Assembly: GCF_001437355.1 (NCBI RefSeq)
Contig: NZ_JQBM01000001.1
Coordinates: 350,294-414,293, forward strand
Length of the DNA: 64,000 bases
Reading direction: 5' to 3'
Source: Weissella viridescens
GTDB taxonomy: Bacteria > Bacillota > Bacilli > Lactobacillales > Lactobacillaceae
Both the position numbers and the translations under genes were made by a program. Positions 1-64,000 of the stretch are shown piece by piece. The notes under the pieces are model-generated. The model did not search any database. It saw only the letters and a program-made list of their open reading frames with translations, and was not told where the DNA came from. Numbering within the stretch: position 1 is the stretch's first letter; each line of letters opens with the position of its first letter.

Positions 1-1
1 G

Positions 2-34
2 CGTGAGGCCTGTTACGAAGTTGAACCTAAATAA
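2..34 (+). CDS. 3' end of an unidentified plus-strand gene
   Basis: One frame is open from the left edge to a TAA at 32-34 and would end in REACYEVEPK. A rho-independent terminator follows within a few bases and has a T-run on the plus strand, so a plus-strand transcript probably ends here. Too little is visible to identify the gene. Confidence 0.3.
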   Translation, partial: REACYEVEPK

Positions 35-35
35 A

Positions 36-74
36 CAAAAAAACGCAAATGTCGATGACATCTGCGTTTTTTAT
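36..74. terminator. Bidirectional rho-independent terminator
   Basis: The stem pairs ACGCA..ATGTC (43-53) with GACAT..TGCGT (57-67), with one A/C mismatch and a GAT loop. There is an A-run before it and a T-run after it, so it can serve both the plus-strand gene ending at 34 and the minus-strand gene ending at 71. Confidence 0.75.
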
Positions 75-718
75 TTGGTTTGTTTAAAAATTGGGCTGAA
101 ATTTTCCATGATAAATTGACCTTCATCACTATCTTCAGTGACAACGCGCAAATTAGGCGCTTCAGAATGTTTCTTGCGATAGTCAGTCCAATATTGATTG
201 ATTGTTGCAACATTTTCAGCATTGAAAGCATCAATGACCATAAGCAACTCGGTGCCATCGTTTTGAATAAGCTTACCCAAGTACGCCTGATTAGCCACCT
301 GGCTCAACCATGGAATCAAATCGGCTTCAATTTCAGCATCATCTTCCGTTAGAGACGCTAACATTGTACGACCTTCCGAAAAGAAAAACTCGCGCGGTAA
401 AACAACACTTTGGTTAATTAGAATACCTTGAATGTCAGTTGTCGTGCGAATACTATTAATTAAATCTTGAAAATGCATCGTAAACACCGATTCATCACCA
501 GTTAGCTGAGCCCAATTTGTATACGTATCAACCAAGTAACGGTCAGGGTCTATGTCTGGCTGTGCCACAAGTTCGAATTGGTATTGTTCCTCATCTTCTT
601 GTCCGCGCACCAGCAGTGTTGCATCAGCTAAAATATTTCGAAATTTATCTGAATTTAGGTTCAAATCATTTGCTTGCAAGGCATGAATTAATGCATCGTT
701 CATTATTGGCTGATTCAT
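71..718 (-). CDS. SseB-like protein of unknown function
   Basis: This gene encodes a soluble, acidic protein of 215 residues with no signal peptide or membrane segment. I do not recognise it firmly. The style (short alpha/beta protein, QSVVLPREFFFSEG in the middle, a C-terminal half with LLMVIDAFNAENVATIN) resembles the SseB N-terminal-domain family seen in Firmicutes, which has no settled function. The start at 718 has GAGG about 11 bases upstream; a second Met five codons in is possible. It has its own terminator and is not tightly linked to the antiporter to its right (77-bp gap), so it is probably monocistronic. Confidence 0.6.
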   Translation of the reverse strand: MNQPIMNDALIHALQANDLNLNSDKFRNILADATLLVRGQEDEEQYQFELVAQPDIDPDRYLVDTYTNWAQLTGDESVFTMHFQDLINSIRTTTDIQGILINQSVVLPREFFFSEGRTMLASLTEDDAEIEADLIPWLSQVANQAYLGKLIQNDGTELLMVIDAFNAENVATINQYWTDYRKKHSEAPNLRVVTEDSDEGQFIMENFSPIFKQTK

Positions 719-795
719 CTATCATTATTTCCTCATTTTTGTTTTCTTTTAGTATACCCATTTTATAGAAATCTGCCAAGTCATGTTCTTTTTGA

Positions 796-1764
796 CTAGT
801 CCGTCACCTGCTCCAATAATGGACGAAGTATGATTGGTGCAATGATTGTTGATAAAATAATGACGATAACAAAGCTCGAAAACTCCATGTGATTAATAAT
901 TTTAGTTGATAGACCAATTTGTGCAATTACTAAGGCCATCTCTCCTCGAGATATCATTCCCGCACCTATGGCGCGACTATCGGTCTTACCAATCCCAGCC
1001 AATTGGGCTCCCCATCCGGCACCATAATACTTGGTTGCTACCGCAACAATGGTTAAGATTACGAGTAGCACAGCTTCATTCCAGAAATTGTCGAAGCTTA
1101 CCATTAATCCAATTGAGCCAAAGAAAATAGGGAACAAGGTCCACTTACCAATGCTATTACTCAACTCCAAAAAGTGGCTTGATCCTGACCAGCGACGCAC
1201 CAATAATCCTAATCCAAAAGCAACAAGTGGCATTACTGAATCAGGCCCCAACCCTGATCCCCCAATGAACATGGCGTATCCAGCAACTAACAACAATGCC
1301 ATGACATCATCTAACACGGCTGCTCCTAGGATGACTGAACCAGCCGTTGAGGCCAACTTCCCTTGCTCATTTAACACCGCAATGGTGATTGATACAGAAG
1401 TTGCAGCAAATACGATTCCCCAAAAAATCGCTGTTTGCAGTTGGATACCAAACATTAACGCCAGAATGGGGAAAGTTACCAAAGGTAGGACGACACCTAG
1501 CACAGCCGCATACGTTGCCGCTTTCATGTTTTGCTTCAGTTGTTTAACATCGGTTTCAAGTCCCGCATTAAGCATTAATAGCAATACCCCATATTCACCA
1601 ATCACATGAATAATGTGTAAGCTCGGTACCCAATTCAACATTGCTGGACCCACGATGATACCTGCTAAGAGTTGTCCCACAACATTTGATAGCCCCATCT
1701 TCTCAGCTAATTTACCACCAGCCAAAGCTGCAAAAATTAAAACACCAAAATATAAAATTTCCAT
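796..1764 (-). CDS. CPA2-family Na+(K+)/H+ antiporter, shortened
   Basis: A polytopic membrane protein of the monovalent cation:proton antiporter-2 family (NapA/KefB type), which exchanges Na+ or K+ for protons. Visible signatures are LLLMLNAGLETD in the third helix, the paired aspartates of the ion-binding site in AAVLDDVMALL, PIFFGSIGL, and GMISRGEMALVIAQ near the C terminus. The ATG at 1764 is preferred (GGAG five bases upstream) over an in-frame GTG at 1770. The product is 322 residues, against about 380-400 for the family. Between the DD helix and the segment PLVAFGLGLLV about 50-60 residues, some two helices, seem to be absent without a frameshift, leaving about 11 predicted helices. 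Function is therefore uncertain. Confidence 0.85.
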   Translation of the reverse strand: MEILYFGVLIFAALAGGKLAEKMGLSNVVGQLLAGIIVGPAMLNWVPSLHIIHVIGEYGVLLLMLNAGLETDVKQLKQNMKAATYAAVLGVVLPLVTFPILALMFGIQLQTAIFWGIVFAATSVSITIAVLNEQGKLASTAGSVILGAAVLDDVMALLLVAGYAMFIGGSGLGPDSVMPLVAFGLGLLVRRWSGSSHFLELSNSIGKWTLFPIFFGSIGLMVSFDNFWNEAVLLVILTIVAVATKYYGAGWGAQLAGIGKTDSRAIGAGMISRGEMALVIAQIGLSTKIINHMEFSSFVIVIILSTIIAPIILRPLLEQVTD

Positions 1765-1782
1765 AAACACTCCATTTCCTAA

Positions 1783-1834
1783 TTAAAAAAACACTTCAAG
1801 ACAGACTATTCCCCCAAATAGTCGATCTTGAAGC
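1783..1834 (-). terminator. Rho-independent terminator after the antitoxin gene
   Basis: A long imperfect hairpin pairs 1794-1809 (CTTCAAGA..GACTAT) with 1818-1833 (ATAGTC..TCTTGAAG). On the minus strand it is followed by a run of seven T. It separates the antitoxin gene from the antiporter gene. Confidence 0.75.
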
Positions 1835-1860
1835 GTTAGCTCAACCGAATAAATATTCAA

Positions 1861-2028
1861 TTACTTACCTGAAAACAAGTTATCAAATGGTGACTCACCA
1901 GTGTTGGCAACTTGAGTCAAGAAAATCTTGATTGCGGTTTGGGTGGTTAACCCTTGCGCCTTAAAAATTTCATCTGCTTTATCTTTCACGTTATCTTCAA
2001 CGCGAAGTTGGATCAATTTTTCTGACAT
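1861..2028 (-). CDS. RelB/DinJ-family antitoxin, no toxin partner seen
   Basis: A short protein of 55 residues beginning MSEKLIQLRVEDNVKDK. An N-terminal strand followed by two helices (KADEIFKAQGLTTQTAIKIF) is the ribbon-helix-helix pattern of RelB/DinJ antitoxins, which bind DNA as dimers and neutralise YafQ/RelE-type toxins. The start at 2028 has GGGGAG nearby. The usual gene order puts the toxin directly downstream, but here a terminator follows and then the antiporter; upstream is dtd. No RelE/YafQ-like frame is present on either side. It may be a solitary antitoxin remnant or a recruited regulator. An inverted repeat built on ACATGT upstream could be its operator. Confidence 0.8.
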   Translation of the reverse strand: MSEKLIQLRVEDNVKDKADEIFKAQGLTTQTAIKIFLTQVANTGESPFDNLFSGK

Positions 2029-2059
2029 GCTTCTCACTCCCCTTACTTTCTTTAAAATT

Positions 2060-2139
2060 ACATGTATTAGTATATCAGATGCGGTTTAAGTTAATCGTTT
2101 CAATATTTTTACAAATACATGTTTTTAATATTAACATGT
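2060..2139. promoter_or_regulatory. ACATGT repeats upstream of the antitoxin gene
   Basis: ACATGT occurs three times, at 2060-2065, 2117-2122 and 2134-2139. The last two form a perfect inverted repeat, ACATGTT (2117-2123), nine bases, AACATGT (2133-2139). A possible minus-strand -10 (TATACT) lies near 2075. An autoregulatory operator of the ribbon-helix-helix antitoxin is a reasonable guess; no binding evidence is available. Confidence 0.35.
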
Positions 2140-2160
2140 GTCAAAATGACATACAAGATT

Positions 2161-2610
2161 TTAATAATTTGAATCGGTATCAAAAATAATTGTCACCGGT
2201 CCATCGTTAATTAAATTGACTTGCATATCTGCCCCGAAGATACCACATTCAACCAAAAGACCTGCCTCGCGTAATTTGTCATTAAACAAATTATACATTT
2301 CTTTTGCATATTCTGGTTTTCCAGCATGCATAAAGTTTGGCCGATTCCCCTTTTTGGTTTGTGCGTACAACGTAAATTGTGAAACAGATAAAATAGCCCC
2401 ACTGACATCTTTAATGTTTAAGTTCATTTTTCTCGATGAATCTTCAAAAACCCTTAAATTCACGATTTTTCTGACTAAATAATCAATTTCTGCCACAGTA
2501 TCTGCATCTTGAATGCCCACAAGTAGTAAATAACCTTGTGCAATTTGGCCAACTGAGACGTCATCAACCTGGACTTCTGCTGATTTTACACGTTGTAATA
2601 CAACTTTCAT
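2161..2610 (-). CDS. dtd: D-aminoacyl-tRNA deacylase
   Basis: A protein of 149 residues, the usual length for DTD. It hydrolyses D-aminoacyl-tRNA (and Gly-tRNAAla), giving chiral proofreading in the cytoplasm. The two active-site motifs are present: SQFTLYAQT near residue 77 and [12 protein letters not shown] at the C terminus, the latter holding the Gly-cisPro element. The start codon overlaps the rel stop codon (TAATG), so the two genes are translationally coupled, an arrangement common in Firmicutes. Confidence 0.96.
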
Positions 2611-4844
2611 TAATTAAAGACTCGCTTTACTTCATAGATATCAGGAACGTTACGTACCATTTCAATAATATGCTCTAACTGGCTAAGATCCCGCACGCCC
2701 ACGGTCAGAGCAATTTTAGCTTCATTTTTATTTTCAATGCGTCCATTAATTGATGTCAATGTTTTGGTATTGTTCGTTACTGTCCGCATCACATCATTCA
2801 ATAATTTATCACGATTCAAGCCACGAACCGTCAAATTAGCTTCAAATTCTTCATTGGCAAAGCCATCTTCATTTTCCCAAGCCACATCAATTAATCGTTG
2901 TCCTTGTTGCTCAGCAGTTTCCACATTTGGACAATCGACCCGATGTACTGAGACACCGCGGCCACGGGTCACATAACCAGTAATTTTATCTCCTGGTACT
3001 GGTGTACAACAGTGACCAAAACGAATCAACATATTATCAACGCCATCAATGACAATGCGATCTTTACGTTTATTTTGATCTTTATCATGTTTGACCGCAT
3101 CTTTTTCGATGGTTTCGTGTTCTTCCAAAATCGCCTTTTGTTCAGCAGCCTGACGCTCTGCTTCCATTTGCGCCCGCTTGTCTTCGGTTAATTTATTCGC
3201 AATTCCTTGTGGATTACTGTCACCGAACCCAATACTAGCAAACATGTCATCGGGACTATTGAAATGCGATTTTGTGGCCGCATTTTCTTCATTCTCCGGT
3301 GTCATAATTTCTTCTGGATCAAACCCATTTTCTTTTAAGAAATTTGTGAGCATTTGGCGGCCTGCCGTGACATTATCGTCACGATCTTGCTTACGGAAAT
3401 ATTGACGAATCTTATTCCGAGCGCGGCGCGTTTTGACCATATTTAACCAGTCACGGTTGGGCTTAGCTGTTGGCGATGTAATAATTTCAACAATATCGCC
3501 TGTCTTAATTTGATAATCAAGTGGCACAATCCGTTCATTCACGCGCGCACCAGTTGTGTGATTCCCAATATTGGTATGAATACTATAGGCCATGTCTAAG
3601 GGACCAGACCCCTGGGCTAATTCAATCACATCCCCTTCTGGTGTAAAGGCATAAACGCGATCTGAAAAAAGATCACCCTTAACTGATTCCATAAAGTCAT
3701 CAGCATCACGAGCATCATCCTCCAAATCCAAAATGCCTTGAATGACATTTAACTTTTGTTCATCATTATTTTCAACATCTGCTCCGTTAAAGTTACCTTC
3801 TTTGTAAGCCCAATGTGCCGCCACACCATATTCAGCAATTTCATGCATTTCATGGGTACGAATCTGAACCTCAAGAGGTCGACCACTTGGCCCAATGACC
3901 GTAGTATGTAATGATTGGTAGCCATTTGCCTTAGGTAAGGCAATGTAATCTTTAAACCGACCCGGCATTGGCGTCCAACGGGCATGAATCGCGCCAAGAA
4001 CAGCGTAACAGTCTGGAATTGAGTTAACAATCACCCGAATGGCTGATAGATCGTAAATATCTTTAAAATCCTTCTTCTTATCAACCATTTTACGATAAAT
4101 AGAATAAATGTGTTTTGGACGTCCGTAGACATCCACATTTTCCAGCTCTAAGTCCTTAATCGTTCCTTCAATTTCATTGACGGCTTCATCAACAACTTCC
4201 AAACGCTCGCGACGGCGCATTTTCATTGAACTTGCAATTTCATGGTAAGCATCTGGATCCAAATAGCGGAGTGATAAGTCTTCCAACTCCCACTTAATCG
4301 TCATGATTCCCAAACGATCGGCCAGTGGTGCATAGATTTCGAGCGTTTCTGAAGCAATGCGCTTTTGTTTTTCAGGGCGTAAGGCCTCAAGTGTACGCAT
4401 GTTATGTAGGCGATCAGCAAGTTTAACAATAATAACCCGAATATCATCAGACATGGCTAGCAATAACTTCCGGTGATTCTCAGCAAGTTGTTCACGCGAT
4501 GACTTGTACTTAATTTTAGAAATTTTTGACACACCATCAACAATGTTTGCCACGTCATCACCAAAATGTTCACGTAGATCATCCAGCGTCGCATCTGTAT
4601 CTTCAATAACATCATGCAAGTAGCCGGAAACAACCGTATCAGGATCCATTTTTAAATCAGCTAAAATTCCAGCTACTTGTATTGGATGCATAATGTACGG
4701 TTCACCGGATTGACGTACCTGATCTTCATGCAAATCAGCTGCAAATTGATACGCGCGATCCACTTTCTCCACATGCTCTGGATTCATATAAGTTGCAACA
4801 GTGCGATGGACGTCATCTGCTGTGACTACTTTTGCTTCTACCAT
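2610..4844 (-). CDS. rel: Bifunctional (p)ppGpp synthetase/hydrolase (Rel)
   Basis: A long RelA/SpoT homologue of 744 residues that makes and degrades the stringent-response alarmone (p)ppGpp on the ribosome. An N-terminal HD hydrolase domain carries His53 and H77-D78 in HDVIED, so hydrolase activity should be intact. The synthetase domain has [20 protein letters not shown] and [13 protein letters not shown] domain follows ([15 protein letters not shown]), then a zinc-finger/RIS region with HCCTPVPGD, and an ACT domain at the C terminus. A lysine- and glutamate-rich linker sits near residues 560-600. Transcribed with dtd. The start has AGGGATAGGAT immediately upstream. Confidence 0.97.
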
Positions 4845-5007
4845 ATCCTATCCCTCAGTTCATTTCGTGCGTAACACAATCCGTCAGCACACCTAGTTTA
4901 ATTAATACTAATTGTAACGCAAGTCATGCCTTGAATGTAGTCTAAGATTAAAATAATCTCACATTTATCAACTGATTTGCGTGAGCCGTTAGCACTCACC
5001 TCATACA

Positions 5008-8000
5008 TCAATCTGCATTTTGAAAAGCCACATTGTTAATTCCCACAATTTGTTGTAAGTCAAGCTGCACTTGAGGTTCATTTGTTAACCCCTGGTTAGC
5101 ATCTAAGGCAACCTTTCGCCCAGTTGCTTCTTCAATAATAATGACCTGATTCTTACCATGATGTTGCGCCAAAATTGGTTGAAGTTTTTGGTACACCATA
5201 TTTGGATTAGTCGCACTTGGAATCCGTAAAAACCACCGTCCGTCTGCTGGGACTTCATCAACGACGACTTGTGGTTTAGTTGCTTGCGCGGCTTGCAATA
5301 GATTAGCAATCAGCTGCAAGCTATCACGCCCACGTTGCTGCTCAACCTTACCCTGAATGCGTAACGTTGTTCCTTTTTCGAGTAAATTGCCCACCTGCTG
5401 GTACAATTTAGGGAATACAGTAATCGACAAGGTTCCGGTTAGATCCATGACATCGACAAACGCCATTTGATCACCCTTTTTGGTTCGAATGACTTTGACA
5501 TTTTGCACATAACCAATCACAGTGGCTTGGTCTAACCCAGCGACTAACGTATTAATATCTGAATGTGGCTGTCCTAAGTAGGCTTCAATCGGATGTCCAC
5601 TTAAATAAACACCCAAAGTATCATATTCATAGGCCAAACGTTCCTCTGTTGGAAATTCAGCGAGTTCACGCACTTTTGGCGTCAACGTTTCAAAGAGTGA
5701 CATTGAATCACCTGCTAGACCAACCGCGTCCAAGTAACCTTGCAAGGACTCCAAAATGGAACGACGATTATAGCCAAAATCATCAAGCGCACCAGCATAT
5801 ACGAGTGGCTCAAGTTGCTCGACTTTGCGATATTTGTTCGGCAAACTACCAATAAACTGGGTCAAATCCTTGAAACCACCTAACTGCTTACGTGCTTCAA
5901 GAATAGCCTCACGAAAATCACGACGCAGTCCCAAAATTGATGCAAACCCCATCTGTAGTTGGCCTTGTTGATTCACACTGTAGCCTTGCCAACTTTGATT
6001 TAAACTAGGTCCTTTAATTTGGACGCCGACTTCACGTGCTTCAGCGATATAGGCGGCCACTTTGGTTTTATCATTAATTGCGTCATTCAAAACCGCTTTG
6101 TAAAAAGCCAACGGATAGTGTGCCTTCACATACGCTAATTGGAAAGCCAACTTAGAGTAGGCAACGGCATGTGATCGGTTAAATCCATACTGTGCAAATG
6201 TTTCAATGTAGCCATAAACTTGCTCAGCTGTTGGTACATCATGCCCCTGCTTTTCAGCCCCAGCCATAAAATCAACTTTAATATCTGCCAATTTGTTGGC
6301 ATCTTTTTTTGACATCGCACGGCGCAATAAATCGGCTTCCCCTAAAGTAAAGCCAGCAAATTGCTCAGCCACACGCATGACCTGTTCTTGATAAACAATA
6401 ATGCCATATGTCGGTGCTAAGATATCCGCTAAACTTGGGTCAGGCACATCTTGCGCCTCTTGCCCATGTTTACGCGCAATAAAATGACCAATGTTTTGAC
6501 TTGGACCCGGTCGGAATAAGGCATTTGCCGCCACAATATCTTCAAAACTATCAGGATGCATTTGAATCAACATGTTTTTCATACCCGCTGATTCGAATTG
6601 GAAAATGCCATTCGTTTTGCCTTGTTGAAATAAGGCTAGGGTCTGTCCATCATTTAAATCAATCGTTTGAATATCAAATTCGGCATCTTGTTTTTGAACC
6701 TCACGCAAGGCTGTATCTAAAATATTCAAATTTGATAAGGCCAAGAAATCAACTTTTAATAGGCCTAAAGCTTCGACTGGACCTTTTGGTAGTTGCGTCA
6801 CTAACCGCCCATCTTCACCCAGTTGTACCGGGATTGTTTGTTCAATCGGTGTGGCGGAAAGAACGACTCCAGCCGCATGCAATGATGCATTACGTGGGAG
6901 TCCCTCTAATCGCTTGGCCGTATCAAATAAGAGCTCACCATCAACTGGCAAGTCAAATAATGCATTACGAAATGACTGTGATTCCTCAAAAGCCGCTTGT
7001 AACGTCAAATTCGGTTGACGTGGCATGGTCTTAGCTAATTGATCAATTTGCGCCGGTGAGAGTCCAAACACACGAGCCACATCACGGATAACGGCGCGTG
7101 CACTCATTGTTGAAAATGTAATGATTTGTGCGACTTGCTCATGCCCGTATTTATCATGCAAATACTCTAAAACTTGCTCACGGCGATTATCTGGAATATC
7201 AATATCAATATCTGGCATCTGAGCCCGTTGCGGATTTAAGAAACGCTCAAAAAGTAAATCATATTGAATTGGATCAACATCGGTAATCCCCAGTGCGTAA
7301 GCAACTAATGATCCCGCTGCCGATCCACGTCCTGGTCCGGTGCGAATATCCTGTTGATGCATGTAATTCATCACATCCCAAACAATTAAGAAATAATCGT
7401 TGAAGCCTAGTTCATCAATAGTCGATAACTCATATTCTAAGCGTGTAACATATTCATCATTTGGATTTGCAATACGCTGTTCTAAGCCAGCTTGGGCCAA
7501 TTCAGTGAGGTATGCCTGAGCCGTCGTATCAGCGGGTAATCCTATTGATGGTAAATTATTTTCCTGTACAACAGGCTCAAAGTGACTATGTTCGGCCAGC
7601 CAATCACTCATTTGCACAGCCTCTTGCAGGCCAGCTTGTTTGAATTGGTTCGTCCAATCATCCACACTTGGTAAATATGCTTCAGCTGGCGTAGCTTGCG
7701 CTTGACCAATATTTTGAATGGTTTCGCCTAGTCCAATTTTCTCGACAACTTGCATCGCAAAACCATCTTGAGGTGTCGCATAGGCAACTTCACCCATGGC
7801 AACCAATGGCGTTTGATAGCTCTCAGCTAACTGACGATAGAGTGTGAGGTGATCAGTTGGCATTTGTGGGGTCACGCCGATAAATAAATGGTCTTTTGGC
7901 ACCAAGTCTTGTGTCGTTTGAAGCAAGTCTGTCGCTGCTGCCTGATTTGAACTAGCCAATACTGATAGTTCACTAATCGCCGGAAAGATGACATATAAGC

Positions 8001-8346
8001 CTGCTAAATAAAGTTTTAAATCCGCTAAACGTGGGGGTTCATCAGTCGTCATTAAACGACAACTGATTGCTAACAAATTGGTGTATCCTGTCTGATTCTC
8101 AACCAGAAAAACGATTGGAAAATTTTGAGAAAGTTGTGTTCCTGTTAGGCTAGCCGTTAACCCCAGAATTGGCTTAATCTGAGCTTTTTTAGCAGACCGG
8201 TAAAAATTATCCATCCCATATAACGTATTTTCATCCGTTAAGGCAATCGCTTGATAGCCCTTCGCTTGTGCATCTTGCACAAGATTAGATGGTAATGTGG
8301 GGCTCTTTAAAAGACTAAAGGCCGAACGTGTTTTGAGTGGCACCAT
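5008..8346 (-). CDS. dnaE: DNA polymerase III alpha subunit, DnaE type
   Basis: A C-family polymerase of 1112 residues, the size of Gram-positive DnaE, which extends primers at the replication fork before PolC takes over. The polymerase aspartates are in MPDIDIDIPDNRR; GPGRGSAAGSLVAY and NRSHAVAYSKLAF are also typical. A tandem helix-hairpin-helix region and an OB fold (VIGYVQNVKVIRTKKGDQMAFV) follow towards the C terminus. The N-terminal PHP domain is degenerate: where metal-binding DnaE proteins have HxH before SLL, this one reads TRSAFSLL, so no metal-dependent proofreading is expected there. Downstream lies a weak hairpin without a T-run. Monocistronic. Confidence 0.96.
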   Translation of the reverse strand: MVPLKTRSAFSLLKSPTLPSNLVQDAQAKGYQAIALTDENTLYGMDNFYRSAKKAQIKPILGLTASLTGTQLSQNFPIVFLVENQTGYTNLLAISCRLMTTDEPPRLADLKLYLAGLYVIFPAISELSVLASSNQAAATDLLQTTQDLVPKDHLFIGVTPQMPTDHLTLYRQLAESYQTPLVAMGEVAYATPQDGFAMQVVEKIGLGETIQNIGQAQATPAEAYLPSVDDWTNQFKQAGLQEAVQMSDWLAEHSHFEPVVQENNLPSIGLPADTTAQAYLTELAQAGLEQRIANPNDEYVTRLEYELSTIDELGFNDYFLIVWDVMNYMHQQDIRTGPGRGSAAGSLVAYALGITDVDPIQYDLLFERFLNPQRAQMPDIDIDIPDNRREQVLEYLHDKYGHEQVAQIITFSTMSARAVIRDVARVFGLSPAQIDQLAKTMPRQPNLTLQAAFEESQSFRNALFDLPVDGELLFDTAKRLEGLPRNASLHAAGVVLSATPIEQTIPVQLGEDGRLVTQLPKGPVEALGLLKVDFLALSNLNILDTALREVQKQDAEFDIQTIDLNDGQTLALFQQGKTNGIFQFESAGMKNMLIQMHPDSFEDIVAANALFRPGPSQNIGHFIARKHGQEAQDVPDPSLADILAPTYGIIVYQEQVMRVAEQFAGFTLGEADLLRRAMSKKDANKLADIKVDFMAGAEKQGHDVPTAEQVYGYIETFAQYGFNRSHAVAYSKLAFQLAYVKAHYPLAFYKAVLNDAINDKTKVAAYIAEAREVGVQIKGPSLNQSWQGYSVNQQGQLQMGFASILGLRRDFREAILEARKQLGGFKDLTQFIGSLPNKYRKVEQLEPLVYAGALDDFGYNRRSILESLQGYLDAVGLAGDSMSLFETLTPKVRELAEFPTEERLAYEYDTLGVYLSGHPIEAYLGQPHSDINTLVAGLDQATVIGYVQNVKVIRTKKGDQMAFVDVMDLTGTLSITVFPKLYQQVGNLLEKGTTLRIQGKVEQQRGRDSLQLIANLLQAAQATKPQVVVDEVPADGRWFLRIPSATNPNMVYQKLQPILAQHHGKNQVIIIEEATGRKVALDANQGLTNEPQVQLDLQQIVGINNVAFQNAD

Positions 8347-8418
8347 TTTTTTTGCGCCCCCTTTCTAATTTGAATTGTGTTCTTTTATCATAGCATTAAT
8401 TTATCCTTTAAAGCCAAA

Positions 8419-8456
8419 ATAAAAAGACCAATCTACAAGAGATTGACCTTTTTAAA
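8419..8456 (-). terminator. Rho-independent terminator
   Basis: A stem pairs CAATCT (8429-8434) with AGATTG (8440-8445), then a two-base internal loop and G/C plus A/T pairs. T-runs lie on both strands; its position just after the stop at 8465 fits termination of the yjzD-like gene. Confidence 0.7.
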
Positions 8457-8464
8457 AATGCCAT

Positions 8465-8656
8465 TTAATGTTCACGTGGCTTAGGTGCGGCTGATTTTGA
8501 AATATAATACTCTACGACCGCCCCTACCGTTCCAATAATTGCTGAGAACAATGAAACTGCTGTCGCATCATAGCTGACACCCATAAGTGCGCTGGAAATA
8601 TATCCAACAACTTCACCTAAAATGAACATCCAAAAAAATAATGTTAAATACTTCAT
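8465..8656 (-). CDS. Small membrane protein, YjzD/DUF2929-like
   Basis: A 63-residue protein with two hydrophobic segments, MKYLTLFFWMFILGEVVGYI at the N terminus and AVSLFSAIIGTVGAVVEYYI in the middle, ending in a basic tail. It resembles the DUF2929 (YjzD) family of small Firmicute membrane proteins of unknown role. The ATG at 8656 is chosen because AGGTGG lies eight bases upstream; a longer start at a GTG (8668) would overlap that ribosome site. It follows dfrA by 87 bases and ends at a terminator, so it is probably the last gene of the cca-uup-dfrA unit. Confidence 0.7.
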   Translation of the reverse strand: MKYLTLFFWMFILGEVVGYISSALMGVSYDATAVSLFSAIIGTVGAVVEYYISKSAAPKPREH

Positions 8657-8743
8657 GAATCTTACCACCTAAACTTCAAGATACCTTTATTGTACGCTTA
8701 TCATCTCAGAATGTCATGTTTCTTGTGAAGAAAGTCTCAATTT

Positions 8744-9241
8744 TTAGCGACGCGTGTAATGCATCACACTATAATCATAGTCATTTTCTTCATTTGTCAC
8801 ACCATGTGCATATTCAGTTCCTTGCCATTCTGTCTTGTCAACAACTGGCATTTTAACATCCCCAGTAAAATCAGTATCCAAGTAAGTCACATATAAGTCA
8901 CTGGCTAGGTCCATGAAAGCTTCATAAACTGGTTTACCACCAATAATCGCCAAATCAGTCCCGGATTCCTCAGCTATCGTCAACGCTGACTCGATACTAT
9001 AGACTTTTTGGAATCCCATAGGGACTTCTAAACTTTCGTCATGGGTTAATACGAGATTCATACGTTCTGGTAATGGACGACCATTGAAACTTTCCATCGT
9101 ATGACGTCCCATCACAACAACCTTCTCTAAAGTCAAAGCTTTAAAAATTTTAAGATCGTCTTTCTCATGCCAAGGAATTTGGCGATTCAACGCAATGGTC
9201 CCATCATTTGTTTGCGCCCAAATTAACGTAATCTTAGTCAT
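8744..9241 (-). CDS. folA: Dihydrofolate reductase
   Basis: A 165-residue protein that reduces dihydrofolate to tetrahydrofolate with NADPH, the target of trimethoprim. Key features are the N-terminal strand LIWAQTNDGTIALNRQIPWHEKDDL (Trp and the acidic residue of the substrate site), VVMGRHTMESF for NADPH binding, and LAIIGGKPVYEAF. The usual asparagine or glycine after IPW is replaced by histidine, as happens in other lactic acid bacteria. Five bases downstream of uup, so part of the same operon. Confidence 0.96.
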   Translation of the reverse strand: MTKITLIWAQTNDGTIALNRQIPWHEKDDLKIFKALTLEKVVVMGRHTMESFNGRPLPERMNLVLTHDESLEVPMGFQKVYSIESALTIAEESGTDLAIIGGKPVYEAFMDLASDLYVTYLDTDFTGDVKMPVVDKTEWQGTEYAHGVTNEENDYDYSVMHYTRR

Positions 9242-9246
9242 TATCT

Positions 9247-11160
9247 TTAATCCTCAATTCGTTCTGATAGTTCTTCCCAACGGTTCATTTTAGCTTCAAG
9301 GCTTTGATTAGTCTCATCAAAGTCATGTTGTAAAATACTTAATTTACTAAAGTCAGCACCATTTTCAACCATCGCTGTTTCTAGTTCAGTGACTTTTGTC
9401 TCCAATTGCGCAATTTCATCTTCAATGGTTTCCCATTCTTTTTTCTCAGCCCAAGTCAATTTTTTCTTTTTGGGTTTATCAGCTTCTGGAGCAGGATTCG
9501 CTTTCGCTTCCTTTTGCGGTGTTTCCGCCTTTTGGCGACTAGGTGCATTTTCTAAGGTTGGTGCGCCATACTGCTTAAGGTAATCCGAGAACAACCCATT
9601 GTAACGGCTAATTTCACCACCACCGTGTAGAATCAATAATTTATCAGCGACCTTGTCTAGGAAATAACGATCATGGGAAACCGTAATGACAGTTCCAACA
9701 AACTTTTGAAGGTAATCTTCTAACACTGTTAATGTGCTGATATCTAAGTCATTAGTTGGCTCATCTAAGAGCAGAACGTTCGGCGCCTGCATAAGCAGTT
9801 TCAATAAGTACAGACGTCGTTTCTCCCCACCAGAAAGCTTACGAATCAAGGTACCATGCATCATACTTGGAAATAGGAATTGCTCCAAAAGATCAGACAC
9901 TGAAACACGGTTCCCATCTTGATCAACAATTGCTTCAGCCACGTCACTTAAATACTCAATGACGCGCTTATCTTCGGGAATCGGCTCGGTTTGTTGCGTG
10001 TAAAAGGCCATCTTGACGGTTTCACCAATTTCAACAATCCCAGAATCCAATTTTTGTCGGCCAGCAATCACATTTAATAGCGTTGACTTACCTGTTCCAT
10101 TTGGTCCAGTAATCCCAATGCGCTCATTGGCTTGAATTAACTCATTGAAGTCATTCAAAATGACCCGACCGTCAAAAGCTAAATCAGCATGTTCAACGTT
10201 AATCACTTTTTTCCCAAGTCGTGACTGACCTAAAGAGACTTCAACTTCATCATCCAATTGCAGGGTTCCACGTTGGTCAGCTAATTCAGAGAAACGGTTT
10301 TCACGCGCTTTTTGCTTGGTTGATCGGGCTTTGGCCCCCGTCTTCATCCAAGCTAACTCTTTTTTGTACATTTGTTCATTTTTATGATCTGCTACTTTTG
10401 AAGCTGCCACGCGTTCAGCTTTGGCCTGCACGAAAGCTTGGTAATTTCCAGTGTACTCATATAAGTGTCCAAATGATAATTCAAAAATGCGATTTGTCAC
10501 ATGATCTAAGAAATAGCGATCGTGGGTCACGGTCATAACTGCTCCACGATACTCGCTCAAATATTTTTCCAACCATGCAATTGAATCAAAATCCAAATGG
10601 TTGGTTGGTTCGTCTAACAATAATAAATCTGGCGCTTGAATCAAAACTTGCGCTAGTCCCACACGCTTCTTTTGTCCACCAGATAACTGACTAACCTTTA
10701 AGTCTAAATCCGGTAAATGTAACTGGGTCAGAATTGACTTTACTTCAGATTCTGCTAACCATGCATCATCTTGATCCATTTGACTTTGTAACTTAGTAAA
10801 GCGTTGTTCTGCCTTAACGTCCTCTGGATTTGCTGAATATGCCTCTAAGGCCGCCTCATAATCCCGAATGAGTTGGAAAACTGGTTGTGCCCCGGAAAAG
10901 ATGGCATCCAAAACCTTTTTGTCTTCATCCAAATCAGGATCTTGCTTTAAATATCCAATCGAGTAATCATTTGGTGTCTCAATTGTCCCCGAGTCGGCAG
11001 GTACAACACCAGAAACGGCATTTAACAGTGTCGTCTTTCCAGATCCATTGACGCCAATGACACCAATACGATCACCCGTCTCAACTAGAAATGAGACGTG
11101 ATCTAAGAGCGTCTTCTCCCCATAGATGCTTGTTAAATTTTCTGCTCTAAATTGTTTCAT
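9247..11160 (-). CDS. uup: ABC-F family ATPase, Uup type
   Basis: A soluble tandem ATPase of 637 residues with no membrane domain. Both nucleotide-binding domains are complete: Walker A GVNGSGKTT and GPNGTGKST, signatures LSGGQKKRV and LSGGEKRRL, Walker B LLLLDEPTNHLD and LLLDEPTNDLD. After a lysine-rich linker (about residues 535-575) there is a C-terminal coiled coil, the mark of Uup. Uup proteins bind DNA or ribosomes and are linked to translation rescue and precise excision of transposons. Four bases separate it from cca, showing co-transcription. Confidence 0.93.
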   Translation of the reverse strand: MKQFRAENLTSIYGEKTLLDHVSFLVETGDRIGVIGVNGSGKTTLLNAVSGVVPADSGTIETPNDYSIGYLKQDPDLDEDKKVLDAIFSGAQPVFQLIRDYEAALEAYSANPEDVKAEQRFTKLQSQMDQDDAWLAESEVKSILTQLHLPDLDLKVSQLSGGQKKRVGLAQVLIQAPDLLLLDEPTNHLDFDSIAWLEKYLSEYRGAVMTVTHDRYFLDHVTNRIFELSFGHLYEYTGNYQAFVQAKAERVAASKVADHKNEQMYKKELAWMKTGAKARSTKQKARENRFSELADQRGTLQLDDEVEVSLGQSRLGKKVINVEHADLAFDGRVILNDFNELIQANERIGITGPNGTGKSTLLNVIAGRQKLDSGIVEIGETVKMAFYTQQTEPIPEDKRVIEYLSDVAEAIVDQDGNRVSVSDLLEQFLFPSMMHGTLIRKLSGGEKRRLYLLKLLMQAPNVLLLDEPTNDLDISTLTVLEDYLQKFVGTVITVSHDRYFLDKVADKLLILHGGGEISRYNGLFSDYLKQYGAPTLENAPSRQKAETPQKEAKANPAPEADKPKKKKLTWAEKKEWETIEDEIAQLETKVTELETAMVENGADFSKLSILQHDFDETNQSLEAKMNRWEELSERIED

Positions 11161-11163
11161 GTG

Positions 11164-12381
11164 TTATTTTTTCTCTTTTCCCATCAGTTCAATTGCGCGA
11201 TAAACTAACGCCGAGTTCAAATTCGCAATTTGTTTTAGAACAACTTCATGTTCCAATTGATTTAAGATTTTGCCGAACAATGGTCCGGGCTTTTGCTGCA
11301 AATTTTTTGCCAAGTCACCACCAGTAATAGCTAATTCTGCACGACTGTGGATTGGCAGGGCTTGATAGCGCACCTGTAAGGCCTGACCATCAATTGGTAG
11401 TTCTGACAAGGCTACGACTGCTAACGCCGTTTGAATGGCTGGTCCAGCTTGATACAACTCCCAATCAGACACCTCACCTAACCGAAGTGCGTTTAGTAGC
11501 GTAATGCTCGTCTGAACTGTTTTGATTAAGTCTTTGCTATGTTTCCAGTTACGCAGAAAAATCCCCGCATCGTCAGGCGTTAATCCTAATTCAAAAACTA
11601 ATAACGTCCATGCTTGGGCGTCATCTTGTGGTTGCGCCGTCTCTTCTAATTCAGCTAGACCAATTAAATCGATATCAGATGAAGCCAAGCCTGACATATA
11701 CGCATTTAAATGACCTTTAAGCATTTCTAAAATACCATAGGTCGCTGCTGGCGCTTGTAATAACTTGGTAAATTCAACATTAATCCGTTCAATTGATATA
11801 TTGGCCAACAAGGCCGCATGGTCAAGGATGGCTTGTTGGGTATTTGATTCGATTTCAAAATTTAATTGAGCTGCAAAACGAACTGCTCGCATCATCCGTA
11901 AAGCATCTTCGTGGAAACGTTCTGACGGTTCACCGACTGCCCGCAACACATGGTTATCCAAATCATCTAGCCCACCAAAATGGTCAATCACTTCGCCGCT
12001 TGCAGTTAAAGCCAGTGCATTTACTGTAAAGTCCCGGCGCTTTAAGTCTTCACTCAACGAACGAACAAAAGATACTGAATCAGGGCGTCGAAAATCCGTG
12101 TAGTCTGATTCTGTTCGAAATGTCGTTGTTTCATAACCAGTTCCATGGTCCAAAATCATGACTGTTCCATGCTCAATGCCGGTATCAACTGTCTTGTTAA
12201 ACAAACTTTTAATTTCAGCAGGAAAAGCCGACGTGGCGATGTCCACATCATGAATTGGCTTACCCAAGAGGGTGTCCCGGACAGAACCCCCAACAAAATA
12301 GGCTTCATAGCCAGCAGCTTCGATTGTCTCTAAAATAGGTAAGGCATCTTGAAATTCTTTGGGTAGTGTCGCCAGTTTCAT
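11164..12381 (-). CDS. cca: CCA tRNA nucleotidyltransferase
   Basis: A class II nucleotidyltransferase of 405 residues that adds or repairs the 3' CCA end of tRNAs. The head domain has FVGGSVRDTLLGKPIHDVDIATSA with the catalytic DxD, then RRDFTVNALAL and the RMMRAVRFAAQL neck motif. Length matches Gram-positive enzymes without the HD domain. First gene of a unit with uup and folA. The start has AGGAG upstream, and an extended -10 element lies about 30 bases upstream. Confidence 0.97.
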   Translation of the reverse strand: MKLATLPKEFQDALPILETIEAAGYEAYFVGGSVRDTLLGKPIHDVDIATSAFPAEIKSLFNKTVDTGIEHGTVMILDHGTGYETTTFRTESDYTDFRRPDSVSFVRSLSEDLKRRDFTVNALALTASGEVIDHFGGLDDLDNHVLRAVGEPSERFHEDALRMMRAVRFAAQLNFEIESNTQQAILDHAALLANISIERINVEFTKLLQAPAATYGILEMLKGHLNAYMSGLASSDIDLIGLAELEETAQPQDDAQAWTLLVFELGLTPDDAGIFLRNWKHSKDLIKTVQTSITLLNALRLGEVSDWELYQAGPAIQTALAVVALSELPIDGQALQVRYQALPIHSRAELAITGGDLAKNLQQKPGPLFGKILNQLEHEVVLKQIANLNSALVYRAIELMGKEKK

Positions 12382-12409
12382 ATGTGGTCTCCTTTTTTTC
12401 TTTCTCTTT

Positions 12410-12418
12410 AGTATAGCA
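12410..12418 (-). promoter_or_regulatory. Extended -10 promoter for cca
   Basis: On the minus strand this reads TGC followed by TATACT, an extended -10 element. No clear -35 is seen at the expected distance. It lies between the glmS terminator and the cca start. Confidence 0.5.
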
Positions 12419-12493
12419 AATATTTAGGATAATCGGCGGGCTTCGTTGAAAGAAATTAGGCCCCTGTTCCGAACTGATGGATTCATCTAACCA

Positions 12494-12534
12494 CAAAAAA
12501 AGCTCGACTGGTTGCAACCAATCGAACTTTTTAT
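12494..12534 (-). terminator. Terminator of glmS
   Basis: Thirteen-base arms (12501-12513 and 12516-12528) fold around a GC loop. Two positions are C/A mismatches as plus-strand RNA but G/U wobbles as minus-strand RNA, so the hairpin is fully paired only in the glmS transcript, and a T-run follows on that strand. Confidence 0.8.
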
Positions 12535-12544
12535 TTTGATGTGT

Positions 12545-14359
12545 TTATTGCACAGTCACTGACTTAGCCAAGTTACGAGGATGATCAACATCCAAACCAC
12601 GGCCCAATGATGTGTAGTATGCCAAAAGTTGTGTTGGCACAACTGATAACAAAGGTGCAAGCAATGGATCAACATCAGGTAGGACATAGCCCGTGTCACC
12701 TGGTTCAGCCAAAGCCTTTGTTGTAATCGTGTACGCGTTAGCTCCACGTGCCTGGGTTTCAGCAATATTTCCACGAACCAATCCAGCAGTCTTTGGTTGC
12801 GTCAACAAAGCAATCACTGGTGTACCATCTTCAATCAAAGCCAATGTACCGTGCTTCAATTCTCCAGCAGGGAATCCTTCAGCTTGTACATATGAGATTT
12901 CCTTCAACTTCAAAGCCGCTTCCAATGAAACGTCGGCATCAGCTCCACGACCAATGTAAAAGGCGCTGTGTGCTGGTACCAATAATTCATTAGCAACCTT
13001 CTCAAAGACAGCCTTATCGTCAACAATTGCTTGAATATCAACAGCAATCTTTGATAGTTCTTGTTCAAGATCAAGGTCAATGCGGTCTGACAATGCGTAG
13101 GCCAAAATGGCTTGCAATGTAACTTGCGCAATGTATGCCTTCGTTGAGGCAACAGCAATTTCAGGACCAGCCATCAATGGCAAAGCATATGTTGCTTCAC
13201 GCCAAAGTGTTGACTTTTCAACGTTAGTCATCGTCAATGACTTAAATCCAGCGCGGTTCACGTTTTGCAAAACTTCACGTGAATCAGCTGTTTCTCCTGA
13301 TTGTGATAAGAAGATAAAGAATGGGTTTTCTGAAAGCAATGGTTGTTCATATGCAAATTCAGATGAAACATGGACTTCAGTTGGAATACCTGACCAACTT
13401 TCAAATATGCGGGCCCCAATTAGACCTGAGTGGTATGACGTACCAGCTGCGACGATATAGATACGATCAGCGGCCTTAATATCATTCAAAATTTGGTCAC
13501 CAATCAAGATTTCACCAGTGTCTCCAAAATACTTATCCAACATGCGACGGATGGCAACTGGTTGCTCATCAATTTCCTTAAGCATGTAATATTCGTACGT
13601 TCCCTTATCTGTTTCAGAAGCGTCGATATCCACGTGGAAAGGTTCACGGCTAATTTCTTCACCTTCACGGTTGAACAAACGAACAGATTCAGGCTTAATC
13701 ACACCAATTTCATCATCATTCAATTCAATGAAGTCATGTGTTTCGTCAAGCATGGCGATGGCGTCTGAAGTAACAACGTTAAAGTCTTCACCAATTCCAA
13801 TCAAAAGTGGTGACTTACGCTTAGCCACATACATCGTATCTGGTTCTTGATCATCCATCAATAAGAATCCATAAGCTGAGTTATCAGCAAGCAGACTCGT
13901 CATCTTTTGCAAAGCTTCAAATGTTGTCAAACCTTCTTCAACAAACTTAGCCACTAATTGTACAGCAACTTCAGTGTCTGTATCAGAAACGAATGGTACA
14001 TCAGTCAAGTACTTGTGCTTTAGTTCAAGGTAGTTTTCAATCACCCCGTTGTGAACCAAGTAAAAACGCTCGTTGGCACTCATTTGTGGGTGAGCATTTT
14101 CGACTGATGGCACACCATGAGTTGCCCAACGTGTGTGCGCAATTCCGGCAGTTCCTGAAACATCTGAACGATCAACAAGGTCAACCAATTCTGCAACACG
14201 ACCCTTTTCTTTAACCAATTGGTCCATGTTATCAGCAACATCTGGAACAAAAATTCCAGCTGAATCATAACCACGATATTCTAATTTTTGTAGTCCCTTT
14301 AATAAGATGGGAGCAGATTGGTAGTTTAACCCTGTATATCCAACAATTCCACAATACAT
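12545..14359 (-). CDS. glmS: Glutamine-fructose-6-phosphate aminotransferase
   Basis: A 604-residue enzyme that makes glucosamine-6-phosphate from fructose-6-phosphate and glutamine, the entry to peptidoglycan and teichoic acid sugars. The class II glutaminase domain includes HTRWATHG and SDTDTEV; two SIS domains follow (AAGTSYHSGLIGARIFE and YIGRGADADVSLEAALKLKE), and the C terminus reads HPRNLAKSVTVQ. Odd feature: the protein begins Met-Tyr-Cys-Gly-Ile-Val. The catalytic cysteine normally follows the initiator Met directly and is freed by Met removal; here a TAT codon intervenes and no start codon adjoins the TGT. GGAG lies nine bases upstream of this ATG. Transcribed from its own promoter, overlapped by NagR-like boxes. 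Confidence 0.96.
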   Translation of the reverse strand: MYCGIVGYTGLNYQSAPILLKGLQKLEYRGYDSAGIFVPDVADNMDQLVKEKGRVAELVDLVDRSDVSGTAGIAHTRWATHGVPSVENAHPQMSANERFYLVHNGVIENYLELKHKYLTDVPFVSDTDTEVAVQLVAKFVEEGLTTFEALQKMTSLLADNSAYGFLLMDDQEPDTMYVAKRKSPLLIGIGEDFNVVTSDAIAMLDETHDFIELNDDEIGVIKPESVRLFNREGEEISREPFHVDIDASETDKGTYEYYMLKEIDEQPVAIRRMLDKYFGDTGEILIGDQILNDIKAADRIYIVAAGTSYHSGLIGARIFESWSGIPTEVHVSSEFAYEQPLLSENPFFIFLSQSGETADSREVLQNVNRAGFKSLTMTNVEKSTLWREATYALPLMAGPEIAVASTKAYIAQVTLQAILAYALSDRIDLDLEQELSKIAVDIQAIVDDKAVFEKVANELLVPAHSAFYIGRGADADVSLEAALKLKEISYVQAEGFPAGELKHGTLALIEDGTPVIALLTQPKTAGLVRGNIAETQARGANAYTITTKALAEPGDTGYVLPDVDPLLAPLLSVVPTQLLAYYTSLGRGLDVDHPRNLAKSVTVQ

Positions 14360-14417
14360 ATGTGTAATCTCCTTTAAAATGCGCTATTATGCGTTGTTTG
14401 ATTTTATCACTTTCATT

Positions 14418-14447
14418 ATTATACAATTTGAATAATGGTATAGTCAA
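14418..14447 (-). promoter_or_regulatory. SigA-type promoter of glmS
   Basis: Minus strand: -35 TTGACT (14442-14447), 18-bp spacer, -10 TATAAT (14418-14423). It lies about 60 bases upstream of the start codon. The -35 is overlapped by the first TGGTATAG box. Confidence 0.75.
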
Positions 14448-14527
14448 CGAACCAATTGATTGAATTGGTATAGTTAGGGCTTTAAACACGAGATTTTATG
14501 GCTGCTTATTTCAAATTGGTATAGACA
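14434..14527 (+). promoter_or_regulatory. Three NagR/YvoA-like operator boxes at glmS
   Basis: Three copies of a box, best read as ATTGGTATAGACA, lie in the same orientation: TAATGGTATAGTCA (14433-14446), AATTGGTATAGTTA (14463-14476) and AAATTGGTATAGACA (14513-14527). The core TGGTATAG starts at 14436, 14466 and 14517, so spacings are 30 and 51 bp, close to three and five helical turns. The sequence matches the dre-type site bound by the GntR/HutC regulator NagR (YvoA). The first box overlaps the glmS -35. Repression of glmS when amino sugars are available is the likely role. No nagR gene is in this window. Confidence 0.6.
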
Positions 14528-14563
14528 AAAAAAGCATTGAAGCTTATGCTTCAATGCTTTTTC
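14527..14563 (-). terminator. Terminator after the LCP gene
   Basis: A perfect 11-bp stem (AGCATTGAAGC, 14533-14543, with 14548-14558) and a TTAT loop, with T-runs on both strands. It ends the LCP transcript and abuts the third operator-like box. Confidence 0.85.
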
Positions 14564-14565
14564 GA

Positions 14566-15855
14566 TTAATTTGATGCTGTTCCACCGGCAGAGCCCGTTG
14601 CAACGCCATCAGTTTGTGGGGCAATATCCGCTGTATCGCCATCCTTATTTGACAATGCTTCTGACTGTGCAAGTGTTGGTACCCCATTCGCAATAATTGT
14701 TTCGTCTGAAACATCACCGCTATAAAGGTTTCCAGTTTGCTTTGGATTCAAATCTAATGATTTGCGTAACACATCCGTGGCACGTTGTTGTTCACCACGA
14801 TAAACAACTTCGGTAGATCCAGATGAAAGGTTGTAACCATTTCCTTGAATGTGGTCAGACTCAATATTATTCGCCGCACTTATATACTTGGTACCGACCT
14901 TCATAACATCTCCGAATGTCATATCAGTTTGCGTTGACTTCCCAATTTCTTCAATAAAGTTACTTGAAAGTACCTTTGTTGGGTTTTGTTTGATTTTATC
15001 TAGGATACCTTGCATTACTAAACGTTGACGTTCTTGACGACCATAGTCTCCGTTTGGATCAGCATAACGCATTCTTGAGAACGCTAAGGCATCATCACCA
15101 TTCATTGTGTTAGATGTAGTGGTCTTTCCGTTCTTAGTATGCGTGAAGGTTGATGACCCCTTCGTAAAGTGATAAAGATTATCACCTTCAGAATGTGCAG
15201 TTTCAGGATTGAAATCAAAGGTCAAAGGTGACGTCACTTCAATACCACCAACTTGATCAACCACTTTTTCCAAACCACCCATGTTAACTAAGGCATAGAA
15301 ATCAATGGGTACGTTCAACCAATCTTGTACCGTTTTAATGGTTGCGGCCGAAGAACCGTATTCATAGGCAGCGTTAATCTTTGAAGGAAATTCACTTTCG
15401 TGTCCTGGTACAGCGACCAATGAATCACGCGGAATTGACATAATAGTCGTCTTTTCTTCCTTTGGATTAACGGTAACCAACATCATTGAATCGGTACGAC
15501 CCTTGTAGTCCCGACCAAATTCACCCGTATCAGTTCCTAGAAGCAAAACTGAGAATGGCTTACCATCCTTTAAGACTTGATCGACATCCCGCGCTTTCTT
15601 GATGTTAGAAGGCTTGTATGAACTATCAACCGCACCTTTTGACTTAGCATAGAGCATGCCACCAAAAACAAAGAGTGCAATCACAATCAAAATTAAAAGA
15701 TATAGCAACCAACGCCATGGACTTTTTTTATGACGAGGCTTTTTTGGTCCAGACCCATTTGCATTGGCAGTTGCCGCCCCAGTGGCTTCTTGATGCCGGT
15801 GTTCTTCTTCTTCATGTTCGCGACGTTCCGAACGTGAATTATATTCATTAGCCAT
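14566..15855 (-). CDS. LytR-CpsA-Psr family cell wall polymer ligase
   Basis: A membrane-anchored extracellular protein of 429 residues. LCP enzymes transfer undecaprenyl-linked glycopolymers such as teichoic acid onto peptidoglycan. A charged, His/Glu-rich cytoplasmic tail of about 50 residues is followed by one membrane helix (WLLYLLILIVIALFVFGGML), then the LCP domain with LLLGTDTGEFGRDYKGRTDSM and MSIPRDSLVAVPG, which hold the catalytic Asp/Arg residues. The start at 15855 (MANEYNSRSER) has GAGGG upstream; a longer reading into the spacer has no support. It sits next to a membrane acyltransferase, and the teichoic acid genes are in the same window. Confidence 0.9.
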   Translation of the reverse strand: MANEYNSRSERREHEEEEHRHQEATGAATANANGSGPKKPRHKKSPWRWLLYLLILIVIALFVFGGMLYAKSKGAVDSSYKPSNIKKARDVDQVLKDGKPFSVLLLGTDTGEFGRDYKGRTDSMMLVTVNPKEEKTTIMSIPRDSLVAVPGHESEFPSKINAAYEYGSSAATIKTVQDWLNVPIDFYALVNMGGLEKVVDQVGGIEVTSPLTFDFNPETAHSEGDNLYHFTKGSSTFTHTKNGKTTTSNTMNGDDALAFSRMRYADPNGDYGRQERQRLVMQGILDKIKQNPTKVLSSNFIEEIGKSTQTDMTFGDVMKVGTKYISAANNIESDHIQGNGYNLSSGSTEVVYRGEQQRATDVLRKSLDLNPKQTGNLYSGDVSDETIIANGVPTLAQSEALSNKDGDTADIAPQTDGVATGSAGGTASN

Positions 15856-15967
15856 GCTTAATTCCCTCGTTTCAAAGCTTAATAATACACAATTATAACA
15901 TTCTTGAAACAAATAATACATATTATTTTTAAATCCTACCTTAAGCTGCAACGATTGGAAAAGACTT

Positions 15968-16984
15968 TTATTTCTCAGCAAACAACCATTCATTTAAATG
16001 ACACCGCTTAATGATATATGATCCAAGATATGAAAAAATCAAAGCCACCATGAAAATAATCATAGCGACTAACCATAAATTCGTAACATGCACAAAACGA
16101 AGTAAGAAGATTCGTGTTCCAGCTAACGGAATAATATGCATCACATAAATTTGCATCGAAATGACACCCGTATATTCTAACGCTCTTACTGACCTGTGAT
16201 TTGCTTGCGTCGCAATTAATTTAGCAGCAAAACAAAGCATCGCCGTTCCAATAATTGCCGTAAAAAACCAAGTATAGTTACTTAATACAACATGATTGGC
16301 GCGCAGGATGAGAATATATAATGTTTCAACAAAAATAAATGCGCCCGTACTAAGCCCAAAGCCAATCCACGTATGGTTTCGCTTTTCTTCAGCCGTAAAG
16401 AACTCCAATAAATAGGTCCCTAAAGCAAAGAAGATAAAGAACTTACTAAACTTGATTAAAATCCAGACATCTGGGAAAAATGGGTATCCGATAAATAGCA
16501 AGGCTCCAATAATGAGTAACAATGGTTTGTATCCACGTGGGCAAAGCTTTGCAACCACTAAATAGGTCATAAAGAAGAAGAAGAGCAAGTATAAATACCA
16601 ATATTCGGAAAAAGGCACGATCGGTGCTTGGATGACTTCTTTAAAGCCCAACCCACCATTGGTATATTTTTGAACAACCTGCATGATCGTTCCTAAAATA
16701 ATAGACCAAACAAAGTACGGATAAACCAACCGTTTAACTTTATCCCAAAAAGCGACCCTCGTTGGTTTTTGTAGCCAATGATTGACAAATAGACCACTCA
16801 AGATAAAGAAAGCAGGCATGTGAAATGAATAAATCACTGCTTTCGTAATATAAATGGAACTCCAAGCAGTCGTAAAGCCTAAGTGTTCACTTGAATTAAT
16901 CCCTTGTACGGCGTGACCAAAAACAACCAATAGAATTGCCATGCCTTTAGCAATATCAATGGCGTGAATTCTTTTTTTCTGCAT
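15968..16984 (-). CDS. Membrane acyltransferase, AT3 family
   Basis: An integral membrane protein of 338 residues with about ten helices. The acyltransferase-3 family O-acetylates surface sugars or other envelope groups. Typical elements are AIDIAKGMAILLVVFGHAV near the N terminus with the conserved histidine, and SFHMPAFFILSGLFVNH. The closest style is the YfiQ/fucose O-acetylase-like branch. The true acceptor cannot be told from sequence; the neighbouring LCP gene suggests a cell wall polymer. GGGAAG precedes the start, and no overlap links it to the LCP gene (112-bp gap). Confidence 0.85.
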   Translation of the reverse strand: MQKKRIHAIDIAKGMAILLVVFGHAVQGINSSEHLGFTTAWSSIYITKAVIYSFHMPAFFILSGLFVNHWLQKPTRVAFWDKVKRLVYPYFVWSIILGTIMQVVQKYTNGGLGFKEVIQAPIVPFSEYWYLYLLFFFFMTYLVVAKLCPRGYKPLLLIIGALLFIGYPFFPDVWILIKFSKFFIFFALGTYLLEFFTAEEKRNHTWIGFGLSTGAFIFVETLYILILRANHVVLSNYTWFFTAIIGTAMLCFAAKLIATQANHRSVRALEYTGVISMQIYVMHIIPLAGTRIFLLRFVHVTNLWLVAMIIFMVALIFSYLGSYIIKRCHLNEWLFAEK

Positions 16985-17012
16985 TGTTCTTCCCTTACAT
17001 CATAGTTATTAG

Positions 17013-17058
17013 ACAAAAAAGCAGTCCCAGGCCATAGACCTGATAACTGCTTTTTTTA
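17013..17058 (-). terminator. Terminator of the tsf/pyrH/frr unit
   Basis: GCAGT (17021-17025) pairs with ACTGC (17046-17050) and an inner CAGG/CCTG stem forms; a run of T follows on the minus strand just after frr. Confidence 0.75.
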
Positions 17059-17066
17059 AGTTGAAA

Positions 17067-17624
17067 TTAAATTGTAAGTAATTCTTTTTCTTTATCCGCA
17101 GCAATTTCATCAACTTGCTTAGTTGCAGCATCAGTTGCCTTTTGGATATCGTCTTCTAATTGGTGGGCTTCATCTTCAGACAAATCACCATCTTTCAAAG
17201 CACGCTTACTTGCATCCATGGCGTCTCGGCGAGCTGAACGAACAGCCACCTTTGACTTTTCAGCAATTCCCTTAACTTCTTTAGCTAAGTCCTTACGACT
17301 TTCTTCAGTCAAAGCAGGAATCACCAAACGAATCACTGAACCATCATTAGCAGGAGTCAATCCAAGGTCAGCAGCGAACAAAGCTTGTTCGATGTCCTTT
17401 AGAGCAGACTTATCAAAAGGTGTAATCAAAAGCACGCGTGCTTCTGGTACAGAAATTGATGCAATTTGGTTCAATGGTGTTTCGGCACCATAGTAATCAA
17501 CATTGACATTACGTAAAATTGAAGGGTTTGCCACCCCAGCTCGAATTTCACTTAATTCTTTACGCAAAGCATCGTTGGCCTTAGCCATCTTGTCTTGCGC
17601 TTGCTCAATAATTTCGTTTGCCAT
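17067..17624 (-). CDS. frr: Ribosome recycling factor
   Basis: The protein has 185 residues, the standard length. RRF splits the post-termination ribosome together with EF-G. Family hallmarks are [18 protein letters not shown] near the start, [23 protein letters not shown], and a C-terminal helical bundle rich in Lys and Asp. Its ATG overlaps the pyrH stop codon (TAATG), so it is coupled to pyrH. The order rpsB-tsf-pyrH-frr is conserved across bacteria. Confidence 0.98.
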
Positions 17625-18349
17625 TAATGACTAGCCTCCACGGTAGTTCCAACGTTTTCACCTTCAACCACACGCTTGATATTACCTGCTGTATTCATAT
17701 TGAAAATCACCAAGTTAATATCGTTATCACGTGCAAGGGTTGAGGCAGTTGAGTCCATAACCTTTAAATCTTTATCAATGATATCTTCGTGCGTTAATGA
17801 TTCAAACATAGTTGCATCTGGATGTGTACGAGGATCGGCAGAATAGACACCATCAACACCATTCTTAGCCATCAAAATGGCTTCAGCATTGATTTCAGCT
17901 GCACGCAATGCGGCAGTGGTGTCTGTTGAAAAGTATGGTGAACCGGTTCCGGCACCAAAAATAACAACACGACCCTTTTCCAAATGACGGACAGCCTTAC
18001 GACGAACGTAAGGTTCGGCAACTTGGCGCATTTCAATCGCTGTTTGGACACGTGTTGGGACACCGGCTGATTCCAAAGCATCTTGCAATGCTAAGGCATT
18101 CATCGTTGTTCCTAACATACCAACATAGTCAGCTTGGGCGCGTTCCATACCCATTTGGGCACCGGCTTCACCACGCCAAAGATTTCCACCACCAACAACA
18201 ATGGCAATTTCAATTCCAAGCTCATAGACATCCTTGATGTCAGCCGCAACTTGAGTCACAGTTTCAGGATCAATCCCAAAACCACGTTCCCCAGCAAGGG
18301 CTTCACCGGATAATTTCAATAAAATACGCTTATATTTAACATTTGCCAT
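17624..18349 (-). CDS. pyrH: UMP kinase
   Basis: A hexameric amino-acid-kinase-fold enzyme of 241 residues that phosphorylates UMP to UDP. Motifs are [13 protein letters not shown] at the N terminus, [13 protein letters not shown], and [20 protein letters not shown]. Transcribed with frr downstream; tsf lies 27 bases upstream. Confidence 0.98.
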
Positions 18350-18376
18350 GATTTATCTATCCTCTACTAGTTCGGA

Positions 18377-19252
18377 TTAACCAATTTGTGCCGCAACTTC
18401 AGCAGCGAAGTCATTTTCAGCCTTTTCCATACCTTCACCAACTTCGTAGCGAACGAATTCAACAACCTTACCACCCTTAGATGATACGTATTCGCTTACA
18501 GTTTCCTTACCGTCACCCTTAACGTAAGGTTGGTCGTTCAATGAAATTTCTGAAAGATACTTCTTCAAACGTCCTTCAACCATCTTTTCCTTGATGTTTT
18601 CAGGCTTACCTTCAAGGTCTTCAGCATTCATCAAGACTTCCTTTTCGTGTGCCAATTGGTCTTCAGGCACTTGGTCGCTTGAGATGAACTTAGGGTTGAT
18701 AGCTGCAACGTGCATAGCAACGTCCTTAGCAGTTTCGTCATCAGCACCATCGATAAGTACGATAGCTGAGATACGTCCACCCATGTGTGAGTAGATACCC
18801 ATTGATTGACCGTCTTGCTTTTCGATAACTTGGAAACGACGCAATGTAATCTTTTCACCAGTCACTTGAGTTGTGTGAATGATCAATTCGTTCATTGTTT
18901 CGCCATCAATGTCCAAGTTCAAAGCAGCTTCAACATCAGCTGGTTCGTTATCAACAATTGTTTGCGCAACAGTCTTCAACAAGTCATTAAATTCCTTGTT
19001 TCCGGCCACGAAATCAGTTTGTGAGTTCAATTCGATGATAGCAGCCTTGTTTCCAGCTTCAACAACGAATGTCATTCCTTCAGCAGCAACAGCATCAGCC
19101 TTCTTAGCAGCCTTTGCCATTCCCTTTTCGCGCAAAACATCAACGGCCTTTTCCATATCTCCGTCTGTTTCTACCAAAGCCTTCTTGGCGTCCATCATTC
19201 CAACACCAGTCATTTCACGTAATTCTTTAACTTGAGCAGCTTTAATTGCCAT
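18377..19252 (-). CDS. tsf: Elongation factor Ts
   Basis: The protein has 291 residues and is the nucleotide exchange factor for EF-Tu. The N-terminal UBA-like domain has [20 protein letters not shown]; the core contains the TDFVAGN motif that contacts EF-Tu. AAGGAG lies close upstream of the ATG. A terminator separates it from rpsB, so read-through or a separate promoter in the 150-bp gap must supply tsf-pyrH-frr. Confidence 0.98.
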
Positions 19253-19365
19253 TTTTGTGGTCTCCTTGTTTAATGCATAATTTTTTCTAATTCAGTATAA
19301 CTGAAATTCGGCGAAATTTCTAGCGATTTTCACAATATCTTCAAAAGTATCTGTGAATTGATAAA

Positions 19366-19397
19366 AAAAAACTACAAGCACGAGACTTGTAGTTTTA
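19366..19397 (-). terminator. Terminator or attenuator between rpsB and tsf
   Basis: AACTACAAG (19370-19378) pairs with CTTGTAGTT (19386-19394) around CACGAGA. A long T-run follows on the minus strand, directly after rpsB. It probably sets the ratio of S2 to the downstream factors. Confidence 0.8.
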
Positions 19398-19403
19398 TTT
19401 CAC

Positions 19404-20192
19404 TTAAACTTCCTTGTTACCTTCAACAAGTTCAGTCAAGTCAACGATTGTGTCAACACGACCGTCTTCTTCAGCGTTAACTGCAGTCAATTCTTCTTCA
19501 ACTGAGTCTTCACCTTGGTTACCTTCGATGATTGCATCTGCCATCTTAGCAGTGATCAAACGAACGGCACGAATAGCATCATCGTTAGATGGGATGATAA
19601 CATCGATTTGGTCTGGATCAGCATTTGTGTCAACCATAGCCACGATAGGAATGTTCAACTTGTGTGCTTCTTCAACAGCCAATTGTTCCTTGTGTGGATC
19701 CACGATGTACATAACATCAGGGATACGTGGCATGTCAGCGATACCACCCAAGAACTTTTCCAACTTTTCACGTTGCTTGATCAACAATGAAACTTCCTTC
19801 TTTGGCAATACTTCAAAAGTACCGTCTTCAGACATGGCACGCAATTCCTTCAAACGTGCAACACGCTTTTGGATTGTTTCCCAGTTTGTCAAAGTTCCAC
19901 CCAACCAACGGTGGTTAACGAAGTATTGGTTAGCACGTGTTGCTTCTTCAGCAATAGCGTCTTGCGCTTGCTTCTTAGTTCCAACGAACAAGAAGATAGC
20001 ACCATCAGCTGCTTCATCGCGCATAAAGTTGTAAGCCTTATCAACCAACTTAACTGTCTTTTGCAAATCGATGATGTAGATTCCGTTACGTTCCGTAAAG
20101 ATGAATTCTTGCATCTTTGGGTTCCAACGACGTGTTTGGTGACCGAAGTGGACACCAGCTTCAAGCAATTGCTTCATTGAGATTACTGCCAT
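19404..20192 (-). CDS. rpsB: 30S ribosomal protein S2
   Basis: The protein has 262 residues. S2 bridges the head and body of the 30S subunit. The start [19 protein letters not shown] at 20192 is chosen because GGAGGAAG lies upstream; an earlier in-frame Met at 20222 has no ribosome site. Core motifs are [22 protein letters not shown] and [12 protein letters not shown]. An acidic C-terminal tail with many Glu and Asp residues is typical of lactobacilli. Confidence 0.98.
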
Positions 20193-20344
20193 GAGTATAT
20201 CTTCCTCCAAATGTTTTTCCACCTAATTTCGCCTGTAATTCGACGACCCAGTTGGGGCACCTGCCAAACTATTGAAATTAGTGCGTATTTTGTCCGATTT
20301 CACGAACAATAAGATATTCTACATGATTTCCAAACAGACTGCAA
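20193..20344 (-). promoter_or_regulatory. rpsB promoter and long leader
   Basis: On the minus strand: -35 TTGCAG (20339-20344), 17-bp spacer, -10 TAGAAT (20316-20321). The transcript would carry a leader of roughly 115 bases before rpsB. The leader holds GC-rich segments that can pair (for example CCC/GGG around 20250-20257), so autoregulation by S2, known for rpsB leaders in other bacteria, is possible but not shown. Confidence 0.6.
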
Positions 20345-20346
20345 GT

Positions 20347-20619
20347 CTAAAAATCAAACACGCCTCGTTCATGTAAGAATGTTTCTTTATTCGATCGCGT
20401 TAGCTTCTTAAAGGCCGCTTCTGCTTTAAGCGCATCACTTTTGTTATCAAATGCCTCTGCATACAATAATCGTAATGGGCGCCGGGCTTTAGGCCGCGTA
20501 AATTTAGCGCCCTTACCTGCATTATGTGTCGCTAGACGTTTACCAACATCATCAGTAAAACCACCGTAAAATAAACCATCAGCCGTTAACAAGACATACA
20601 TATAGTACTGTTTAGTCAT
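20347..20619 (-). CDS. yazA: GIY-YIG domain protein, YazA family
   Basis: A 90-residue single-domain GIY-YIG nuclease-like protein (UPF0213). The motif runs [20 protein letters not shown] with the conserved Arg downstream ([15 protein letters not shown]), and the family ending with a Glu-rich helix and [10 protein letters not shown]. The start at 20619 overlaps the upstream methyltransferase by eight bases (ATGACTAA), a coupled pair also seen as yabB-yazA in Bacillus. Function in the cell is unknown; a role in DNA or tRNA metabolism is only inferred. Confidence 0.9.
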
Positions 20620-21376
20620 CTTGGTTTTTGCCTTCGTAAATATCAAGGATTTCTTGACGATAGCTACCATCGGGATTGTGTGTAATGATTGGTGGTAAAA
20701 TACGTGCACCTGTACCATCCCCATCCTTGATTGCATCAATTAGAACAATATTGGCTTCGGAATTTGGTTTAGGATAAACAAATTGCAATTTTTTAGGCGA
20801 TAGATGTGCTGCTCGCAAGGCATCTAGAATTTCAAAAAGACGATCTGGACGATGCACCATATAAAAGTGTGCTTTATTTTTCAGCAACTTATTGGCAGTT
20901 TTCGTCACAAGCGTGAGGTCAGCCTTGATTTCATGGCGAGCAATCGCATAATGTTCATCTTCTTTCATCACCGTCTTTTCGGAATCGACTGCAAAGTAAG
21001 GCGGATTTGAGACAACTGTATCGGCACTTCCCGGACGAATATCACTAAAGATATCCCGCATATCTTCGTTTTTAATGGTAATCTTATCTTCAAGTTGATT
21101 CATTGCGACTGAGCGTCGGGCCATTTCGGCTAATTCAGGTTGGATTTCTACACCCACGATTTGCCCTTGCACCTTGTGTGCCATGAATAATGGAATGGCC
21201 CCATTGCCACTCCCTAAATCAACCGTCAAGCCACGCCCATTTTTTCTTGGGTTGGCAAAGTTTGCTAACAAAACAGCATCAAGCGAAAATGAAAAAACAT
21301 CTTTACTTTGAATAATATGAACCTGATCTTGATACAACATATCAATACGTTCACCTGGTTTTAATTCTACATCCAT
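20612..21376 (-). CDS. yabB: tRNA1(Val) adenine-37 N6-methyltransferase-like (YabB)
   Basis: A SAM-dependent methyltransferase of about 254 residues. Motif I is [14 protein letters not shown] and the N6-adenine catalytic motif is SNPPYF. This matches the TrmN6/YabB family, which modifies A37 of tRNA1Val. I prefer the start at 21376 ([14 protein letters not shown]) because GGAG lies seven bases upstream; in-frame ATGs at 21400 and 21406 and a TTG at 21412 would add a short tail without a ribosome site. Paired with yazA. Confidence 0.88.
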
Positions 21377-21399
21377 TCCTTTACTCCATTTCTCATCCA

Positions 21400-21428
21400 T
21401 TGCCATGCGCAAACCCGTGTGGGATAAT
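21400..21428 (+). promoter_or_regulatory. Promoter of plsC
   Basis: Plus strand: -35 TTGCCA (21400-21405), 17-bp spacer, -10 GATAAT (21423-21428), 26 bases before the plsC start. Confidence 0.65.
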
Positions 21429-21454
21429 ATATTGTCACAATCAGGAGGTTAATT

Positions 21455-22090
21455 ATGTTTTATACAGTCGGACGCTATGTCGTCACATTTGTTCTTTGGG
21501 TATTTAATGGTCGCTATCGCGTTGTGGGAAAAGAAAACCTACCCACGACTGGCAACTATATTATTGTTGGACCGCACCGTGCCCTGTGGGATATGATTTA
21601 TTTTGCCATGATGGCCTGGCCCAAGCATTTTGCCTTTATGGCTAAAAAAGAGCTCTTTAAGAACCCTATTTTACGCTGGATTTTAGTCCATGCCAATGCC
21701 TTTTCAGTTGATCGCGAAAATCCAGGACTTTCAGCAATCAAAACACCTGTCAACATTTTAAAGAAAACTGACTTAAGCTTGATTATGTTCCCTTCTGGAT
21801 CACGTCACTCGCAAAAGTTAAAGGGTGGTTCAGTTGTCATTGCCAAAACATCAGGTAAGCCACTGGTTCCAGTTGTTTATCAAGGGCCGCTAACTTTAGG
21901 TGAATTGTTTAACCCATTTAAACGTGGAGGCGTTGCAATCGGAGTTGGCGAACCCATCTCCATCGATAAAAAAATGAAATTAAACGATGACACAACTGCC
22001 GCAATTGATAAACAATTAACAGATGCATTTAAAACCTTAGATACACAACTGGACCCTAACTTCGTCTATGTTGATCCAAAGGCAAAATAA
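21455..22090 (+). CDS. plsC: 1-acyl-sn-glycerol-3-phosphate acyltransferase
   Basis: A membrane-associated enzyme of 211 residues that acylates lysophosphatidic acid to phosphatidic acid. The HX4D catalytic motif is GPHRALWDMIYF, followed by ANAFSVDREN and the acceptor-binding motif FPSGSRHS. One of few plus-strand genes, with its own promoter and AGGAGG ribosome site. It ends at a terminator shared with yneF. Confidence 0.93.
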   Translation: MFYTVGRYVVTFVLWVFNGRYRVVGKENLPTTGNYIIVGPHRALWDMIYFAMMAWPKHFAFMAKKELFKNPILRWILVHANAFSVDRENPGLSAIKTPVNILKKTDLSLIMFPSGSRHSQKLKGGSVVIAKTSGKPLVPVVYQGPLTLGELFNPFKRGGVAIGVGEPISIDKKMKLNDDTTAAIDKQLTDAFKTLDTQLDPNFVYVDPKAK

Positions 22091-22121
22091 AAAAAGGTTA
22101 CCCGCTGGGTAACCTTTTTTA
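22090..22121. terminator. Bidirectional terminator between plsC and yneF
   Basis: A perfect GGTTACCC/GGGTAACC stem (22096-22103 and 22107-22114) with a GCT loop, and A/T-runs on both sides. Confidence 0.9.
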
Positions 22122-22123
22122 TT

Positions 22124-22357
22124 TTACTTCTTAGTTGATTGAGCTGATTGGGCTTTCATTTGCGCCATCATTTGGTTCAACTTCTTTTGTGAAGGCTTTT
22201 GTCCCATTGACGTCATCATTGAACGCATCATGTCTTCACTAATTGGTGGGTTCTTCTTCAAGTAGCTCTCCATTGTGCGACGAGCCAAAAAGAAACCACC
22301 AGCAGCCCCTAGCAAAGCTGCTACAACAACAATCAAAATCCAAATTCCTGTACTCAT
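22124..22357 (-). CDS. yneF: YneF family small membrane protein
   Basis: A 77-residue protein of the UPF0154 family. One N-terminal membrane helix ([20 protein letters not shown]) is followed by [23 protein letters not shown], the family signature, and a Gln/Lys-rich tail. The start at 22357 has GGAGAG six bases upstream. Close to ynzC and lexA, as in Bacillus. Function unknown. Confidence 0.88.
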
Positions 22358-22404
22358 GATACTCTCCATTTAATTCTTAATTTTTACAGCATTGGTTACG
22401 CCAA

Positions 22405-22764
22405 TTAGTCGTCACGCAGTCCTTTATCACGTTGGATTTGGCGCACCTTTTCAGGCGTCACTTCATTACCATCGTCATCATAGACTTGTAACATTTCAAT
22501 TTGCGAACGGAATGACTTCCGGAAGTTCTCTAAAAACTCTTGACGTAAGTCAGCGCGTTCTTTCGTTTCTTCCTCGGTCAATCCTTCATCAGTCTTAGCT
22601 TTAGCAGCTAATTCATTAATCCGTTCACGAACAGCAACCATGTGATCATCCACCGGTGCTTGACTATCTTCTGCTTCAGAAGCATCGTGTTCAATATCCT
22701 CTGTGTTGACAGGATCAATTTCTAAATCGACTTCTTCTACATGCTTATCTTCATTTTCAGCCAT
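22405..22764 (-). CDS. ynzC: DUF896 (YnzC) family protein with acidic extension
   Basis: A 119-residue protein. The C-terminal 75 residues are the DUF896 domain: RINELAAKAKTDEGLTEEETKERADLRQEFL in three adjacent blocks, then GNEVTPEKVRQIQRDKGL. YnzC proteins are normally about 75-80 residues; here some 45 extra N-terminal residues, mostly Asp and Glu, precede the domain. The start at 22764 has GGAGAC nine bases upstream, so the extension is probably real. Role unknown; linked to the SOS region by gene order. Confidence 0.85.
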   Translation of the reverse strand: MAENEDKHVEEVDLEIDPVNTEDIEHDASEAEDSQAPVDDHMVAVRERINELAAKAKTDEGLTEEETKERADLRQEFLENFRKSFRSQIEMLQVYDDDGNEVTPEKVRQIQRDKGLRDD

Positions 22765-22884
22765 CGCTATCACGTCTCCTTCTAGTCTTCTACCATACAT
22801 TTTAACATGAATTTCTCAATTTCGGCTGGCAATTATCCATTTTTTGGCTTATTATATTAAAAAATGTGAAACGAGCATAACTAA

Positions 22885-23496
22885 ATGGCTGAATCAAATC
22901 AAATTGCAATTCTCAGGTACATCCATGAACAACAAACAATGACTGGATATGCCCCAACCGTACGTGAAATTGCCGAACATGTCCACTTAGCCTCAACCGC
23001 AACCGTGCATGGTCACATCAATCGCCTAATCAAAAAAGGATTATTAACAAAAAAAGCGACCAAATCTCGCTCTTTTCATGTGACCCCTAGCGGATTACGA
23101 GTGCTAGAGCAGGCTCCAGCATCCCTAAATATGGTTCCGCGCTTTGATCCAGATAATAACATTGAAAATCAAGATGATGTTGATTACATTCCTGTTCCTG
23201 AACAATGAATCGCCGATCAAGACGCCTTCTTCATCGTTGCCCAACAAAATGAAACCATGATTGAACTAGGTATTTTGCCTGGAGATATGCTAATCGTCCA
23301 CCGGCAAGACACTGCTCAGGATGGTGACATTATTTTAGTCGACTTACCTGAACACCCCAAGCAAGTCTATCGTTTTTTTCATGAGGCTGACCATTTTCGA
23401 CTTGAACCCGAAAACACCAAACTCACGCCAGTAATCTCACGTTCCTTAACGATATTAGGTAAAGTCAAAAGTCTATATCGTCCAAACATTCAATAA
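22885..23496 (+). pseudogene. lexA: LexA homologue with in-frame stop and lost protease site
   Basis: The frame encodes a LexA of normal total length (203 codons) but codon 108 is TGA (23206-23208), between VPEQ and IADQDAFF. The first 107 codons hold an intact winged-helix DNA-binding domain (YAPTVREIAEHVHLAS, TVHGHINRLIKKGL). The second part is the LexA/S24 fold (MIELGILPGDMLIV, FRLEPENTKLTP, LTILGKV). It has lost the Ala-Gly cleavage site (DPDNN occupies that loop), the catalytic serine (GDSM is replaced by NETM) and the catalytic lysine (VKR is replaced by VYR). So autocleavage was probably gone before the stop arose. The ATG lacks a ribosome site. A truncated DNA-binding fragment might still be made. 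Confidence 0.88.
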
Positions 23497-23535
23497 AAAA
23501 GCCCATTACGCTAAATTAACGTAATGGGCTTTTAT
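23494..23535. terminator. Bidirectional terminator between lexA and apt
   Basis: A perfect stem GCCCATTACG (23501-23510) with CGTAATGGGC (23520-23529), with A-run upstream and T-run downstream. Confidence 0.9.
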
Positions 23536-23550
23536 TTTATCTTGATATGT

Positions 23551-24066
23551 TTAGTATTCAAGCAAAGCGAGAATATCATAGCCGTCTAAGCGTTCACGGC
23601 CTTTAAGACCGGCTAGTTCAATAAAGAAAGCTAAACCAACCACAGTTCCACCAAGCGCTTCAACCAACTTAATGGTCGCCTCGATTGTCCCACCAGTAGC
23701 CAATAAATCATCGGTAATTAAAACCTTATCACCTGGCTTAATTGCGTCTGTATGCATTTCTAGGCTAGCTGTACCATACTCAAGTTGATAACTCTCAGAA
23801 ACAACCTCGCGTGGTAATTTACCAGGCTTGCGCGCTGGAACTAAACCTAGTCCCATTTCATTTGCAACAGGGGCACCAACCAAGAAACCACGCGATTCAG
23901 GTCCAACGATGACATTCACATCACGTGCTTTTGCATAGGCGACAATTTCTGAAGTCGCTTGTTGATAAGCTGCTCCATCCGCTAAGAGCGGTGTGATGTC
24001 CCGAAAAATGATACCTTCTTCCGGAAAATTAGGAATCGCTTTAATATAATCATGTAAATCTAACAT
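23551..24066 (-). CDS. apt: Adenine phosphoribosyltransferase
   Basis: A 171-residue type I PRTase that salvages adenine to AMP. The PRPP site is [14 protein letters not shown]; the N-terminal part has [15 protein letters not shown], and [14 protein letters not shown] is the base-binding region. Downstream of recJ by five bases, the same order as in many Firmicutes. AGGAG precedes the ATG. Confidence 0.98.
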
Positions 24067-24071
24067 GTACT

Positions 24072-26384
24072 TTATTTCTCCTGATTACTCAAATCTGAAA
24101 GTAACGTCTCAAGTTCTGCCGTCGAACTATAAATAAGTTGCTTTTCAAGTTCACGACGCTTCATAAACGCCTTATAGGCCTTCGTTTCCGTTAAATCTAC
24201 CGTACTAGGGTTTGTAACAGGATTCAAAAAACCATTTTCTATTGTAACAAAGTTAGCTTCTAAAAACACCTTAAATATTAAATTCAACATACTTTGGTCC
24301 ATTTGTAAATGATTGGCAACCTGTTTAAATTGACCAGACAAATTCACATTTTGGAACGATTGTACAAATCGGAACACCTTACCAAAATCAGCTTTATCAG
24401 GTACTTTCTGCAGGTATGTCGGTGTTTTGGTATAAAAAATTGGCGCAATTGCCTGTGCCGGTACAAAATTCAGTAATTCACCCAACTCATTCAATGAATT
24501 AGGTAAATCGACCAAGGCTAAGGTGCCAAGCTGCGTATAATTGTAGGCATCATCAATAAAGATAGCCCGTCCATTCGCACCGACCTGACCGGCCAATTGA
24601 TCGTAATTCTTCTTATTAAAAAAGATATAATCTGCATTTTGTTGCAAAAGTTGACGGGTTAACTTAGTTGTTCGCCAATCCATGATTGAAGAGCCTTCCG
24701 CTTGCAAGTCCTTCAACATGAGCTGGTACGTTGTCATCCCACGATAAACGTTCTCACTCATCGCACCAACGAGTTTAATCGTTTGGAAATGGCCCTGTAG
24801 TTGGTCAGCAATCGCTCCAAAACCAAAGCCAATAACGGGTAAATTCCCCTGATCAGTCACCGCCGTGAAACGGATATGTTTCCCATCCGACATCGTTTTC
24901 ACCTGTTGAACGGCACTCACGTTAATTTCAAAAATCGGTTCTGGATTCGCTTCACCGAATGGTCCGAGCATTTGAAGTGTCTCGAATGTTTCTCGCTTAA
25001 AATCGCTTCCATCCATTTGTGAGAGAATCGAGAGATCTGATTTGCCTTTTTCTGAAAGATTTTGGGCAACCGCCGCTTCATCTAGGACTGTTTGTAATTG
25101 CCCAACATTGTCAAGCGGTAACGTCATACCAGCTGCACCGGCATGCCCACCGAAAGCAGTGAAAAGTTCCCGATGTTGATCCAACGGCGTAAACAAATCA
25201 AACCCATCAATGGAACGAGCAGACCCTTTAGCTTGTGTGCCATCACTCGATAATACGATGGATGGTTTGCCAGTCGCATCAACTAATCGACTTGCTACAA
25301 TACCGAGAACACCCTCATGCCAACCTTCACCCACTACGACATTTACTGCATGCGTCGTTGCCTGATCTGTTAACATTTGAGTCGCAGCGTTTGTAACATC
25401 TTCGACCAGCATTTGACGCTCTTGATTGAGTGTTTCAACCTGTTGGGCCAACGTTTCAGCCTCCTCAGGTTCATCACTTAATAACAACTGAACCCCCAGC
25501 ATCGGATTGTCTAACCGCCCAATCGCATTTAAGCGTGGTCCAACTGTAAAGCCAATACTCATTGCATCTAAGTCTTCTGGATTTTTTCCAGCAATAGACA
25601 AGATTGCTGCAACGCCTGGGCGTGCATCTTCCCGCATCGCCATAAGACCTTGCGCAACAATGATACGATTTTCATCAACGAGCGGCATAATATCCGCAAC
25701 CGTACCAAGCGCAGCTAGGTCAATAACTTCATCTGCTGGTGCTTCAAGCAATGCTGACGCAACTTTAAAGGCCACCCCGGCTCCTGAAAGGTCACCAAAG
25801 GGATAGCTTGGGGCCTCACGTGGTAAGCGCGGATGAACGACCGCAACTGCGTCGGGAAGTTGTTCAGGTAACTCATGATGGTCCGTTACAATCGTGTCTA
25901 TCCCCTGTGACTTCAGCCACGCAATCTCATCTGCTCCCGTCACGCCGTTGTCGACGGTTACTAAGAGTTGCATCCCATTAGCGGCAAGTTCTTGATACTT
26001 CGCTAAGTTTGGTCCGTACCCTTGTTCAAAACGGCTTGGCACAAAGTAATCAACCTGAGCACCCATAATTTCTAGGGCCCAAAACATAATTGCGGTACTG
26101 GTCATACCATCCACATCGTAGTCTCCATAAACCACAATACTTTCACCAGATTCAATCGCCTGCATTAAACGTGCAATTGCCGCATCCATCCCTGCTAGTT
26201 CTGCAGGATCATACAAAGCTTCCATATCTGGTTGCAAAAAGGCTTGAATTTCTTCTGGGGTTTTTAAACCTTGGTTTACAACATATTTAGCCACTAAATT
26301 TGGCAGTTGATAGTCGTTTTCCAACGTCTTAACGAGCTGGTCATCCGGAGCCACCAGTTGCCATGCATACTTCGATTCAATCAT
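24072..26384 (-). CDS. recJ: Single-strand-specific 5'-3' exonuclease RecJ
   Basis: A DHH-family exonuclease of 770 residues used in recombination and mismatch repair. Motifs in order are [23 protein letters not shown], and the DHHA1 motif [11 protein letters not shown] near residue 415. A nucleic-acid-binding OB domain and a C-terminal Firmicute extension of about 200 residues follow. The ATG at 26384 is preferred over a GTG one codon earlier. Two bases separate it from the rnz stop, so rnz-recJ-apt is one unit. Confidence 0.96.
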
Positions 26385-26386
26385 CA

Positions 26387-27373
26387 CTAACCTTCCTGAT
26401 CTTCAATCACATGGTCAATTTTAATCGGCTTACTATTAGTCTGTTCACCATATGGTATTTCAAACACATCAAAATCATTGACAACACGCGTATTCTCAAA
26501 AATAGTCCGAGCTTGATACGCAAGGGCACTAGCTGACTTTCCCGCATATCGAGCTGAAATATGCGTTAAAAATAGTCGTCCAACATGTGCTTTTTCAGCA
26601 ATTTCCGCTGCCTGTAGACTAGTCGCATGATAGTGATTACGCGCTTTTTTCCCTTCGCCCTTACCATACGTTGATTCATGCACAAGGACATCCGCCCCCT
26701 CAGCTAATTCAGCAGCCTCATCCGTCTTGCGCGTATCTCCTAAGATAACAACAGAACGGCCTTTTTTAGCCGGTCCAATCACATCGGCACTTTTAATAAG
26801 CGTTCCGTCTGCAAGTGTGATATCATTGCCATTTTTTAATTGTCCGTATTGTGGACCTGCCGGCACATTCAAAGCCTTTAATTTATCAACTTGTAACTCA
26901 CCCACCATATCGTGTTCATCAATACGATAACCAAAAGATAGGATTTTGTGATCCAACGGCTTAGCAGTAACCGTCATTTTATCGTCTTCAAAAACAACAC
27001 CCCCTACAGGGTCAATTTCAACGAAAGCTAGTGGATATGTTAAATGCGTCTGTGACACCTGTAGACTTGTCTCAACGAAACGTTTAATCCCTTTTGGACC
27101 ATAGATTGTCATGGTGTCATCGCCACCTTGAAACGACCGAGATGCTAATAGACCTGGTAATCCAAAAATATGATCACCATGGAGATGGGTAATAAATATT
27201 TTATCAATTTTTCGAGGACGAATACTTGAACTCAACATTTGAATCTGTGTTCCCTCGCCAACATCAAATAGCCAAACGGAATTCAATTCATCAAGTAACC
27301 TTAAGGCAATACTCGTCACATTACGAAAACGCGCCGGGACACTTGCCCCTGTTCCTAAGAATTCAAGTTGCAT
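26387..27373 (-). CDS. rnz: Ribonuclease Z
   Basis: A metallo-beta-lactamase enzyme of 328 residues that cuts the 3' trailer of tRNA precursors. The zinc motif is [32 protein letters not shown] at the N terminus and the exosite region are typical of tRNase Z. The start at 27373 (MQLEFLG) has GGAGG seven bases upstream; an earlier in-frame Met overlaps this ribosome site. First gene of rnz-recJ-apt. Confidence 0.95.
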
Positions 27374-27401
27374 TACTTGTTCCTCCATCTTAATTTCACA
27401 T

Positions 27402-27427
27402 AAAAAAACCGCCTAAAAGCGGTTTTA
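27402..27427 (-). terminator. Terminator between the unknown gene pair and rnz
   Basis: AACCGC/GCGGTT stem with a CTAAAA loop and a T-run on the minus strand; it ends transcription from the gene whose stop is at 27490. Confidence 0.8.
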
Positions 27428-27489
27428 GACTTATACTATTCTAACATTTAAAACAAGACTTGCGTACGTTTTCTACGATTCAAAACATT

Positions 27490-28206
27490 TTAGACATTTA
27501 CTTTTATCTTTGATGTCTTTTCACTCACTTCGCGACCATCGGCATTATACGTTGAAGCAAATTCAATGTTAAAGGTCTTAAAATCCTTTACTGATTGCTT
27601 TGGCACCCAAACAATCGCATATCCCTCTTGAGTGGATCCTGGCGCCACACCTTCATTGCTCAATTCAGCACCATTAATGAGTCCACCTAAAGTTGTCATG
27701 ACATCCTTGTATCCATACGAAACTGTCGCAACGCCGTCTGTCAAAATCGTCTGATTAGTGTTGTTGGTAATGTCATAGTGGATTTCGGCAGCTGTATAAT
27801 TCTTAGGCAAATCCGGTGTATTCAACGTCTTACGGACAACGTTTTGTGCTTCACCAGTTCGTGCTTCATTCTCCAACAATTGAATGCGTCTTAACTTATA
27901 ACTTACCGGCCCACTTGTCACTTCACCTTTTAGCGGTTTATCCTCTGCCAAACGTACCCGCACACCTTGACGTGTAACCGTATAATCGCCCGTTTGAGTT
28001 GGCATCGCGTTTTTTACAAAATTTTTAGATTTCAAATCCGACTTAGGGACATCATAGACAACACTGGATTCAGACACTTTCCCGCGCCTTTTATTATCAC
28101 CAGTTTGCCCATTAATTGACAAATCCCCTTGCATCCAAACATATCCGACGCCAATAAGAATTAGCAATACTGTTGAGAATGCAAAATACATTGTGCTCTT
28201 TTTCAT
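27490..28206 (-). CDS. Membrane-anchored extracellular protein, function unknown
   Basis: A protein of 238 residues with one N-terminal hydrophobic helix (TMYFAFSTVLLILIGVGYVW) and no lipobox. The rest is predicted to be outside the cell and rich in strands. The segment AAEIHYDITNNTNQTILTD and the closing ...FNIEFAST resemble immunoglobulin-like domains of DUF4352/DUF5067-type proteins, but I cannot assign it with confidence. AAGGAG precedes the start. It follows the 92-residue gene by 10 bases, so the two form a unit, and it ends at a terminator. Confidence 0.7.
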   Translation of the reverse strand: MKKSTMYFAFSTVLLILIGVGYVWMQGDLSINGQTGDNKRRGKVSESSVVYDVPKSDLKSKNFVKNAMPTQTGDYTVTRQGVRVRLAEDKPLKGEVTSGPVSYKLRRIQLLENEARTGEAQNVVRKTLNTPDLPKNYTAAEIHYDITNNTNQTILTDGVATVSYGYKDVMTTLGGLINGAELSNEGVAPGSTQEGYAIVWVPKQSVKDFKTFNIEFASTYNADGREVSEKTSKIKVNV

Positions 28207-28216
28207 CGCTTGCTCC

Positions 28217-28495
28217 TTAGCCTAGCACCAATTTTTCCGATTGAACTTGGTAACCATAAATTCTGACTGAATTACCAGCTTCGTCCAATCCAACAATTTC
28301 AAGCGAATCAGACAAAGCTAACAGGTCTTCCAAGACCACGCCAGAATCTGGCTGTTCCGTTATTTTAAAAAAAACTGTATCTATATCAACACCAGCTAGC
28401 ATCACCGGTGCTATCTGATTTGGCCCATCATGCATAAAAAGTGGACGATCCAACGGCATCCCTACGACACTTAGTTTAAAGTCCAATAATAACAT
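28217..28495 (-). CDS. Hypothetical protein, 92 residues
   Basis: I do not recognise this protein. It is soluble and acidic, without a signal or membrane helix, and looks like a small beta-rich domain (LLLDFKLSVVGMPLD, VRIYGYQVQSEKLVLG). The start has AAGGAGG six bases upstream, which supports a real gene. It is first in a two-gene unit with the membrane-anchored protein downstream and lies just after the terminator of the dnaK operon. Confidence 0.6.
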   Translation of the reverse strand: MLLLDFKLSVVGMPLDRPLFMHDGPNQIAPVMLAGVDIDTVFFKITEQPDSGVVLEDLLALSDSLEIVGLDEAGNSVRIYGYQVQSEKLVLG

Positions 28496-28536
28496 CCTGA
28501 GCCTCCTTAATTAATATAACGACTAAACCTTAAAGA

Positions 28537-28581
28537 AATAAAAAATAAAACCATCCCATGCCCAAGTGCACGAAACGGTTC
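28537..28581 (-). terminator. Terminator of the dnaK operon
   Basis: On the minus strand 13-base arms (28568-28580 with 28549-28561) pair fully if G/U wobbles are allowed, with a six-base loop, and are followed by a T-rich tract. Confidence 0.7.
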
Positions 28582-28596
28582 TACCTTTATTTCTGT

Positions 28597-29529
28597 TTAT
28601 TTACCAAACAAGCCACGCTTAGCTTCTTGACCATCTAAAGTTTCCTGATAGTATGTCAAAGCCTTCTTTTGGTCTTTATTCAATTTCTTTGGCACATCAA
28701 TGAATACCGTTACAATATGATCACCATTATTGTTACCACGCATCAACGGAGCACCCTTACCACGCAAACGGAAGTTCGTTTCAGTTTGCGTTCCTGCTGG
28801 AATCTTCAAAGAAACATCACCATGTACCGTTTTGACTGAAATTTCACCACCTAACACAGCGGTTGGATAATCAATGGCAACACGTGAATAAATCGTACCA
28901 CCGTCACGATCAAACCCATCCTTTGAGGCAGAAACATAGAAGACGACATATAAGTCACCGTAAGGTCCACCATTAGTTCCGGCTTCACCTTGACCTTCTA
29001 GGCGCATTTGCTGACCATCTTCCACTCCCGCTGGTATCGTGACTTTGAGTTCTTTACGCTCTTGTTCACCATTTTCACCTTGACGGGTATAGTTGATGGT
29101 TGTTTCTTTACCAAAAATCGCTTCTTCAAAAGTAAGGTTCATCCGGTACTGCAAATCACGTCCTTGACGCGGACGATTTGGATCAGAAGAGAATCCGCCA
29201 CCAAACATTTGCTCGAACAAATCATTCAAATCACCGCTGAATTGGGCGCCTTGACCACCGCCAAAGCCACCAAAACCACCAAAGCCTTGACCACCGCCAA
29301 AGCCGCCATCAGCACCAGCTTTACCATACTGATCATACATTTGACGCTTTTGTTCATCCCCTAAAGTTTCATAGGCTTCCTGAACAGCCTTGTATTTTTC
29401 TTCAGCACCTTCTTCATGATTGATATCTGGATGGTACTTCTTTGACAGCTTACGATAAGCCTTTTTAATATCATCTTGAGATGCGTCTTTAGATACACCT
29501 AATGTATCGTAGAATTCTGAATTGTTCAC
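28597..29529 (-). CDS. dnaJ: DnaJ co-chaperone without zinc finger (type II Hsp40)
   Basis: A co-chaperone of 310 residues in the normal dnaJ position. The J domain has YHPDINHE with the HPD triad. A Gly/Phe-rich region (about residues 75-95) follows, and the C-terminal substrate-binding domains have [20 protein letters not shown] and GGPYGDLYV. The four CxxCxGxG repeats that normally lie between KETTINY and VTIPAG are absent; a short linker rich in Gly and Glu replaces about 70 residues. It is therefore type II, like CbpA, although it occupies the place of the type I DnaJ. The start is GTG at 29529 with AGGAGGGG upstream. Confidence 0.93.
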
Positions 29530-29562
29530 GTGGCATCCCCTCCTTTTTTTATTTTATGTATC

Positions 29563-29590
29563 ACAAAACGAGGCCCGAGCCCCGTTTTGT
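29563..29590 (-). other. Intercistronic hairpin between dnaK and dnaJ
   Basis: ACAAAACG (29563-29570) and CGTTTTGT (29583-29590) form a stem with a GC-rich inner part. It lacks a T-run on the minus strand, so it is more likely a processing or stability element that adjusts dnaK versus dnaJ than a full terminator. Confidence 0.5.
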
Positions 29591-29617
29591 GTCTGTGTAA
29601 CGATAAGATGTTCCAGA

Positions 29618-31432
29618 TTACTTATCTGATTCGTCTGTGAATTCTCCATCCACTGTGCCATCATCATTGGTAGCATCAGCATCTGGTTGTGCTTGGTCAG
29701 CTTGTTGTTGATATAGCTTCATCGCTAATTCTTGAGCAACCTTTTCCAAAGCTTCCTTCTTTTCCTTCATATCATCAAGGTTATCAGATTCCTTAGCTGC
29801 CTTCAATGCTTCAACAGCATCTTCAACAGGCTTCTTTTCGTCATCACTTACCTTGTCACCAACATCTTCAAGTGTCTTTTCTGAACTGAAGATCAATTGG
29901 TCAACTTCATTACGCAAGTCAGCTTCTTCCTTGCGTTGCTTGTCAGCTTCTTCGTTAGCCTTAGCATCGTTCATCATACGTTCGATATCTTCGTCAGAAA
30001 GTGAACCTGAATCTTGGATGGTAATCTTTTGTTCCTTGTTAGTACCAAGATCCTTGGCAGAAACAGAAACGATACCATTACGGTCAATATCAAATGTCAC
30101 TTCAATTTGTGGCACACCACGTGGTGCAGCTGGGATATCTGTCAATTGGAATTGTCCCAAAGTCTTGTTATCAGCAGCCATCGCACGCTCACCTTGCAAA
30201 ACATGGATATCAACGGCTGGTTGGTTATCTGCAGCAGTTGAGAATGTTTGTGACTTTGAAGTTGGGATAGTCGTGTTACGATCAATCAACTTTGTGAAGA
30301 CACCACCCATTGTTTCGATTCCAAGTGAAAGAGGTGTCACATCAAGCAAAACGACATCCTTAACATCACCCGTCAAAACTCCAGCTTGGATAGCAGCTCC
30401 CAAAGCAACCGCTTCATCAGGGTTGATTGAGTGGTCTGGTTCCTTACCAGTCAACTTCTTAACAGATTCTTGAACAGCAGGGATACGTGTTGATCCACCG
30501 TTCAAAATAACCTTATCGATATCATTCATTGAAAGTCCAGCATCCTTCAAAGCAGCCTTAACAGGTCCTTCAGCACGCTCAACAAGTTCAGCCGTCATTT
30601 GGTTGAATTGGCTACGTGTCAAAGTCTTTTGAATGTGCAATGGACCAGCATCAGTTGCAGTAATGAATGGCAAGTCGATTTGTGCTTCCGTTGCTTGTGA
30701 CAAAGTCTTCTTAGCTGTCTCAGCAGCATCCTTTAAACGTTGTAGGGCAAGCTTGTCATCACGCAAGTCAATGCCATTTTCTTTCTCAAAGTCATCTGCC
30801 AACCAGTCAATAATCTTTTGGTCAAAGTCATCACCACCAAGATGTGTATCACCATTTGTTGACAAAACTTCAAAGACACCATCACCTAATTCAAGGATTG
30901 AAACGTCAAATGTTCCACCACCAAGGTCATAGACCAAAACCTTTTCATCCTTGTCATCACCATCAAGACCGTATGCCAAAGCAGCAGCCGTTGGTTCGTT
31001 GATGATACGCTTTACATCAAGTCCAGCAATCTTTCCAGCATCCTTAGTTGCTTGACGTTGTGCATCATTGAAGTAAGCAGGTACTGTGATAACAGCTTCA
31101 GTAACCTTTTCACCCAAATAGTCTTCAGCGTAACCCTTCAAATATTGCAAAATCATAGCTGAAATTTCTTGTGGCTTGTATTCTTTACCATCAATATCAA
31201 CGGTATAGTTTGCCTCACCCATGTGAGACTTGATTGAAGATACAGTATCAGGGTTTGTAATAGCTTGACGCTTTGCAGTATCCCCAACTTGCACTTCACC
31301 ATTCTTAAATGAGACAACAGATGGTGTTGTACGTCCACCATTTGGGTTTGTGATAACCTTTGGAGCATCACCTTCCATAACGGCAACAGCTGAATTTGTA
31401 GTTCCTAAATCAATTCCAATAATCTTAGACAT
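29618..31432 (-). CDS. dnaK: Chaperone DnaK (Hsp70)
   Basis: A 604-residue chaperone. The ATPase domain starts [18 protein letters not shown] and contains [14 protein letters not shown] and [27 protein letters not shown] marks the linker to the substrate-binding domain; the C-terminal lid ends in an acidic tail with [14 protein letters not shown]. It is a Gram-positive type Hsp70 (a shorter ATPase domain than Gram-negative DnaK). Third gene of hrcA-grpE-dnaK-dnaJ. Confidence 0.98.
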
Positions 31433-31498
31433 AATATATAATACCTCTCGATTTTTATTTTTTATTTTTTTGTTTCAATCTATAGTGCCGGTTGTCAG

Positions 31499-32083
31499 TT
31501 AGTTATAAACTGCAACCATTGCGGGGCGAATCACGCGATCTTCAAGCATATAACCTTTTTGCATGACGCTAGCAATCGTATCTGCTGGATGTTCATCATC
31601 AGCTGGTACAGATTGAATGGCTTGTGCATAGTTCGGATCAAAGGTCTCACCCACTTGACCAACTTCTTTAATACCATTATCAGATAACGCCTGTTTCAAA
31701 GTACCAAAGACCATTTCAACGCCCTTCTTCAATTGCTCTGATGCATCATCATCAGCCTCAACCTGCAAAGCTCGCTCCAAATTGTCCAGAGCAGGCAAAA
31801 CAGCCAAGCCTAACTTTTGATTAGCATACTTCAAAGCTTGTGCTTGTTCCTTAGCCAAACGTGTCTGCATATTCTGCATCTCCGCTTGTGCCCGTAAGAA
31901 CTTGTCGTCCGCATCAGAAAGTTGTTGTTTCAAGTCAGCAATCTCATCAGCAACCGATTCAGTTGCAGTTTCATCAACTTCAACCACATCGTCTTCTGGC
32001 TCAATCACTTCGACATCAACCTCTTCATCATTTAGAGGCGTTGCCTCATTTTCCTGATTTTCAGTTTGTTTTTCCTCTGCCAT
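31499..32083 (-). CDS. grpE: Nucleotide exchange factor GrpE
   Basis: A protein of 194 residues that drives ADP release from DnaK. An acidic, disordered N terminus (about 45 residues) leads into a long coiled coil (IADLKQQLSDADDKFLRAQA) and a C-terminal beta domain ending VIRPAMVAVYN. The start at 32083 (MAEEKQTENQ) has GAGAGGTG upstream; an in-frame Met at 32101 would overlap the hrcA stop. Confidence 0.96.
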   Translation of the reverse strand: MAEEKQTENQENEATPLNDEEVDVEVIEPEDDVVEVDETATESVADEIADLKQQLSDADDKFLRAQAEMQNMQTRLAKEQAQALKYANQKLGLAVLPALDNLERALQVEADDDASEQLKKGVEMVFGTLKQALSDNGIKEVGQVGETFDPNYAQAIQSVPADDEHPADTIASVMQKGYMLEDRVIRPAMVAVYN

Positions 32084-32100
32084 TCCGACACCTCTCTTCA

Positions 32101-33123
32101 TTAATAATATTCGATTAATTTCTGACCAATTGCATTTCTAAACTGATCAACCGTTGCCACCATTTTTGCATATGGCATGCGCGTCGGTCCTAAGAGCGCA
32201 ATCGCACCAGCACCATGTCTTGGGATATGATACGTCGCCGAAACCAAACTATACTGATCAAATAAATCATTGCGATTTTCACCACCAATTTGAACCATCA
32301 CGCCTTCGTTGGCTGTACCAACAACCTTGCGCATTGCCTCAGGAGATTGAATCACTTGCAAAATTTGCTTTAGCGCTTTCGGATCCGTATCACTGGTATA
32401 ATCCAAAACATTTAATTGACCACCAATGAACACTTCGTCCGAGATTGAACTTGCTAACACATCACCAAACAACTGCAAGAACGCAGCCGGCGTGCGAATC
32501 ACACGTTCCATTTTCAATGGTAAATCGCCACTCAGTGTTTTTAATACGTCGACAACTAAACAGTCAACCAACGTATCATTAATATAAGCAACCATGCCAT
32601 CCAACTCGGAAACATCCATGCCTTCCGGTAATCTAAAACTTTGACTCGTAACATCACCGTCATTTGTAACAACAATTGCTAAAATTTGTTGACCATCCAG
32701 TGGCACAAGTCTAAACCCAGAGAGTCGAGTCCCCATCGCTTCAGGCTTCAATGCCATCGCTGTATAACCAGTTAAATTAACCAATTCATCAACCGCTTGT
32801 TGTAACAAATCATCAACTTGTTGGAAATTTCGAGCAAAGACACGTTGCAATGCTTTTTGAATTTCCAAATCACTTTGATCATCAGTCATCAACCGATCAA
32901 CGTAATAGCGATATCCGCCTTGCGAAGGCACTCTTCCAGAAGATGTATGCTCTTTTTGCAACAATCCACGGTCTTCCAAAACGGCCATTTCATTTCGAAT
33001 CGTTGCAGAGCTTACACCTAAGTCTAAGTCCTGAAGCAATGTTTTAGACCCGACAGCCTTTCCATTTTTAGCGTAATCTTTAACGATTGTTGCTAAAATC
33101 AAACTCTGTCTATCCGTTAACAT
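32101..33123 (-). CDS. hrcA: Heat-inducible transcription repressor HrcA
   Basis: A 340-residue repressor that binds CIRCE elements and depends on GroEL for folding. N-terminal winged helix: PVGSKTL-like AVGSKTLLQDLDLGVSSATIR in two blocks, then SGRVPSQGGYRYYVD; the GAF-like middle and RHGAGAIALLGPTRMPY at the C terminus are typical. First gene of the heat-shock operon, with CIRCE sites in its promoter, so it represses itself. Confidence 0.97.
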   Translation of the reverse strand: MLTDRQSLILATIVKDYAKNGKAVGSKTLLQDLDLGVSSATIRNEMAVLEDRGLLQKEHTSSGRVPSQGGYRYYVDRLMTDDQSDLEIQKALQRVFARNFQQVDDLLQQAVDELVNLTGYTAMALKPEAMGTRLSGFRLVPLDGQQILAIVVTNDGDVTSQSFRLPEGMDVSELDGMVAYINDTLVDCLVVDVLKTLSGDLPLKMERVIRTPAAFLQLFGDVLASSISDEVFIGGQLNVLDYTSDTDPKALKQILQVIQSPEAMRKVVGTANEGVMVQIGGENRNDLFDQYSLVSATYHIPRHGAGAIALLGPTRMPYAKMVATVDQFRNAIGQKLIEYY

Positions 33124-33141
33124 CCTGCTTCACCTCTTTCA

Positions 33142-33168
33142 TTAGCACTCATTAACCTTTCCTGCTAA
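33142..33168 (-). promoter_or_regulatory. Degenerate second CIRCE element
   Basis: TTAGCACTC (33142-33150), nine bases, then TCCTGCTAA (33160-33168). The first arm is perfect; the second matches the consensus GAGTGCTAA in six of nine positions. It lies between the -10 and the hrcA start. Confidence 0.6.
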
Positions 33169-33176
33169 CATCTATT

Positions 33177-33205
33177 ATAATACACGCCTCCCTAACACTT
33201 GTCAA
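33177..33205 (-). promoter_or_regulatory. SigA promoter of the hrcA operon
   Basis: Minus strand: -35 TTGACA (33200-33205), 17-bp spacer, -10 TATTAT (33177-33182). It is flanked on both sides by CIRCE sequences. Confidence 0.85.
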
Positions 33206-33210
33206 CACTT

Positions 33211-33237
33211 TTAGCACTTAAATATAAAGAGTGCCAA
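33211..33237 (-). promoter_or_regulatory. CIRCE operator upstream of hrcA
   Basis: TTAGCACTT (33211-33219), nine bases, GAGTGCCAA (33229-33237). This is the HrcA operator with one change in each arm from TTAGCACTC-N9-GAGTGCTAA, and it lies directly upstream of the -35. Confidence 0.88.
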
Positions 33238-33295
33238 ATCATTTTATGAAGCTTATTATATCAAGGATTCGCACCACCTATTTCGTAATTTTTCA

Positions 33296-33330
33296 CAAAA
33301 AAAAAGAGAAATCTTTTTGATTTCTCTTTA
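33296..33330 (-). terminator. Terminator after the DUF4422 gene
   Basis: AGAGAAATC (33305-33313) pairs with GATTTCTCT (33319-33327), TTTTT loop, followed on the minus strand by a T-run of ten. It overlaps the stop codon of the gene. Confidence 0.85.
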
Positions 33331-34101
33331 AAAATGCGTTCTTGTTTGATCACTATTTAAAAACTTCCGCTTCAGGAACTGACTGCCCTTGTCTAACCAA
33401 TTCGTTTTCTCAGTCGTTACCAAAGGATATTCGCGATACTTATGTCGTCTGGTTTCAACCCAAATATCCATTAAGCGTTCGGATAAAAAGCCAAAAACAC
33501 GCGCATCTTGACCTTGATACGTATCATATGGAATCTTTTCTTGAACCTTCGCTAACACACCAAACACAAAGTCTGTATAATCTTGGAACAAAGCTTGCGG
33601 CATAATACTCATATTATATAGATGTATCTTTGTTGATTTCTCCAACGCTAAAAAGGCTGGCTCAAAATCCGGATAATCATCATGGATGACCTGCTCCAAT
33701 ACAAAATACGGCTCATTTAAATGTGCATTCAAATAATGATCTTTTTGGTTTTCAATGTAGTAATTTCGAACCTTGGGCAATAAGACATCCGCACCTTCAA
33801 GCCCCTTGCGAATTTCAGCTTCTGTTAAAACATCTTGAAGCGAATGACTGCTCTTAGATCCTAAATATCGTCGATAATGTGCTAACCCGACGATATCCTC
33901 GTTTTGTAGATTATATTTCGCCCAATACATCGCTGTTAATTCATTATAGTACGGATTCATCTCAGACATGTTTTTACCGGTATCATCACCAATATATCCA
34001 GCTGGACACTCTCCCTTCAGGGCACTACCAACATAGACTGGTTGATAGATCGAATCTTCCGGCATTTGATACGGCTTATGCGCTGCAACAATTATTTTCA
34101 T
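33328..34101 (-). CDS. DUF4422 glycosyltransferase-like protein
   Basis: A soluble protein of 257 residues. It begins MKIIVAAHKPYQMPED and carries GLAHYRRYL, the landmark of DUF4422 proteins found in capsule and exopolysaccharide clusters and thought to be glycosyltransferases. NPYYNELTAMYWAKYN and CPAGYIGDDTG are also typical. It sits at the downstream end of a run of envelope genes (sugar transferase, TagB/TagF-like, TagGH), 20 bases after the small membrane protein gene, so it probably adds a sugar to the same polymer. Confidence 0.85.
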   Translation of the reverse strand: MKIIVAAHKPYQMPEDSIYQPVYVGSALKGECPAGYIGDDTGKNMSEMNPYYNELTAMYWAKYNLQNEDIVGLAHYRRYLGSKSSHSLQDVLTEAEIRKGLEGADVLLPKVRNYYIENQKDHYLNAHLNEPYFVLEQVIHDDYPDFEPAFLALEKSTKIHLYNMSIMPQALFQDYTDFVFGVLAKVQEKIPYDTYQGQDARVFGFLSERLMDIWVETRRHKYREYPLVTTEKTNWLDKGSQFLKRKFLNSDQTRTHF

Positions 34102-34121
34102 TTCGATGCTCCTTTAGACGA

Positions 34122-34427
34122 TTAATTCAACGTATTGGGATGTTTCTTGGCATATGTCACCACCGAAACATCAGCTTGTTTTGCCGCATTGATAATGCGT
34201 TGCATTTGAGCAGTCGAGACATGTTTCGTCGAGATATCAGCTCGTTGTAAATCTCGACGGGCCACTTGCACAGTTGGCGATTCACGGCCAACCGTCGCAG
34301 TCTGATTTTGCTGTTTTTGCAATCGGGCATGCTGTACATTTTGAATGTAATAACTTCCAAACGCCATCGTTAACAATAAGATAACCAATAGCACCCAGAT
34401 TACCCAGTTTCTTTTTGGTTTAGGCAT
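34122..34427 (-). CDS. Small membrane protein in the polymer cluster, unknown
   Basis: A protein of 101 residues, not recognised. A basic N terminus (MPKPKRNW) leads into one membrane helix (VIWVLLVILLLTMAFGSYYI); the remaining 65 residues are polar and predicted outside, ending in a helical part (MQRIINAAKQADVSVVTYAK). GGGAGG precedes the start. It lies between a sugar transferase and the DUF4422 gene, close on both sides, which suggests an accessory part in polymer synthesis. Confidence 0.65.
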   Translation of the reverse strand: MPKPKRNWVIWVLLVILLLTMAFGSYYIQNVQHARLQKQQNQTATVGRESPTVQVARRDLQRADISTKHVSTAQMQRIINAAKQADVSVVTYAKKHPNTLN

Positions 34428-34450
34428 CGCCTAGGCCTCCCTTGTCATTT

Positions 34451-35080
34451 TTACATCGCACCAACTTTTTTAAAGATAGCCCGAATCGTCATAAAGATAA
34501 TTTTAAAATCGAACCACATGTTTGCATGTGTTGCATATTCAATTTCTAATTCTGCTCGTTCTGGATAATGAATGGTACTTCGTCCACTTGCTTGCCACAA
34601 CCCCATCGCGCCAGGTCGGACTGATAAAAAGACATCAACCCGATCACCGTATTCAACTAATTCATTCTCAACAACTGGACGTGGACCAATAATACTCATG
34701 TCACCTTTTAGAATATTAATAAATTGCGGTAATTCATCAATAGAGGTTTTTCGCAAAAAAGCACCTAATTTAGTAATTCGTGGATCTTCTTCAGTCGGTA
34801 ATTTATAACCATTCGCTACAAACTTCGCGTACAAATCTGGATTAGCATACAACTTTTTATCCGCATCAACAATCATTGAGCGAAACTTATAAATTTGAAA
34901 CGGCTTGTGGTTCAATCCAATTCGGGTTTGACGGTAAAACACCGGACCGCGATTTGCACCATATAAATATAGTAGCGAAACTGCCAGAAATACCGGTGAC
35001 AAGACAATCAATGCAAAAATCGCAATGGAGATATCTAAAAACCGTTTTGAAAATATGTAGCTTTTACTTTTCTTTGTCAT
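34451..35080 (-). CDS. Undecaprenyl-phosphate sugar phosphotransferase
   Basis: A 209-residue bacterial sugar transferase that begins lipid-linked glycan synthesis by moving a sugar phosphate to undecaprenyl phosphate at the membrane. One N-terminal helix is followed by GPVFYRQTRIGLNHKPFQIYKFRSM in two blocks, the catalytic region RKTSIDELPQFINILKGDMS, SIIGPRP, and a C-terminal RPGAMGLWQASGR. The ribosome site is weak. A second member of the family lies at 40343-40924. Confidence 0.9.
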   Translation of the reverse strand: MTKKSKSYIFSKRFLDISIAIFALIVLSPVFLAVSLLYLYGANRGPVFYRQTRIGLNHKPFQIYKFRSMIVDADKKLYANPDLYAKFVANGYKLPTEEDPRITKLGAFLRKTSIDELPQFINILKGDMSIIGPRPVVENELVEYGDRVDVFLSVRPGAMGLWQASGRSTIHYPERAELEIEYATHANMWFDFKIIFMTIRAIFKKVGAM

Positions 35081-35211
35081 CGTTTTATTTAACTCTCTTT
35101 ATTTCGATTCACTTCTATTGAATCAATCAAATCGAAATGGTTATTCTTTCTATTATATGAAGACCTTGGATTCCACACAACGTCCCTTTTTAATAATTAT
35201 ACGATAAAAAC

Positions 35212-35252
35212 CAAAAAAACCACTAAACTCCTAAAAGTTTGGTGGTTTTTTA
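35212..35252 (-). terminator. Terminator after the TagB/TagF-like gene
   Basis: ACCACTAAACT pairs with AGTTTGGTGGT (one T/G wobble), and a T-run follows on the minus strand. Confidence 0.8.
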
Positions 35253-35258
35253 ATGATT

Positions 35259-36362
35259 TCATTTAAAACATGCTTTCAGTATTTGAACTGTTTCCGAGGT
35301 TGGATGCGGATCAAACCGTTGTTCTAACTGATTTAAACTATCTTTAGAACAGGTCTGGTTCGCTAGCGCTTCCTTCAATTCATTAAAATCACGCGCAATT
35401 GGCAAACCCAGTGTATGTGGATCAAAGTAAAAGCCACGCTTCGCTTGATAATCATTTAAATCCGATTCATATAAATAAATTGGCTTTTGCCAATAAGCAA
35501 AATCGAAGAACACACTTGAATAGTCCGTTATCAAGACGTCAGCTTTGGCAAATAAATCATAAAGATCAAATTCATTACCATTGATAAGTTCTGGTAAGGT
35601 TAAATGTTCAGAAAAATAATGTCCACGATAGATAACCTGATACGTTTCCATCAATTCGGTTAACTGTTCGGGATTTAAAAAAGCATTCGGTGCAGCTTCA
35701 TTACGATAGGTTGGCACATATAACAGCACTGGTTTATCAGTATCGAATGCAAATTTAGTTAATTGTTGCGCAGCTTTATCAGATAACCATTTACGTAGCT
35801 GTCCATGTTCCATGACCTTTTTAGCCTTCGGAAATAATTCATGTAGTTTTTCAGCATCATAAGGGCCATTCGCAAATAGATAGTCAATTTCAACTTCGTC
35901 ATACCACTTTTGAACAAGCTTAGGTAAATCTGGCTCCGCATGCCCTAATGTCTTCAACGGAATCCCATGCCAAAATTGAATATACACATTCTTAGGATGA
36001 TGAAATGGAATCAATCGTTCAATTGAAGCATTACTGACCCAATATTTAGATTGGAGCAAATACCAAAAATAACGCATTGAATCCATTTTAATTTTTTTCG
36101 CACCCAGTACATCTGCGAAGTCATTGGGCTCATTGACCGCCCAAATAAAGTCATAATCCGCAAATTCAGGGTCATCACGTAAAATTTCAAAGGCAGCAAG
36201 TGGTGTATCGGATATTTGACGCCCACTGTATGAAGCAAACATAATCTGTTGAGGGTTTACCTTAACAAATAGCTGCAATCCCGCTAAAAACGCCCGCATC
36301 ATTCCAAGATAGATAAAACCAAAGACAGTCGAATCTTTGATGACATTTTTAATTTTTTGCAT
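35259..36362 (-). CDS. CDP-glycerol glycerophosphotransferase (TagB/TagF-like)
   Basis: A peripheral membrane enzyme of 367 residues that adds glycerol- (or ribitol-) phosphate units to a lipid-linked wall teichoic acid primer. Motifs are YIQFWHGIPLKTLGH with the catalytic histidine, LLYVPTYRN, and LITDYSSVFFDFA followed by KPIYLYESD. The length is near TagB (about 380) and well under full TagF (about 740), so it is more like a primase or a short polymerase. It lies directly downstream of TagG, with a terminator between. Confidence 0.9.
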   Translation of the reverse strand: MQKIKNVIKDSTVFGFIYLGMMRAFLAGLQLFVKVNPQQIMFASYSGRQISDTPLAAFEILRDDPEFADYDFIWAVNEPNDFADVLGAKKIKMDSMRYFWYLLQSKYWVSNASIERLIPFHHPKNVYIQFWHGIPLKTLGHAEPDLPKLVQKWYDEVEIDYLFANGPYDAEKLHELFPKAKKVMEHGQLRKWLSDKAAQQLTKFAFDTDKPVLLYVPTYRNEAAPNAFLNPEQLTELMETYQVIYRGHYFSEHLTLPELINGNEFDLYDLFAKADVLITDYSSVFFDFAYWQKPIYLYESDLNDYQAKRGFYFDPHTLGLPIARDFNELKEALANQTCSKDSLNQLEQRFDPHPTSETVQILKACFK

Positions 36363-36375
36363 ATTTCTCTTCCTA

Positions 36376-36413
36376 TAAAAAACTCATTTTGCAATCCGCA
36401 AAATGAGTTTTAA
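36376..36413 (-). terminator. Terminator after tagG
   Basis: AAACTCATTTTGC pairs with GCAAAATGAGTTT around AATCC, with a T-run on the minus strand. Confidence 0.85.
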
Positions 36414-36416
36414 CTT

Positions 36417-37223
36417 TTACATCAAGTCAGTAAATCGATTTCTAAAGCGCACATGTAGATGCGCGCCACCAATCAAAATTAAAGTAACGACCAACCAGAA
36501 GAATAACGTATTCGACGGTTGTTGCCAAAACCACCGATGGTATAAAAAGGTATCTCGAAACATCTGAATGATATAGTAGAACGGCATCATTTTAATCACC
36601 GAAACCACTGCAACCGGTAAGTTTTTTGCATCAATGTTAATAACAATTCCTGAAAAGAAGAAAATCAATCGGAACAATGAGTTCGCGAATGTCTTATAAT
36701 CAGGCACAACAATCGTCAACGTTGAGTTTAATAAATCAATGGCAAACATACAAATCAGCATACATGGAATTGCATATAAAATTTGGATCCAGTAGATACT
36801 TGGATGATAGCCAAACGCAATCAGCACCATGACCATAAAAATAGTCAAAACAAAGTATCGTCGAATTTCTTCCAATAGCGGCATCAACGGTGCAATTGAC
36901 ATGGGATAGTTTGTTTTAGTTAAGAGATTCAATTGCGAACTAACACTGGTCAACCCTTTATTGAAGGCACCTTGAATAAAATACCATGGCACAATTCCTG
37001 TTAATAGCCAAAGGATATATGGCACGCCAGCAACATTTCCATTATAGAGTCCCATTCCAAAAACAACGAAATAAGTTCCAATATACATGAGCGGTTCTAG
37101 ATAATCCCATACCGATCCGAGATAGTTGTCAGCCCAACGAGAACGAACGTTAAAGCGCGCCAACCGATTTGCAATTGGAAAGTTATGCCAAACTTCTTGC
37201 AAAACTTGCATCAAATCTCTCAT
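36417..37223 (-). CDS. tagG: Teichoic acid ABC exporter permease TagG
   Basis: An ABC-2 type permease of 268 residues with about six helices that flips lipid-linked wall teichoic acid. Typical are RSRWADNYLGSVWDYLEPLMYIG in two blocks near the start, LLTGIVPWYFIQGAFNKG, and FFFSGIVINI. The ATG at 37223 is two bases after the tagH stop; a GTG at 37229 overlapping that stop is the alternative. It pairs with tagH upstream. Confidence 0.9.
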   Translation of the reverse strand: MRDLMQVLQEVWHNFPIANRLARFNVRSRWADNYLGSVWDYLEPLMYIGTYFVVFGMGLYNGNVAGVPYILWLLTGIVPWYFIQGAFNKGLTSVSSQLNLLTKTNYPMSIAPLMPLLEEIRRYFVLTIFMVMVLIAFGYHPSIYWIQILYAIPCMLICMFAIDLLNSTLTIVVPDYKTFANSLFRLIFFFSGIVINIDAKNLPVAVVSVIKMMPFYYIIQMFRDTFLYHRWFWQQPSNTLFFWLVVTLILIGGAHLHVRFRNRFTDLM

Positions 37224-37225
37224 GG

Positions 37226-38365
37226 TCACTCACTCTCTTTCCGCTTACCGTTTTGCTGTTGCTTATGTAAGGCAGCCTTTTCTTTAGTTTCTTTAGCATG
37301 ACGTTCATCGAGCGCATGCAATTTTTTTGGGGTCCAGCCCGTTACCAAAGTTGCCGGCTTTTCCACAATGGTTTTGAATCCCAGATTAAGGGCAATTTTA
37401 TCTCCAACTAAAATCATTAGACACGCCAATACAACGATAATCCATTTTTCCCAGCGCGCCATTTTACTAGGATGTTGCTCATAATAAATTTCTTTTTTTA
37501 ACTGTTTAGCTTGTTGTGTCGATGCCACATCTGAAACCGTTTCATGATATAGGTCATCAAGCGTAAACTGCTCTTGCGCATCGCGTAGTTCATTGCGATA
37601 TTGCGCCTGCTCACTTTGACTCAACTGCTTATACTCATTCACGAATTCATCGTAATGATCCATCACTTCATTTGTTGGTCCGAACATGCGCACTTTTCCA
37701 AAATGCAACCACAAAACGCGGTCAGCCATCTCACGAACTTGTTGCAAGTCATGCGAAACGAAGAAAATCGTCTTACCCTGCGCCTGAAATTCCCGGATTT
37801 TCTCTAGTGATTTACGGTTAAATGTTGCATCCCCAACCGACAATGCCTCATCAATAATTAAAATATCCGGATCAGCATGTACTGAAATAGAGAACCCTAG
37901 TTTTGATTTCATTCCTGAAGAATAGTTTTTAACCTGTTGATCAATGAAATCACCTAGTTCAGAGAAAGCGATGATATCGTCCATCTTTTGATCAATTTCT
38001 TGATTGGACATCCCCATCATCAAACCCTTCAGACGAATATTTTCACGCCCACTCATATTGCCTCGTAAACCGGCATTAATCGCAATTAACGACACAGCGC
38101 CATTTACCTTCATTTCACCAGAGGTGGCCGGAATAATCCCAGACATCACTTTCATTAATGTCGATTTCCCAGACCCATTGGTCCCAACGACTGCAATCGT
38201 TTCACCTTCATAGGCTGTAAAGCTTACACCACGTAAGGCCCAGAAACTTGGAAAGGTTTTATTCGAAAGGGCTGCCTTCATTTTATCAGCATTCGTAGGT
38301 GCCATTTCATAACGTTTCGTCACAAATGAAGCCTGTACTTTAATTTTTTTATCTGAATCAGTCAC
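37226..38365 (-). CDS. tagH: Teichoic acid ABC exporter ATPase TagH
   Basis: A protein of about 379 residues. The N-terminal ATPase domain has VVGTNGSGKSTLMKVMSG, the family signature YSSGMKSKLGFS and Walker B ILIIDEALSVGD. After about residue 250 there is a non-ATPase tail with one membrane helix (IIVVLACLMILVGDKIAL) and a basic C terminus, as in TagH rather than plain polysaccharide exporters. The likely start is the GTG at 38365, which has GGAGAG upstream; an ATG at 38386 lacks one and would include that ribosome site in the coding region. Confidence 0.9.
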   Translation of the reverse strand: MTDSDKKIKVQASFVTKRYEMAPTNADKMKAALSNKTFPSFWALRGVSFTAYEGETIAVVGTNGSGKSTLMKVMSGIIPATSGEMKVNGAVSLIAINAGLRGNMSGRENIRLKGLMMGMSNQEIDQKMDDIIAFSELGDFIDQQVKNYSSGMKSKLGFSISVHADPDILIIDEALSVGDATFNRKSLEKIREFQAQGKTIFFVSHDLQQVREMADRVLWLHFGKVRMFGPTNEVMDHYDEFVNEYKQLSQSEQAQYRNELRDAQEQFTLDDLYHETVSDVASTQQAKQLKKEIYYEQHPSKMARWEKWIIVVLACLMILVGDKIALNLGFKTIVEKPATLVTGWTPKKLHALDERHAKETKEKAALHKQQQNGKRKESE

Positions 38366-38465
38366 AGTTGCTCTCCATTCATCCATTCATTTCTATGTAT
38401 TATACGCTCACGCCAAAAATTCAGCGTAAACGATTAATTAAATTTTAACAAAATTAAACAAACAC

Positions 38466-38885
38466 CTAATCGTCAATATCGGCTAGGTTTTTATCATTCA
38501 AATCAGCCTTAATTTGAGTCGTTGAGATTTCAGGTGTGCGTTCCAAGTATGTCACTTCAACACCAGTCTCATCAGCCAAATAGTCGAATTTACCTTGCCA
38601 ATCATCACCCATTACAAATTCATCCACTTGATATAAGATGATGTCTTGTGATTTTTGGGCCCAAGATTCTTCAGGAATCACTAAATCCACATAACGAATG
38701 GCTTCTAGTAACTGTTTGCGTTTCTCATAGCTGAAGTATGTTTTTTTATGTTTTGCTTCCCAGTTAAATTCATCTGTTGACAAACCGACAATTAAATAAT
38801 CGCCTCGTTCCTTGGCTCTGCGCAATAGATTGATATGCCCATAATGTAGCATATCAAATGTGCCATACGTAATCACTCGTCGCAT
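38466..38885 (-). CDS. tagD: Glycerol-3-phosphate cytidylyltransferase
   Basis: A 139-residue enzyme that makes CDP-glycerol, the donor for glycerol-phosphate teichoic acid. The nucleotidyltransferase motifs are GTFDMLHYGHINLLRRAKE (HxGH) and EISTTQIK at the C terminus, and EWDEKR-like contacts in the middle. GGAGG precedes the start. It sits at the upstream end of the tag genes, 100 bases from tagH. Confidence 0.95.
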   Translation of the reverse strand: MRRVITYGTFDMLHYGHINLLRRAKERGDYLIVGLSTDEFNWEAKHKKTYFSYEKRKQLLEAIRYVDLVIPEESWAQKSQDIILYQVDEFVMGDDWQGKFDYLADETGVEVTYLERTPEISTTQIKADLNDKNLADIDD

Positions 38886-39011
38886 TTAATACTTCCTCCG
38901 GCCTGCATTTAAATCACATTTCTTCAATTATACTACATTTCAGTCAACTTCCCAAAAACTTACCATTTTTTTGATAAGCTCAGGTGACTAGTGTTTCGAC
39001 CAGAGGTATTG

Positions 39012-39029
39012 TAGAATGAGTATATTCTA
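39012..39029. promoter_or_regulatory. Palindrome upstream of pepS
   Basis: TAGAAT, six bases, ATTCTA forms a perfect inverted repeat 22 bases before the pepS start. The left arm could also be a -10 (TAGAAT). An operator is possible; nothing identifies the regulator. Confidence 0.3.
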
Positions 39030-39051
39030 ATAATTGAAACGAGGCCCAACT

Positions 39052-40290
39052 ATGACACTTGAACATTTTGATTTATTACTTGATAAGTATGCCCATTTAG
39101 TGACATCAATTGGCGTTAATGTCCGCAAAGGACAATCTATTTTAATTTACGCTGAAATCGAACAAGCCCCATTCGTACATAAGTTAACTGATGCAGCCTA
39201 TGAACGTGGTGCAACACGTGTTGATGTGGAATGGTCTGACCTACACACCAAACGCGCGTTCCTAGAAAATGCACCAGAGGAAGCACTGGCAACAGTGCCA
39301 ACTTGGGTACCTGTGCGTTCACAAAACATTGCCGATGCTAACACCACCCGTATCTCAATCTTGTCTGCAGACCCTGATGGTTATAGTCATATTGATGACA
39401 ACCGCATTTCGACGCTAGAACAAGCCATGCAACGGGCCAATTCTCCCGTCCGTCAGGCAACCATGAACAATGATCTTGATTGGATTGTTATCGGCGCTGC
39501 CGGGCAAGCATGGGCCCAAAAAGTTTTCCCTGACTTAGAGGCTCCCTATGCTCAAGACCAATTGTGGGCTGAAATTTTCAAAGTCTCACGCATCTCAGTC
39601 GACAACGACCCTGAAGCCGATTGGGCAGCACACGTGGCCAAGTTAAAGACTAAGTCACAATGGCTAAACCAACAAAACTTTAAGTCACTCCACTTTAAGT
39701 CCCCCATCACTGACATTAACATTGGTCTAGCTGAAAACCATTTTTGGGAGGCTGCCGATTCAGCTGATAAGTCTGGACACACCTTCATCGCAAACATGCC
39801 AACCGAAGAAGTATTCACTTCTCCAGATTATCGTCATATCGATGGCCACGTTCAATCGACAAAACCACTGTCATACGCTGGGACGCTCATTAAAGATATC
39901 CAACTCACCTTCAAGGATGGGCATGTAACTGAAGCCCACGCTTCTACCGGCGAGGCTATTCTCAAACAACTGATTGCAACTGATGCAGGTGCTAGCTCAC
40001 TTGGTGAAGTTTCGCTTGTACCAGATCCTTCCCCAATCTCACAATCTGGAATCACATTCTATAATACCCTATTTGATGAAAACGCCTCAGACCATTTGGC
40101 ACTTGGTGCGGCCTACCCTTCAAACATTCAAGGTGGTACACAAATGCCACTTGAAGAGCGTCAAGCGCATGGTCAAAACGAATCATTAGTTCACGTTGAT
40201 TTCATGATTGGCTCTGCTGATATGGATGTTGACGGCATTACGTTTGACGGAAAAACCGTTCCTGTCTTCCGTAATGGTGACTGGGCTTAA
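39052..40290 (+). CDS. pepS: M29 family aminopeptidase (PepS/AmpS)
   Basis: A cytoplasmic metallo-aminopeptidase of 412 residues that frees N-terminal amino acids from peptides. The M29 pattern shows VRKGQSILIYAEIEQAPFV near the start, MPTEEVFTSPDY in the middle with metal-binding Glu, and ALGAAYPSNIQGG and HVDFMIGS near the C terminus. The start at 39052 (MTLEHFD) has GAGG eight bases upstream; a TTG at 39034 is the longer alternative. It is on the plus strand, inserted between tag genes and a sugar transferase. Confidence 0.93.
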   Translation: MTLEHFDLLLDKYAHLVTSIGVNVRKGQSILIYAEIEQAPFVHKLTDAAYERGATRVDVEWSDLHTKRAFLENAPEEALATVPTWVPVRSQNIADANTTRISILSADPDGYSHIDDNRISTLEQAMQRANSPVRQATMNNDLDWIVIGAAGQAWAQKVFPDLEAPYAQDQLWAEIFKVSRISVDNDPEADWAAHVAKLKTKSQWLNQQNFKSLHFKSPITDINIGLAENHFWEAADSADKSGHTFIANMPTEEVFTSPDYRHIDGHVQSTKPLSYAGTLIKDIQLTFKDGHVTEAHASTGEAILKQLIATDAGASSLGEVSLVPDPSPISQSGITFYNTLFDENASDHLALGAAYPSNIQGGTQMPLEERQAHGQNESLVHVDFMIGSADMDVDGITFDGKTVPVFRNGDWA

Positions 40291-40301
40291 CAATTAACAA
40301 T

Positions 40302-40341
40302 AAAAAAAGACCTTCGGCACAATATAGTGCCAAAGGTCTTT
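40302..40341. terminator. Bidirectional terminator between pepS and the sugar transferase
   Basis: AGACCTT.GGCAC pairs with GTGCC.AAGGTCT (one C/A mismatch) with an AATATA loop and A/T-runs on both sides. Confidence 0.85.
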
Positions 40342-40342
40342 T

Positions 40343-40924
40343 TTATTCATGGTTAATGTCGGCTTGCTTGACGACTTTGACAATTGTTTGCACAACAATC
40401 GCAAAATCATTTCGCGCGGTAACATGTTGTGCATACTCAGTGTCGTATTCAGCCTTTTCAACATCACTAATATTATTACGTCCATTAACTTGAGCTAAAC
40501 CTGTGATACCTGGACGTACTTGATCAGCACCAAACTCACGGCGTAAATCAAGCACTTTTCGATCTGTATCAGCCAATGGTCTAGGCCCAATCAAACTCAT
40601 TTTCCCAAGAAACACATTAATCAGCTGTGGTAATTCATCAATCGATGTTTTTCTTAAGAAACTGCCAACAGGCGTGATATAAGCATCCATATACGCAAAG
40701 TTTTGATTGGCTAATTCAGGAGCCCGCTCGGACATCGAACGAAATTTATACATATTAAAAGGCTCTGAGTTCAAGCCATAACGGCGTTGTTTAAAGAACA
40801 CTGGCCCGGGAGAGGTTATTTTTACAATAATCGCTACGATTAGCATTGGGATACATCCAATAATTAACACAAGCGCAGCAACTAACATATCTATCAAGCG
40901 TTTAAAATAATTTCGATAAAGCAT
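40343..40924 (-). CDS. Second undecaprenyl-phosphate sugar phosphotransferase
   Basis: A 193-residue member of the same family as the gene at 34451-35080. It has one N-terminal helix, SPGPVFFKQRRYGLNSEPF, MYKFRSM, RKTSIDELPQLINVFLGKMS, SLIGPRPLAD and RPGITGLAQVNGRN. The last motif is the exact form seen in EpsL/WcaJ-type priming enzymes, so this one is probably the active primer of a polymer. The start at 40924 (MLYRNYFK) has AAGGA upstream. About 197 bases separate it from the next gene upstream; no partner gene is adjacent. Confidence 0.9.
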   Translation of the reverse strand: MLYRNYFKRLIDMLVAALVLIIGCIPMLIVAIIVKITSPGPVFFKQRRYGLNSEPFNMYKFRSMSERAPELANQNFAYMDAYITPVGSFLRKTSIDELPQLINVFLGKMSLIGPRPLADTDRKVLDLRREFGADQVRPGITGLAQVNGRNNISDVEKAEYDTEYAQHVTARNDFAIVVQTIVKVVKQADINHE

Positions 40925-41127
40925 AGGCATCCTTCTTAGAAGAGTTTATATATATCGGGTAATTACAAATCTAATTATGTATTCATTTATATACAATTAT
41001 GCCTTTTTTTGGCGGAAAAAGCTAGCCTTAAACTGAACTAAAATTACTTCCACATCATTTTTATATTGATTTTAATTAAAATTATTTTCAGTTCTCAACA
41101 AAGCTCTTTTTATCGCGATGACACTGT

Positions 41128-42021
41128 TTAACCTTTGTTCCAAAACAGGCCTGGTATCGGTGCACTCACTCTCATTTCTGTTTGCGAGAAAGGTTTTATA
41201 AACCCGACTTCCGACCCATGCAGCATTAATCTTGCATCACCATTATATTGCTGATTATACAGGCTATCACCCACGATTGGATGCCCTATCGCTGCAAAAT
41301 GGACACGTATTTGGTGTGTCCGACCAGTTTGAAGCTCTATAGCTACCAATGAACTATTTGAATCAGTTTCAATTAGTCGCCAGTGCGTAACAGCATCCTG
41401 AGCCTCTACGCCATTAACCATGCGTAACCGTGAATGATACGGATCTAACCCTATCGGCAATCGAATCGTGCCACTCGCTTCCTCTAAATGACCTGTCACA
41501 CGTGCCACGTAGCTTCGTTTAATTGTTTTGTCTCGCAGATAGGCATTTAGCAAAACTGCAGCCATCGGATTCTTAGCGACTAGAATCGCCCCAGAGGTAG
41601 CCTCATCTAAACGATGGACCATATATGCATTTTCGTGCGACCGCTCAGCTAGATAACCTTGCACATAGTTCATCAACGTACCGTCTTCTAGCGGTGAATT
41701 AGGATGCGTTTTGATGCCATTACACTTGTTTACGACTAATAGATCATCATTTTCATACAGAACATCAATTGGCTGACGAACATCAGAGACATAACTCGAA
41801 ATTGGTGTTACAAAATCTTCTTCCAAAAGACGCATCGTCACAACATCACCTGCGTACAATATCGTTTTCATATTCCGATAGGCCTGATTCACATAAATTC
41901 GCTTTTGTTGCCGTAATTGCCCCTGTATACGTTTGGGTAGCTGCCAGATTTGCATTTGTTCACGCAAAGTGATGGCTGGTTGATTTTCTGGTAAGGTAAC
42001 TGTCTTAATCCATTCTGTCAT
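41128..42021 (-). CDS. RluD-type 23S/tRNA pseudouridine synthase
   Basis: A protein of 297 residues that isomerises uridine in RNA. The catalytic motif is MVHRLDEATSGAILVAKN with the essential Asp; ELQTGRTHQIRVHFAAIGHPIVGD in two blocks is typical of the RluA/RluD/YlyB family. The N-terminal 85 residues form an S4-like domain. It is one of several paralogues expected in the genome, so the target nucleotide cannot be stated. The 197-bp stretch to its right-hand neighbour on the low side holds no gene. Confidence 0.92.
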   Translation of the reverse strand: MTEWIKTVTLPENQPAITLREQMQIWQLPKRIQGQLRQQKRIYVNQAYRNMKTILYAGDVVTMRLLEEDFVTPISSYVSDVRQPIDVLYENDDLLVVNKCNGIKTHPNSPLEDGTLMNYVQGYLAERSHENAYMVHRLDEATSGAILVAKNPMAAVLLNAYLRDKTIKRSYVARVTGHLEEASGTIRLPIGLDPYHSRLRMVNGVEAQDAVTHWRLIETDSNSSLVAIELQTGRTHQIRVHFAAIGHPIVGDSLYNQQYNGDARLMLHGSEVGFIKPFSQTEMRVSAPIPGLFWNKG

Positions 42022-42040
42022 TTTTACTCACGTTTTCCAT

Positions 42041-42076
42041 AAAAAAAAGAACAGCTCAATGAAGAGCTGTTCTTTA
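42041..42076 (-). terminator. Terminator of the cold shock gene
   Basis: AGAACAGCTC pairs with GAGCTGTTCT around AATGAA; a T-run follows on the minus strand. Confidence 0.9.
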
Positions 42077-42083
42077 ATTGTGA

Positions 42084-42284
42084 TTAAAGCTTTGTAACAT
42101 CCGCAGCTTGTAATCCACGATCTCCATCAACAACGTTGAATTCAACCTTTTGACCTTCGTCTAATGACTTAAATCCGTCACCTTGGATAGCTGAGAAATG
42201 TACGAATACATCGTCTCCGTTATCGCGAGCAATAAATCCAAATCCCTTATCTGCGTTAAACCACTTAACTGTACCTTGTTCCAT
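42084..42284 (-). CDS. csp: Cold shock protein, CspA family
   Basis: A 66-residue single-strand nucleic acid binding protein of the CspA family. It has the RNP motifs KGFGFIARD and VFVHFSAIQ after [14 protein letters not shown]. The start at 42284 has AGGAGG close upstream. The mRNA has a leader of about 105 bases, as is usual for cold-shock genes, which are controlled by RNA folding and stability. Confidence 0.97.
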
Positions 42285-42396
42285 TGTTACGAACCTCCTG
42301 GCATATTGCCAATCTTTTTTTAATAATCCAAAACGACCATGCCATATTTCAAAAAGGATCGAAACATAAAACAAAAATCTTTTAAACTATATTTAT

Positions 42397-42425
42397 AGTA
42401 TAGCACAGCTTCCAAATATGTGCTA
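42397..42425 (-). promoter_or_regulatory. Extended -10 of csp inside a hairpin
   Basis: On the minus strand TGC-TATACT (extended -10) lies at 42397-42405. It is part of an inverted repeat, TAGCACA (42401-42407) with TGTGCTA (42419-42425), which comes 15 bases after the DUF4811 stop. The same bases could therefore act as a hairpin for upstream transcripts and a promoter for csp. Confidence 0.5.
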
Positions 42426-42439
42426 GCCCCAATTTCGAA

Positions 42440-43192
42440 TTACTTTGAAACTTGTTGCTTAATCGCACTTGTTGTCAATTCGGCAGCAAATGCATTTGCT
42501 TGTGCTTTTTGTTCAGCTGCTGATGCGGTTGGATGAGCTTGCATGTAAGCCATCATTTTGGCTTGGACACCTTGCTTCATTTGCATCTGTTGTGCTTGTT
42601 GTGCTTGAACAGGCATTTGCTTCTGCTTAGCACCTAATGTTTTTGCTTGATCAGGTGACAAAACTGCCCATGTCTTGTCCGGTACTCGTACAACCGTATG
42701 TTGCTTGATAAGTTGATTTTGTTGATCACTCACCCCAAACAACATCTTATAGAAATCATTCTTAAAACGCCAACGCGTAGTGGTGGTTTCTGCGGTTGCT
42801 TGACTCCCGCTGGTAGTTTGATAAGTAGCCGTCTTTTTCACAGCTTCAACAATATGCTTTGTATCTGGCTTATTGTGAGCAACTGGTTCTTTATCATTCG
42901 CCTTGTTACGGTAAATCATAACGTAGTTATTTGACTTGTTCCCAATTTCTTGGGCTAACAACATGTTTGCTGGAGATGCTGTATCACCAGCAGTATAAAT
43001 CTGTGTTGTCTGTGTTGTCGTAACCTTCTTCATACCAAAATGATCCGTAAAGTTTACTGTCATTGCCCAAACGCTGGCCATCAACAAAATTAATGAGATT
43101 GTCCCCGCGATAGCACGTAAAATTACAGGTTTAATATAAATCCATGAAACAAAGGTCAACACGACAAAAAGTAATAATAAGACAATAATCAT
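42440..43192 (-). CDS. DUF4811 membrane protein
   Basis: A 250-residue protein with two N-terminal membrane helices (LLLLFVVLTFVSWIYI and AGTISLILLMASVWAM), an outer domain, and a Gln/Met-rich helical C terminus (QAQQAQQMQMKQGVQAK). It matches the DUF4811 family of Lactobacillales, which is regularly next to a DHA2 multidrug exporter, as here. The gene starts three bases after the exporter's stop codon with GGAG upstream, so they are co-expressed. It may assist the pump at the membrane; this is unproven. Confidence 0.85.
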   Translation of the reverse strand: MIIVLLLLFVVLTFVSWIYIKPVILRAIAGTISLILLMASVWAMTVNFTDHFGMKKVTTTQTTQIYTAGDTASPANMLLAQEIGNKSNNYVMIYRNKANDKEPVAHNKPDTKHIVEAVKKTATYQTTSGSQATAETTTTRWRFKNDFYKMLFGVSDQQNQLIKQHTVVRVPDKTWAVLSPDQAKTLGAKQKQMPVQAQQAQQMQMKQGVQAKMMAYMQAHPTASAAEQKAQANAFAAELTTSAIKQQVSK

Positions 43193-43195
43193 GTT

Positions 43196-44737
43196 TTAGT
43201 TCTCCTTCGTCATTTCATCAGTCGTCTCATCTGCAATAATCTTACCTTTACGTAAGAACAAAGCAATTACAAGACCAATGGCTGCAAAGAGGAAGCCAAT
43301 GAAGAATGAAACTTGGAATCCATCCATTGAAGCATCAATCATCTTTGCCCCATAACTTAATGGGTTCGCCGTACGTAGTGCATCGCTTGGCTTGTTGTTC
43401 GTAATAATGTTTTGCGTAATTGATGTTAGCAACGCCACAACTACAGCTGACGCCAATTGACGCGCCGTGTTATTCGAAGCCGTAGCATGATTAGCTTCGG
43501 CAGCTGGTAATGCAGACATCGCAGAAGCTGTTAATGGCATCATCACCATAGCAACACCAAACATACGTGCAGTATAAAGTGCCGTAATGAAGTGAATTGG
43601 TGTATCAGCTGTTAAGAACATGAATGGCACTGTTCCAATGGCAAGCAGACCGAAACCAACTAAGGCAAGGCGGCGTGCCCCAACCTTGTCATATGCCATC
43701 CCGGCGATTGGTGACATAATCCCCATCATCAATGCTCCAGGTAACAAAATCAAACCTGACGTTAATGCACTCAAATTGTGTATATTTTGCAAGTATGTTG
43801 GCAACATCATCTCAACACCCATCATCGCCATCATTGCCATCATAACGGCAATCGTTGTAATCGTAAATTGCTTATTCATGAAGACACGGACATTTAAGAA
43901 GGGGTCCGTTAAATGTAATTGGCGGACGATGAAAATGGCAATGAAAATGATTCCGATAACAATCGGTGCAATAACCGTTTTAACATCGCCCCATCCATCA
44001 CTACCAACATTGGTAAATCCAAGTAGGAAGCTACCAAAACCAATAATTGAATAGATCAAAGACAAAACATCAAGCTTGACATCGTGTGTGTATAAAACAT
44101 CCTTCATAAAGAAGAAACTCAAAATAAACACAATTGCCAAAACCGCCATTGGTAGGTAGAAAATTGAACGCCATGAATCAGATATTGTAAGACCTAAGAT
44201 GACGTGATTCTTATCCAAAATCCAACCAGATAAAGTCGGTCCGATAGCGGGTGCCATCCCAACAACTAATCCACCAAGCCCCATGGCAACACCACGTTGT
44301 TCAGCTGGAAAAATATTTACCATAACAACCTGCATCAATGGCATTGAAATTCCAACTCCTAGTGCGGCAAGCACACGTCCAGATAGGAACATCCACCACA
44401 TATCATGTTGTTCTGGGGTAAAAGCTGTAATCGCCATTCCGGCCCACAATAGACCAAAGGCAATCAAATATAGCCATTTCGTTGGAATTCGACTTGTGAA
44501 ATAAGCCGAAACCGGAATCATAATTCCATTGGCCAACAAGAACCAGGTTGTGGCCTGTTGGGCTGTAGCTAAATTAATATCAAATGCATCCATCAAAGTT
44601 GGAATCGCAGTTCCAAGAGATGTTTGCATCAAAACCCCTGCAAAAGTCGCAACCAAGATCAAAACGATCATGATTGTTCGGTTATAAGGTTTTCCATGCA
44701 CATCCACTGGTTGTGCATGCATAGCAGTCTCTGACAT
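43196..44737 (-). CDS. MFS multidrug exporter, DHA2 family
   Basis: A drug:proton antiporter of 513 residues with 14 predicted helices (EmrB/QacA type). The first helix is followed by LGTAIPTLMDAFDINLATAQQATTW in two blocks, the loop between helices 2 and 3 with SRIPTKWLY, and motif C in GMAPAIGPTLSGWI. GGAAGG precedes the ATG. First of a two-gene unit with DUF4811. The upstream region has a promoter and a palindrome that may be an operator. Confidence 0.93.
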   Translation of the reverse strand: MSETAMHAQPVDVHGKPYNRTIMIVLILVATFAGVLMQTSLGTAIPTLMDAFDINLATAQQATTWFLLANGIMIPVSAYFTSRIPTKWLYLIAFGLLWAGMAITAFTPEQHDMWWMFLSGRVLAALGVGISMPLMQVVMVNIFPAEQRGVAMGLGGLVVGMAPAIGPTLSGWILDKNHVILGLTISDSWRSIFYLPMAVLAIVFILSFFFMKDVLYTHDVKLDVLSLIYSIIGFGSFLLGFTNVGSDGWGDVKTVIAPIVIGIIFIAIFIVRQLHLTDPFLNVRVFMNKQFTITTIAVMMAMMAMMGVEMMLPTYLQNIHNLSALTSGLILLPGALMMGIMSPIAGMAYDKVGARRLALVGFGLLAIGTVPFMFLTADTPIHFITALYTARMFGVAMVMMPLTASAMSALPAAEANHATASNNTARQLASAVVVALLTSITQNIITNNKPSDALRTANPLSYGAKMIDASMDGFQVSFFIGFLFAAIGLVIALFLRKGKIIADETTDEMTKEN

Positions 44738-44776
44738 ACTTATATACCTTCCGTTTCAAATTCAAATTAACTTCTC

Positions 44777-44837
44777 TTACCAACAGTTAGTAAAAGAGAA
44801 CAGACACTAATTATAAATGAATCACACTAAAATACAA
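44777..44837 (-). promoter_or_regulatory. Promoter and palindromic operator candidate for the MFS gene
   Basis: Minus strand: -35 TTGTAT (44832-44837), 16-bp spacer, -10 TATAAT (44810-44815). Just downstream lies an imperfect 17-bp palindrome, TTACCAACAGTTAGTAA (44777-44793), of the kind bound by TetR-type repressors of efflux genes. No TetR gene is adjacent. Confidence 0.5.
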
Positions 44838-44875
44838 GGTTTTTTTGTCAAATAAGTTAACAACTTTTTGACCGC

Positions 44876-44906
44876 AAAAAAAAAGCGAGCTTACACTCAC
44901 TCTTTC
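44876..44906 (-). terminator. Terminator after the apf-like gene
   Basis: A ten-base stem (with wobbles) around TGTAAG on the minus strand, followed by a run of at least nine T. Confidence 0.7.
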
Positions 44907-44919
44907 ATAATATTTTAGA

Positions 44920-45654
44920 TTACCACCAACCGTTTGCTTGACGGAATGAAATGGCACTTTCAACTGAACCATAACGGCTTGTTGCATATCCAACCATACC
45001 CTTGGTTTGATCAGCAACAGAACCTGTTCCCCAGCTTTCCTTGGTTTGTCCCAAACCAGTATAACCATTTGGTGAAACCGCGTTAGGGTTTCCACCTGAT
45101 TCTGGTTGAACAATTGTTTGCCACATAGCGTCTGTTCCACCATTAGCAATAAATTCATCATAAGTAGATCCTGAACCTGAAGTAGCAGCTGGCTTTGCCA
45201 CAGGCTTAACCGCTTCAACAGCTGCAGGTTGTTCAGTTTCTTGAGTAGTAGACTTTACTTCAGCAGCTGGCTTTGCCTCTTCATTGTTCGCTTCAGCAGC
45301 CTTTTGGGCAGCAGCTTCGGCAGCAGCCTTTTGAGCAGCTTGTTCTTGGGCGGCTTGCTTTGCTTCAAGAGCAGCCTTTTGAGCAGCCTTTTCTGCATCA
45401 GCATCATTCGCCTTATCAGCATCACTTGCCTTTGCTACTTCAATCTTTTGATCAGTGAAAACCAAGTTCTTATCAGCAATTTTGTTTGTTGAAACAAGAT
45501 CTTCAACCGTTAGATTGAACTTGCTGGCGATTTCTGAAAGTGTGTCACCCTTTTGAACAGTGTAAGTTGCGGCATTGGCCACTGTTTGTCCGGCAGCAAA
45601 AACAGAAGCTAACCCAGCAACTGCAAGTGCAGCATTTTTAGTCGTATTACTCAT
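44920..45654 (-). CDS. LysM and Apf-like secreted cell wall protein
   Basis: A secreted protein of 244 residues. A signal peptide ends near residue 28 (TVANAATYT). One LysM domain follows (YTVQKGDTLSEIASKFNL), which binds peptidoglycan. A low-complexity linker of about 80 residues is rich in Ala, Glu, Lys and Gln (a repeat of QKAA units), which is coding repeat rather than a DNA repeat array. The C-terminal 75 residues (WQTIVQPESGGNPNAVSPNG, GLGQTKESWG, ISFRQANGWW) form a transglycosylase-like domain found in aggregation-promoting factors. Role: envelope integrity or peptidoglycan cleavage; the catalytic Glu is in QPESGGN. Confidence 0.9.
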   Translation of the reverse strand: MSNTTKNAALAVAGLASVFAAGQTVANAATYTVQKGDTLSEIASKFNLTVEDLVSTNKIADKNLVFTDQKIEVAKASDADKANDADAEKAAQKAALEAKQAAQEQAAQKAAAEAAAQKAAEANNEEAKPAAEVKSTTQETEQPAAVEAVKPVAKPAATSGSGSTYDEFIANGGTDAMWQTIVQPESGGNPNAVSPNGYTGLGQTKESWGTGSVADQTKGMVGYATSRYGSVESAISFRQANGWW

Positions 45655-45938
45655 GAAATTAAATCCCCTTAGTTACGCTTTTATTTTAATAATTAATTAT
45701 TTCAATTAATATAATTCGCTTGCGAAAACTCCTTCGCAACAACAAAGATAAGTTTACCAATTCAAGCTCTTTGTAAATTACGAAAACGTTACATCTAGTT
45801 ATAATAAATATAATTACGTTCACAATATGTAACATTTACGACATAAAAATCAGTGTAACAGGCTAAAACACTGACTATTTAAGGGGTTTTCAGACTTATA
45901 TTAAAATGGCTTTTGCTAAAAAAATGGTCTTAATTTAT
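45655..45938 (-). promoter_or_regulatory. Promoter and long leader of the apf-like gene
   Basis: This stretch holds no gene. On the minus strand a promoter is seen: -35 TTGTGA (45820-45825), 16-bp spacer, -10 TATAAC (45798-45803), giving a leader of about 135 bases. A sequence TGTAAC-N5-CGTAAT at 45777-45793 resembles a WalR box, with one mismatch, near the start of transcription. In the leader TTGCGAA and TTCGCAA form a hairpin (about 45719-45738). The bases up to 46018 hold only the coaA terminator and A/T-rich sequence. Confidence 0.4.
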
Positions 45939-45940
45939 AA

Positions 45941-45976
45941 AAAAAAGCCGTGATTTTAAATAAAACCACGACTCTT
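45941..45976 (-). terminator. Terminator of coaA
   Basis: On the minus strand AGTCGTG..TTTT pairs with AAAA..CACGGCT around ATTT, a stem of about 12 bp with G/U pairs, followed by a T-run of eight. Confidence 0.8.
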
Positions 45977-46018
45977 TTACTGTTTGTCACATTATTGACA
46001 TCTATAAAAGTTAATTAA

Positions 46019-46969
46019 TTAAAATTTGCGTAACCATATTTCATCGATGATATGTCCAACCGTTTTGTGCAAGATAAGATCTGCGCGCTCTCTTGTTGGT
46101 AAAATGTAATCCTCTAAATTAGGTAAATTAACTGTTTCCCAAACCTGACGAGCCTGACTAATGGCCTGGTCAAACGGCATTTGTGTCCAAGAATAGAAGA
46201 AATTATTTGGATCTTGGGCTTGCGCCGTTTGATTAAGTAACGCAACAAATCGATCTAAATACCAATGAGCGATTAAATCAGTATCAGCATCCAAGTAAAT
46301 TGACAAATCAAAAAAATCTGACAAATATACCGGTGCATCTGGCGTGGCTTGCAATGTATTGATTCCTTCTAAAATGAAAATTTTTGGACGCTTAAAATAG
46401 TCATACTCATTTGGCAGTACATCTGAAATATCATGTGAGTACTTTGGAGCCCGAATTTCTTCGTCCCCATCTTTAATAGCATCAACAAATTCAAGTAGTT
46501 TCGGCATATTGTATGATTCTGGAAACCCTTTACGCTCCATGATACCTTGCTGAACAAGTTCCTCATTTGAGCGTAAAAATCCATCAGTTGTTGCTAAGGC
46601 AACTTCGCTTTGACCAAATTCAGCTTGCAATAGATACTGCAACAACTGTGCCGTGGTTGTTTTGCCAACAGCAACTGAACCTGCAATCCCAATCACAAAT
46701 GGACTCGGCGTCTGCGGCTGTTCAAGGAATTCAGCCTGTACCTTGCGATCTTGCCCATACTGGCGATACTGGGTCTTAATATATGCCACCAAAGGCTTAT
46801 AGATAGCATCAACTTCATCTAATGAGATTTGATCATTAAACGCTTTAAGTTCAGACAGTACTTGAGGGGTTAATTTAGACTTCACATCATTCGATGCCGT
46901 TTGCCCAAGCTTACGCCAGTCCTCACGTTTAATTACTTGATAATTCATTGATGGCTCTGTCATATTCAT
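46019..46969 (-). CDS. coaA: Pantothenate kinase, type I
   Basis: The enzyme has 316 residues and catalyses the first step of coenzyme A synthesis, phosphorylating pantothenate. It has the P-loop GIAGSVAVGKTTTAQLL, and TTDGFLRSNEELVQQG, KGFPESYNMPKLLEF and FILEGINTLQ, all type I landmarks. The ATG at 46969 overlaps the helD stop (TAATG); a second Met two codons in is also possible. Co-transcribed with helD. Confidence 0.97.
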   Translation of the reverse strand: MNMTEPSMNYQVIKREDWRKLGQTASNDVKSKLTPQVLSELKAFNDQISLDEVDAIYKPLVAYIKTQYRQYGQDRKVQAEFLEQPQTPSPFVIGIAGSVAVGKTTTAQLLQYLLQAEFGQSEVALATTDGFLRSNEELVQQGIMERKGFPESYNMPKLLEFVDAIKDGDEEIRAPKYSHDISDVLPNEYDYFKRPKIFILEGINTLQATPDAPVYLSDFFDLSIYLDADTDLIAHWYLDRFVALLNQTAQAQDPNNFFYSWTQMPFDQAISQARQVWETVNLPNLEDYILPTRERADLILHKTVGHIIDEIWLRKF

Positions 46970-49254
46970 TATTCCTTCACATATAAACTCTCATCAATAT
47001 TGCTTAACAAGGGTGACAACTTTTGATCAGCTAGTACAGTTAACTGGTGCATTGCACGTGAGGCGATTGTATAAACCAATTGGCGTTCATCCTCAGCATG
47101 GTATTTCTCTGCGTTAGCGTCCCACATAATGACCGCATCAAATTCCAACCCTTTGGCAAGATAGGCTGGCACAATGATTGTACCTGGAACTAGGCGTTGA
47201 TTTTCAGTTCTGATGATTGTGACGTCTAACTGATCACGCAATTGTGCATAGGCCTCCTCGGCGTCAGCTAAGGTCTTTGTGATAATCGCCGTTGTTTCGT
47301 GTGCATCACTGGCTTGATTAACTTTAGCAACAGCCGCATCAATCATTTCAGTTTCATTCTGCGTTACTTTGACACTTGGTTTATCACCCTCGCGTTCAAA
47401 GGCATTAATCGTCGCACCATCAACTAAAATAGCTTTTGCATAATCCGTAATTTGCTGTGTTGAACGATAAGTATCGGTCAACTCAATGTACTCTGACTTT
47501 TCTGGATTAAACAAATGTGTCAAATCGGCTTGCAAGCCAGCTGCATTTTCTTTAGTAAAGATGGCTTGATTTAAATCACCCAACATTGTAAATCGTGCCT
47601 TTGGAAAACTACGCTTCAAGAAGGCTAATTGGAATGGTGTGTAGTCTTGAATCTCATCAATAAACAAGAAGCGAATATCACGTTCACCATGTGTTCCTTT
47701 AATTAAATCAAACAACAACATAAATGGTGTCATATCTGCTAAGCTCAATTTACCTTGTTGCATTTGAGCAACCGTTGCCTCTACTCCGGCATCCCAATCA
47801 GCTTGAGTAAGCTGGTATTGCGTCAAATCCATCAAATAAGGCACACTCTTCAAAAAGTGTACGAATTGGCGATTGATATTAATGAAACGATTACGATTAA
47901 TACCACGAATAATTGGTGCCATTTCATTCGTCACAATAATTTTCGCGATGTAATTGTGCTCTTCTTTATCTGACTTAAATTCTTTTTCTTGATCACCCAT
48001 CATTGAATCATATTCTTCTTTAGATAGATTTTCAATTTGCTCATCAACCCATTCAGCATTCATTTCTGAACGCACATGTGACTGCAACATTTTAAGCAAG
48101 CGTTCCTTTGTCGCAAAGAGACGGTTTCCTAGATTATAGTTTTCATTGAAACTATAGTAGATTTCCTTAATGCGATCCGCACTAATCACTTCTTCGCCTC
48201 TAAATTTAATTGGACGTACTTGAATTCCCTTTTGATTCAAACCTTTAGCATACGTTTGCATCACATTGAAGTAATCCAAAGTTCCCTTCAAATCAATCAA
48301 CTCTTTTTGAACAGTCCCAGGTTGAGCTTCAAATCTTTCTTGCAAAGTTTCCAATTCAAATCGTGGTAAGCGTCGTGAAGCATATTGATAATAAGTCATC
48401 TGAACCATGTTTTGTTCACCAAGTTCGGGTAAGACTTGATCAATGTAGTCATTAAATAGTTGGTTTGGTGAAAACATCACGACTTGACCTGATGTTAATT
48501 GACCACGATATCGATACAACAAGTAAGCTACCCGCTGTAAGACAGCTGAAGTTTTACCAGATCCTGCTGCACCTTGTACAAATAACAAATCTGCAGAAGT
48601 ATTTCGGATAATTTTATTTTGTTCTCGTTGAATCGTTGTAACGATTGATTGCATTTTCGTGGTTGATTCACCAGATAATGCATTCAAGAGCATTTGGTCA
48701 CCAATGGCCTCATCGGTATCAAAGATAGTTTCAATTTTACCATCCTCAATTTGGAATTGTCGTTTGAGGTGGACAGTTGCTTGTTGGTCACCAGCTGGTG
48801 TCGTATATGTCACTTCACCCACACCATCGTCATAGTAAATTGATGAAATTGGCGCACGCCAGTCATAGATCAAGAAATGATCTGGTTCATCTGAAAATGA
48901 CGCCAACCCAATATAAATCGGCTCAGTTACATCAGAACCTGCATCTTGCACATCAATTCGTGCAAAATAAGGTCGCTCTTTCAAATGTTCTAGAACCTCA
49001 GCTTGGTGTTCAACCGAGTTCATCTCAGCCTCACGCTGTTCGAGCATTTGTTGCTGTTGACGCACCGACATAGCGGTTTCAAAAAGACCACTGTAAGTCG
49101 ATGAACGATAGCGCACATCTTTCCATCCTGCATCGACGTCAGCCTTCTTTTTATCAGCATTGTCTCGTTCTAATTCATTGGCAACTTTTGCGTCCTGAAT
49201 TTTTTCTAATACACCATCTAAGCGATGTTGTTCAGATTTATAAGGTTCTAACAT
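46969..49254 (-). CDS. helD: HelD-type RNA polymerase-recycling helicase
   Basis: A superfamily 1 (UvrD-like) NTPase of 761 residues. HelD binds RNA polymerase and releases stalled complexes. An N-terminal coiled coil (about residues 1-90) and the HelD-specific segment DHFLIYDWRAPISSIYYD precede motif I (VQGAAGSGKTSAVLQRVAYL), motif II (FIDEIQDYTPFQ), QAIFTKENA, TYRSTQQITDYAK and a C-terminal motif with AKGLEFDAVIMWDAN. It lacks the long 1B/2B insertions of UvrD. The start at 49254 has GGGAGG seven bases upstream. Confidence 0.92.
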   Translation of the reverse strand: MLEPYKSEQHRLDGVLEKIQDAKVANELERDNADKKKADVDAGWKDVRYRSSTYSGLFETAMSVRQQQQMLEQREAEMNSVEHQAEVLEHLKERPYFARIDVQDAGSDVTEPIYIGLASFSDEPDHFLIYDWRAPISSIYYDDGVGEVTYTTPAGDQQATVHLKRQFQIEDGKIETIFDTDEAIGDQMLLNALSGESTTKMQSIVTTIQREQNKIIRNTSADLLFVQGAAGSGKTSAVLQRVAYLLYRYRGQLTSGQVVMFSPNQLFNDYIDQVLPELGEQNMVQMTYYQYASRRLPRFELETLQERFEAQPGTVQKELIDLKGTLDYFNVMQTYAKGLNQKGIQVRPIKFRGEEVISADRIKEIYYSFNENYNLGNRLFATKERLLKMLQSHVRSEMNAEWVDEQIENLSKEEYDSMMGDQEKEFKSDKEEHNYIAKIIVTNEMAPIIRGINRNRFININRQFVHFLKSVPYLMDLTQYQLTQADWDAGVEATVAQMQQGKLSLADMTPFMLLFDLIKGTHGERDIRFLFIDEIQDYTPFQLAFLKRSFPKARFTMLGDLNQAIFTKENAAGLQADLTHLFNPEKSEYIELTDTYRSTQQITDYAKAILVDGATINAFEREGDKPSVKVTQNETEMIDAAVAKVNQASDAHETTAIITKTLADAEEAYAQLRDQLDVTIIRTENQRLVPGTIIVPAYLAKGLEFDAVIMWDANAEKYHAEDERQLVYTIASRAMHQLTVLADQKLSPLLSNIDESLYVKE

Positions 49255-49331
49255 TCGGGTTCCTCCCAACGAATTTAGTCATTCCATGATACACCATATT
49301 TCAGAAAAAAACCATTTTCTAGCCATTTCTC

Positions 49332-49375
49332 TAAAAAAAACCATTGACGTAACATAAAGTTATCATCAATGGGTA
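49332..49375 (-). terminator. Terminator of recA
   Basis: CCATTGA and TCAATGG close a hairpin with inner pairing and a T-run on the minus strand; about 12 bases after recA. Confidence 0.75.
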
Positions 49376-49386
49376 TTTATTTTATA

Positions 49387-50544
49387 CTATTTTAATAGGT
49401 CAATTTCATCTGTATCAGCGCCAGCATTTTCTCCTGAATCAGCTAACTTAGCCTCATCTGAATCTTCTGATCCATCGTGTTCTCCAAGATAAGCATTCCG
49501 AACGCGGGTATAGATTTCATCATAAATGGCTTGGTGCTCAGGATCCTCTAGCCAACGAATAACATTAACCTTACCTTGACCAATTTTTTCACCATTGTAT
49601 GCAAACCAAGAACCAGACTTATCAATAATATCCTTATCTACTGCCAAATCAATCATTTCGCCGGTCTTTGAAATTCCCTTACCGAACATAATCTCCAGTT
49701 CAACTTCACGGAATGGGGCTGCAACCTTGTTCTTAACAACCTTGATTCGAGTCAAGTTACCGATTGACTTGACGTTGTCTCCATCGGCCTTAGTCGCATC
49801 AATACCACCCTTACGACGAACGTCTAGACGGACAGAAGAATAAAACTTAAGTGCTCGTCCACCTGGTGTTGTCTCGGGATTACCGAACATCACACCAATC
49901 TTTTCACGCAATTGATTGATGAAAATGACAGTTGTTCCTGTCTTAAGGATTGATCCTGACATCTTACGCAAAGCTTGTGACATCATTCGAGCTTGTAGTC
50001 CCACTGTTGAATCACCGATTTCACCATCAATTTCAGCCTTTGGTGTCAGTGCCGCAACAGAGTCAACAACCACAAGATCGACCGCTCCAGAGCTAATCAA
50101 TTCATCAGCAATCGCTAGCCCTTGTTCACCAGTATCTGGTTGTGAAAGCAACAATTCATCAACATCAACCCCAAGTGCACGAGCATATTGCACATCAATT
50201 GCATTTTCCGCATCAATATAGGCAACAATTCCCCCATTTTTTTGGGCTTCAGCCGCAGCATGCAAAGCCAAAGTCGTCTTACCTGAAGATTCAGGACCGT
50301 AGATTTCAACAATTCGACCCTTAGGGTAACCGCCAATACCTAACGCAATGTCCAACTTTAATGAACCTGTTGAGGTTGCTTCAGTTTTGGTAAACTTGCT
50401 GTCACCCAACTTCATGACAGAACCCTTTCCAAATGACTTTTCAATCTTCTTTAATGCATCATCCAGCGCTTTTTCACGGTCCTTTTGATTCTCAATACGA
50501 CCTTCAATTTTTTTATTAGGATTAATATTTTTTCCACTTGCCAT
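49387..50544 (-). CDS. recA: Recombinase RecA
   Basis: The protein has 385 residues. It catalyses strand exchange and normally triggers LexA cleavage. The Walker A motif is [13 protein letters not shown]; Walker B is [10 protein letters not shown]; loop L2 region [22 protein letters not shown] spans two blocks. The C-terminal acidic tail is long ([17 protein letters not shown]). It is one of the best conserved genes here. GGAGG precedes the ATG. It follows cinA/pncC as in many Firmicutes. Confidence 0.98.
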
Positions 50545-50585
50545 CTTAAACGCCTCCGTTTGTTAACTTTAACTTAAGTAAAACT

Positions 50586-50615
50586 AGTATACAACTAATT
50601 TACACCGAACTGCAA
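50586..50615 (-). promoter_or_regulatory. Promoter of recA without a clear SOS box
   Basis: Minus strand: -35 TTGCAG (50610-50615), 18-bp spacer, -10 TATACT (50586-50591). The gap between cinA and recA contains only a half-match, GAAC/GTTC, and no full CGAAC-N4-GTTCG LexA site. Confidence 0.6.
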
Positions 50616-50621
50616 TCTTTT

Positions 50622-51107
50622 TTAATCAGAAATTTTTAAATCTGCTAAGGCATCTAATACCATTTGCATTCCTTGTGTCACACTTTGTTGTCTGACCGCA
50701 CTTCGATCACCTGTGAGGCCCACTTTTATTACCTTTGCGTACTGTTGTGGTCCGACTAAGCCAATAAAAACCGTGCCTGCTGGATGACCTTCCAAAGCAT
50801 CTGGCCCAGCTACACCTGTAAAACTAACTGCAAAGTCAGTGTTTAAAGCCGCTTGAGCCCCGCTAGCCATAGCTAAAGCTACCTGCTCCGAAACCACGCC
50901 ATAATTTTCAATCAAATCATTTGGCACCCCTACTAATTGATGTTTTGCCGCGGCTGAATAAGTGACAAACGCTCCTGGCAATACCGCTGAGATACCACTC
51001 ACATTAGCTAATTGACTCACGAATAAACCAGCCGTCAATGATTCTGCGCTTGTGATACTGAGTTGATGCTGAATTAACTGCTGGCCAACCATCTCTTCAA
51101 TTTGCAT
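50622..51107 (-). CDS. pncC: Nicotinamide-nucleotide amidase (PncC/CinA C-terminal domain)
   Basis: A stand-alone CinA C-terminal domain of 161 residues, which deamidates nicotinamide mononucleotide to recycle NAD. It has SAESLTAGLFVSQLANVSG, PGAFVTYSAAAKHQLVGV, and SFTGVAGPDALEGHPAGTVFIG in two blocks. The N-terminal MoaB-like domain of full-length CinA is absent. The start at 51107 has AAGGTGG upstream. The place before recA is the classical cinA-recA position. Confidence 0.93.
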   Translation of the reverse strand: MQIEEMVGQQLIQHQLSITSAESLTAGLFVSQLANVSGISAVLPGAFVTYSAAAKHQLVGVPNDLIENYGVVSEQVALAMASGAQAALNTDFAVSFTGVAGPDALEGHPAGTVFIGLVGPQQYAKVIKVGLTGDRSAVRQQSVTQGMQMVLDALADLKISD

Positions 51108-51179
51108 CTGACTACCACCTTCTTTATTAAAGACTCGTTTTTGGAAGAATTTTTTTATTTTTCTTATTATTAAGTGTAA

Positions 51180-51209
51180 CAAAAAAGCAGGTCAGCTGAC
51201 CTGCTTTTC
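51180..51209 (-). terminator. Terminator of the ymfF-ymfH-rodZ-pgsA unit
   Basis: A perfect palindrome AAGCAGGTCAG/CTGACCTGCTT with a T-run on the minus strand, right after the pgsA stop. Confidence 0.85.
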
Positions 51210-51211
51210 GT

Positions 51212-51796
51212 TTATTTAAATCCATCACTGAAGACTTGACGATTTTTGTAAAAGTAATCAACCCCAGAGTAGACGGTCGCAATCAAAGCAATCCAAATCA
51301 TGATTTGTGCAAATGGCACATTGATCGCAGCAAAACCAACGTTGTGTAATAGGAAGAAAATAATCGCAATCATTTGCGAGAATGTTTTAATTTTACCAGG
51401 CATCGCTGCTGCTAGAACTTTTCCATTATTTTCAACAATTAACGTCCGTAGTCCAGTAATTGATAATTCGCGAATTACAATGATGGCAACCATCCAAGCC
51501 GCCACCCATTGGAATTGTACGAAGAAAATCAAAGCCGTCATAACAAGGAGTTTATCGGCCAATGGATCAGCAAACTTACCAAAGTTAGTCACCAAATTTT
51601 CACGACGGGCAATTTGTCCATCAAGAAAATCAGTTAGCGATGCAACAATAAAAATAATTGCAGCAACAAAGTGACTAACCGGTAGTTGTGTTCCTAAAAC
51701 CGACCAAGTTCCCCAGTCAGGATTGAATGCCAAAACCACCATGAAGACAGGGATTAAAAGCATTCTAAAAACCGTTAACTTATTTGGTAAATTCAT
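51212..51796 (-). CDS. pgsA: CDP-diacylglycerol-glycerol-3-phosphate phosphatidyltransferase
   Basis: A membrane enzyme of 194 residues that makes phosphatidylglycerol phosphate. The CDP-alcohol phosphotransferase motif is DFLDGQIARRENLVTNFGKF with LADKLL after it. It begins MNLPNKLTVFRMLLIPVFM, a family hallmark. Downstream of rodZ with 17 bases between; the order rodZ-pgsA-cinA-recA is conserved in Firmicutes. Confidence 0.97.
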   Translation of the reverse strand: MNLPNKLTVFRMLLIPVFMVVLAFNPDWGTWSVLGTQLPVSHFVAAIIFIVASLTDFLDGQIARRENLVTNFGKFADPLADKLLVMTALIFFVQFQWVAAWMVAIIVIRELSITGLRTLIVENNGKVLAAAMPGKIKTFSQMIAIIFFLLHNVGFAAINVPFAQIMIWIALIATVYSGVDYFYKNRQVFSDGFK

Positions 51797-51812
51797 ATTT
51801 CGCCTCGATTGA

Positions 51813-52691
51813 TTAATGCTTAATCATCAAATTTGCATTCCAAACGGTAGCACCATTGTTCTTCATATCAATGTCTTGATTTCCAAACTTAACCTTAAGT
51901 GGGTTAGCATTACCGATTTGCATCTTGATGTTTGTTGCTGTGGCTGGCACCTTAATTGATTGTGGTGCGTTTGCCTTAACAGTTCCATTGAAGAGCATTG
52001 TTCCAGCATTATCAGTCACTTGTAACCAAGCATCACTTGTTGCAGCCAATTGAAGAACTTCTTCCTTCTTTGGCGCTTGGATGTTGTTATATGTCACCGT
52101 GTTTCCAGAAACAACTCCGTTACCTACCTTGACAGCTGGTTGCTTAGGCGCTGGCTTCGGTGCTGGCTTTGAAGACGCCTTCTTGGATGAACTTGATGAT
52201 TCAACCTTTGAGCTTGAAACTGCAACAGATGAACTGTTTGTCGCAGACTTTGATGTACCAGAGAAAGCTGAGACTAATGCCCAAACAATCAATACGATTG
52301 CAACCGCTGCAACTGCAATCAATACTTTTGGCATCACTTGACGCGTCTTATCAACTGGTGATTCAGTTTCACGATGCATACCTGCTCGCGTAATATTATC
52401 GGTATCAACCCGTGCGCCTTCAAAATCAGGTTCAACCGGCTTCAAATCTTCATCACTAGCATGATCCTTAATAAATTCATCAGCATCCAGACCAACTGAG
52501 GCTGCATATTGTCGCACAAAAGCGCGTTCGTAGAACTTACCTGGCAATTGATCAAATTGACCATTTTCAATTGCTTGTAAATAACGCTTTTGAATTTTCG
52601 TCATTTGTTGAATATCATCAAGTGACAAACCTTTTTCGATTCGTGCACCTTGTAATGCTTGTCCAATTTCTTGATTGTGTTCTTCACTCAT
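51813..52691 (-). CDS. rodZ: RodZ-like cell shape protein
   Basis: A protein of 292 residues. An N-terminal helix-turn-helix of Cro/XRE type (IGQALQGARIEKGLSLDDIQ, FYERAFVRQYAASVGLD) that in RodZ binds MreB is followed by one membrane helix (VLIAVAAVAIVLIVWALV), a Ser/Lys-rich stretch with KPAPKPAPKQPAV, and an extracellular DUF4115 beta domain at the C terminus. The start at 52691 has AGGTGA five bases upstream. RodZ links the cytoskeleton to cell wall growth. Confidence 0.9.
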   Translation of the reverse strand: MSEEHNQEIGQALQGARIEKGLSLDDIQQMTKIQKRYLQAIENGQFDQLPGKFYERAFVRQYAASVGLDADEFIKDHASDEDLKPVEPDFEGARVDTDNITRAGMHRETESPVDKTRQVMPKVLIAVAAVAIVLIVWALVSAFSGTSKSATNSSSVAVSSSKVESSSSSKKASSKPAPKPAPKQPAVKVGNGVVSGNTVTYNNIQAPKKEEVLQLAATSDAWLQVTDNAGTMLFNGTVKANAPQSIKVPATATNIKMQIGNANPLKVKFGNQDIDMKNNGATVWNANLMIKH

Positions 52692-52741
52692 TTTGATCAC
52701 CTAACTATCTAAATAAATTTGTCATATATACCGTAATTATA

Positions 52742-54025
52742 TCATAACAACCCAAGATTTGGGCGGACAATTATGCTCGATATTTCAGGAAGTGGATTTT
52801 GGTCTAAAACTGACTGTACAAACGTCACGTCAATTTCCTCTAAAATACTATATTCATCCATGACCGTACTACCGTCAAACAGATTTCCTTCAAAACTCAC
52901 GGCATCTTCTTCCATGAAGTTAAAGCGGTTAACTGCCCGTCCCATCGCGTCCTTTTTAACTAAGTCAAATTCCGATTGTAGTTGCGCAAAGGTATGCGCT
53001 AAATGACGTAAGACTGTCGATATCTCAGAAATAACAGTTTCTGGTTCCGGTGTGTCGGTTGCTACCGTAATGAACGCAAAGCCACGCTCCCATTCAAATT
53101 CAACACTAAAGTCATCATCAATTATTCCCGCATCATACCAATCCATGTATTGTGGTGATAACTCGCCAAATACCAAATCTAAAGCCAAACTAACCGCAAT
53201 CATTTCCTTTAATCCTGCTCGACCAGTCGGCATCGTCTCAGGCGTTCGCCAGCGTTGACCGAGTGCAACTTTGGTTCGATTGGTTGGTAACGACACAATT
53301 TTTGGTTCTGTTTGTGGTTCTGCCAATTTTGGTGTGTTGACTTGAGCAACCACCTGCCCCGATCGTTGTCCGGCGGTCGACTGTTCAATCGTTGCTAAAA
53401 CTGCGTCAGCATCAAAGGCCCCTGTAACAAAAATATCCATATTACCAGGTTGATAAAAGGCTTCAAAAGCAGTCTGTAATGTCTGTCCAGTAATTTGATC
53501 TAACGAAACATGGTTCCCGACAATCTCCTCACCTAATAAATCGCCTGGGTATAATTGTCCCAGCAACATACGGTAAAGGCGCGCATCGACATTATCCTGA
53601 TACATGTCCGCCTCTTGTGAAATAATTTGCGCCTCGCGCTTAACTGCGTCTTCGGGGAAATACGGCGTTTGTGTAAAATGCAATAATTCACTAAGCGCAG
53701 CTAAATTATTAGCTAAGCTTGTAAAATAATAACTCGTCCGACTTTGACTGGTAAATGCGTTCGCATCAGCTCCTAATTCACTTAATTTTTGGAAGGCATC
53801 ATAGTCAGGTTGCCCAAATATGCGATGTTCCAAAAAATGAGCCACACCGAGCGGTTGCGTAATAGTCTGGTTTTTCCAATAGAAAGTATCATCTCGGCCA
53901 CCAAAATCAACCGTTAAGTTAGCCGCCATCTGATGAAAATCTGGTCGGGGTACCAAATGCACGCGTAAACCATTCGCTAAGACTATATGCCTTTCAGCTG
54001 GGAAATGTTTATTCATCTGCATCAT
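52742..54025 (-). CDS. ymfH: M16 family zinc peptidase, YmfH type
   Basis: An insulinase-type metallopeptidase of 427 residues. The inverted zinc motif is present as AHFLEHRIF (HxxEH) at about residue 65-70, with the third ligand Glu further on. The start at 54025 has AAGGAG six to seven bases upstream, giving an overlap of 17 bases with the upstream M16 gene. Paired M16 proteins of this kind act as heterodimers, one catalytic and one not. Confidence 0.92.
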   Translation of the reverse strand: MMQMNKHFPAERHIVLANGLRVHLVPRPDFHQMAANLTVDFGGRDDTFYWKNQTITQPLGVAHFLEHRIFGQPDYDAFQKLSELGADANAFTSQSRTSYYFTSLANNLAALSELLHFTQTPYFPEDAVKREAQIISQEADMYQDNVDARLYRMLLGQLYPGDLLGEEIVGNHVSLDQITGQTLQTAFEAFYQPGNMDIFVTGAFDADAVLATIEQSTAGQRSGQVVAQVNTPKLAEPQTEPKIVSLPTNRTKVALGQRWRTPETMPTGRAGLKEMIAVSLALDLVFGELSPQYMDWYDAGIIDDDFSVEFEWERGFAFITVATDTPEPETVISEISTVLRHLAHTFAQLQSEFDLVKKDAMGRAVNRFNFMEEDAVSFEGNLFDGSTVMDEYSILEEIDVTFVQSVLDQNPLPEISSIIVRPNLGLL

Positions 54026-55271
54026 CGCCGGCTCCTTCCAAAACAAAATCGACTTGTTCAACCATTTCCTTCGCAACGGATTGCACATCAGCCACAGTAA
54101 CAGCATCTAAGGCAGCAAACCATTCTGCTTGTGAAAGTTTGGTCATCGTCGCAATAAACGCACGATCCGTCACCTGACTTTGGTTATCTAAGCTCACCAT
54201 ATATTCCGTCTTCATTAATTCCTTAATTGTATGCAACTCTGTGTCAGAAATTGGCTCTACTTGCAATTTTTGTAAATTGGCCGCAATGGCCTTTTGGGTC
54301 TGCTTAATTTGCGTATCCGCAATACCAGCCGTCACTAACAACACATCTGTGAAACGATTGTAGTCGGTACTAATACCGTAGGCTAGACCTTTGGTTTCTC
54401 GAACATCTAAAAACAAACGCGACACTGGTGTCCCACCAAAAATTTGATCAAAAACGTAGGCAGCGAAACGACGTTCTTCAGGAATCACCAATTGATAAAT
54501 GATCACCAATTGGCTTTGATTTACTGGTTGTTGTTCGACAAGATGGTTGACCGTCGCGTGCACTAGCTGGTGATAAAATGGTTGTACCGGCGCCGGCACT
54601 TGAGGTGTTACCAGATCTTCGAGCGCTGGCTGAATATCAGCTGGCTCCACGTCCCCAGAAACAATAATATCGACACGGTTGGTCTGAATCATGTCCTCCC
54701 ACGCCCGCCATGCCGAAAGTTCATCTGCCTCCTCAATGGCATTAGAAGTACCATATGCTGGCAAGCCTTGCGCCGTCTCATCAAAATAGGCTTGTAATGC
54801 ATGTCGATTTGCAATGTATGGTCGGTCATCCTCTAAACCAGCCACTTCATCTAAGAGTAATTCTTTTTGTCGATTAAAAATCGTCGCATCAAATCCTTGC
54901 TCAGCATTACCCATCGGCTGGTAGAGCATTGTTTTCATAAATGCGAGTGCTTGCTCTAAAATCGGTTGTTTATCATCAATAAAATGCGGATCAATCACCG
55001 CCATGTGTGCTTTTACAACATGTAAGCGGCCCACCTTCAACACATCAATGCCAAAATCCGCTCCGTACAACTGACTTAAGGCACGGGCAATCTGCGTTTG
55101 GCTTTGATACACAGTTGAAGCATTTTCAAGCATTTTTGCAGCCAAAGTACGGTCAGCCGTGTTTTCAGCTTGCATCTCGGTTGAAAAGTTAAATTCAATC
55201 CGAATTGTTGAAAATTGTTGGGTTGGTTGAATATTTAAATAAATGTTTGGTTTAATCGTTATTTCTGTCAA
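54009..55271 (-). CDS. ymfF: M16 family protein, YmfF type (no zinc motif)
   Basis: A protein of 420 residues of the same M16 fold. It has no HxxEH motif in the N-terminal domain (the corresponding stretch reads AAKMLENASTVYQ), so it is a non-catalytic partner. The C-terminal half (ETKGLAYGISTDYNRFTDV) has the R/Y-type active-site contribution typical of the second subunit. It is immediately upstream of ymfH and overlaps it. Confidence 0.9.
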   Translation of the reverse strand: MTEITIKPNIYLNIQPTQQFSTIRIEFNFSTEMQAENTADRTLAAKMLENASTVYQSQTQIARALSQLYGADFGIDVLKVGRLHVVKAHMAVIDPHFIDDKQPILEQALAFMKTMLYQPMGNAEQGFDATIFNRQKELLLDEVAGLEDDRPYIANRHALQAYFDETAQGLPAYGTSNAIEEADELSAWRAWEDMIQTNRVDIIVSGDVEPADIQPALEDLVTPQVPAPVQPFYHQLVHATVNHLVEQQPVNQSQLVIIYQLVIPEERRFAAYVFDQIFGGTPVSRLFLDVRETKGLAYGISTDYNRFTDVLLVTAGIADTQIKQTQKAIAANLQKLQVEPISDTELHTIKELMKTEYMVSLDNQSQVTDRAFIATMTKLSQAEWFAALDAVTVADVQSVAKEMVEQVDFVLEGAGDDADE

Positions 55272-55301
55272 AAATATTACCTACATTCAATTTTTTTGTA
55301 C

Positions 55302-55336
55302 AAAAAAAGTACGTTACTAATCATAACGTACTTTTC
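55302..55336 (-). terminator. Terminator of cls
   Basis: AAGTACGTTA pairs with TAACGTACTT around CTAATCA, with a T-run on the minus strand. Confidence 0.85.
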
Positions 55337-55343
55337 AAGAAAA

Positions 55344-56798
55344 TTATAATATTGGTGAAAGCAAACGTGAAAACTTTTGCTTAAACTTAAGCCACTTAGA
55401 TTGATTTTCAAAATATTGCTCGTTCAAATGCGTTGACGCTTTAATATCTTGTTCGAAGAAGTCTTCCAATTGCTTAGCAATATCTTCATCGTACATAAAC
55501 GCATTTCCTTCAAAGTTCAAGCCAAATGAACGCATATCCATGTTAGCCGAACCGACGGAAGATACTTTTCCATCAATTGTTACAACCTTGGCATGGATAA
55601 AGCCATTATCATAGGTATAAACTTCACCACCAGCATCCAAAAGTTCTTTAGCATAGTACTCAGTCGCACGATAAACAAATGGATGGTCAGGCATACAAGG
55701 AATCATCAAGCGCACTTTAACGCCTGACATAGCAGCAACTGTCAAAAGATCCATCATCCCTTGATCAGGAATAAAGTACGGTGTTTGAATTGTAATTGAT
55801 TCACGCGCTGAAGCAATTTGACGCATGTACCCTTGCTTAATTTGTTGTGTATCTTGATCAGGACCTGAGGTAACAATTTGAACAGCCGTATTACCATTAC
55901 CCTCTGTATCATTTGGGAAATAGTCCTTTGAGAATTGCAATTTATTTTCTTTTTTCGCAGTGGCATTCCAATCCATGAAGAAGCGCCCTTGCAAGGCCAA
56001 AACTGCATCTCCAACGATTCGGGTATGTGTATCACGCCAGTTTCCAAACTTCTTAGATTTACCGACGTATTCATCACCAACGTTCAAGCCACCGATGTAA
56101 CCAATCTTACCATCAATCACAACCAACTTGCGGTGCAAACGGAAATTCGCACGGAAAGTAATTGGCCATGGTGATTCAAGAAAGGCCATGTCTTGCCCAC
56201 CAGCGGCACGCAGACGCTCGTAAAGCTTTTTGTTACGGCCATGTGATCCGAATTGATCAAACAAGACCCGCACTTTGACACCTTCATGGGCTTTTTCGGT
56301 TAATAAATCAACCAATTGATTTCCTAACTCATCATCAAAGATTGAGAAATATTCAACGTTAATGTGGTTTTTTGCGTTGCGAATATCTTCAAATAAAGCC
56401 TTGAACTTTTCTGGTCCGTTGTTAAACAAACGCACTTCATTCTTCTGGGTCAACACAGCTTCATCGCTATTTAAGAATAAATTGAAAAAGGGTTCTTGTT
56501 CACTGTATTTTTCACGATCTTCTTCAGCATTCTTAGCTAACAAGTCACGTTGATTTTCAGCGATTTGATCAATTCCCAAATCTTCTTGAGTTCGTAAATC
56601 AAAAATCTTACTATGTGAAATTTTACGTCCCAAAAAGGCGTAAATAAAGAATCCAACAACTGGGAAAAGCAATAAAACAAGTAACCAAGCCCAAATTGAG
56701 GCAATATCACGCTTTTCATCGAAAACCGTGATTATTGCGGCAATTAAGTTCAAAATGAAAATAATTGCAATAATACTAAAAATAATACTGCTTGACAT
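55344..56798 (-). CDS. cls: Cardiolipin synthase
   Basis: The enzyme has 484 residues and condenses two phosphatidylglycerols into cardiolipin. Two N-terminal membrane helices are followed by two phospholipase D motifs: LHRKLVVIDGKIGYIGGLNV and HAKVVTIDGKVSSVGSANMD. AGAGGAG precedes the ATG. It is separated from ymfF by a terminator and has an unusually large gap upstream, which contains a possible insertion. Confidence 0.97.
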   Translation of the reverse strand: MSSSIIFSIIAIIFILNLIAAIITVFDEKRDIASIWAWLLVLLLFPVVGFFIYAFLGRKISHSKIFDLRTQEDLGIDQIAENQRDLLAKNAEEDREKYSEQEPFFNLFLNSDEAVLTQKNEVRLFNNGPEKFKALFEDIRNAKNHINVEYFSIFDDELGNQLVDLLTEKAHEGVKVRVLFDQFGSHGRNKKLYERLRAAGGQDMAFLESPWPITFRANFRLHRKLVVIDGKIGYIGGLNVGDEYVGKSKKFGNWRDTHTRIVGDAVLALQGRFFMDWNATAKKENKLQFSKDYFPNDTEGNGNTAVQIVTSGPDQDTQQIKQGYMRQIASARESITIQTPYFIPDQGMMDLLTVAAMSGVKVRLMIPCMPDHPFVYRATEYYAKELLDAGGEVYTYDNGFIHAKVVTIDGKVSSVGSANMDMRSFGLNFEGNAFMYDEDIAKQLEDFFEQDIKASTHLNEQYFENQSKWLKFKQKFSRLLSPIL

Positions 56799-56877
56799 AT
56801 CAAGCTCCTCTCGCGGTTAAATTAATCTTATTTTATCATAAACTATTTATAAATGCATATTCACTAACGTCATGCCA

Positions 56878-56895
56878 ATGTCTACTGTAATAAAA
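56878..56895 (+). repeat. Left copy of 18-bp direct repeat
   Basis: ATGTCTACTGTAATAAAA, identical to 58061-58078, 1183 bp apart. The pair flanks the DUF4352-like gene. Confidence 0.75.
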
Positions 56896-57092
56896 CACCC
56901 CTTTTTAACATTAACTATTCATATTAGCTAACTGTGCTTATCAAACAATATTCAATTTTAATTTTCGTATTAAAATATACGACATTTTCTATTTCTAAAA
57001 GCAGTAAATAACAAATTTAATCCGTAGTTTATTTTCATTCTATGCCGAATTCAAGCAGTCCTGCAGTTAATTGGCACTAATCGGTAGATTTA

Positions 57093-57121
57093 TTGACTAA
57101 TTTTTATGGTTAATATAAGAT
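57093..57121 (+). promoter_or_regulatory. Possible promoter for the DUF4352-like gene
   Basis: -35 TTGACT (57093-57098), 17-bp spacer, -10 TAAGAT (57116-57121). The leader would be about 220 bases. Confidence 0.35.
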
Positions 57122-57345
57122 AAATAAGGGTTTAGAGTAATACTCATATTAACCGCTTGCCTCTTCTGAATTTTTATTATGGTAGTCCTATTAAGCATAG
57201 TAATTTTTCGGAACCAATTTTTCATCAATATAGACTTTTTTAAGACTTAACACTTTAACAAAATACATATTTACAAAATTCATTTTAGAGATAGTGCCAG
57301 TACGTGCAGATCTGAACCACGTTAAAACTGATTAGGAGTATTTAG

Positions 57346-57942
57346 ATGGCTAAGAAGATTACGGACGAGAACGGAAATACATACGTTCAAAAGAAACCAT
57401 TTTACAAGCGCATTTGGTTCTGGTTGCTTGCAGTAGTTGTCCTATTTTTCATTGTAGGAGCCTTGGGTAGCTCAGATGATGAACCAAAGAAGACATCAGA
57501 ATCATCTACTAGTTCGACAAGTAAGAAATCAGATGCTAGCGATATTGATGGAAAAACATATAAGGTTGGCGACACTGTTGAATACAAGGGTGTTGAATTT
57601 AAGGTTAACTCTTTCCAGTTTAAGGCTGATGATCCTGATGCCTCTATGTTAAAGGATGGCAATCAATTTGCAGTCGCTAACATCACTATTACAAATAAAA
57701 GTGATGAAACAATCAGCTACAATCCTTACGATTTCAAGCTAGATAATGCTGGAAATCTTACTGATCTTGATGAAATTGATATCGATAATGATAACACTCT
57801 TGATTCTGGTGATTTGAAACCTGGTGCAACCGTCACTGGAGATCTTATTGGTCAAGGTAAGCCTGAGGATCACCTAAAGTTAAATTATAACGGTAACATG
57901 TTTACAACTGACGAGTCATTCTCAGTTAACTTAAATAACTAA
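57346..57942 (+). CDS. Membrane-anchored DUF4352-like protein
   Basis: A protein of 198 residues. A short cytoplasmic part (MAKKITDENGNTYVQKKPFY) is followed by one membrane helix (IWFWLLAVVVLFFIVGALG), a Ser/Thr/Lys linker, and an outer beta domain (GVEFKVNSFQF, FAVANITITNKSDETISYNP). This fits the DUF4352 immunoprotective/telokin-like group of Gram-positive bacteria, often on mobile or accessory DNA. AGGAG lies seven bases before the ATG. Function unknown. The gene is plus-strand between two minus-strand genes and is flanked by an 18-bp direct repeat, so it is probably an acquired cassette. Confidence 0.8.
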   Translation: MAKKITDENGNTYVQKKPFYKRIWFWLLAVVVLFFIVGALGSSDDEPKKTSESSTSSTSKKSDASDIDGKTYKVGDTVEYKGVEFKVNSFQFKADDPDASMLKDGNQFAVANITITNKSDETISYNPYDFKLDNAGNLTDLDEIDIDNDNTLDSGDLKPGATVTGDLIGQGKPEDHLKLNYNGNMFTTDESFSVNLNN

Positions 57943-58011
57943 TATTCAATTCAACGAATATGCATAAACCCACTTTAATTCTACAAGCTATACTAAATAA
58001 GGCAGGGTGTT

Positions 58012-58054
58012 GCAAAAAAAACAACCAGTTAGTTTTCTAACTGGTTGTTTTTTT
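58012..58054 (+). terminator. Terminator of the DUF4352-like gene
   Basis: A perfect stem ACAACCAGTTAG (58021-58032) with CTAACTGGTTGT (58037-58048) and a TTTT loop, followed by a T-run on the plus strand. Confidence 0.9.
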
Positions 58055-58060
58055 GTATCC

Positions 58061-58078
58061 ATGTCTACTGTAATAAAA
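58061..58078 (+). repeat. Right copy of 18-bp direct repeat
   Basis: Identical to 56878-56895. It abuts the T-run side of the gluconokinase terminator. Confidence 0.75.
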
Positions 58079-58106
58079 AAAGTTCTCAATAACATGAGAA
58101 CTTTTT
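58074..58106 (-). terminator. Terminator of the gluconokinase gene
   Basis: AGTTCTCA pairs with TGAGAACT around ATAACA; T-run on the minus strand. Confidence 0.85.
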
Positions 58107-58115
58107 CAAAAACAA

Positions 58116-59650
58116 TTAGTCTTTATTCACGAATTTACGTTGGAAGTCGGCAATTGTTTCATATTCAGTTTGTAGTTGACGTGACAAACGAATAAAGATT
58201 GGTGACAACGCACGGTAAACAGCGTAGTTTTCAGGCATTGGTTCGTAAGTATTTGAATCACCGATCATTCCACCGATAACATCTAAACTATCAACCATTC
58301 CCAAGGCTTTTTGGGCCATAACTGTTGCCGCCAAAGCACCTGATTCGAAGGCTTTGGCACTGTAACCGCTTGTTCAAAGATATCAGCCATCATTTGACGC
58401 CAAAGTGGTGAACGAGCAAATCCTCCCGTTGCTTGAATTGATGTCAAGCTTCCAGTCACTTCTTCCAAGGCTAATGACACCATGTAAATGTTGAAAACAA
58501 CACCTTCCATGACGGCGCGCACCATGTGCGCACGTGTATGCTTATAAGTTAATCCAAAGAATGAACCCTTGGCATTGGCATCCCAGATTGGTGCACGCTC
58601 ACCACCAAGATATGGGTGGAAGAGCAAACCATCGGCACCGGCTGGCACGTGGTTCGCAATTTCAGTAATAAGGTCATATGAATCCATACCCATCAAATCA
58701 GCAGTTGACTTCTCAGCATCAAACATATTATCGCGGGCCCAACGCAAAACGTCACCCCCACTGTTAACTGGTCCACCAACAACCCAGTGATCCTTATCCA
58801 AAGCATACGTAAAGGTACGTCCCTTTGGATCAATCTTTGGCGCGTCTGTTACGACACGAATCGCTCCAGATGTCCCAATGGTAACAGCCGCAACCCCAGG
58901 TTGAACAGCGTTAACCCCTAGGTTAGACAATGGACCGTCTCCAGCACCATAAACGAATGGCGTTTGTGGGTCAAGACCAAGATATTCAGCCACTTGTGGG
59001 TCAAGACCACGTTCCATAGCATATGGATCCACTGGTTCTGGCATTTGATCCTTGCTGACACCAGTCACTTCAAGAGCTTGTGGATCCCAGTCTAAGTCAA
59101 AGATGTTGAACATTCCCGTTCCAGACGCAATGGAAATATCCATGCGGTTAACCCCAAATAGATTGTGGAACAAGTATTCTTTAATTCCCAAATAGTGCGC
59201 CGCATTGTTATAGATATCTGGCTTTTCATTCTTCAACCATAGAATCTTTGACAATGGTGCCATTGGGTGAATTGGTGTTCCGGTCTTTGAATAGATTTCT
59301 TGACCCAACCCTGTCGAACGCAACTCTTCAGTGTACTTAACGGCACGATTGTCAGCCCAAGTAATCACTCGGGTAAGCGGTGTCCAATCTCGATCAAATG
59401 CAATCAATGAATGCATCGCTGAACTAAATGAAACAGCCACAATGTCACCATCTGTCGCTGCTGCAGAAACAGAATGGATGGCTTCAATGAACGCACGCCA
59501 AATTTCTTCTAAATCTTCTTCAGCCATATCTGGCTCATCACGATATAATTTGTAACCTTTGTTGGCACTTGCAATAACATATCCAGCCTTATCAAACAAA
59601 ACGGCCTTGGTTGACGTAGTCCCTAAATCAACCCCAATTAGATAATCCAT
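58116..59650 (-). pseudogene. gntK: Gluconokinase (FGGY family) with a one-base frameshift
   Basis: A carbohydrate kinase that phosphorylates gluconate to 6-phosphogluconate. The main frame starts at 59650 (MDYLIGVDLGTTSTKAVLFD; GGAG upstream) and runs through HSLIAFDRDW, FVYGAGDGPLSNLG, TIGTSGAIRV and GGERAPIWD. At about 58346 the frame breaks: codons read ...KPS then NQVLW, whereas inserting one G after TCG gives KPSESGALAATVMAQKALG, which continues in the second frame to 58116. The restored protein would be 511 residues, normal for the family. As written, the last 75 or so residues are lost. A sequencing error cannot be excluded. A cre-like site lies upstream. Confidence 0.9.
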
Positions 59651-59668
59651 TTTCAATCTCCTATCGGA

Positions 59669-59682
59669 TGCAAACGTTTTTT
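59669..59682 (+). promoter_or_regulatory. cre-like CcpA site at gntK
   Basis: TGCAAACGTTTTTT matches the catabolite-responsive element pattern TGNAARCGNWWWCA in 12 of 14 positions, failing only at the last two. It is located just upstream of the gntK ribosome site, so glucose repression of gluconate use is plausible. Confidence 0.45.
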
Positions 59683-59764
59683 TGTTTTTCTTTACTTTTC
59701 TATTTTATGCCTATTTTTTCGTTTTGAAAACCCTATCATTACTGATTTATCAACTTATTTCAGA

Positions 59765-60721
59765 TTATAGGTCCTCTGGTTGATTTTCTTGTCGTGGTCG
59801 ATAGACTCGGCGTCGATCAAGTGCAAACTGTGGACTAGAAAACTCTCCCGGTTCAGTTTGTGCCAGGGCTTGATCGAATGATTGAATATTTGCATCTAAC
59901 TCATCAAGTTGGTGCAAAATATTAGCTTCTTTAATTTGTGGTCGTACGGGAGAACCATAGTCCAATTGTCCATGATGAGCTAACACCGTGTGACGTAACA
60001 CCAACATATCTTCAGAATTCAAATCAAGTTTTAACTCATGTGCCGCCAAAACAATTTGTTCATCAATTAATGTAATGTGTCCGATTAAATTACCGGCTGT
60101 TGTATACTTTGTGGCAACTGGTCCTGTTAATTCGATGACTTTACCCAAATCATGTAAAAGGCCACCTGCATATAAGAGACTCCCATTAATATTTTCATAT
60201 TGTTCAGTGACAGCTTGCGCCAAATGAACAATTGAAAGTGAATGGTAAGCCAACCCTCCCTTAAAAGCGTGGTGGTTTGATTTAGCAGCTGGAAAACTAA
60301 AGAACTCCTCGTGGTATTTTTTAAATAAGTACCGTACCACTCGTTGCCACGTGGCATTAGTTATTTGGAACATAATCTGGCTGACTTCTTCTTCAAGGCC
60401 CTCTTTTTTAACTGGCGCTGTTTGCATAAAGTCTGCTGGATCATTTGGCTCACCTGGCTCTGTTTTACGCATTTCCAAAACACGTAATTGCGGCTGGTCC
60501 TTATATGTTTGTCGAATGGCTTTAATATGAATCACTTCACCAGCCACAAATTCCTTCATTTCAGCGTCAGTCACATCCCATTTTTTTGCACTAATTTCCA
60601 TCGAACGATCTGAAACCAATAAATTTAGGTACGCTTTTCCTTGTTGCGTACGACGCACATCGATATCATTCAAAAGCACATTGGCTTCAAATTGTTCGTT
60701 ATTTTCATAATCTTTAAGCAT
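59765..60721 (-). CDS. yhaM: 3'-5' exoribonuclease YhaM
   Basis: A protein of 318 residues. An N-terminal OB fold (FEANVLLNDIDVRRTQQGKA) is followed by an HD domain with AYHSLSIVHLA, GGLLHDLGKVIEL and LAHHGQLDYGSPV, the metal-binding pattern of YhaM. It trims RNA 3' ends. The start at 60721 (MLKDYENNEQ) has GGGGAGG upstream; an earlier Met at 60847 has no ribosome site. Confidence 0.95.
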   Translation of the reverse strand: MLKDYENNEQFEANVLLNDIDVRRTQQGKAYLNLLVSDRSMEISAKKWDVTDAEMKEFVAGEVIHIKAIRQTYKDQPQLRVLEMRKTEPGEPNDPADFMQTAPVKKEGLEEEVSQIMFQITNATWQRVVRYLFKKYHEEFFSFPAAKSNHHAFKGGLAYHSLSIVHLAQAVTEQYENINGSLLYAGGLLHDLGKVIELTGPVATKYTTAGNLIGHITLIDEQIVLAAHELKLDLNSEDMLVLRHTVLAHHGQLDYGSPVRPQIKEANILHQLDELDANIQSFDQALAQTEPGEFSSPQFALDRRRVYRPRQENQPEDL

Positions 60722-60835
60722 GTTGATCCTCCCCTTGGAGCCTAAGCATTCACGGTCTTTACGCCATTTTACCATGTTCTGGATTGAAACACGAAAAGTC
60801 CCCCCGCCATCCACCACAACATATTTTTGGCAATA

Positions 60836-60867
60836 TAAAAACCCCATTCAGTTGATGAATGGGGTTC
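60836..60867 (-). terminator. Terminator of the csbD gene
   Basis: AACCCCATTCA pairs with TGAATGGGGTT around GTTGA; T-run on the minus strand. Confidence 0.85.
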
Positions 60868-60902
60868 TGATAGAAAAAAGATTCTTTTCTATTTTAATTT
60901 AA

Positions 60903-61082
60903 TTAAAACTTGTCTTTAACACTGTCAACAGCATCTGCAGCTGCGTCCTTGGCATCACCGAAAGCTTGCTTAGCCTTACCTTCAGCTTCAGTCTTTGAGT
61001 CTCCAGTAGCCTTACCAGCAACTTCCTTTGCCTTACCAGTTGCTTGGTCCATAGCACCCTTAGCTTGATCTTCTAATGACAT
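60903..61082 (-). CDS. CsbD-like stress protein
   Basis: A 59-residue, Ala/Lys/Asp-rich helical protein: MSLEDQAKGAMDQATGKAKE then VAGKATGDSKTEAEGKAKQ. This is the CsbD pattern of small hydrophilic proteins raised under stress. The start at 61082 has GGAGG eight bases upstream. Monocistronic with its own terminator. Function unknown. Confidence 0.9.
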   Translation of the reverse strand: MSLEDQAKGAMDQATGKAKEVAGKATGDSKTEAEGKAKQAFGDAKDAAADAVDSVKDKF

Positions 61083-61172
61083 AATAAATACCTCCATTTG
61101 ATATAAGTTAATGTGTTACTTGATTATCATACCATTTTATGGCAAATTAATCAAAATTTTAATTAAAGAGCA

Positions 61173-61514
61173 TTAATCTTGATACAAATCCGCAATTGGC
61201 TTTGTCAATGTGTTGTTGATTTCCATCAACAATTGGTTCATAGCTTGTTCTGATTCCATCAATTTTTCAATGGCATCATATTCTTCAATCTCTTGTGCAA
61301 CAGTTTGCCATGCTGCAATTTGGGCTTCATCAGGTTCTTCACCAGCTTGCATGGCATCGTTAATTGCAATTTGGGCTGATTGGAAACGAGTAAAGACTTC
61401 GTTGGTCTTTTCGTCTTCACGTACAGCCTTAAGGGCTTCAGCCAAGTTCTTGTATTGTGGTGTTTCTACCAAATCACGTGCTGCAGCATTGACGTTATCA
61501 AAAATATTAACCAT
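61173..61514 (-). CDS. YlbF/YmcA family protein
   Basis: A 113-residue all-helical protein: VNAAARDLVETPQYKNLAEA, FTRFQSAQIAINDAMQAGEE, LMESEQAMNQLLMEINNTL. It fits the YlbF/YmcA/YheA family, whose Bacillus members form a complex that alters RNase Y. Whether this protein acts the same way here is unknown. It lies downstream of the PBP gene, with 53 bases between. Confidence 0.9.
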   Translation of the reverse strand: MVNIFDNVNAAARDLVETPQYKNLAEALKAVREDEKTNEVFTRFQSAQIAINDAMQAGEEPDEAQIAAWQTVAQEIEEYDAIEKLMESEQAMNQLLMEINNTLTKPIADLYQD

Positions 61515-61567
61515 CTTAATTTCCTCTTTTCATTGATTGCCTCTATTATGGCATACCCTAGGTTCTT

Positions 61568-63652
61568 TTAAAAGTTTCCGATCAAATCCGACCAAGCCTT
61601 TTTTGCCCCACGATTAAAGCTATCAATGGTATCTTGTGTGCCCTTACGGATCTTGTCGGTAATTCCATCTGAAACATCATTAGCATTTTGGCTTTGCGCT
61701 GCTTGTCGTTCTTTAGCAGCCTGCTTTTCTGCCATTTGTTCGCGAACACTTTTCACATTGAATGGTGTGTTAGGCGTATTCGGTAAAACTTGTTCAAGGG
61801 TTTGTTTCATCAACGGTCCGGCCGTTTGACTGAGATAAATCGGTAATGTATGTGACGCGTCTGTTTTATCGTATCCCATCCAAGTTGTCACGACAACATC
61901 TGGTGTATATGCAATTGCCCATGAATCCGTTGCATTTGTTGCAGATGAATCTTCGCCACTAACCTCAGTTGTCCCGGTTTTACCAGCGACTTTAAAGCCA
62001 TATGGATTGGCAGAAACACCTGTTCCATCGGTATAAACCCCCAGCATCATTGACGTCATTTCCTTAGTAACCTTACTACTCCATAAACGCTTTTGCTCTG
62101 GTTTGGTGTCAACAATCACCTTACCTGAAGCGTCTTCGATTTTAGTAATAAAGTGACCCTTACTCATCTTTCCATCATTTGCGAAACTGGTATAGGCCTG
62201 TGTCATTTGAAGGGGTGATACTCCCTTCTTCATACCACCAATCGCCAACGACAAATTGTCATCAGACTTTTCAACTGGTAACCCAGCATCTTCGGCACTC
62301 TTAAAGCCAACCTTTGTACCGATTTGATCTAATAGCCAGACCGCTGGAATATTATATGAATTTTCAAGCGCTTGATACATTGGCACTGGTTTTGTTTGCA
62401 CATCCAAAGCATTGTGTGGTTCATAACCATTTGTTCCAAACGATGAAACTTGGTTTTTCAACTTTGAGTCGACTGAGAAACCACGTGATAACGCTGGTGC
62501 ATAATCGACCAACGGCTTAATCGTTGAACCTGGTGACCGGTACATCTGTGTGGCTCGATTAAACCCGCGGAACACGTGCTCTCCTCGTCCACCAACAACA
62601 GCCCGAACGCCTCCAGTTTTAGCATCCATAACAATTGAAGCAGCTTGAGAATCGCCACCAACAGGATTCAAATTTGGATTTTCAAAATTATTCTGTAAAT
62701 TCGTTTGATCATCTTGATTCAAACTCGTGTAAATGCGATATCCATCATTTAGAAGTTTATTTTCTTTTAGATGATATTTACCGATGGCCTCATTAATCAC
62801 GGCATCAAAATATGATGGGTAACGATAACTATTATCGATACGTTCATGATCACTCGCACCAATTGGTGTTTTAGCAATGGCGTCAGCATCTGATTGCGAC
62901 AACTTATGGTTATTAACCAAATTTTGGAGCACTTGGTTGCGTCGATTAAGCGCAGCTTCAGGCTGACTAATTGGATCATAACCATTGGGTGACTGTAACA
63001 TTCCCGCTAACATGGCTCCCTGTTCGACGTTCAAATCTTTGGCATCTATGCCAAAATATTTTTCAGCCGCATCTTGGACACCCCAAGCACCACGGCCAAA
63101 GTAAGCATTATTCATGTACATTGTAATAATGTCGTTTTTGCTATACTCTTTTTCAACTTGAACCGACAGAAACAATTCCTTAATTTTACGACTAATCGTT
63201 TGGTCTTGCGTCAAAAAAGCATTCTTAACCAATTGTTGCGTGATGGTTGATCCACCTGCCGAAGCATGGCTACCCTTCAAACGATAATAAACTGTTGTTA
63301 AAGCGCCACGCAAAGTTCCCTTAATAGAAAATCCGTATTCTTTGTAAAAATTACGATCTTCTGTCGCAATGATTGCGTTGGTCACATTTGATGAAATTTG
63401 GTCGTATCCAACATATGTCCCTTTTTGACCAGCAATTGAACCTGCTTTTTTATTTTCATGATCGTAAATAATGGTCGAATCTCTGAGACGGGCCTTTAAA
63501 TCACTCACATCAGTTGTTTTAGCATTGAACGTCCCGAGGGCACTGATGATAAAAAAAAGCGTTAAAAACAGCACAATTAACCAACGGGTAATCTGATAAC
63601 GTTGCCAAATTGGCTTAATGCGCGCAAATCCTTTTTTAAACCAGTTTTTCAT
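61568..63652 (-). CDS. Class A penicillin-binding protein
   Basis: A bifunctional peptidoglycan synthase of 694 residues. An N-terminal cytoplasmic segment and one membrane helix (WLIVLFLTLFFIISALGTF) lead into the GT51 glycosyltransferase domain (ATEDRNFYKEYGFSIKGTLR, GGSTITQQLVKN, KIKELFLSVQVE). The transpeptidase domain has SPGSTIKP (SxxK), NSYNIPA (SxN) and VAGKTGTTE (KTG). The start at 63652 has GGAGAG upstream. The C terminus is Gln/Ala/Asp-rich and outside the cell. Confidence 0.96.
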   Translation of the reverse strand: MKNWFKKGFARIKPIWQRYQITRWLIVLFLTLFFIISALGTFNAKTTDVSDLKARLRDSTIIYDHENKKAGSIAGQKGTYVGYDQISSNVTNAIIATEDRNFYKEYGFSIKGTLRGALTTVYYRLKGSHASAGGSTITQQLVKNAFLTQDQTISRKIKELFLSVQVEKEYSKNDIITMYMNNAYFGRGAWGVQDAAEKYFGIDAKDLNVEQGAMLAGMLQSPNGYDPISQPEAALNRRNQVLQNLVNNHKLSQSDADAIAKTPIGASDHERIDNSYRYPSYFDAVINEAIGKYHLKENKLLNDGYRIYTSLNQDDQTNLQNNFENPNLNPVGGDSQAASIVMDAKTGGVRAVVGGRGEHVFRGFNRATQMYRSPGSTIKPLVDYAPALSRGFSVDSKLKNQVSSFGTNGYEPHNALDVQTKPVPMYQALENSYNIPAVWLLDQIGTKVGFKSAEDAGLPVEKSDDNLSLAIGGMKKGVSPLQMTQAYTSFANDGKMSKGHFITKIEDASGKVIVDTKPEQKRLWSSKVTKEMTSMMLGVYTDGTGVSANPYGFKVAGKTGTTEVSGEDSSATNATDSWAIAYTPDVVVTTWMGYDKTDASHTLPIYLSQTAGPLMKQTLEQVLPNTPNTPFNVKSVREQMAEKQAAKERQAAQSQNANDVSDGITDKIRKGTQDTIDSFNRGAKKAWSDLIGNF

Positions 63653-63667
63653 CTTTCTCTCCATATC

Positions 63668-64000
63668 TTAAAGCCAAGCTTGAATGGTCTCAGCCGTTCG
63701 CTTAGCTTCGTCGGCATTGTGTGTCATCACAAAGATCGTGTCATGACCGGCCAATGTACCGACAATATATTTAAAATTGACATGATCAATTAAAGCAGCA
63801 ATTCGATTACCATTTCCTTCAGCTGTCTTTAGAATCACCATAAACTCAACTTGTTCCACAGAATTCACTAATTGCGTCACATTTAATTTTAGTTGGCTTA
63901 GCTCATCCGCTGCATAAGGCTCTAAAACCTGGTAACGATTTAACCCATTTTCATCTGTATGTCGTACGATTTTTAATTCGTTAATATCTCGGGAGACCGT
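63668..64000 (-). CDS. argR: Arginine repressor ArgR, C-terminal part (cut by window)
   Basis: An open frame of 110 residues continues past the right edge; the N-terminal half of the DNA-binding domain is missing. What is visible is TVSRDINELKIVR (the recognition helix and its continuation) and the oligomerisation/arginine-binding domain ending GTLAGHDTIFVMTHN. In classical ArgR this is GTIAGDDTIFV, where the two aspartates bind arginine; here the first is His. Such changes occur in lactic acid bacteria with paired ArgR proteins, so arginine sensing may differ. A GTG start inside this frame is not needed. Confidence 0.9.
   Translation of the reverse strand, partial: TVSRDINELKIVRHTDENGLNRYQVLEPYAADELSQLKLNVTQLVNSVEQVEFMVILKTAEGNGNRIAALIDHVNFKYIVGTLAGHDTIFVMTHNADEAKRTAETIQAWL

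Follow-up and report, generated by a model that had tools for sequence, protein, structure and literature searches.

A repressor–peptidase pair has probably taken over SOS control from a protease-dead LexA in the genus of Weissella viridescens

Introduction

The textbook bacterial response to DNA damage is switched by LexA and RecA. To our knowledge, it is chiefly in Deinococcus that an XRE repressor and a metallopeptidase are known to have replaced LexA. The stretch of Weissella viridescens DNA analyzed here (64,000 nucleotides, referred to as the window) contains a lexA orthologue at positions 22885 to 23496 of the forward strand (203 codons plus stop) that is interrupted at codon 108 and has lost its protease residues. 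If this LexA can no longer cleave itself, what controls the SOS genes of the organism, and is the answer peculiar to one gene or common to the genus? An earlier note, made from the sequence of the window, had called the gene doubly broken and had proposed that the lineage gave up a LexA-type SOS response. Here we compare the window and 28 genomes of the genus with outgroup genomes.

Results

Read through its internal stop, the lexA frame passes the NCBIfam lexA model TIGR00498 (120.1 bits against a cut-off of 110.95) and matches Pfam Peptidase_S24 with 61.9 bits. As the earlier note had reported, codon 108 of this otherwise full-length frame is TGA (23206 to 23208, forward strand), and the frame that follows contains no further stops, including an open frame of 79 aa from an internal ATG (23257 to 23496, forward strand). 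The winged-helix DNA-binding domain ahead of the stop, covering residues 5-62 (22897 to 23070, forward strand), matches Pfam LexA_DNA_bind (PF01726) with 55.4 bits, in agreement with the intact helix-turn-helix described before. Alignment with 129 outgroup LexAs places Asn-Ile in the Ala-Gly cleavage column, Thr124 (codon at 23254 to 23256, forward strand) in the catalytic Ser column and Tyr162 (23368 to 23370, forward strand) in the catalytic Lys column, so that the three protease changes originally noted were recovered by alignment. The note had also named a complete second lexA as grounds for abandoning its reading; profile searches of the 1.54-Mb genome at E ≤ 0.001 returned this locus as the sole LexA_DNA_bind match and the sole Peptidase_S24 match, and therefore found no second lexA. 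A second self-cleaving S24 repressor was likewise discarded as the replacement, since the W. viridescens genome has none. Extra S24 matches in other genomes cover no more than 51 of the 116 profile positions, one in G023 (75 positions) excepted, and we take most of them to be signal peptidases.

Within the genus the internal stop occurs in the W. viridescens genome only, one of 25 lexA genes, and the frames of the 24 other members are open. A Trp codon (TGG) had been expected at position 108, but 22 of the 24 other rows have Leu or Ile in that column, which is poorly aligned in the very short LexAs of G017 and G018, and Trp finds no support. Against the sister species, the sequence behind the stop (dN 0.058) is no less conserved than codons 1-70 (dN 0.079), so the stop looks recent; among the unambiguous changes after it, one falls on the branch of the window species and three on that of the sister, with five undecided. 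The stop in W. viridescens is thus probably a young one. It is an even bet that the TGA has no regulatory meaning and is either a wrong base in the assembly or a pseudogene mutation at the level of the strain, given that it is a single codon, unique among 25 genes, and is followed by open and conserved sequence. Nothing decisive speaks against such an origin, but it would leave the genus-wide findings untouched. An in-frame TGA is also present in a lexA of a different genus (L140, genome G118), where Ala-Gly, Ser and Lys are intact.

The loss of protease features extends far beyond the window. lexA was detected in 25 of the 28 genus genomes by protein search and the TIGR00498 model, and is missing from G002, G015 and G025. 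The Ala-Gly site is found in none of the 25 genus rows, and no row has both catalytic residues, Ser being present without Lys in four and Lys without Ser in six. In the Ser column these rows have T, N, A, S, H or D, whereas in the Lys column they have Y, K, A, G, L, S or D. By contrast, of the 129 outgroup rows, which comprise 124 distinct sequences, 128 keep Ala-Gly, Ser and Lys (5 of 134 LexA hits, with HMM scores of 80 or less, were dropped from the alignment). We therefore predict with high confidence that LexA is protease-dead throughout the genus. The description of the W. viridescens gene as doubly broken holds for both lesions, but the protease loss is not peculiar to it, with 0 of 25 genus genes intact; the suggestion that the protein was already non-cleavable before the stop arose is consistent with this distribution. 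The one outgroup exception, L155 of G184 from another genus of the family, lacks Ala-Gly, Ser and Lys, its recA has no LexA box, and its residues mark it as a dead LexA of independent origin.

Plain decay, which the earlier note had considered for lexA, does not fit these genes. Whole-gene dN/dS (NG86) is 0.016 for G006/G008, 0.011 for G006/G005, 0.088 for G019/G024, 0.114 for G010/G024, 0.154 for G001/G013 and 0.17 for G020/G013, and it does not exceed 0.27 in any pair that could be estimated, dS being saturated or without an estimate for many pairs. Because of these values, decay was rejected for the genus as a whole. Mean tree distances for whole LexA are 1.82 within the genus and 0.99 among outgroups, whereas for the first 72 residues they are 1.39 and 1.36; as these distances indicate, it is the C-terminal part that has drifted between distant species and not the DNA-binding part, the residues of which are conserved in the genus. 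Purifying selection wherever it could be measured argues for another job, and the protease-dead LexA has probably been retained in a non-SOS role as a non-cleavable DNA-binding protein. Retention is not universal. In the RecA tree the lexA-less genomes G002 and G025 form one sister pair and the equally lexA-less G015 forms another with the lexA-bearing G004, which implies at least two losses of the gene.

We then asked whether SOS promoters of the genus still carry LexA boxes, defined as GAAC-N4-GTTC with at most one mismatch. No GAAC-N4-GTTC occurs in the 64-kb window. At lexA itself, a box lies between -73 and -121 in 13 of 13 outgroups and in none of 25 genus promoters; four of the 25 have a one-mismatch box, all outside that interval, and none has an exact one. 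Outgroup recA promoters contain 15 exact and three one-mismatch boxes among 23, compared to no exact and one one-mismatch box among 27 in the genus (the recA rows L212 and L221 were left out for want of a GPESSGKTT match). The five outgroups without a recA box are G062, whose LexA is intact, G184, whose LexA is degenerate, and G044, G054 and G060, which have no lexA over the TIGR00498 cut-off. These last three members of the family also show no match to the peptidase profile described below. At umuC the box is present in 11 of 12 outgroups and in none of 22 distinct genus loci, drawn from 20 genus genomes plus three loci, one of them a repeat of G010. The contrast is less clear at dinB, where 12 of 18 outgroups have a box with up to one mismatch, as against 1 of 27 genus loci, in a set that includes one misplaced start (L248). 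One genus dinB promoter, L247, has a site resembling the operator described next. Among the genus loci read, none has an exact LexA box at lexA, recA or umuC, which supports the proposal that a LexA-type SOS response was given up: the lineage appears to have abandoned LexA control of its SOS genes.

In place of the LexA box, recA and umuC promoters of the genus share a 15-bp palindrome, TTARNTTWAANYTAA, which was first noticed at umuC and then refined on 27 recA and 20 umuC promoters. In the window, recA occupies positions 49387 to 50544 of the reverse strand (385 codons plus stop, matching TIGR02012), and its promoter contains a good copy of the palindrome, TTAAGTTAAAGTTAA on the recA strand, at 50563 to 50577, as well as a second and weaker copy, TTAGTTGTATACTAG, at 50584 to 50598 on the same strand, the latter including a -10-like TATACT hexamer. 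The exact palindrome is present at 19 of 27 genus recA promoters and none of 23 outgroup promoters, and at 14 of 20 genus umuC promoters and none of 12 from outgroups; the remaining 8 recA and 6 umuC promoters of the genus have inexact sites. Scored with a position weight matrix, recA promoters reach 12.2-20.6 in all 27 genus members and at best 6.5 in the 23 outgroups, and umuC promoters reach 11.8-22.3 in all 20 genus members and 14.0 in one of 12 outgroups (L280), although the matrix was trained on these same genus recA and umuC promoters and the contrast with outgroups is thereby flattered. When recA promoters were shuffled with a first-order Markov model, 5 of 1080 shuffles reached a score of 12. 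G008 is not in the recA promoter set, and a pattern match adjoins its recA. A first, 16-letter consensus separated genus from outgroup umuC promoters poorly and was replaced by the 15-position matrix.

Genome-wide, the exact pattern occurs 10 times in W. viridescens versus 3 times for a reversed control, and 192 versus 125 times over all genus genomes, a modest enrichment; the control exceeds the pattern in G004, G015 and G021 and equals it in G017, G022 and G025. The case therefore rests on where the sites lie and not on how many there are. Outside the training set, the exact pattern also precedes a umuC carried by a W. cibaria conjugative plasmid, a gene with an 80 % match to the umuC of G017. 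Y-family polymerase matches number five each in G017 and G018, above other members of the genus. The palindrome is found at recA in G002, G015 and G025 as well, and since these genomes have no lexA, its binder there is not LexA. A LexA with a new specificity was accordingly ruled out as the binder in those three genomes. From the promoters compared, we predict with high confidence that the operator at recA and umuC was swapped in this genus.

RecA itself has changed in the genus. Between the conserved RR and GN, the loop measures 17-20 residues in 27 of 27 genus members and 11 in 23 of 23 outgroups; in the window its 17 residues (245-261) are encoded at 49762 to 49812 of the reverse strand. 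We take the loop to lie at the position of E. coli G229, just before R243. Strong LexA contact has been described around both of these E. coli residues (PMC3834820). The ratio of genus-to-outgroup over among-outgroup distance is 1.74 for RecA, compared to 0.97 for the neighboring PgsA, but the other control gene, CinA, is raised as well (1.54). The stem leading to the genus in the RecA tree is long (1.76). Divergence and the longer loop fit a RecA released from its LexA partner, without being proof of it. The opposite possibility, that LexA of the genus still runs the damage response from sites of a different sequence after being cut by another protease, would account for the conserved residues of its DNA-binding domain and for purifying selection on lexA in measurable pairs. 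We regard it as very improbable: the recA and umuC operator persists where lexA is gone, Ser, Lys and Ala-Gly never occur together in any genus row, and RecA is altered near the zone of LexA contact.

What, then, might bind the new operator? An XRE gene with a 121-128 aa product (HTH_3, E 3.4e-14) carries a site at its promoter in all 28 genus genomes, with best scores of 11.8-20.6 and often two boxes about 20-30 bp apart. These promoters were outside the matrix training set, and against shuffles, 30 of 1120 of which reach 11.8, their sites are weaker than those at recA. Directly 3' of the XRE gene in all 28 genomes is a gene for a putative peptidase, and the two frames overlap by 4-14 bases in 27; in G018, with the start chosen by script, they are separated by 22 bases. 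The second gene is present as a single copy in every genus genome (E 5e-67 or better), and its profile found two weak matches in 44 outgroup genomes.

With moderate confidence, we propose that the XRE protein is the repressor of the SOS genes. A palindrome at a regulator gene is no proof that this regulator binds it, and XRE proteins are common, one with identity below 60 % being present in 209 plasmid records, so the palindrome could belong to some other regulator and the XRE-peptidase operon be merely another member of its regulon. This is unlikely, however, given that among the neighbors listed XRE is the regulator seen repeatedly next to the sites and has a site at its own promoter in every genome, that the peptidase paired with it tracks the palindrome across the genus and is matched at most weakly in outgroups, and that in the three genomes without lexA the binder cannot be LexA.

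The presumed partner of the XRE repressor is a protein of about 151 aa, its genus frames spanning 151-165 codons with 149-151 profile positions matched. It shows similarity to the PHROG 87 metallo-protease (E 2.7e-7 in G009, 3.6e-6 in G006 and 1.8e-4 in G000) and carries an EExxH motif, with E68, E69, H72 and E92 invariant and Glu in place of the first His of HExxH throughout an alignment of 26 of the 28 genus proteins (G006 and G008 were left out). The best match to the Pfam M78 family PF06114 reaches 13.2 bits, below the cut-off of 22, and hhalign gave 34 %, a weak profile match. AlphaFold models of the peptidase and the XRE protein were poor (mean pLDDT 46 and 56), and a fold search with them returned no matches. 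The outgroup protein L400, which also has EExxH and weakly matches the genus profile, passes the M78 cut-off with 29 bits versus 22. The invariant residues of the second protein fit an M78 peptidase whose first His has become Glu; with PF06114 below its cut-off, hhalign at 34 % and unusable models, the assignment is likely rather than proven.

Of the first five loci read, four (G000, G001, G002 and G006, but not the G009 stretch) have the peptidase gene adjoining a gene read as gapA, and this neighbor, together with the single copy, speaks for a core chromosomal gene, although the operator is also found at some integrase genes. A phage origin was set aside, the phage collection having yielded a single weak match; close matches on viral contigs sit at one contig end and look like host flank.

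That the peptidase provides the means of inactivating the XRE protein is put forward with lower confidence than the repressor role. The altered first zinc ligand in 26 of 26 aligned rows and the absence of any Pfam match over cut-off would suit a repressor whose companion is no active protease, de-repression coming instead from contact with RecA or single-stranded DNA or from housekeeping proteases. The invariance of E68, E69, H72 and E92 and the M78 score of the EExxH protein L400 tell against this, as does the layout of the locus, a two-gene operon of repressor and peptidase like that of ImmR/ImmA (PMC10233336), and we consider an inactive companion rather doubtful. We presume that the peptidase is active and that DNA damage would be the signal to which it responds.

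Sites of the new operator are also found before other genes. Among the matches listed for G000, site-bearing promoters include those of recA, umuC, two phage-type integrases, AddB and a DNA/RNA endonuclease, along with that of a YolD-like protein gene whose Pfam match is below cut-off. Two further sites in this genome precede a small membrane-type ORF 3' of the peptidase gene, and one lies about 200 bp 5' of a TrkH gene. Among those listed for G006 are recX, a topoisomerase and integrases. Phage-type integrase genes directly preceded by the operator, among the matches listed, are L340, L348, L354, L356, L358, L364, L366 and L368, four of which were run against Pfam; it is as if prophages had adopted the damage switch of the host. 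Small ORFs 3' of the peptidase gene (some of L371-L395, among them L381) encode about 60-90 aa including a hydrophobic stretch, with one or two new operators upstream in many genomes. Such an ORF could, we presume, encode a damage-induced division inhibitor like YneA. The addBA genes are among the LexA targets reported for Lactobacillaceae (PMC3616900).

Discussion

We consider it probable that a switch of the DdrO/IrrE or ImmR/ImmA type took over the SOS regulon from LexA in this genus. In such a switch the XRE repressor would most likely bind TTARNTTWAANYTAA ahead of its own operon as well as at recA, umuC and further genes, and the peptidase would most likely cleave or displace it after DNA damage, as IrrE acts on DdrO and ImmA on ImmR. 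No longer needed for SOS, LexA would have lost self-cleavage in or near the ancestor of the genus; the non-cleavable protein would then have been kept in most species, but its gene would have disappeared on at least two occasions and, in W. viridescens, recently acquired a stop that truncates the product. A fuller account, to which we lend somewhat less weight though still favoring it, has a domesticated ImmR/ImmA-like pair running recA, umuC, recX, addB and integrases genus-wide, with the LexA-facing loop of RecA changed and RecA sharply diverged, dead LexA kept for another task, and prophages and plasmids using the host operator as their damage signal. The swap would predict how Weissella prophages sense damage, and 28 genomes with intermediate states, in which dead LexA is kept, lost or truncated, would make the handover of a global regulon testable.

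Compared with the canonical LexA/RecA response of Lactobacillaceae and Bacillus, the genus shares the targets recA and umuC, but at these two genes an exact LexA box is missing and a different operator is found. LexA of Synechocystis PCC 6803 has lost the catalytic Ser and the cleavage-site Ala and was proposed to have left SOS (PMC3091678). That case concerns one species, with Gly-Gly and Asp at the affected positions, whereas here a whole genus is involved and the residues vary; and while the accessible portion of PMC3091678 names no replacement regulator, the XRE/peptidase pair is a candidate here. In W. cibaria, LexA repression of the dextransucrase gene dsr was proposed from a RegulonDB matrix (PMC9498152), a claim open to doubt should the SOS response of the genus not be run by LexA. 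A Weissella XRE protein described elsewhere is a 76-residue antitoxin with a Bro toxin and belongs to a different pair (PMC11638225). Among the literature matches listed, from a search whose scope left out most subscription journals, none described a replacement of the SOS switch in Weissella.

A known system reminiscent of the proposed switch is DdrO/IrrE (PprI) of the Deinococcus radiation and desiccation response, in which an XRE repressor is paired with an M78-type metallopeptidase, a palindrome is found at recA, other repair genes and the repressor gene, and recA does without LexA in D. radiodurans (PMC8072749). The XRE protein of the genus, at 121-128 aa, has the size expected of a repressor of about 130 aa, and by matrix score the palindrome is likewise found at recA (27 of 27) and at the XRE gene (28 of 28). 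Unlike IrrE, the peptidase leaves no room at about 151 aa for a C-terminal GAF-like domain and has EExxH in place of HExxH. Sequence similarity between the two systems is weak, with E about 0.005-0.01 to DdrOC; a better PDB match is 2kpj (3e-12), labeled LexA by its depositors. The Deinococcus operator differs in sequence from the genus palindrome, and the hosts are Deinococcota in one case and lactic acid bacteria in the other. ImmR/ImmA and relatives, with adjacent repressor and peptidase genes as here, are known to be induced by DNA damage in ICEBs1, TnSmu1 and prophages (PMC10233336). They have been described for single mobile elements, whereas the peptidase of the genus is single copy and the probable operator lies at recA, umuC, recX and addB. 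Because operator, peptidase size and zinc motif differ, we do not file the genus pair as a member of either DdrO/IrrE or ImmR/ImmA; if the proposed takeover is true, it would represent a second, independent replacement of LexA, in lactic acid bacteria.
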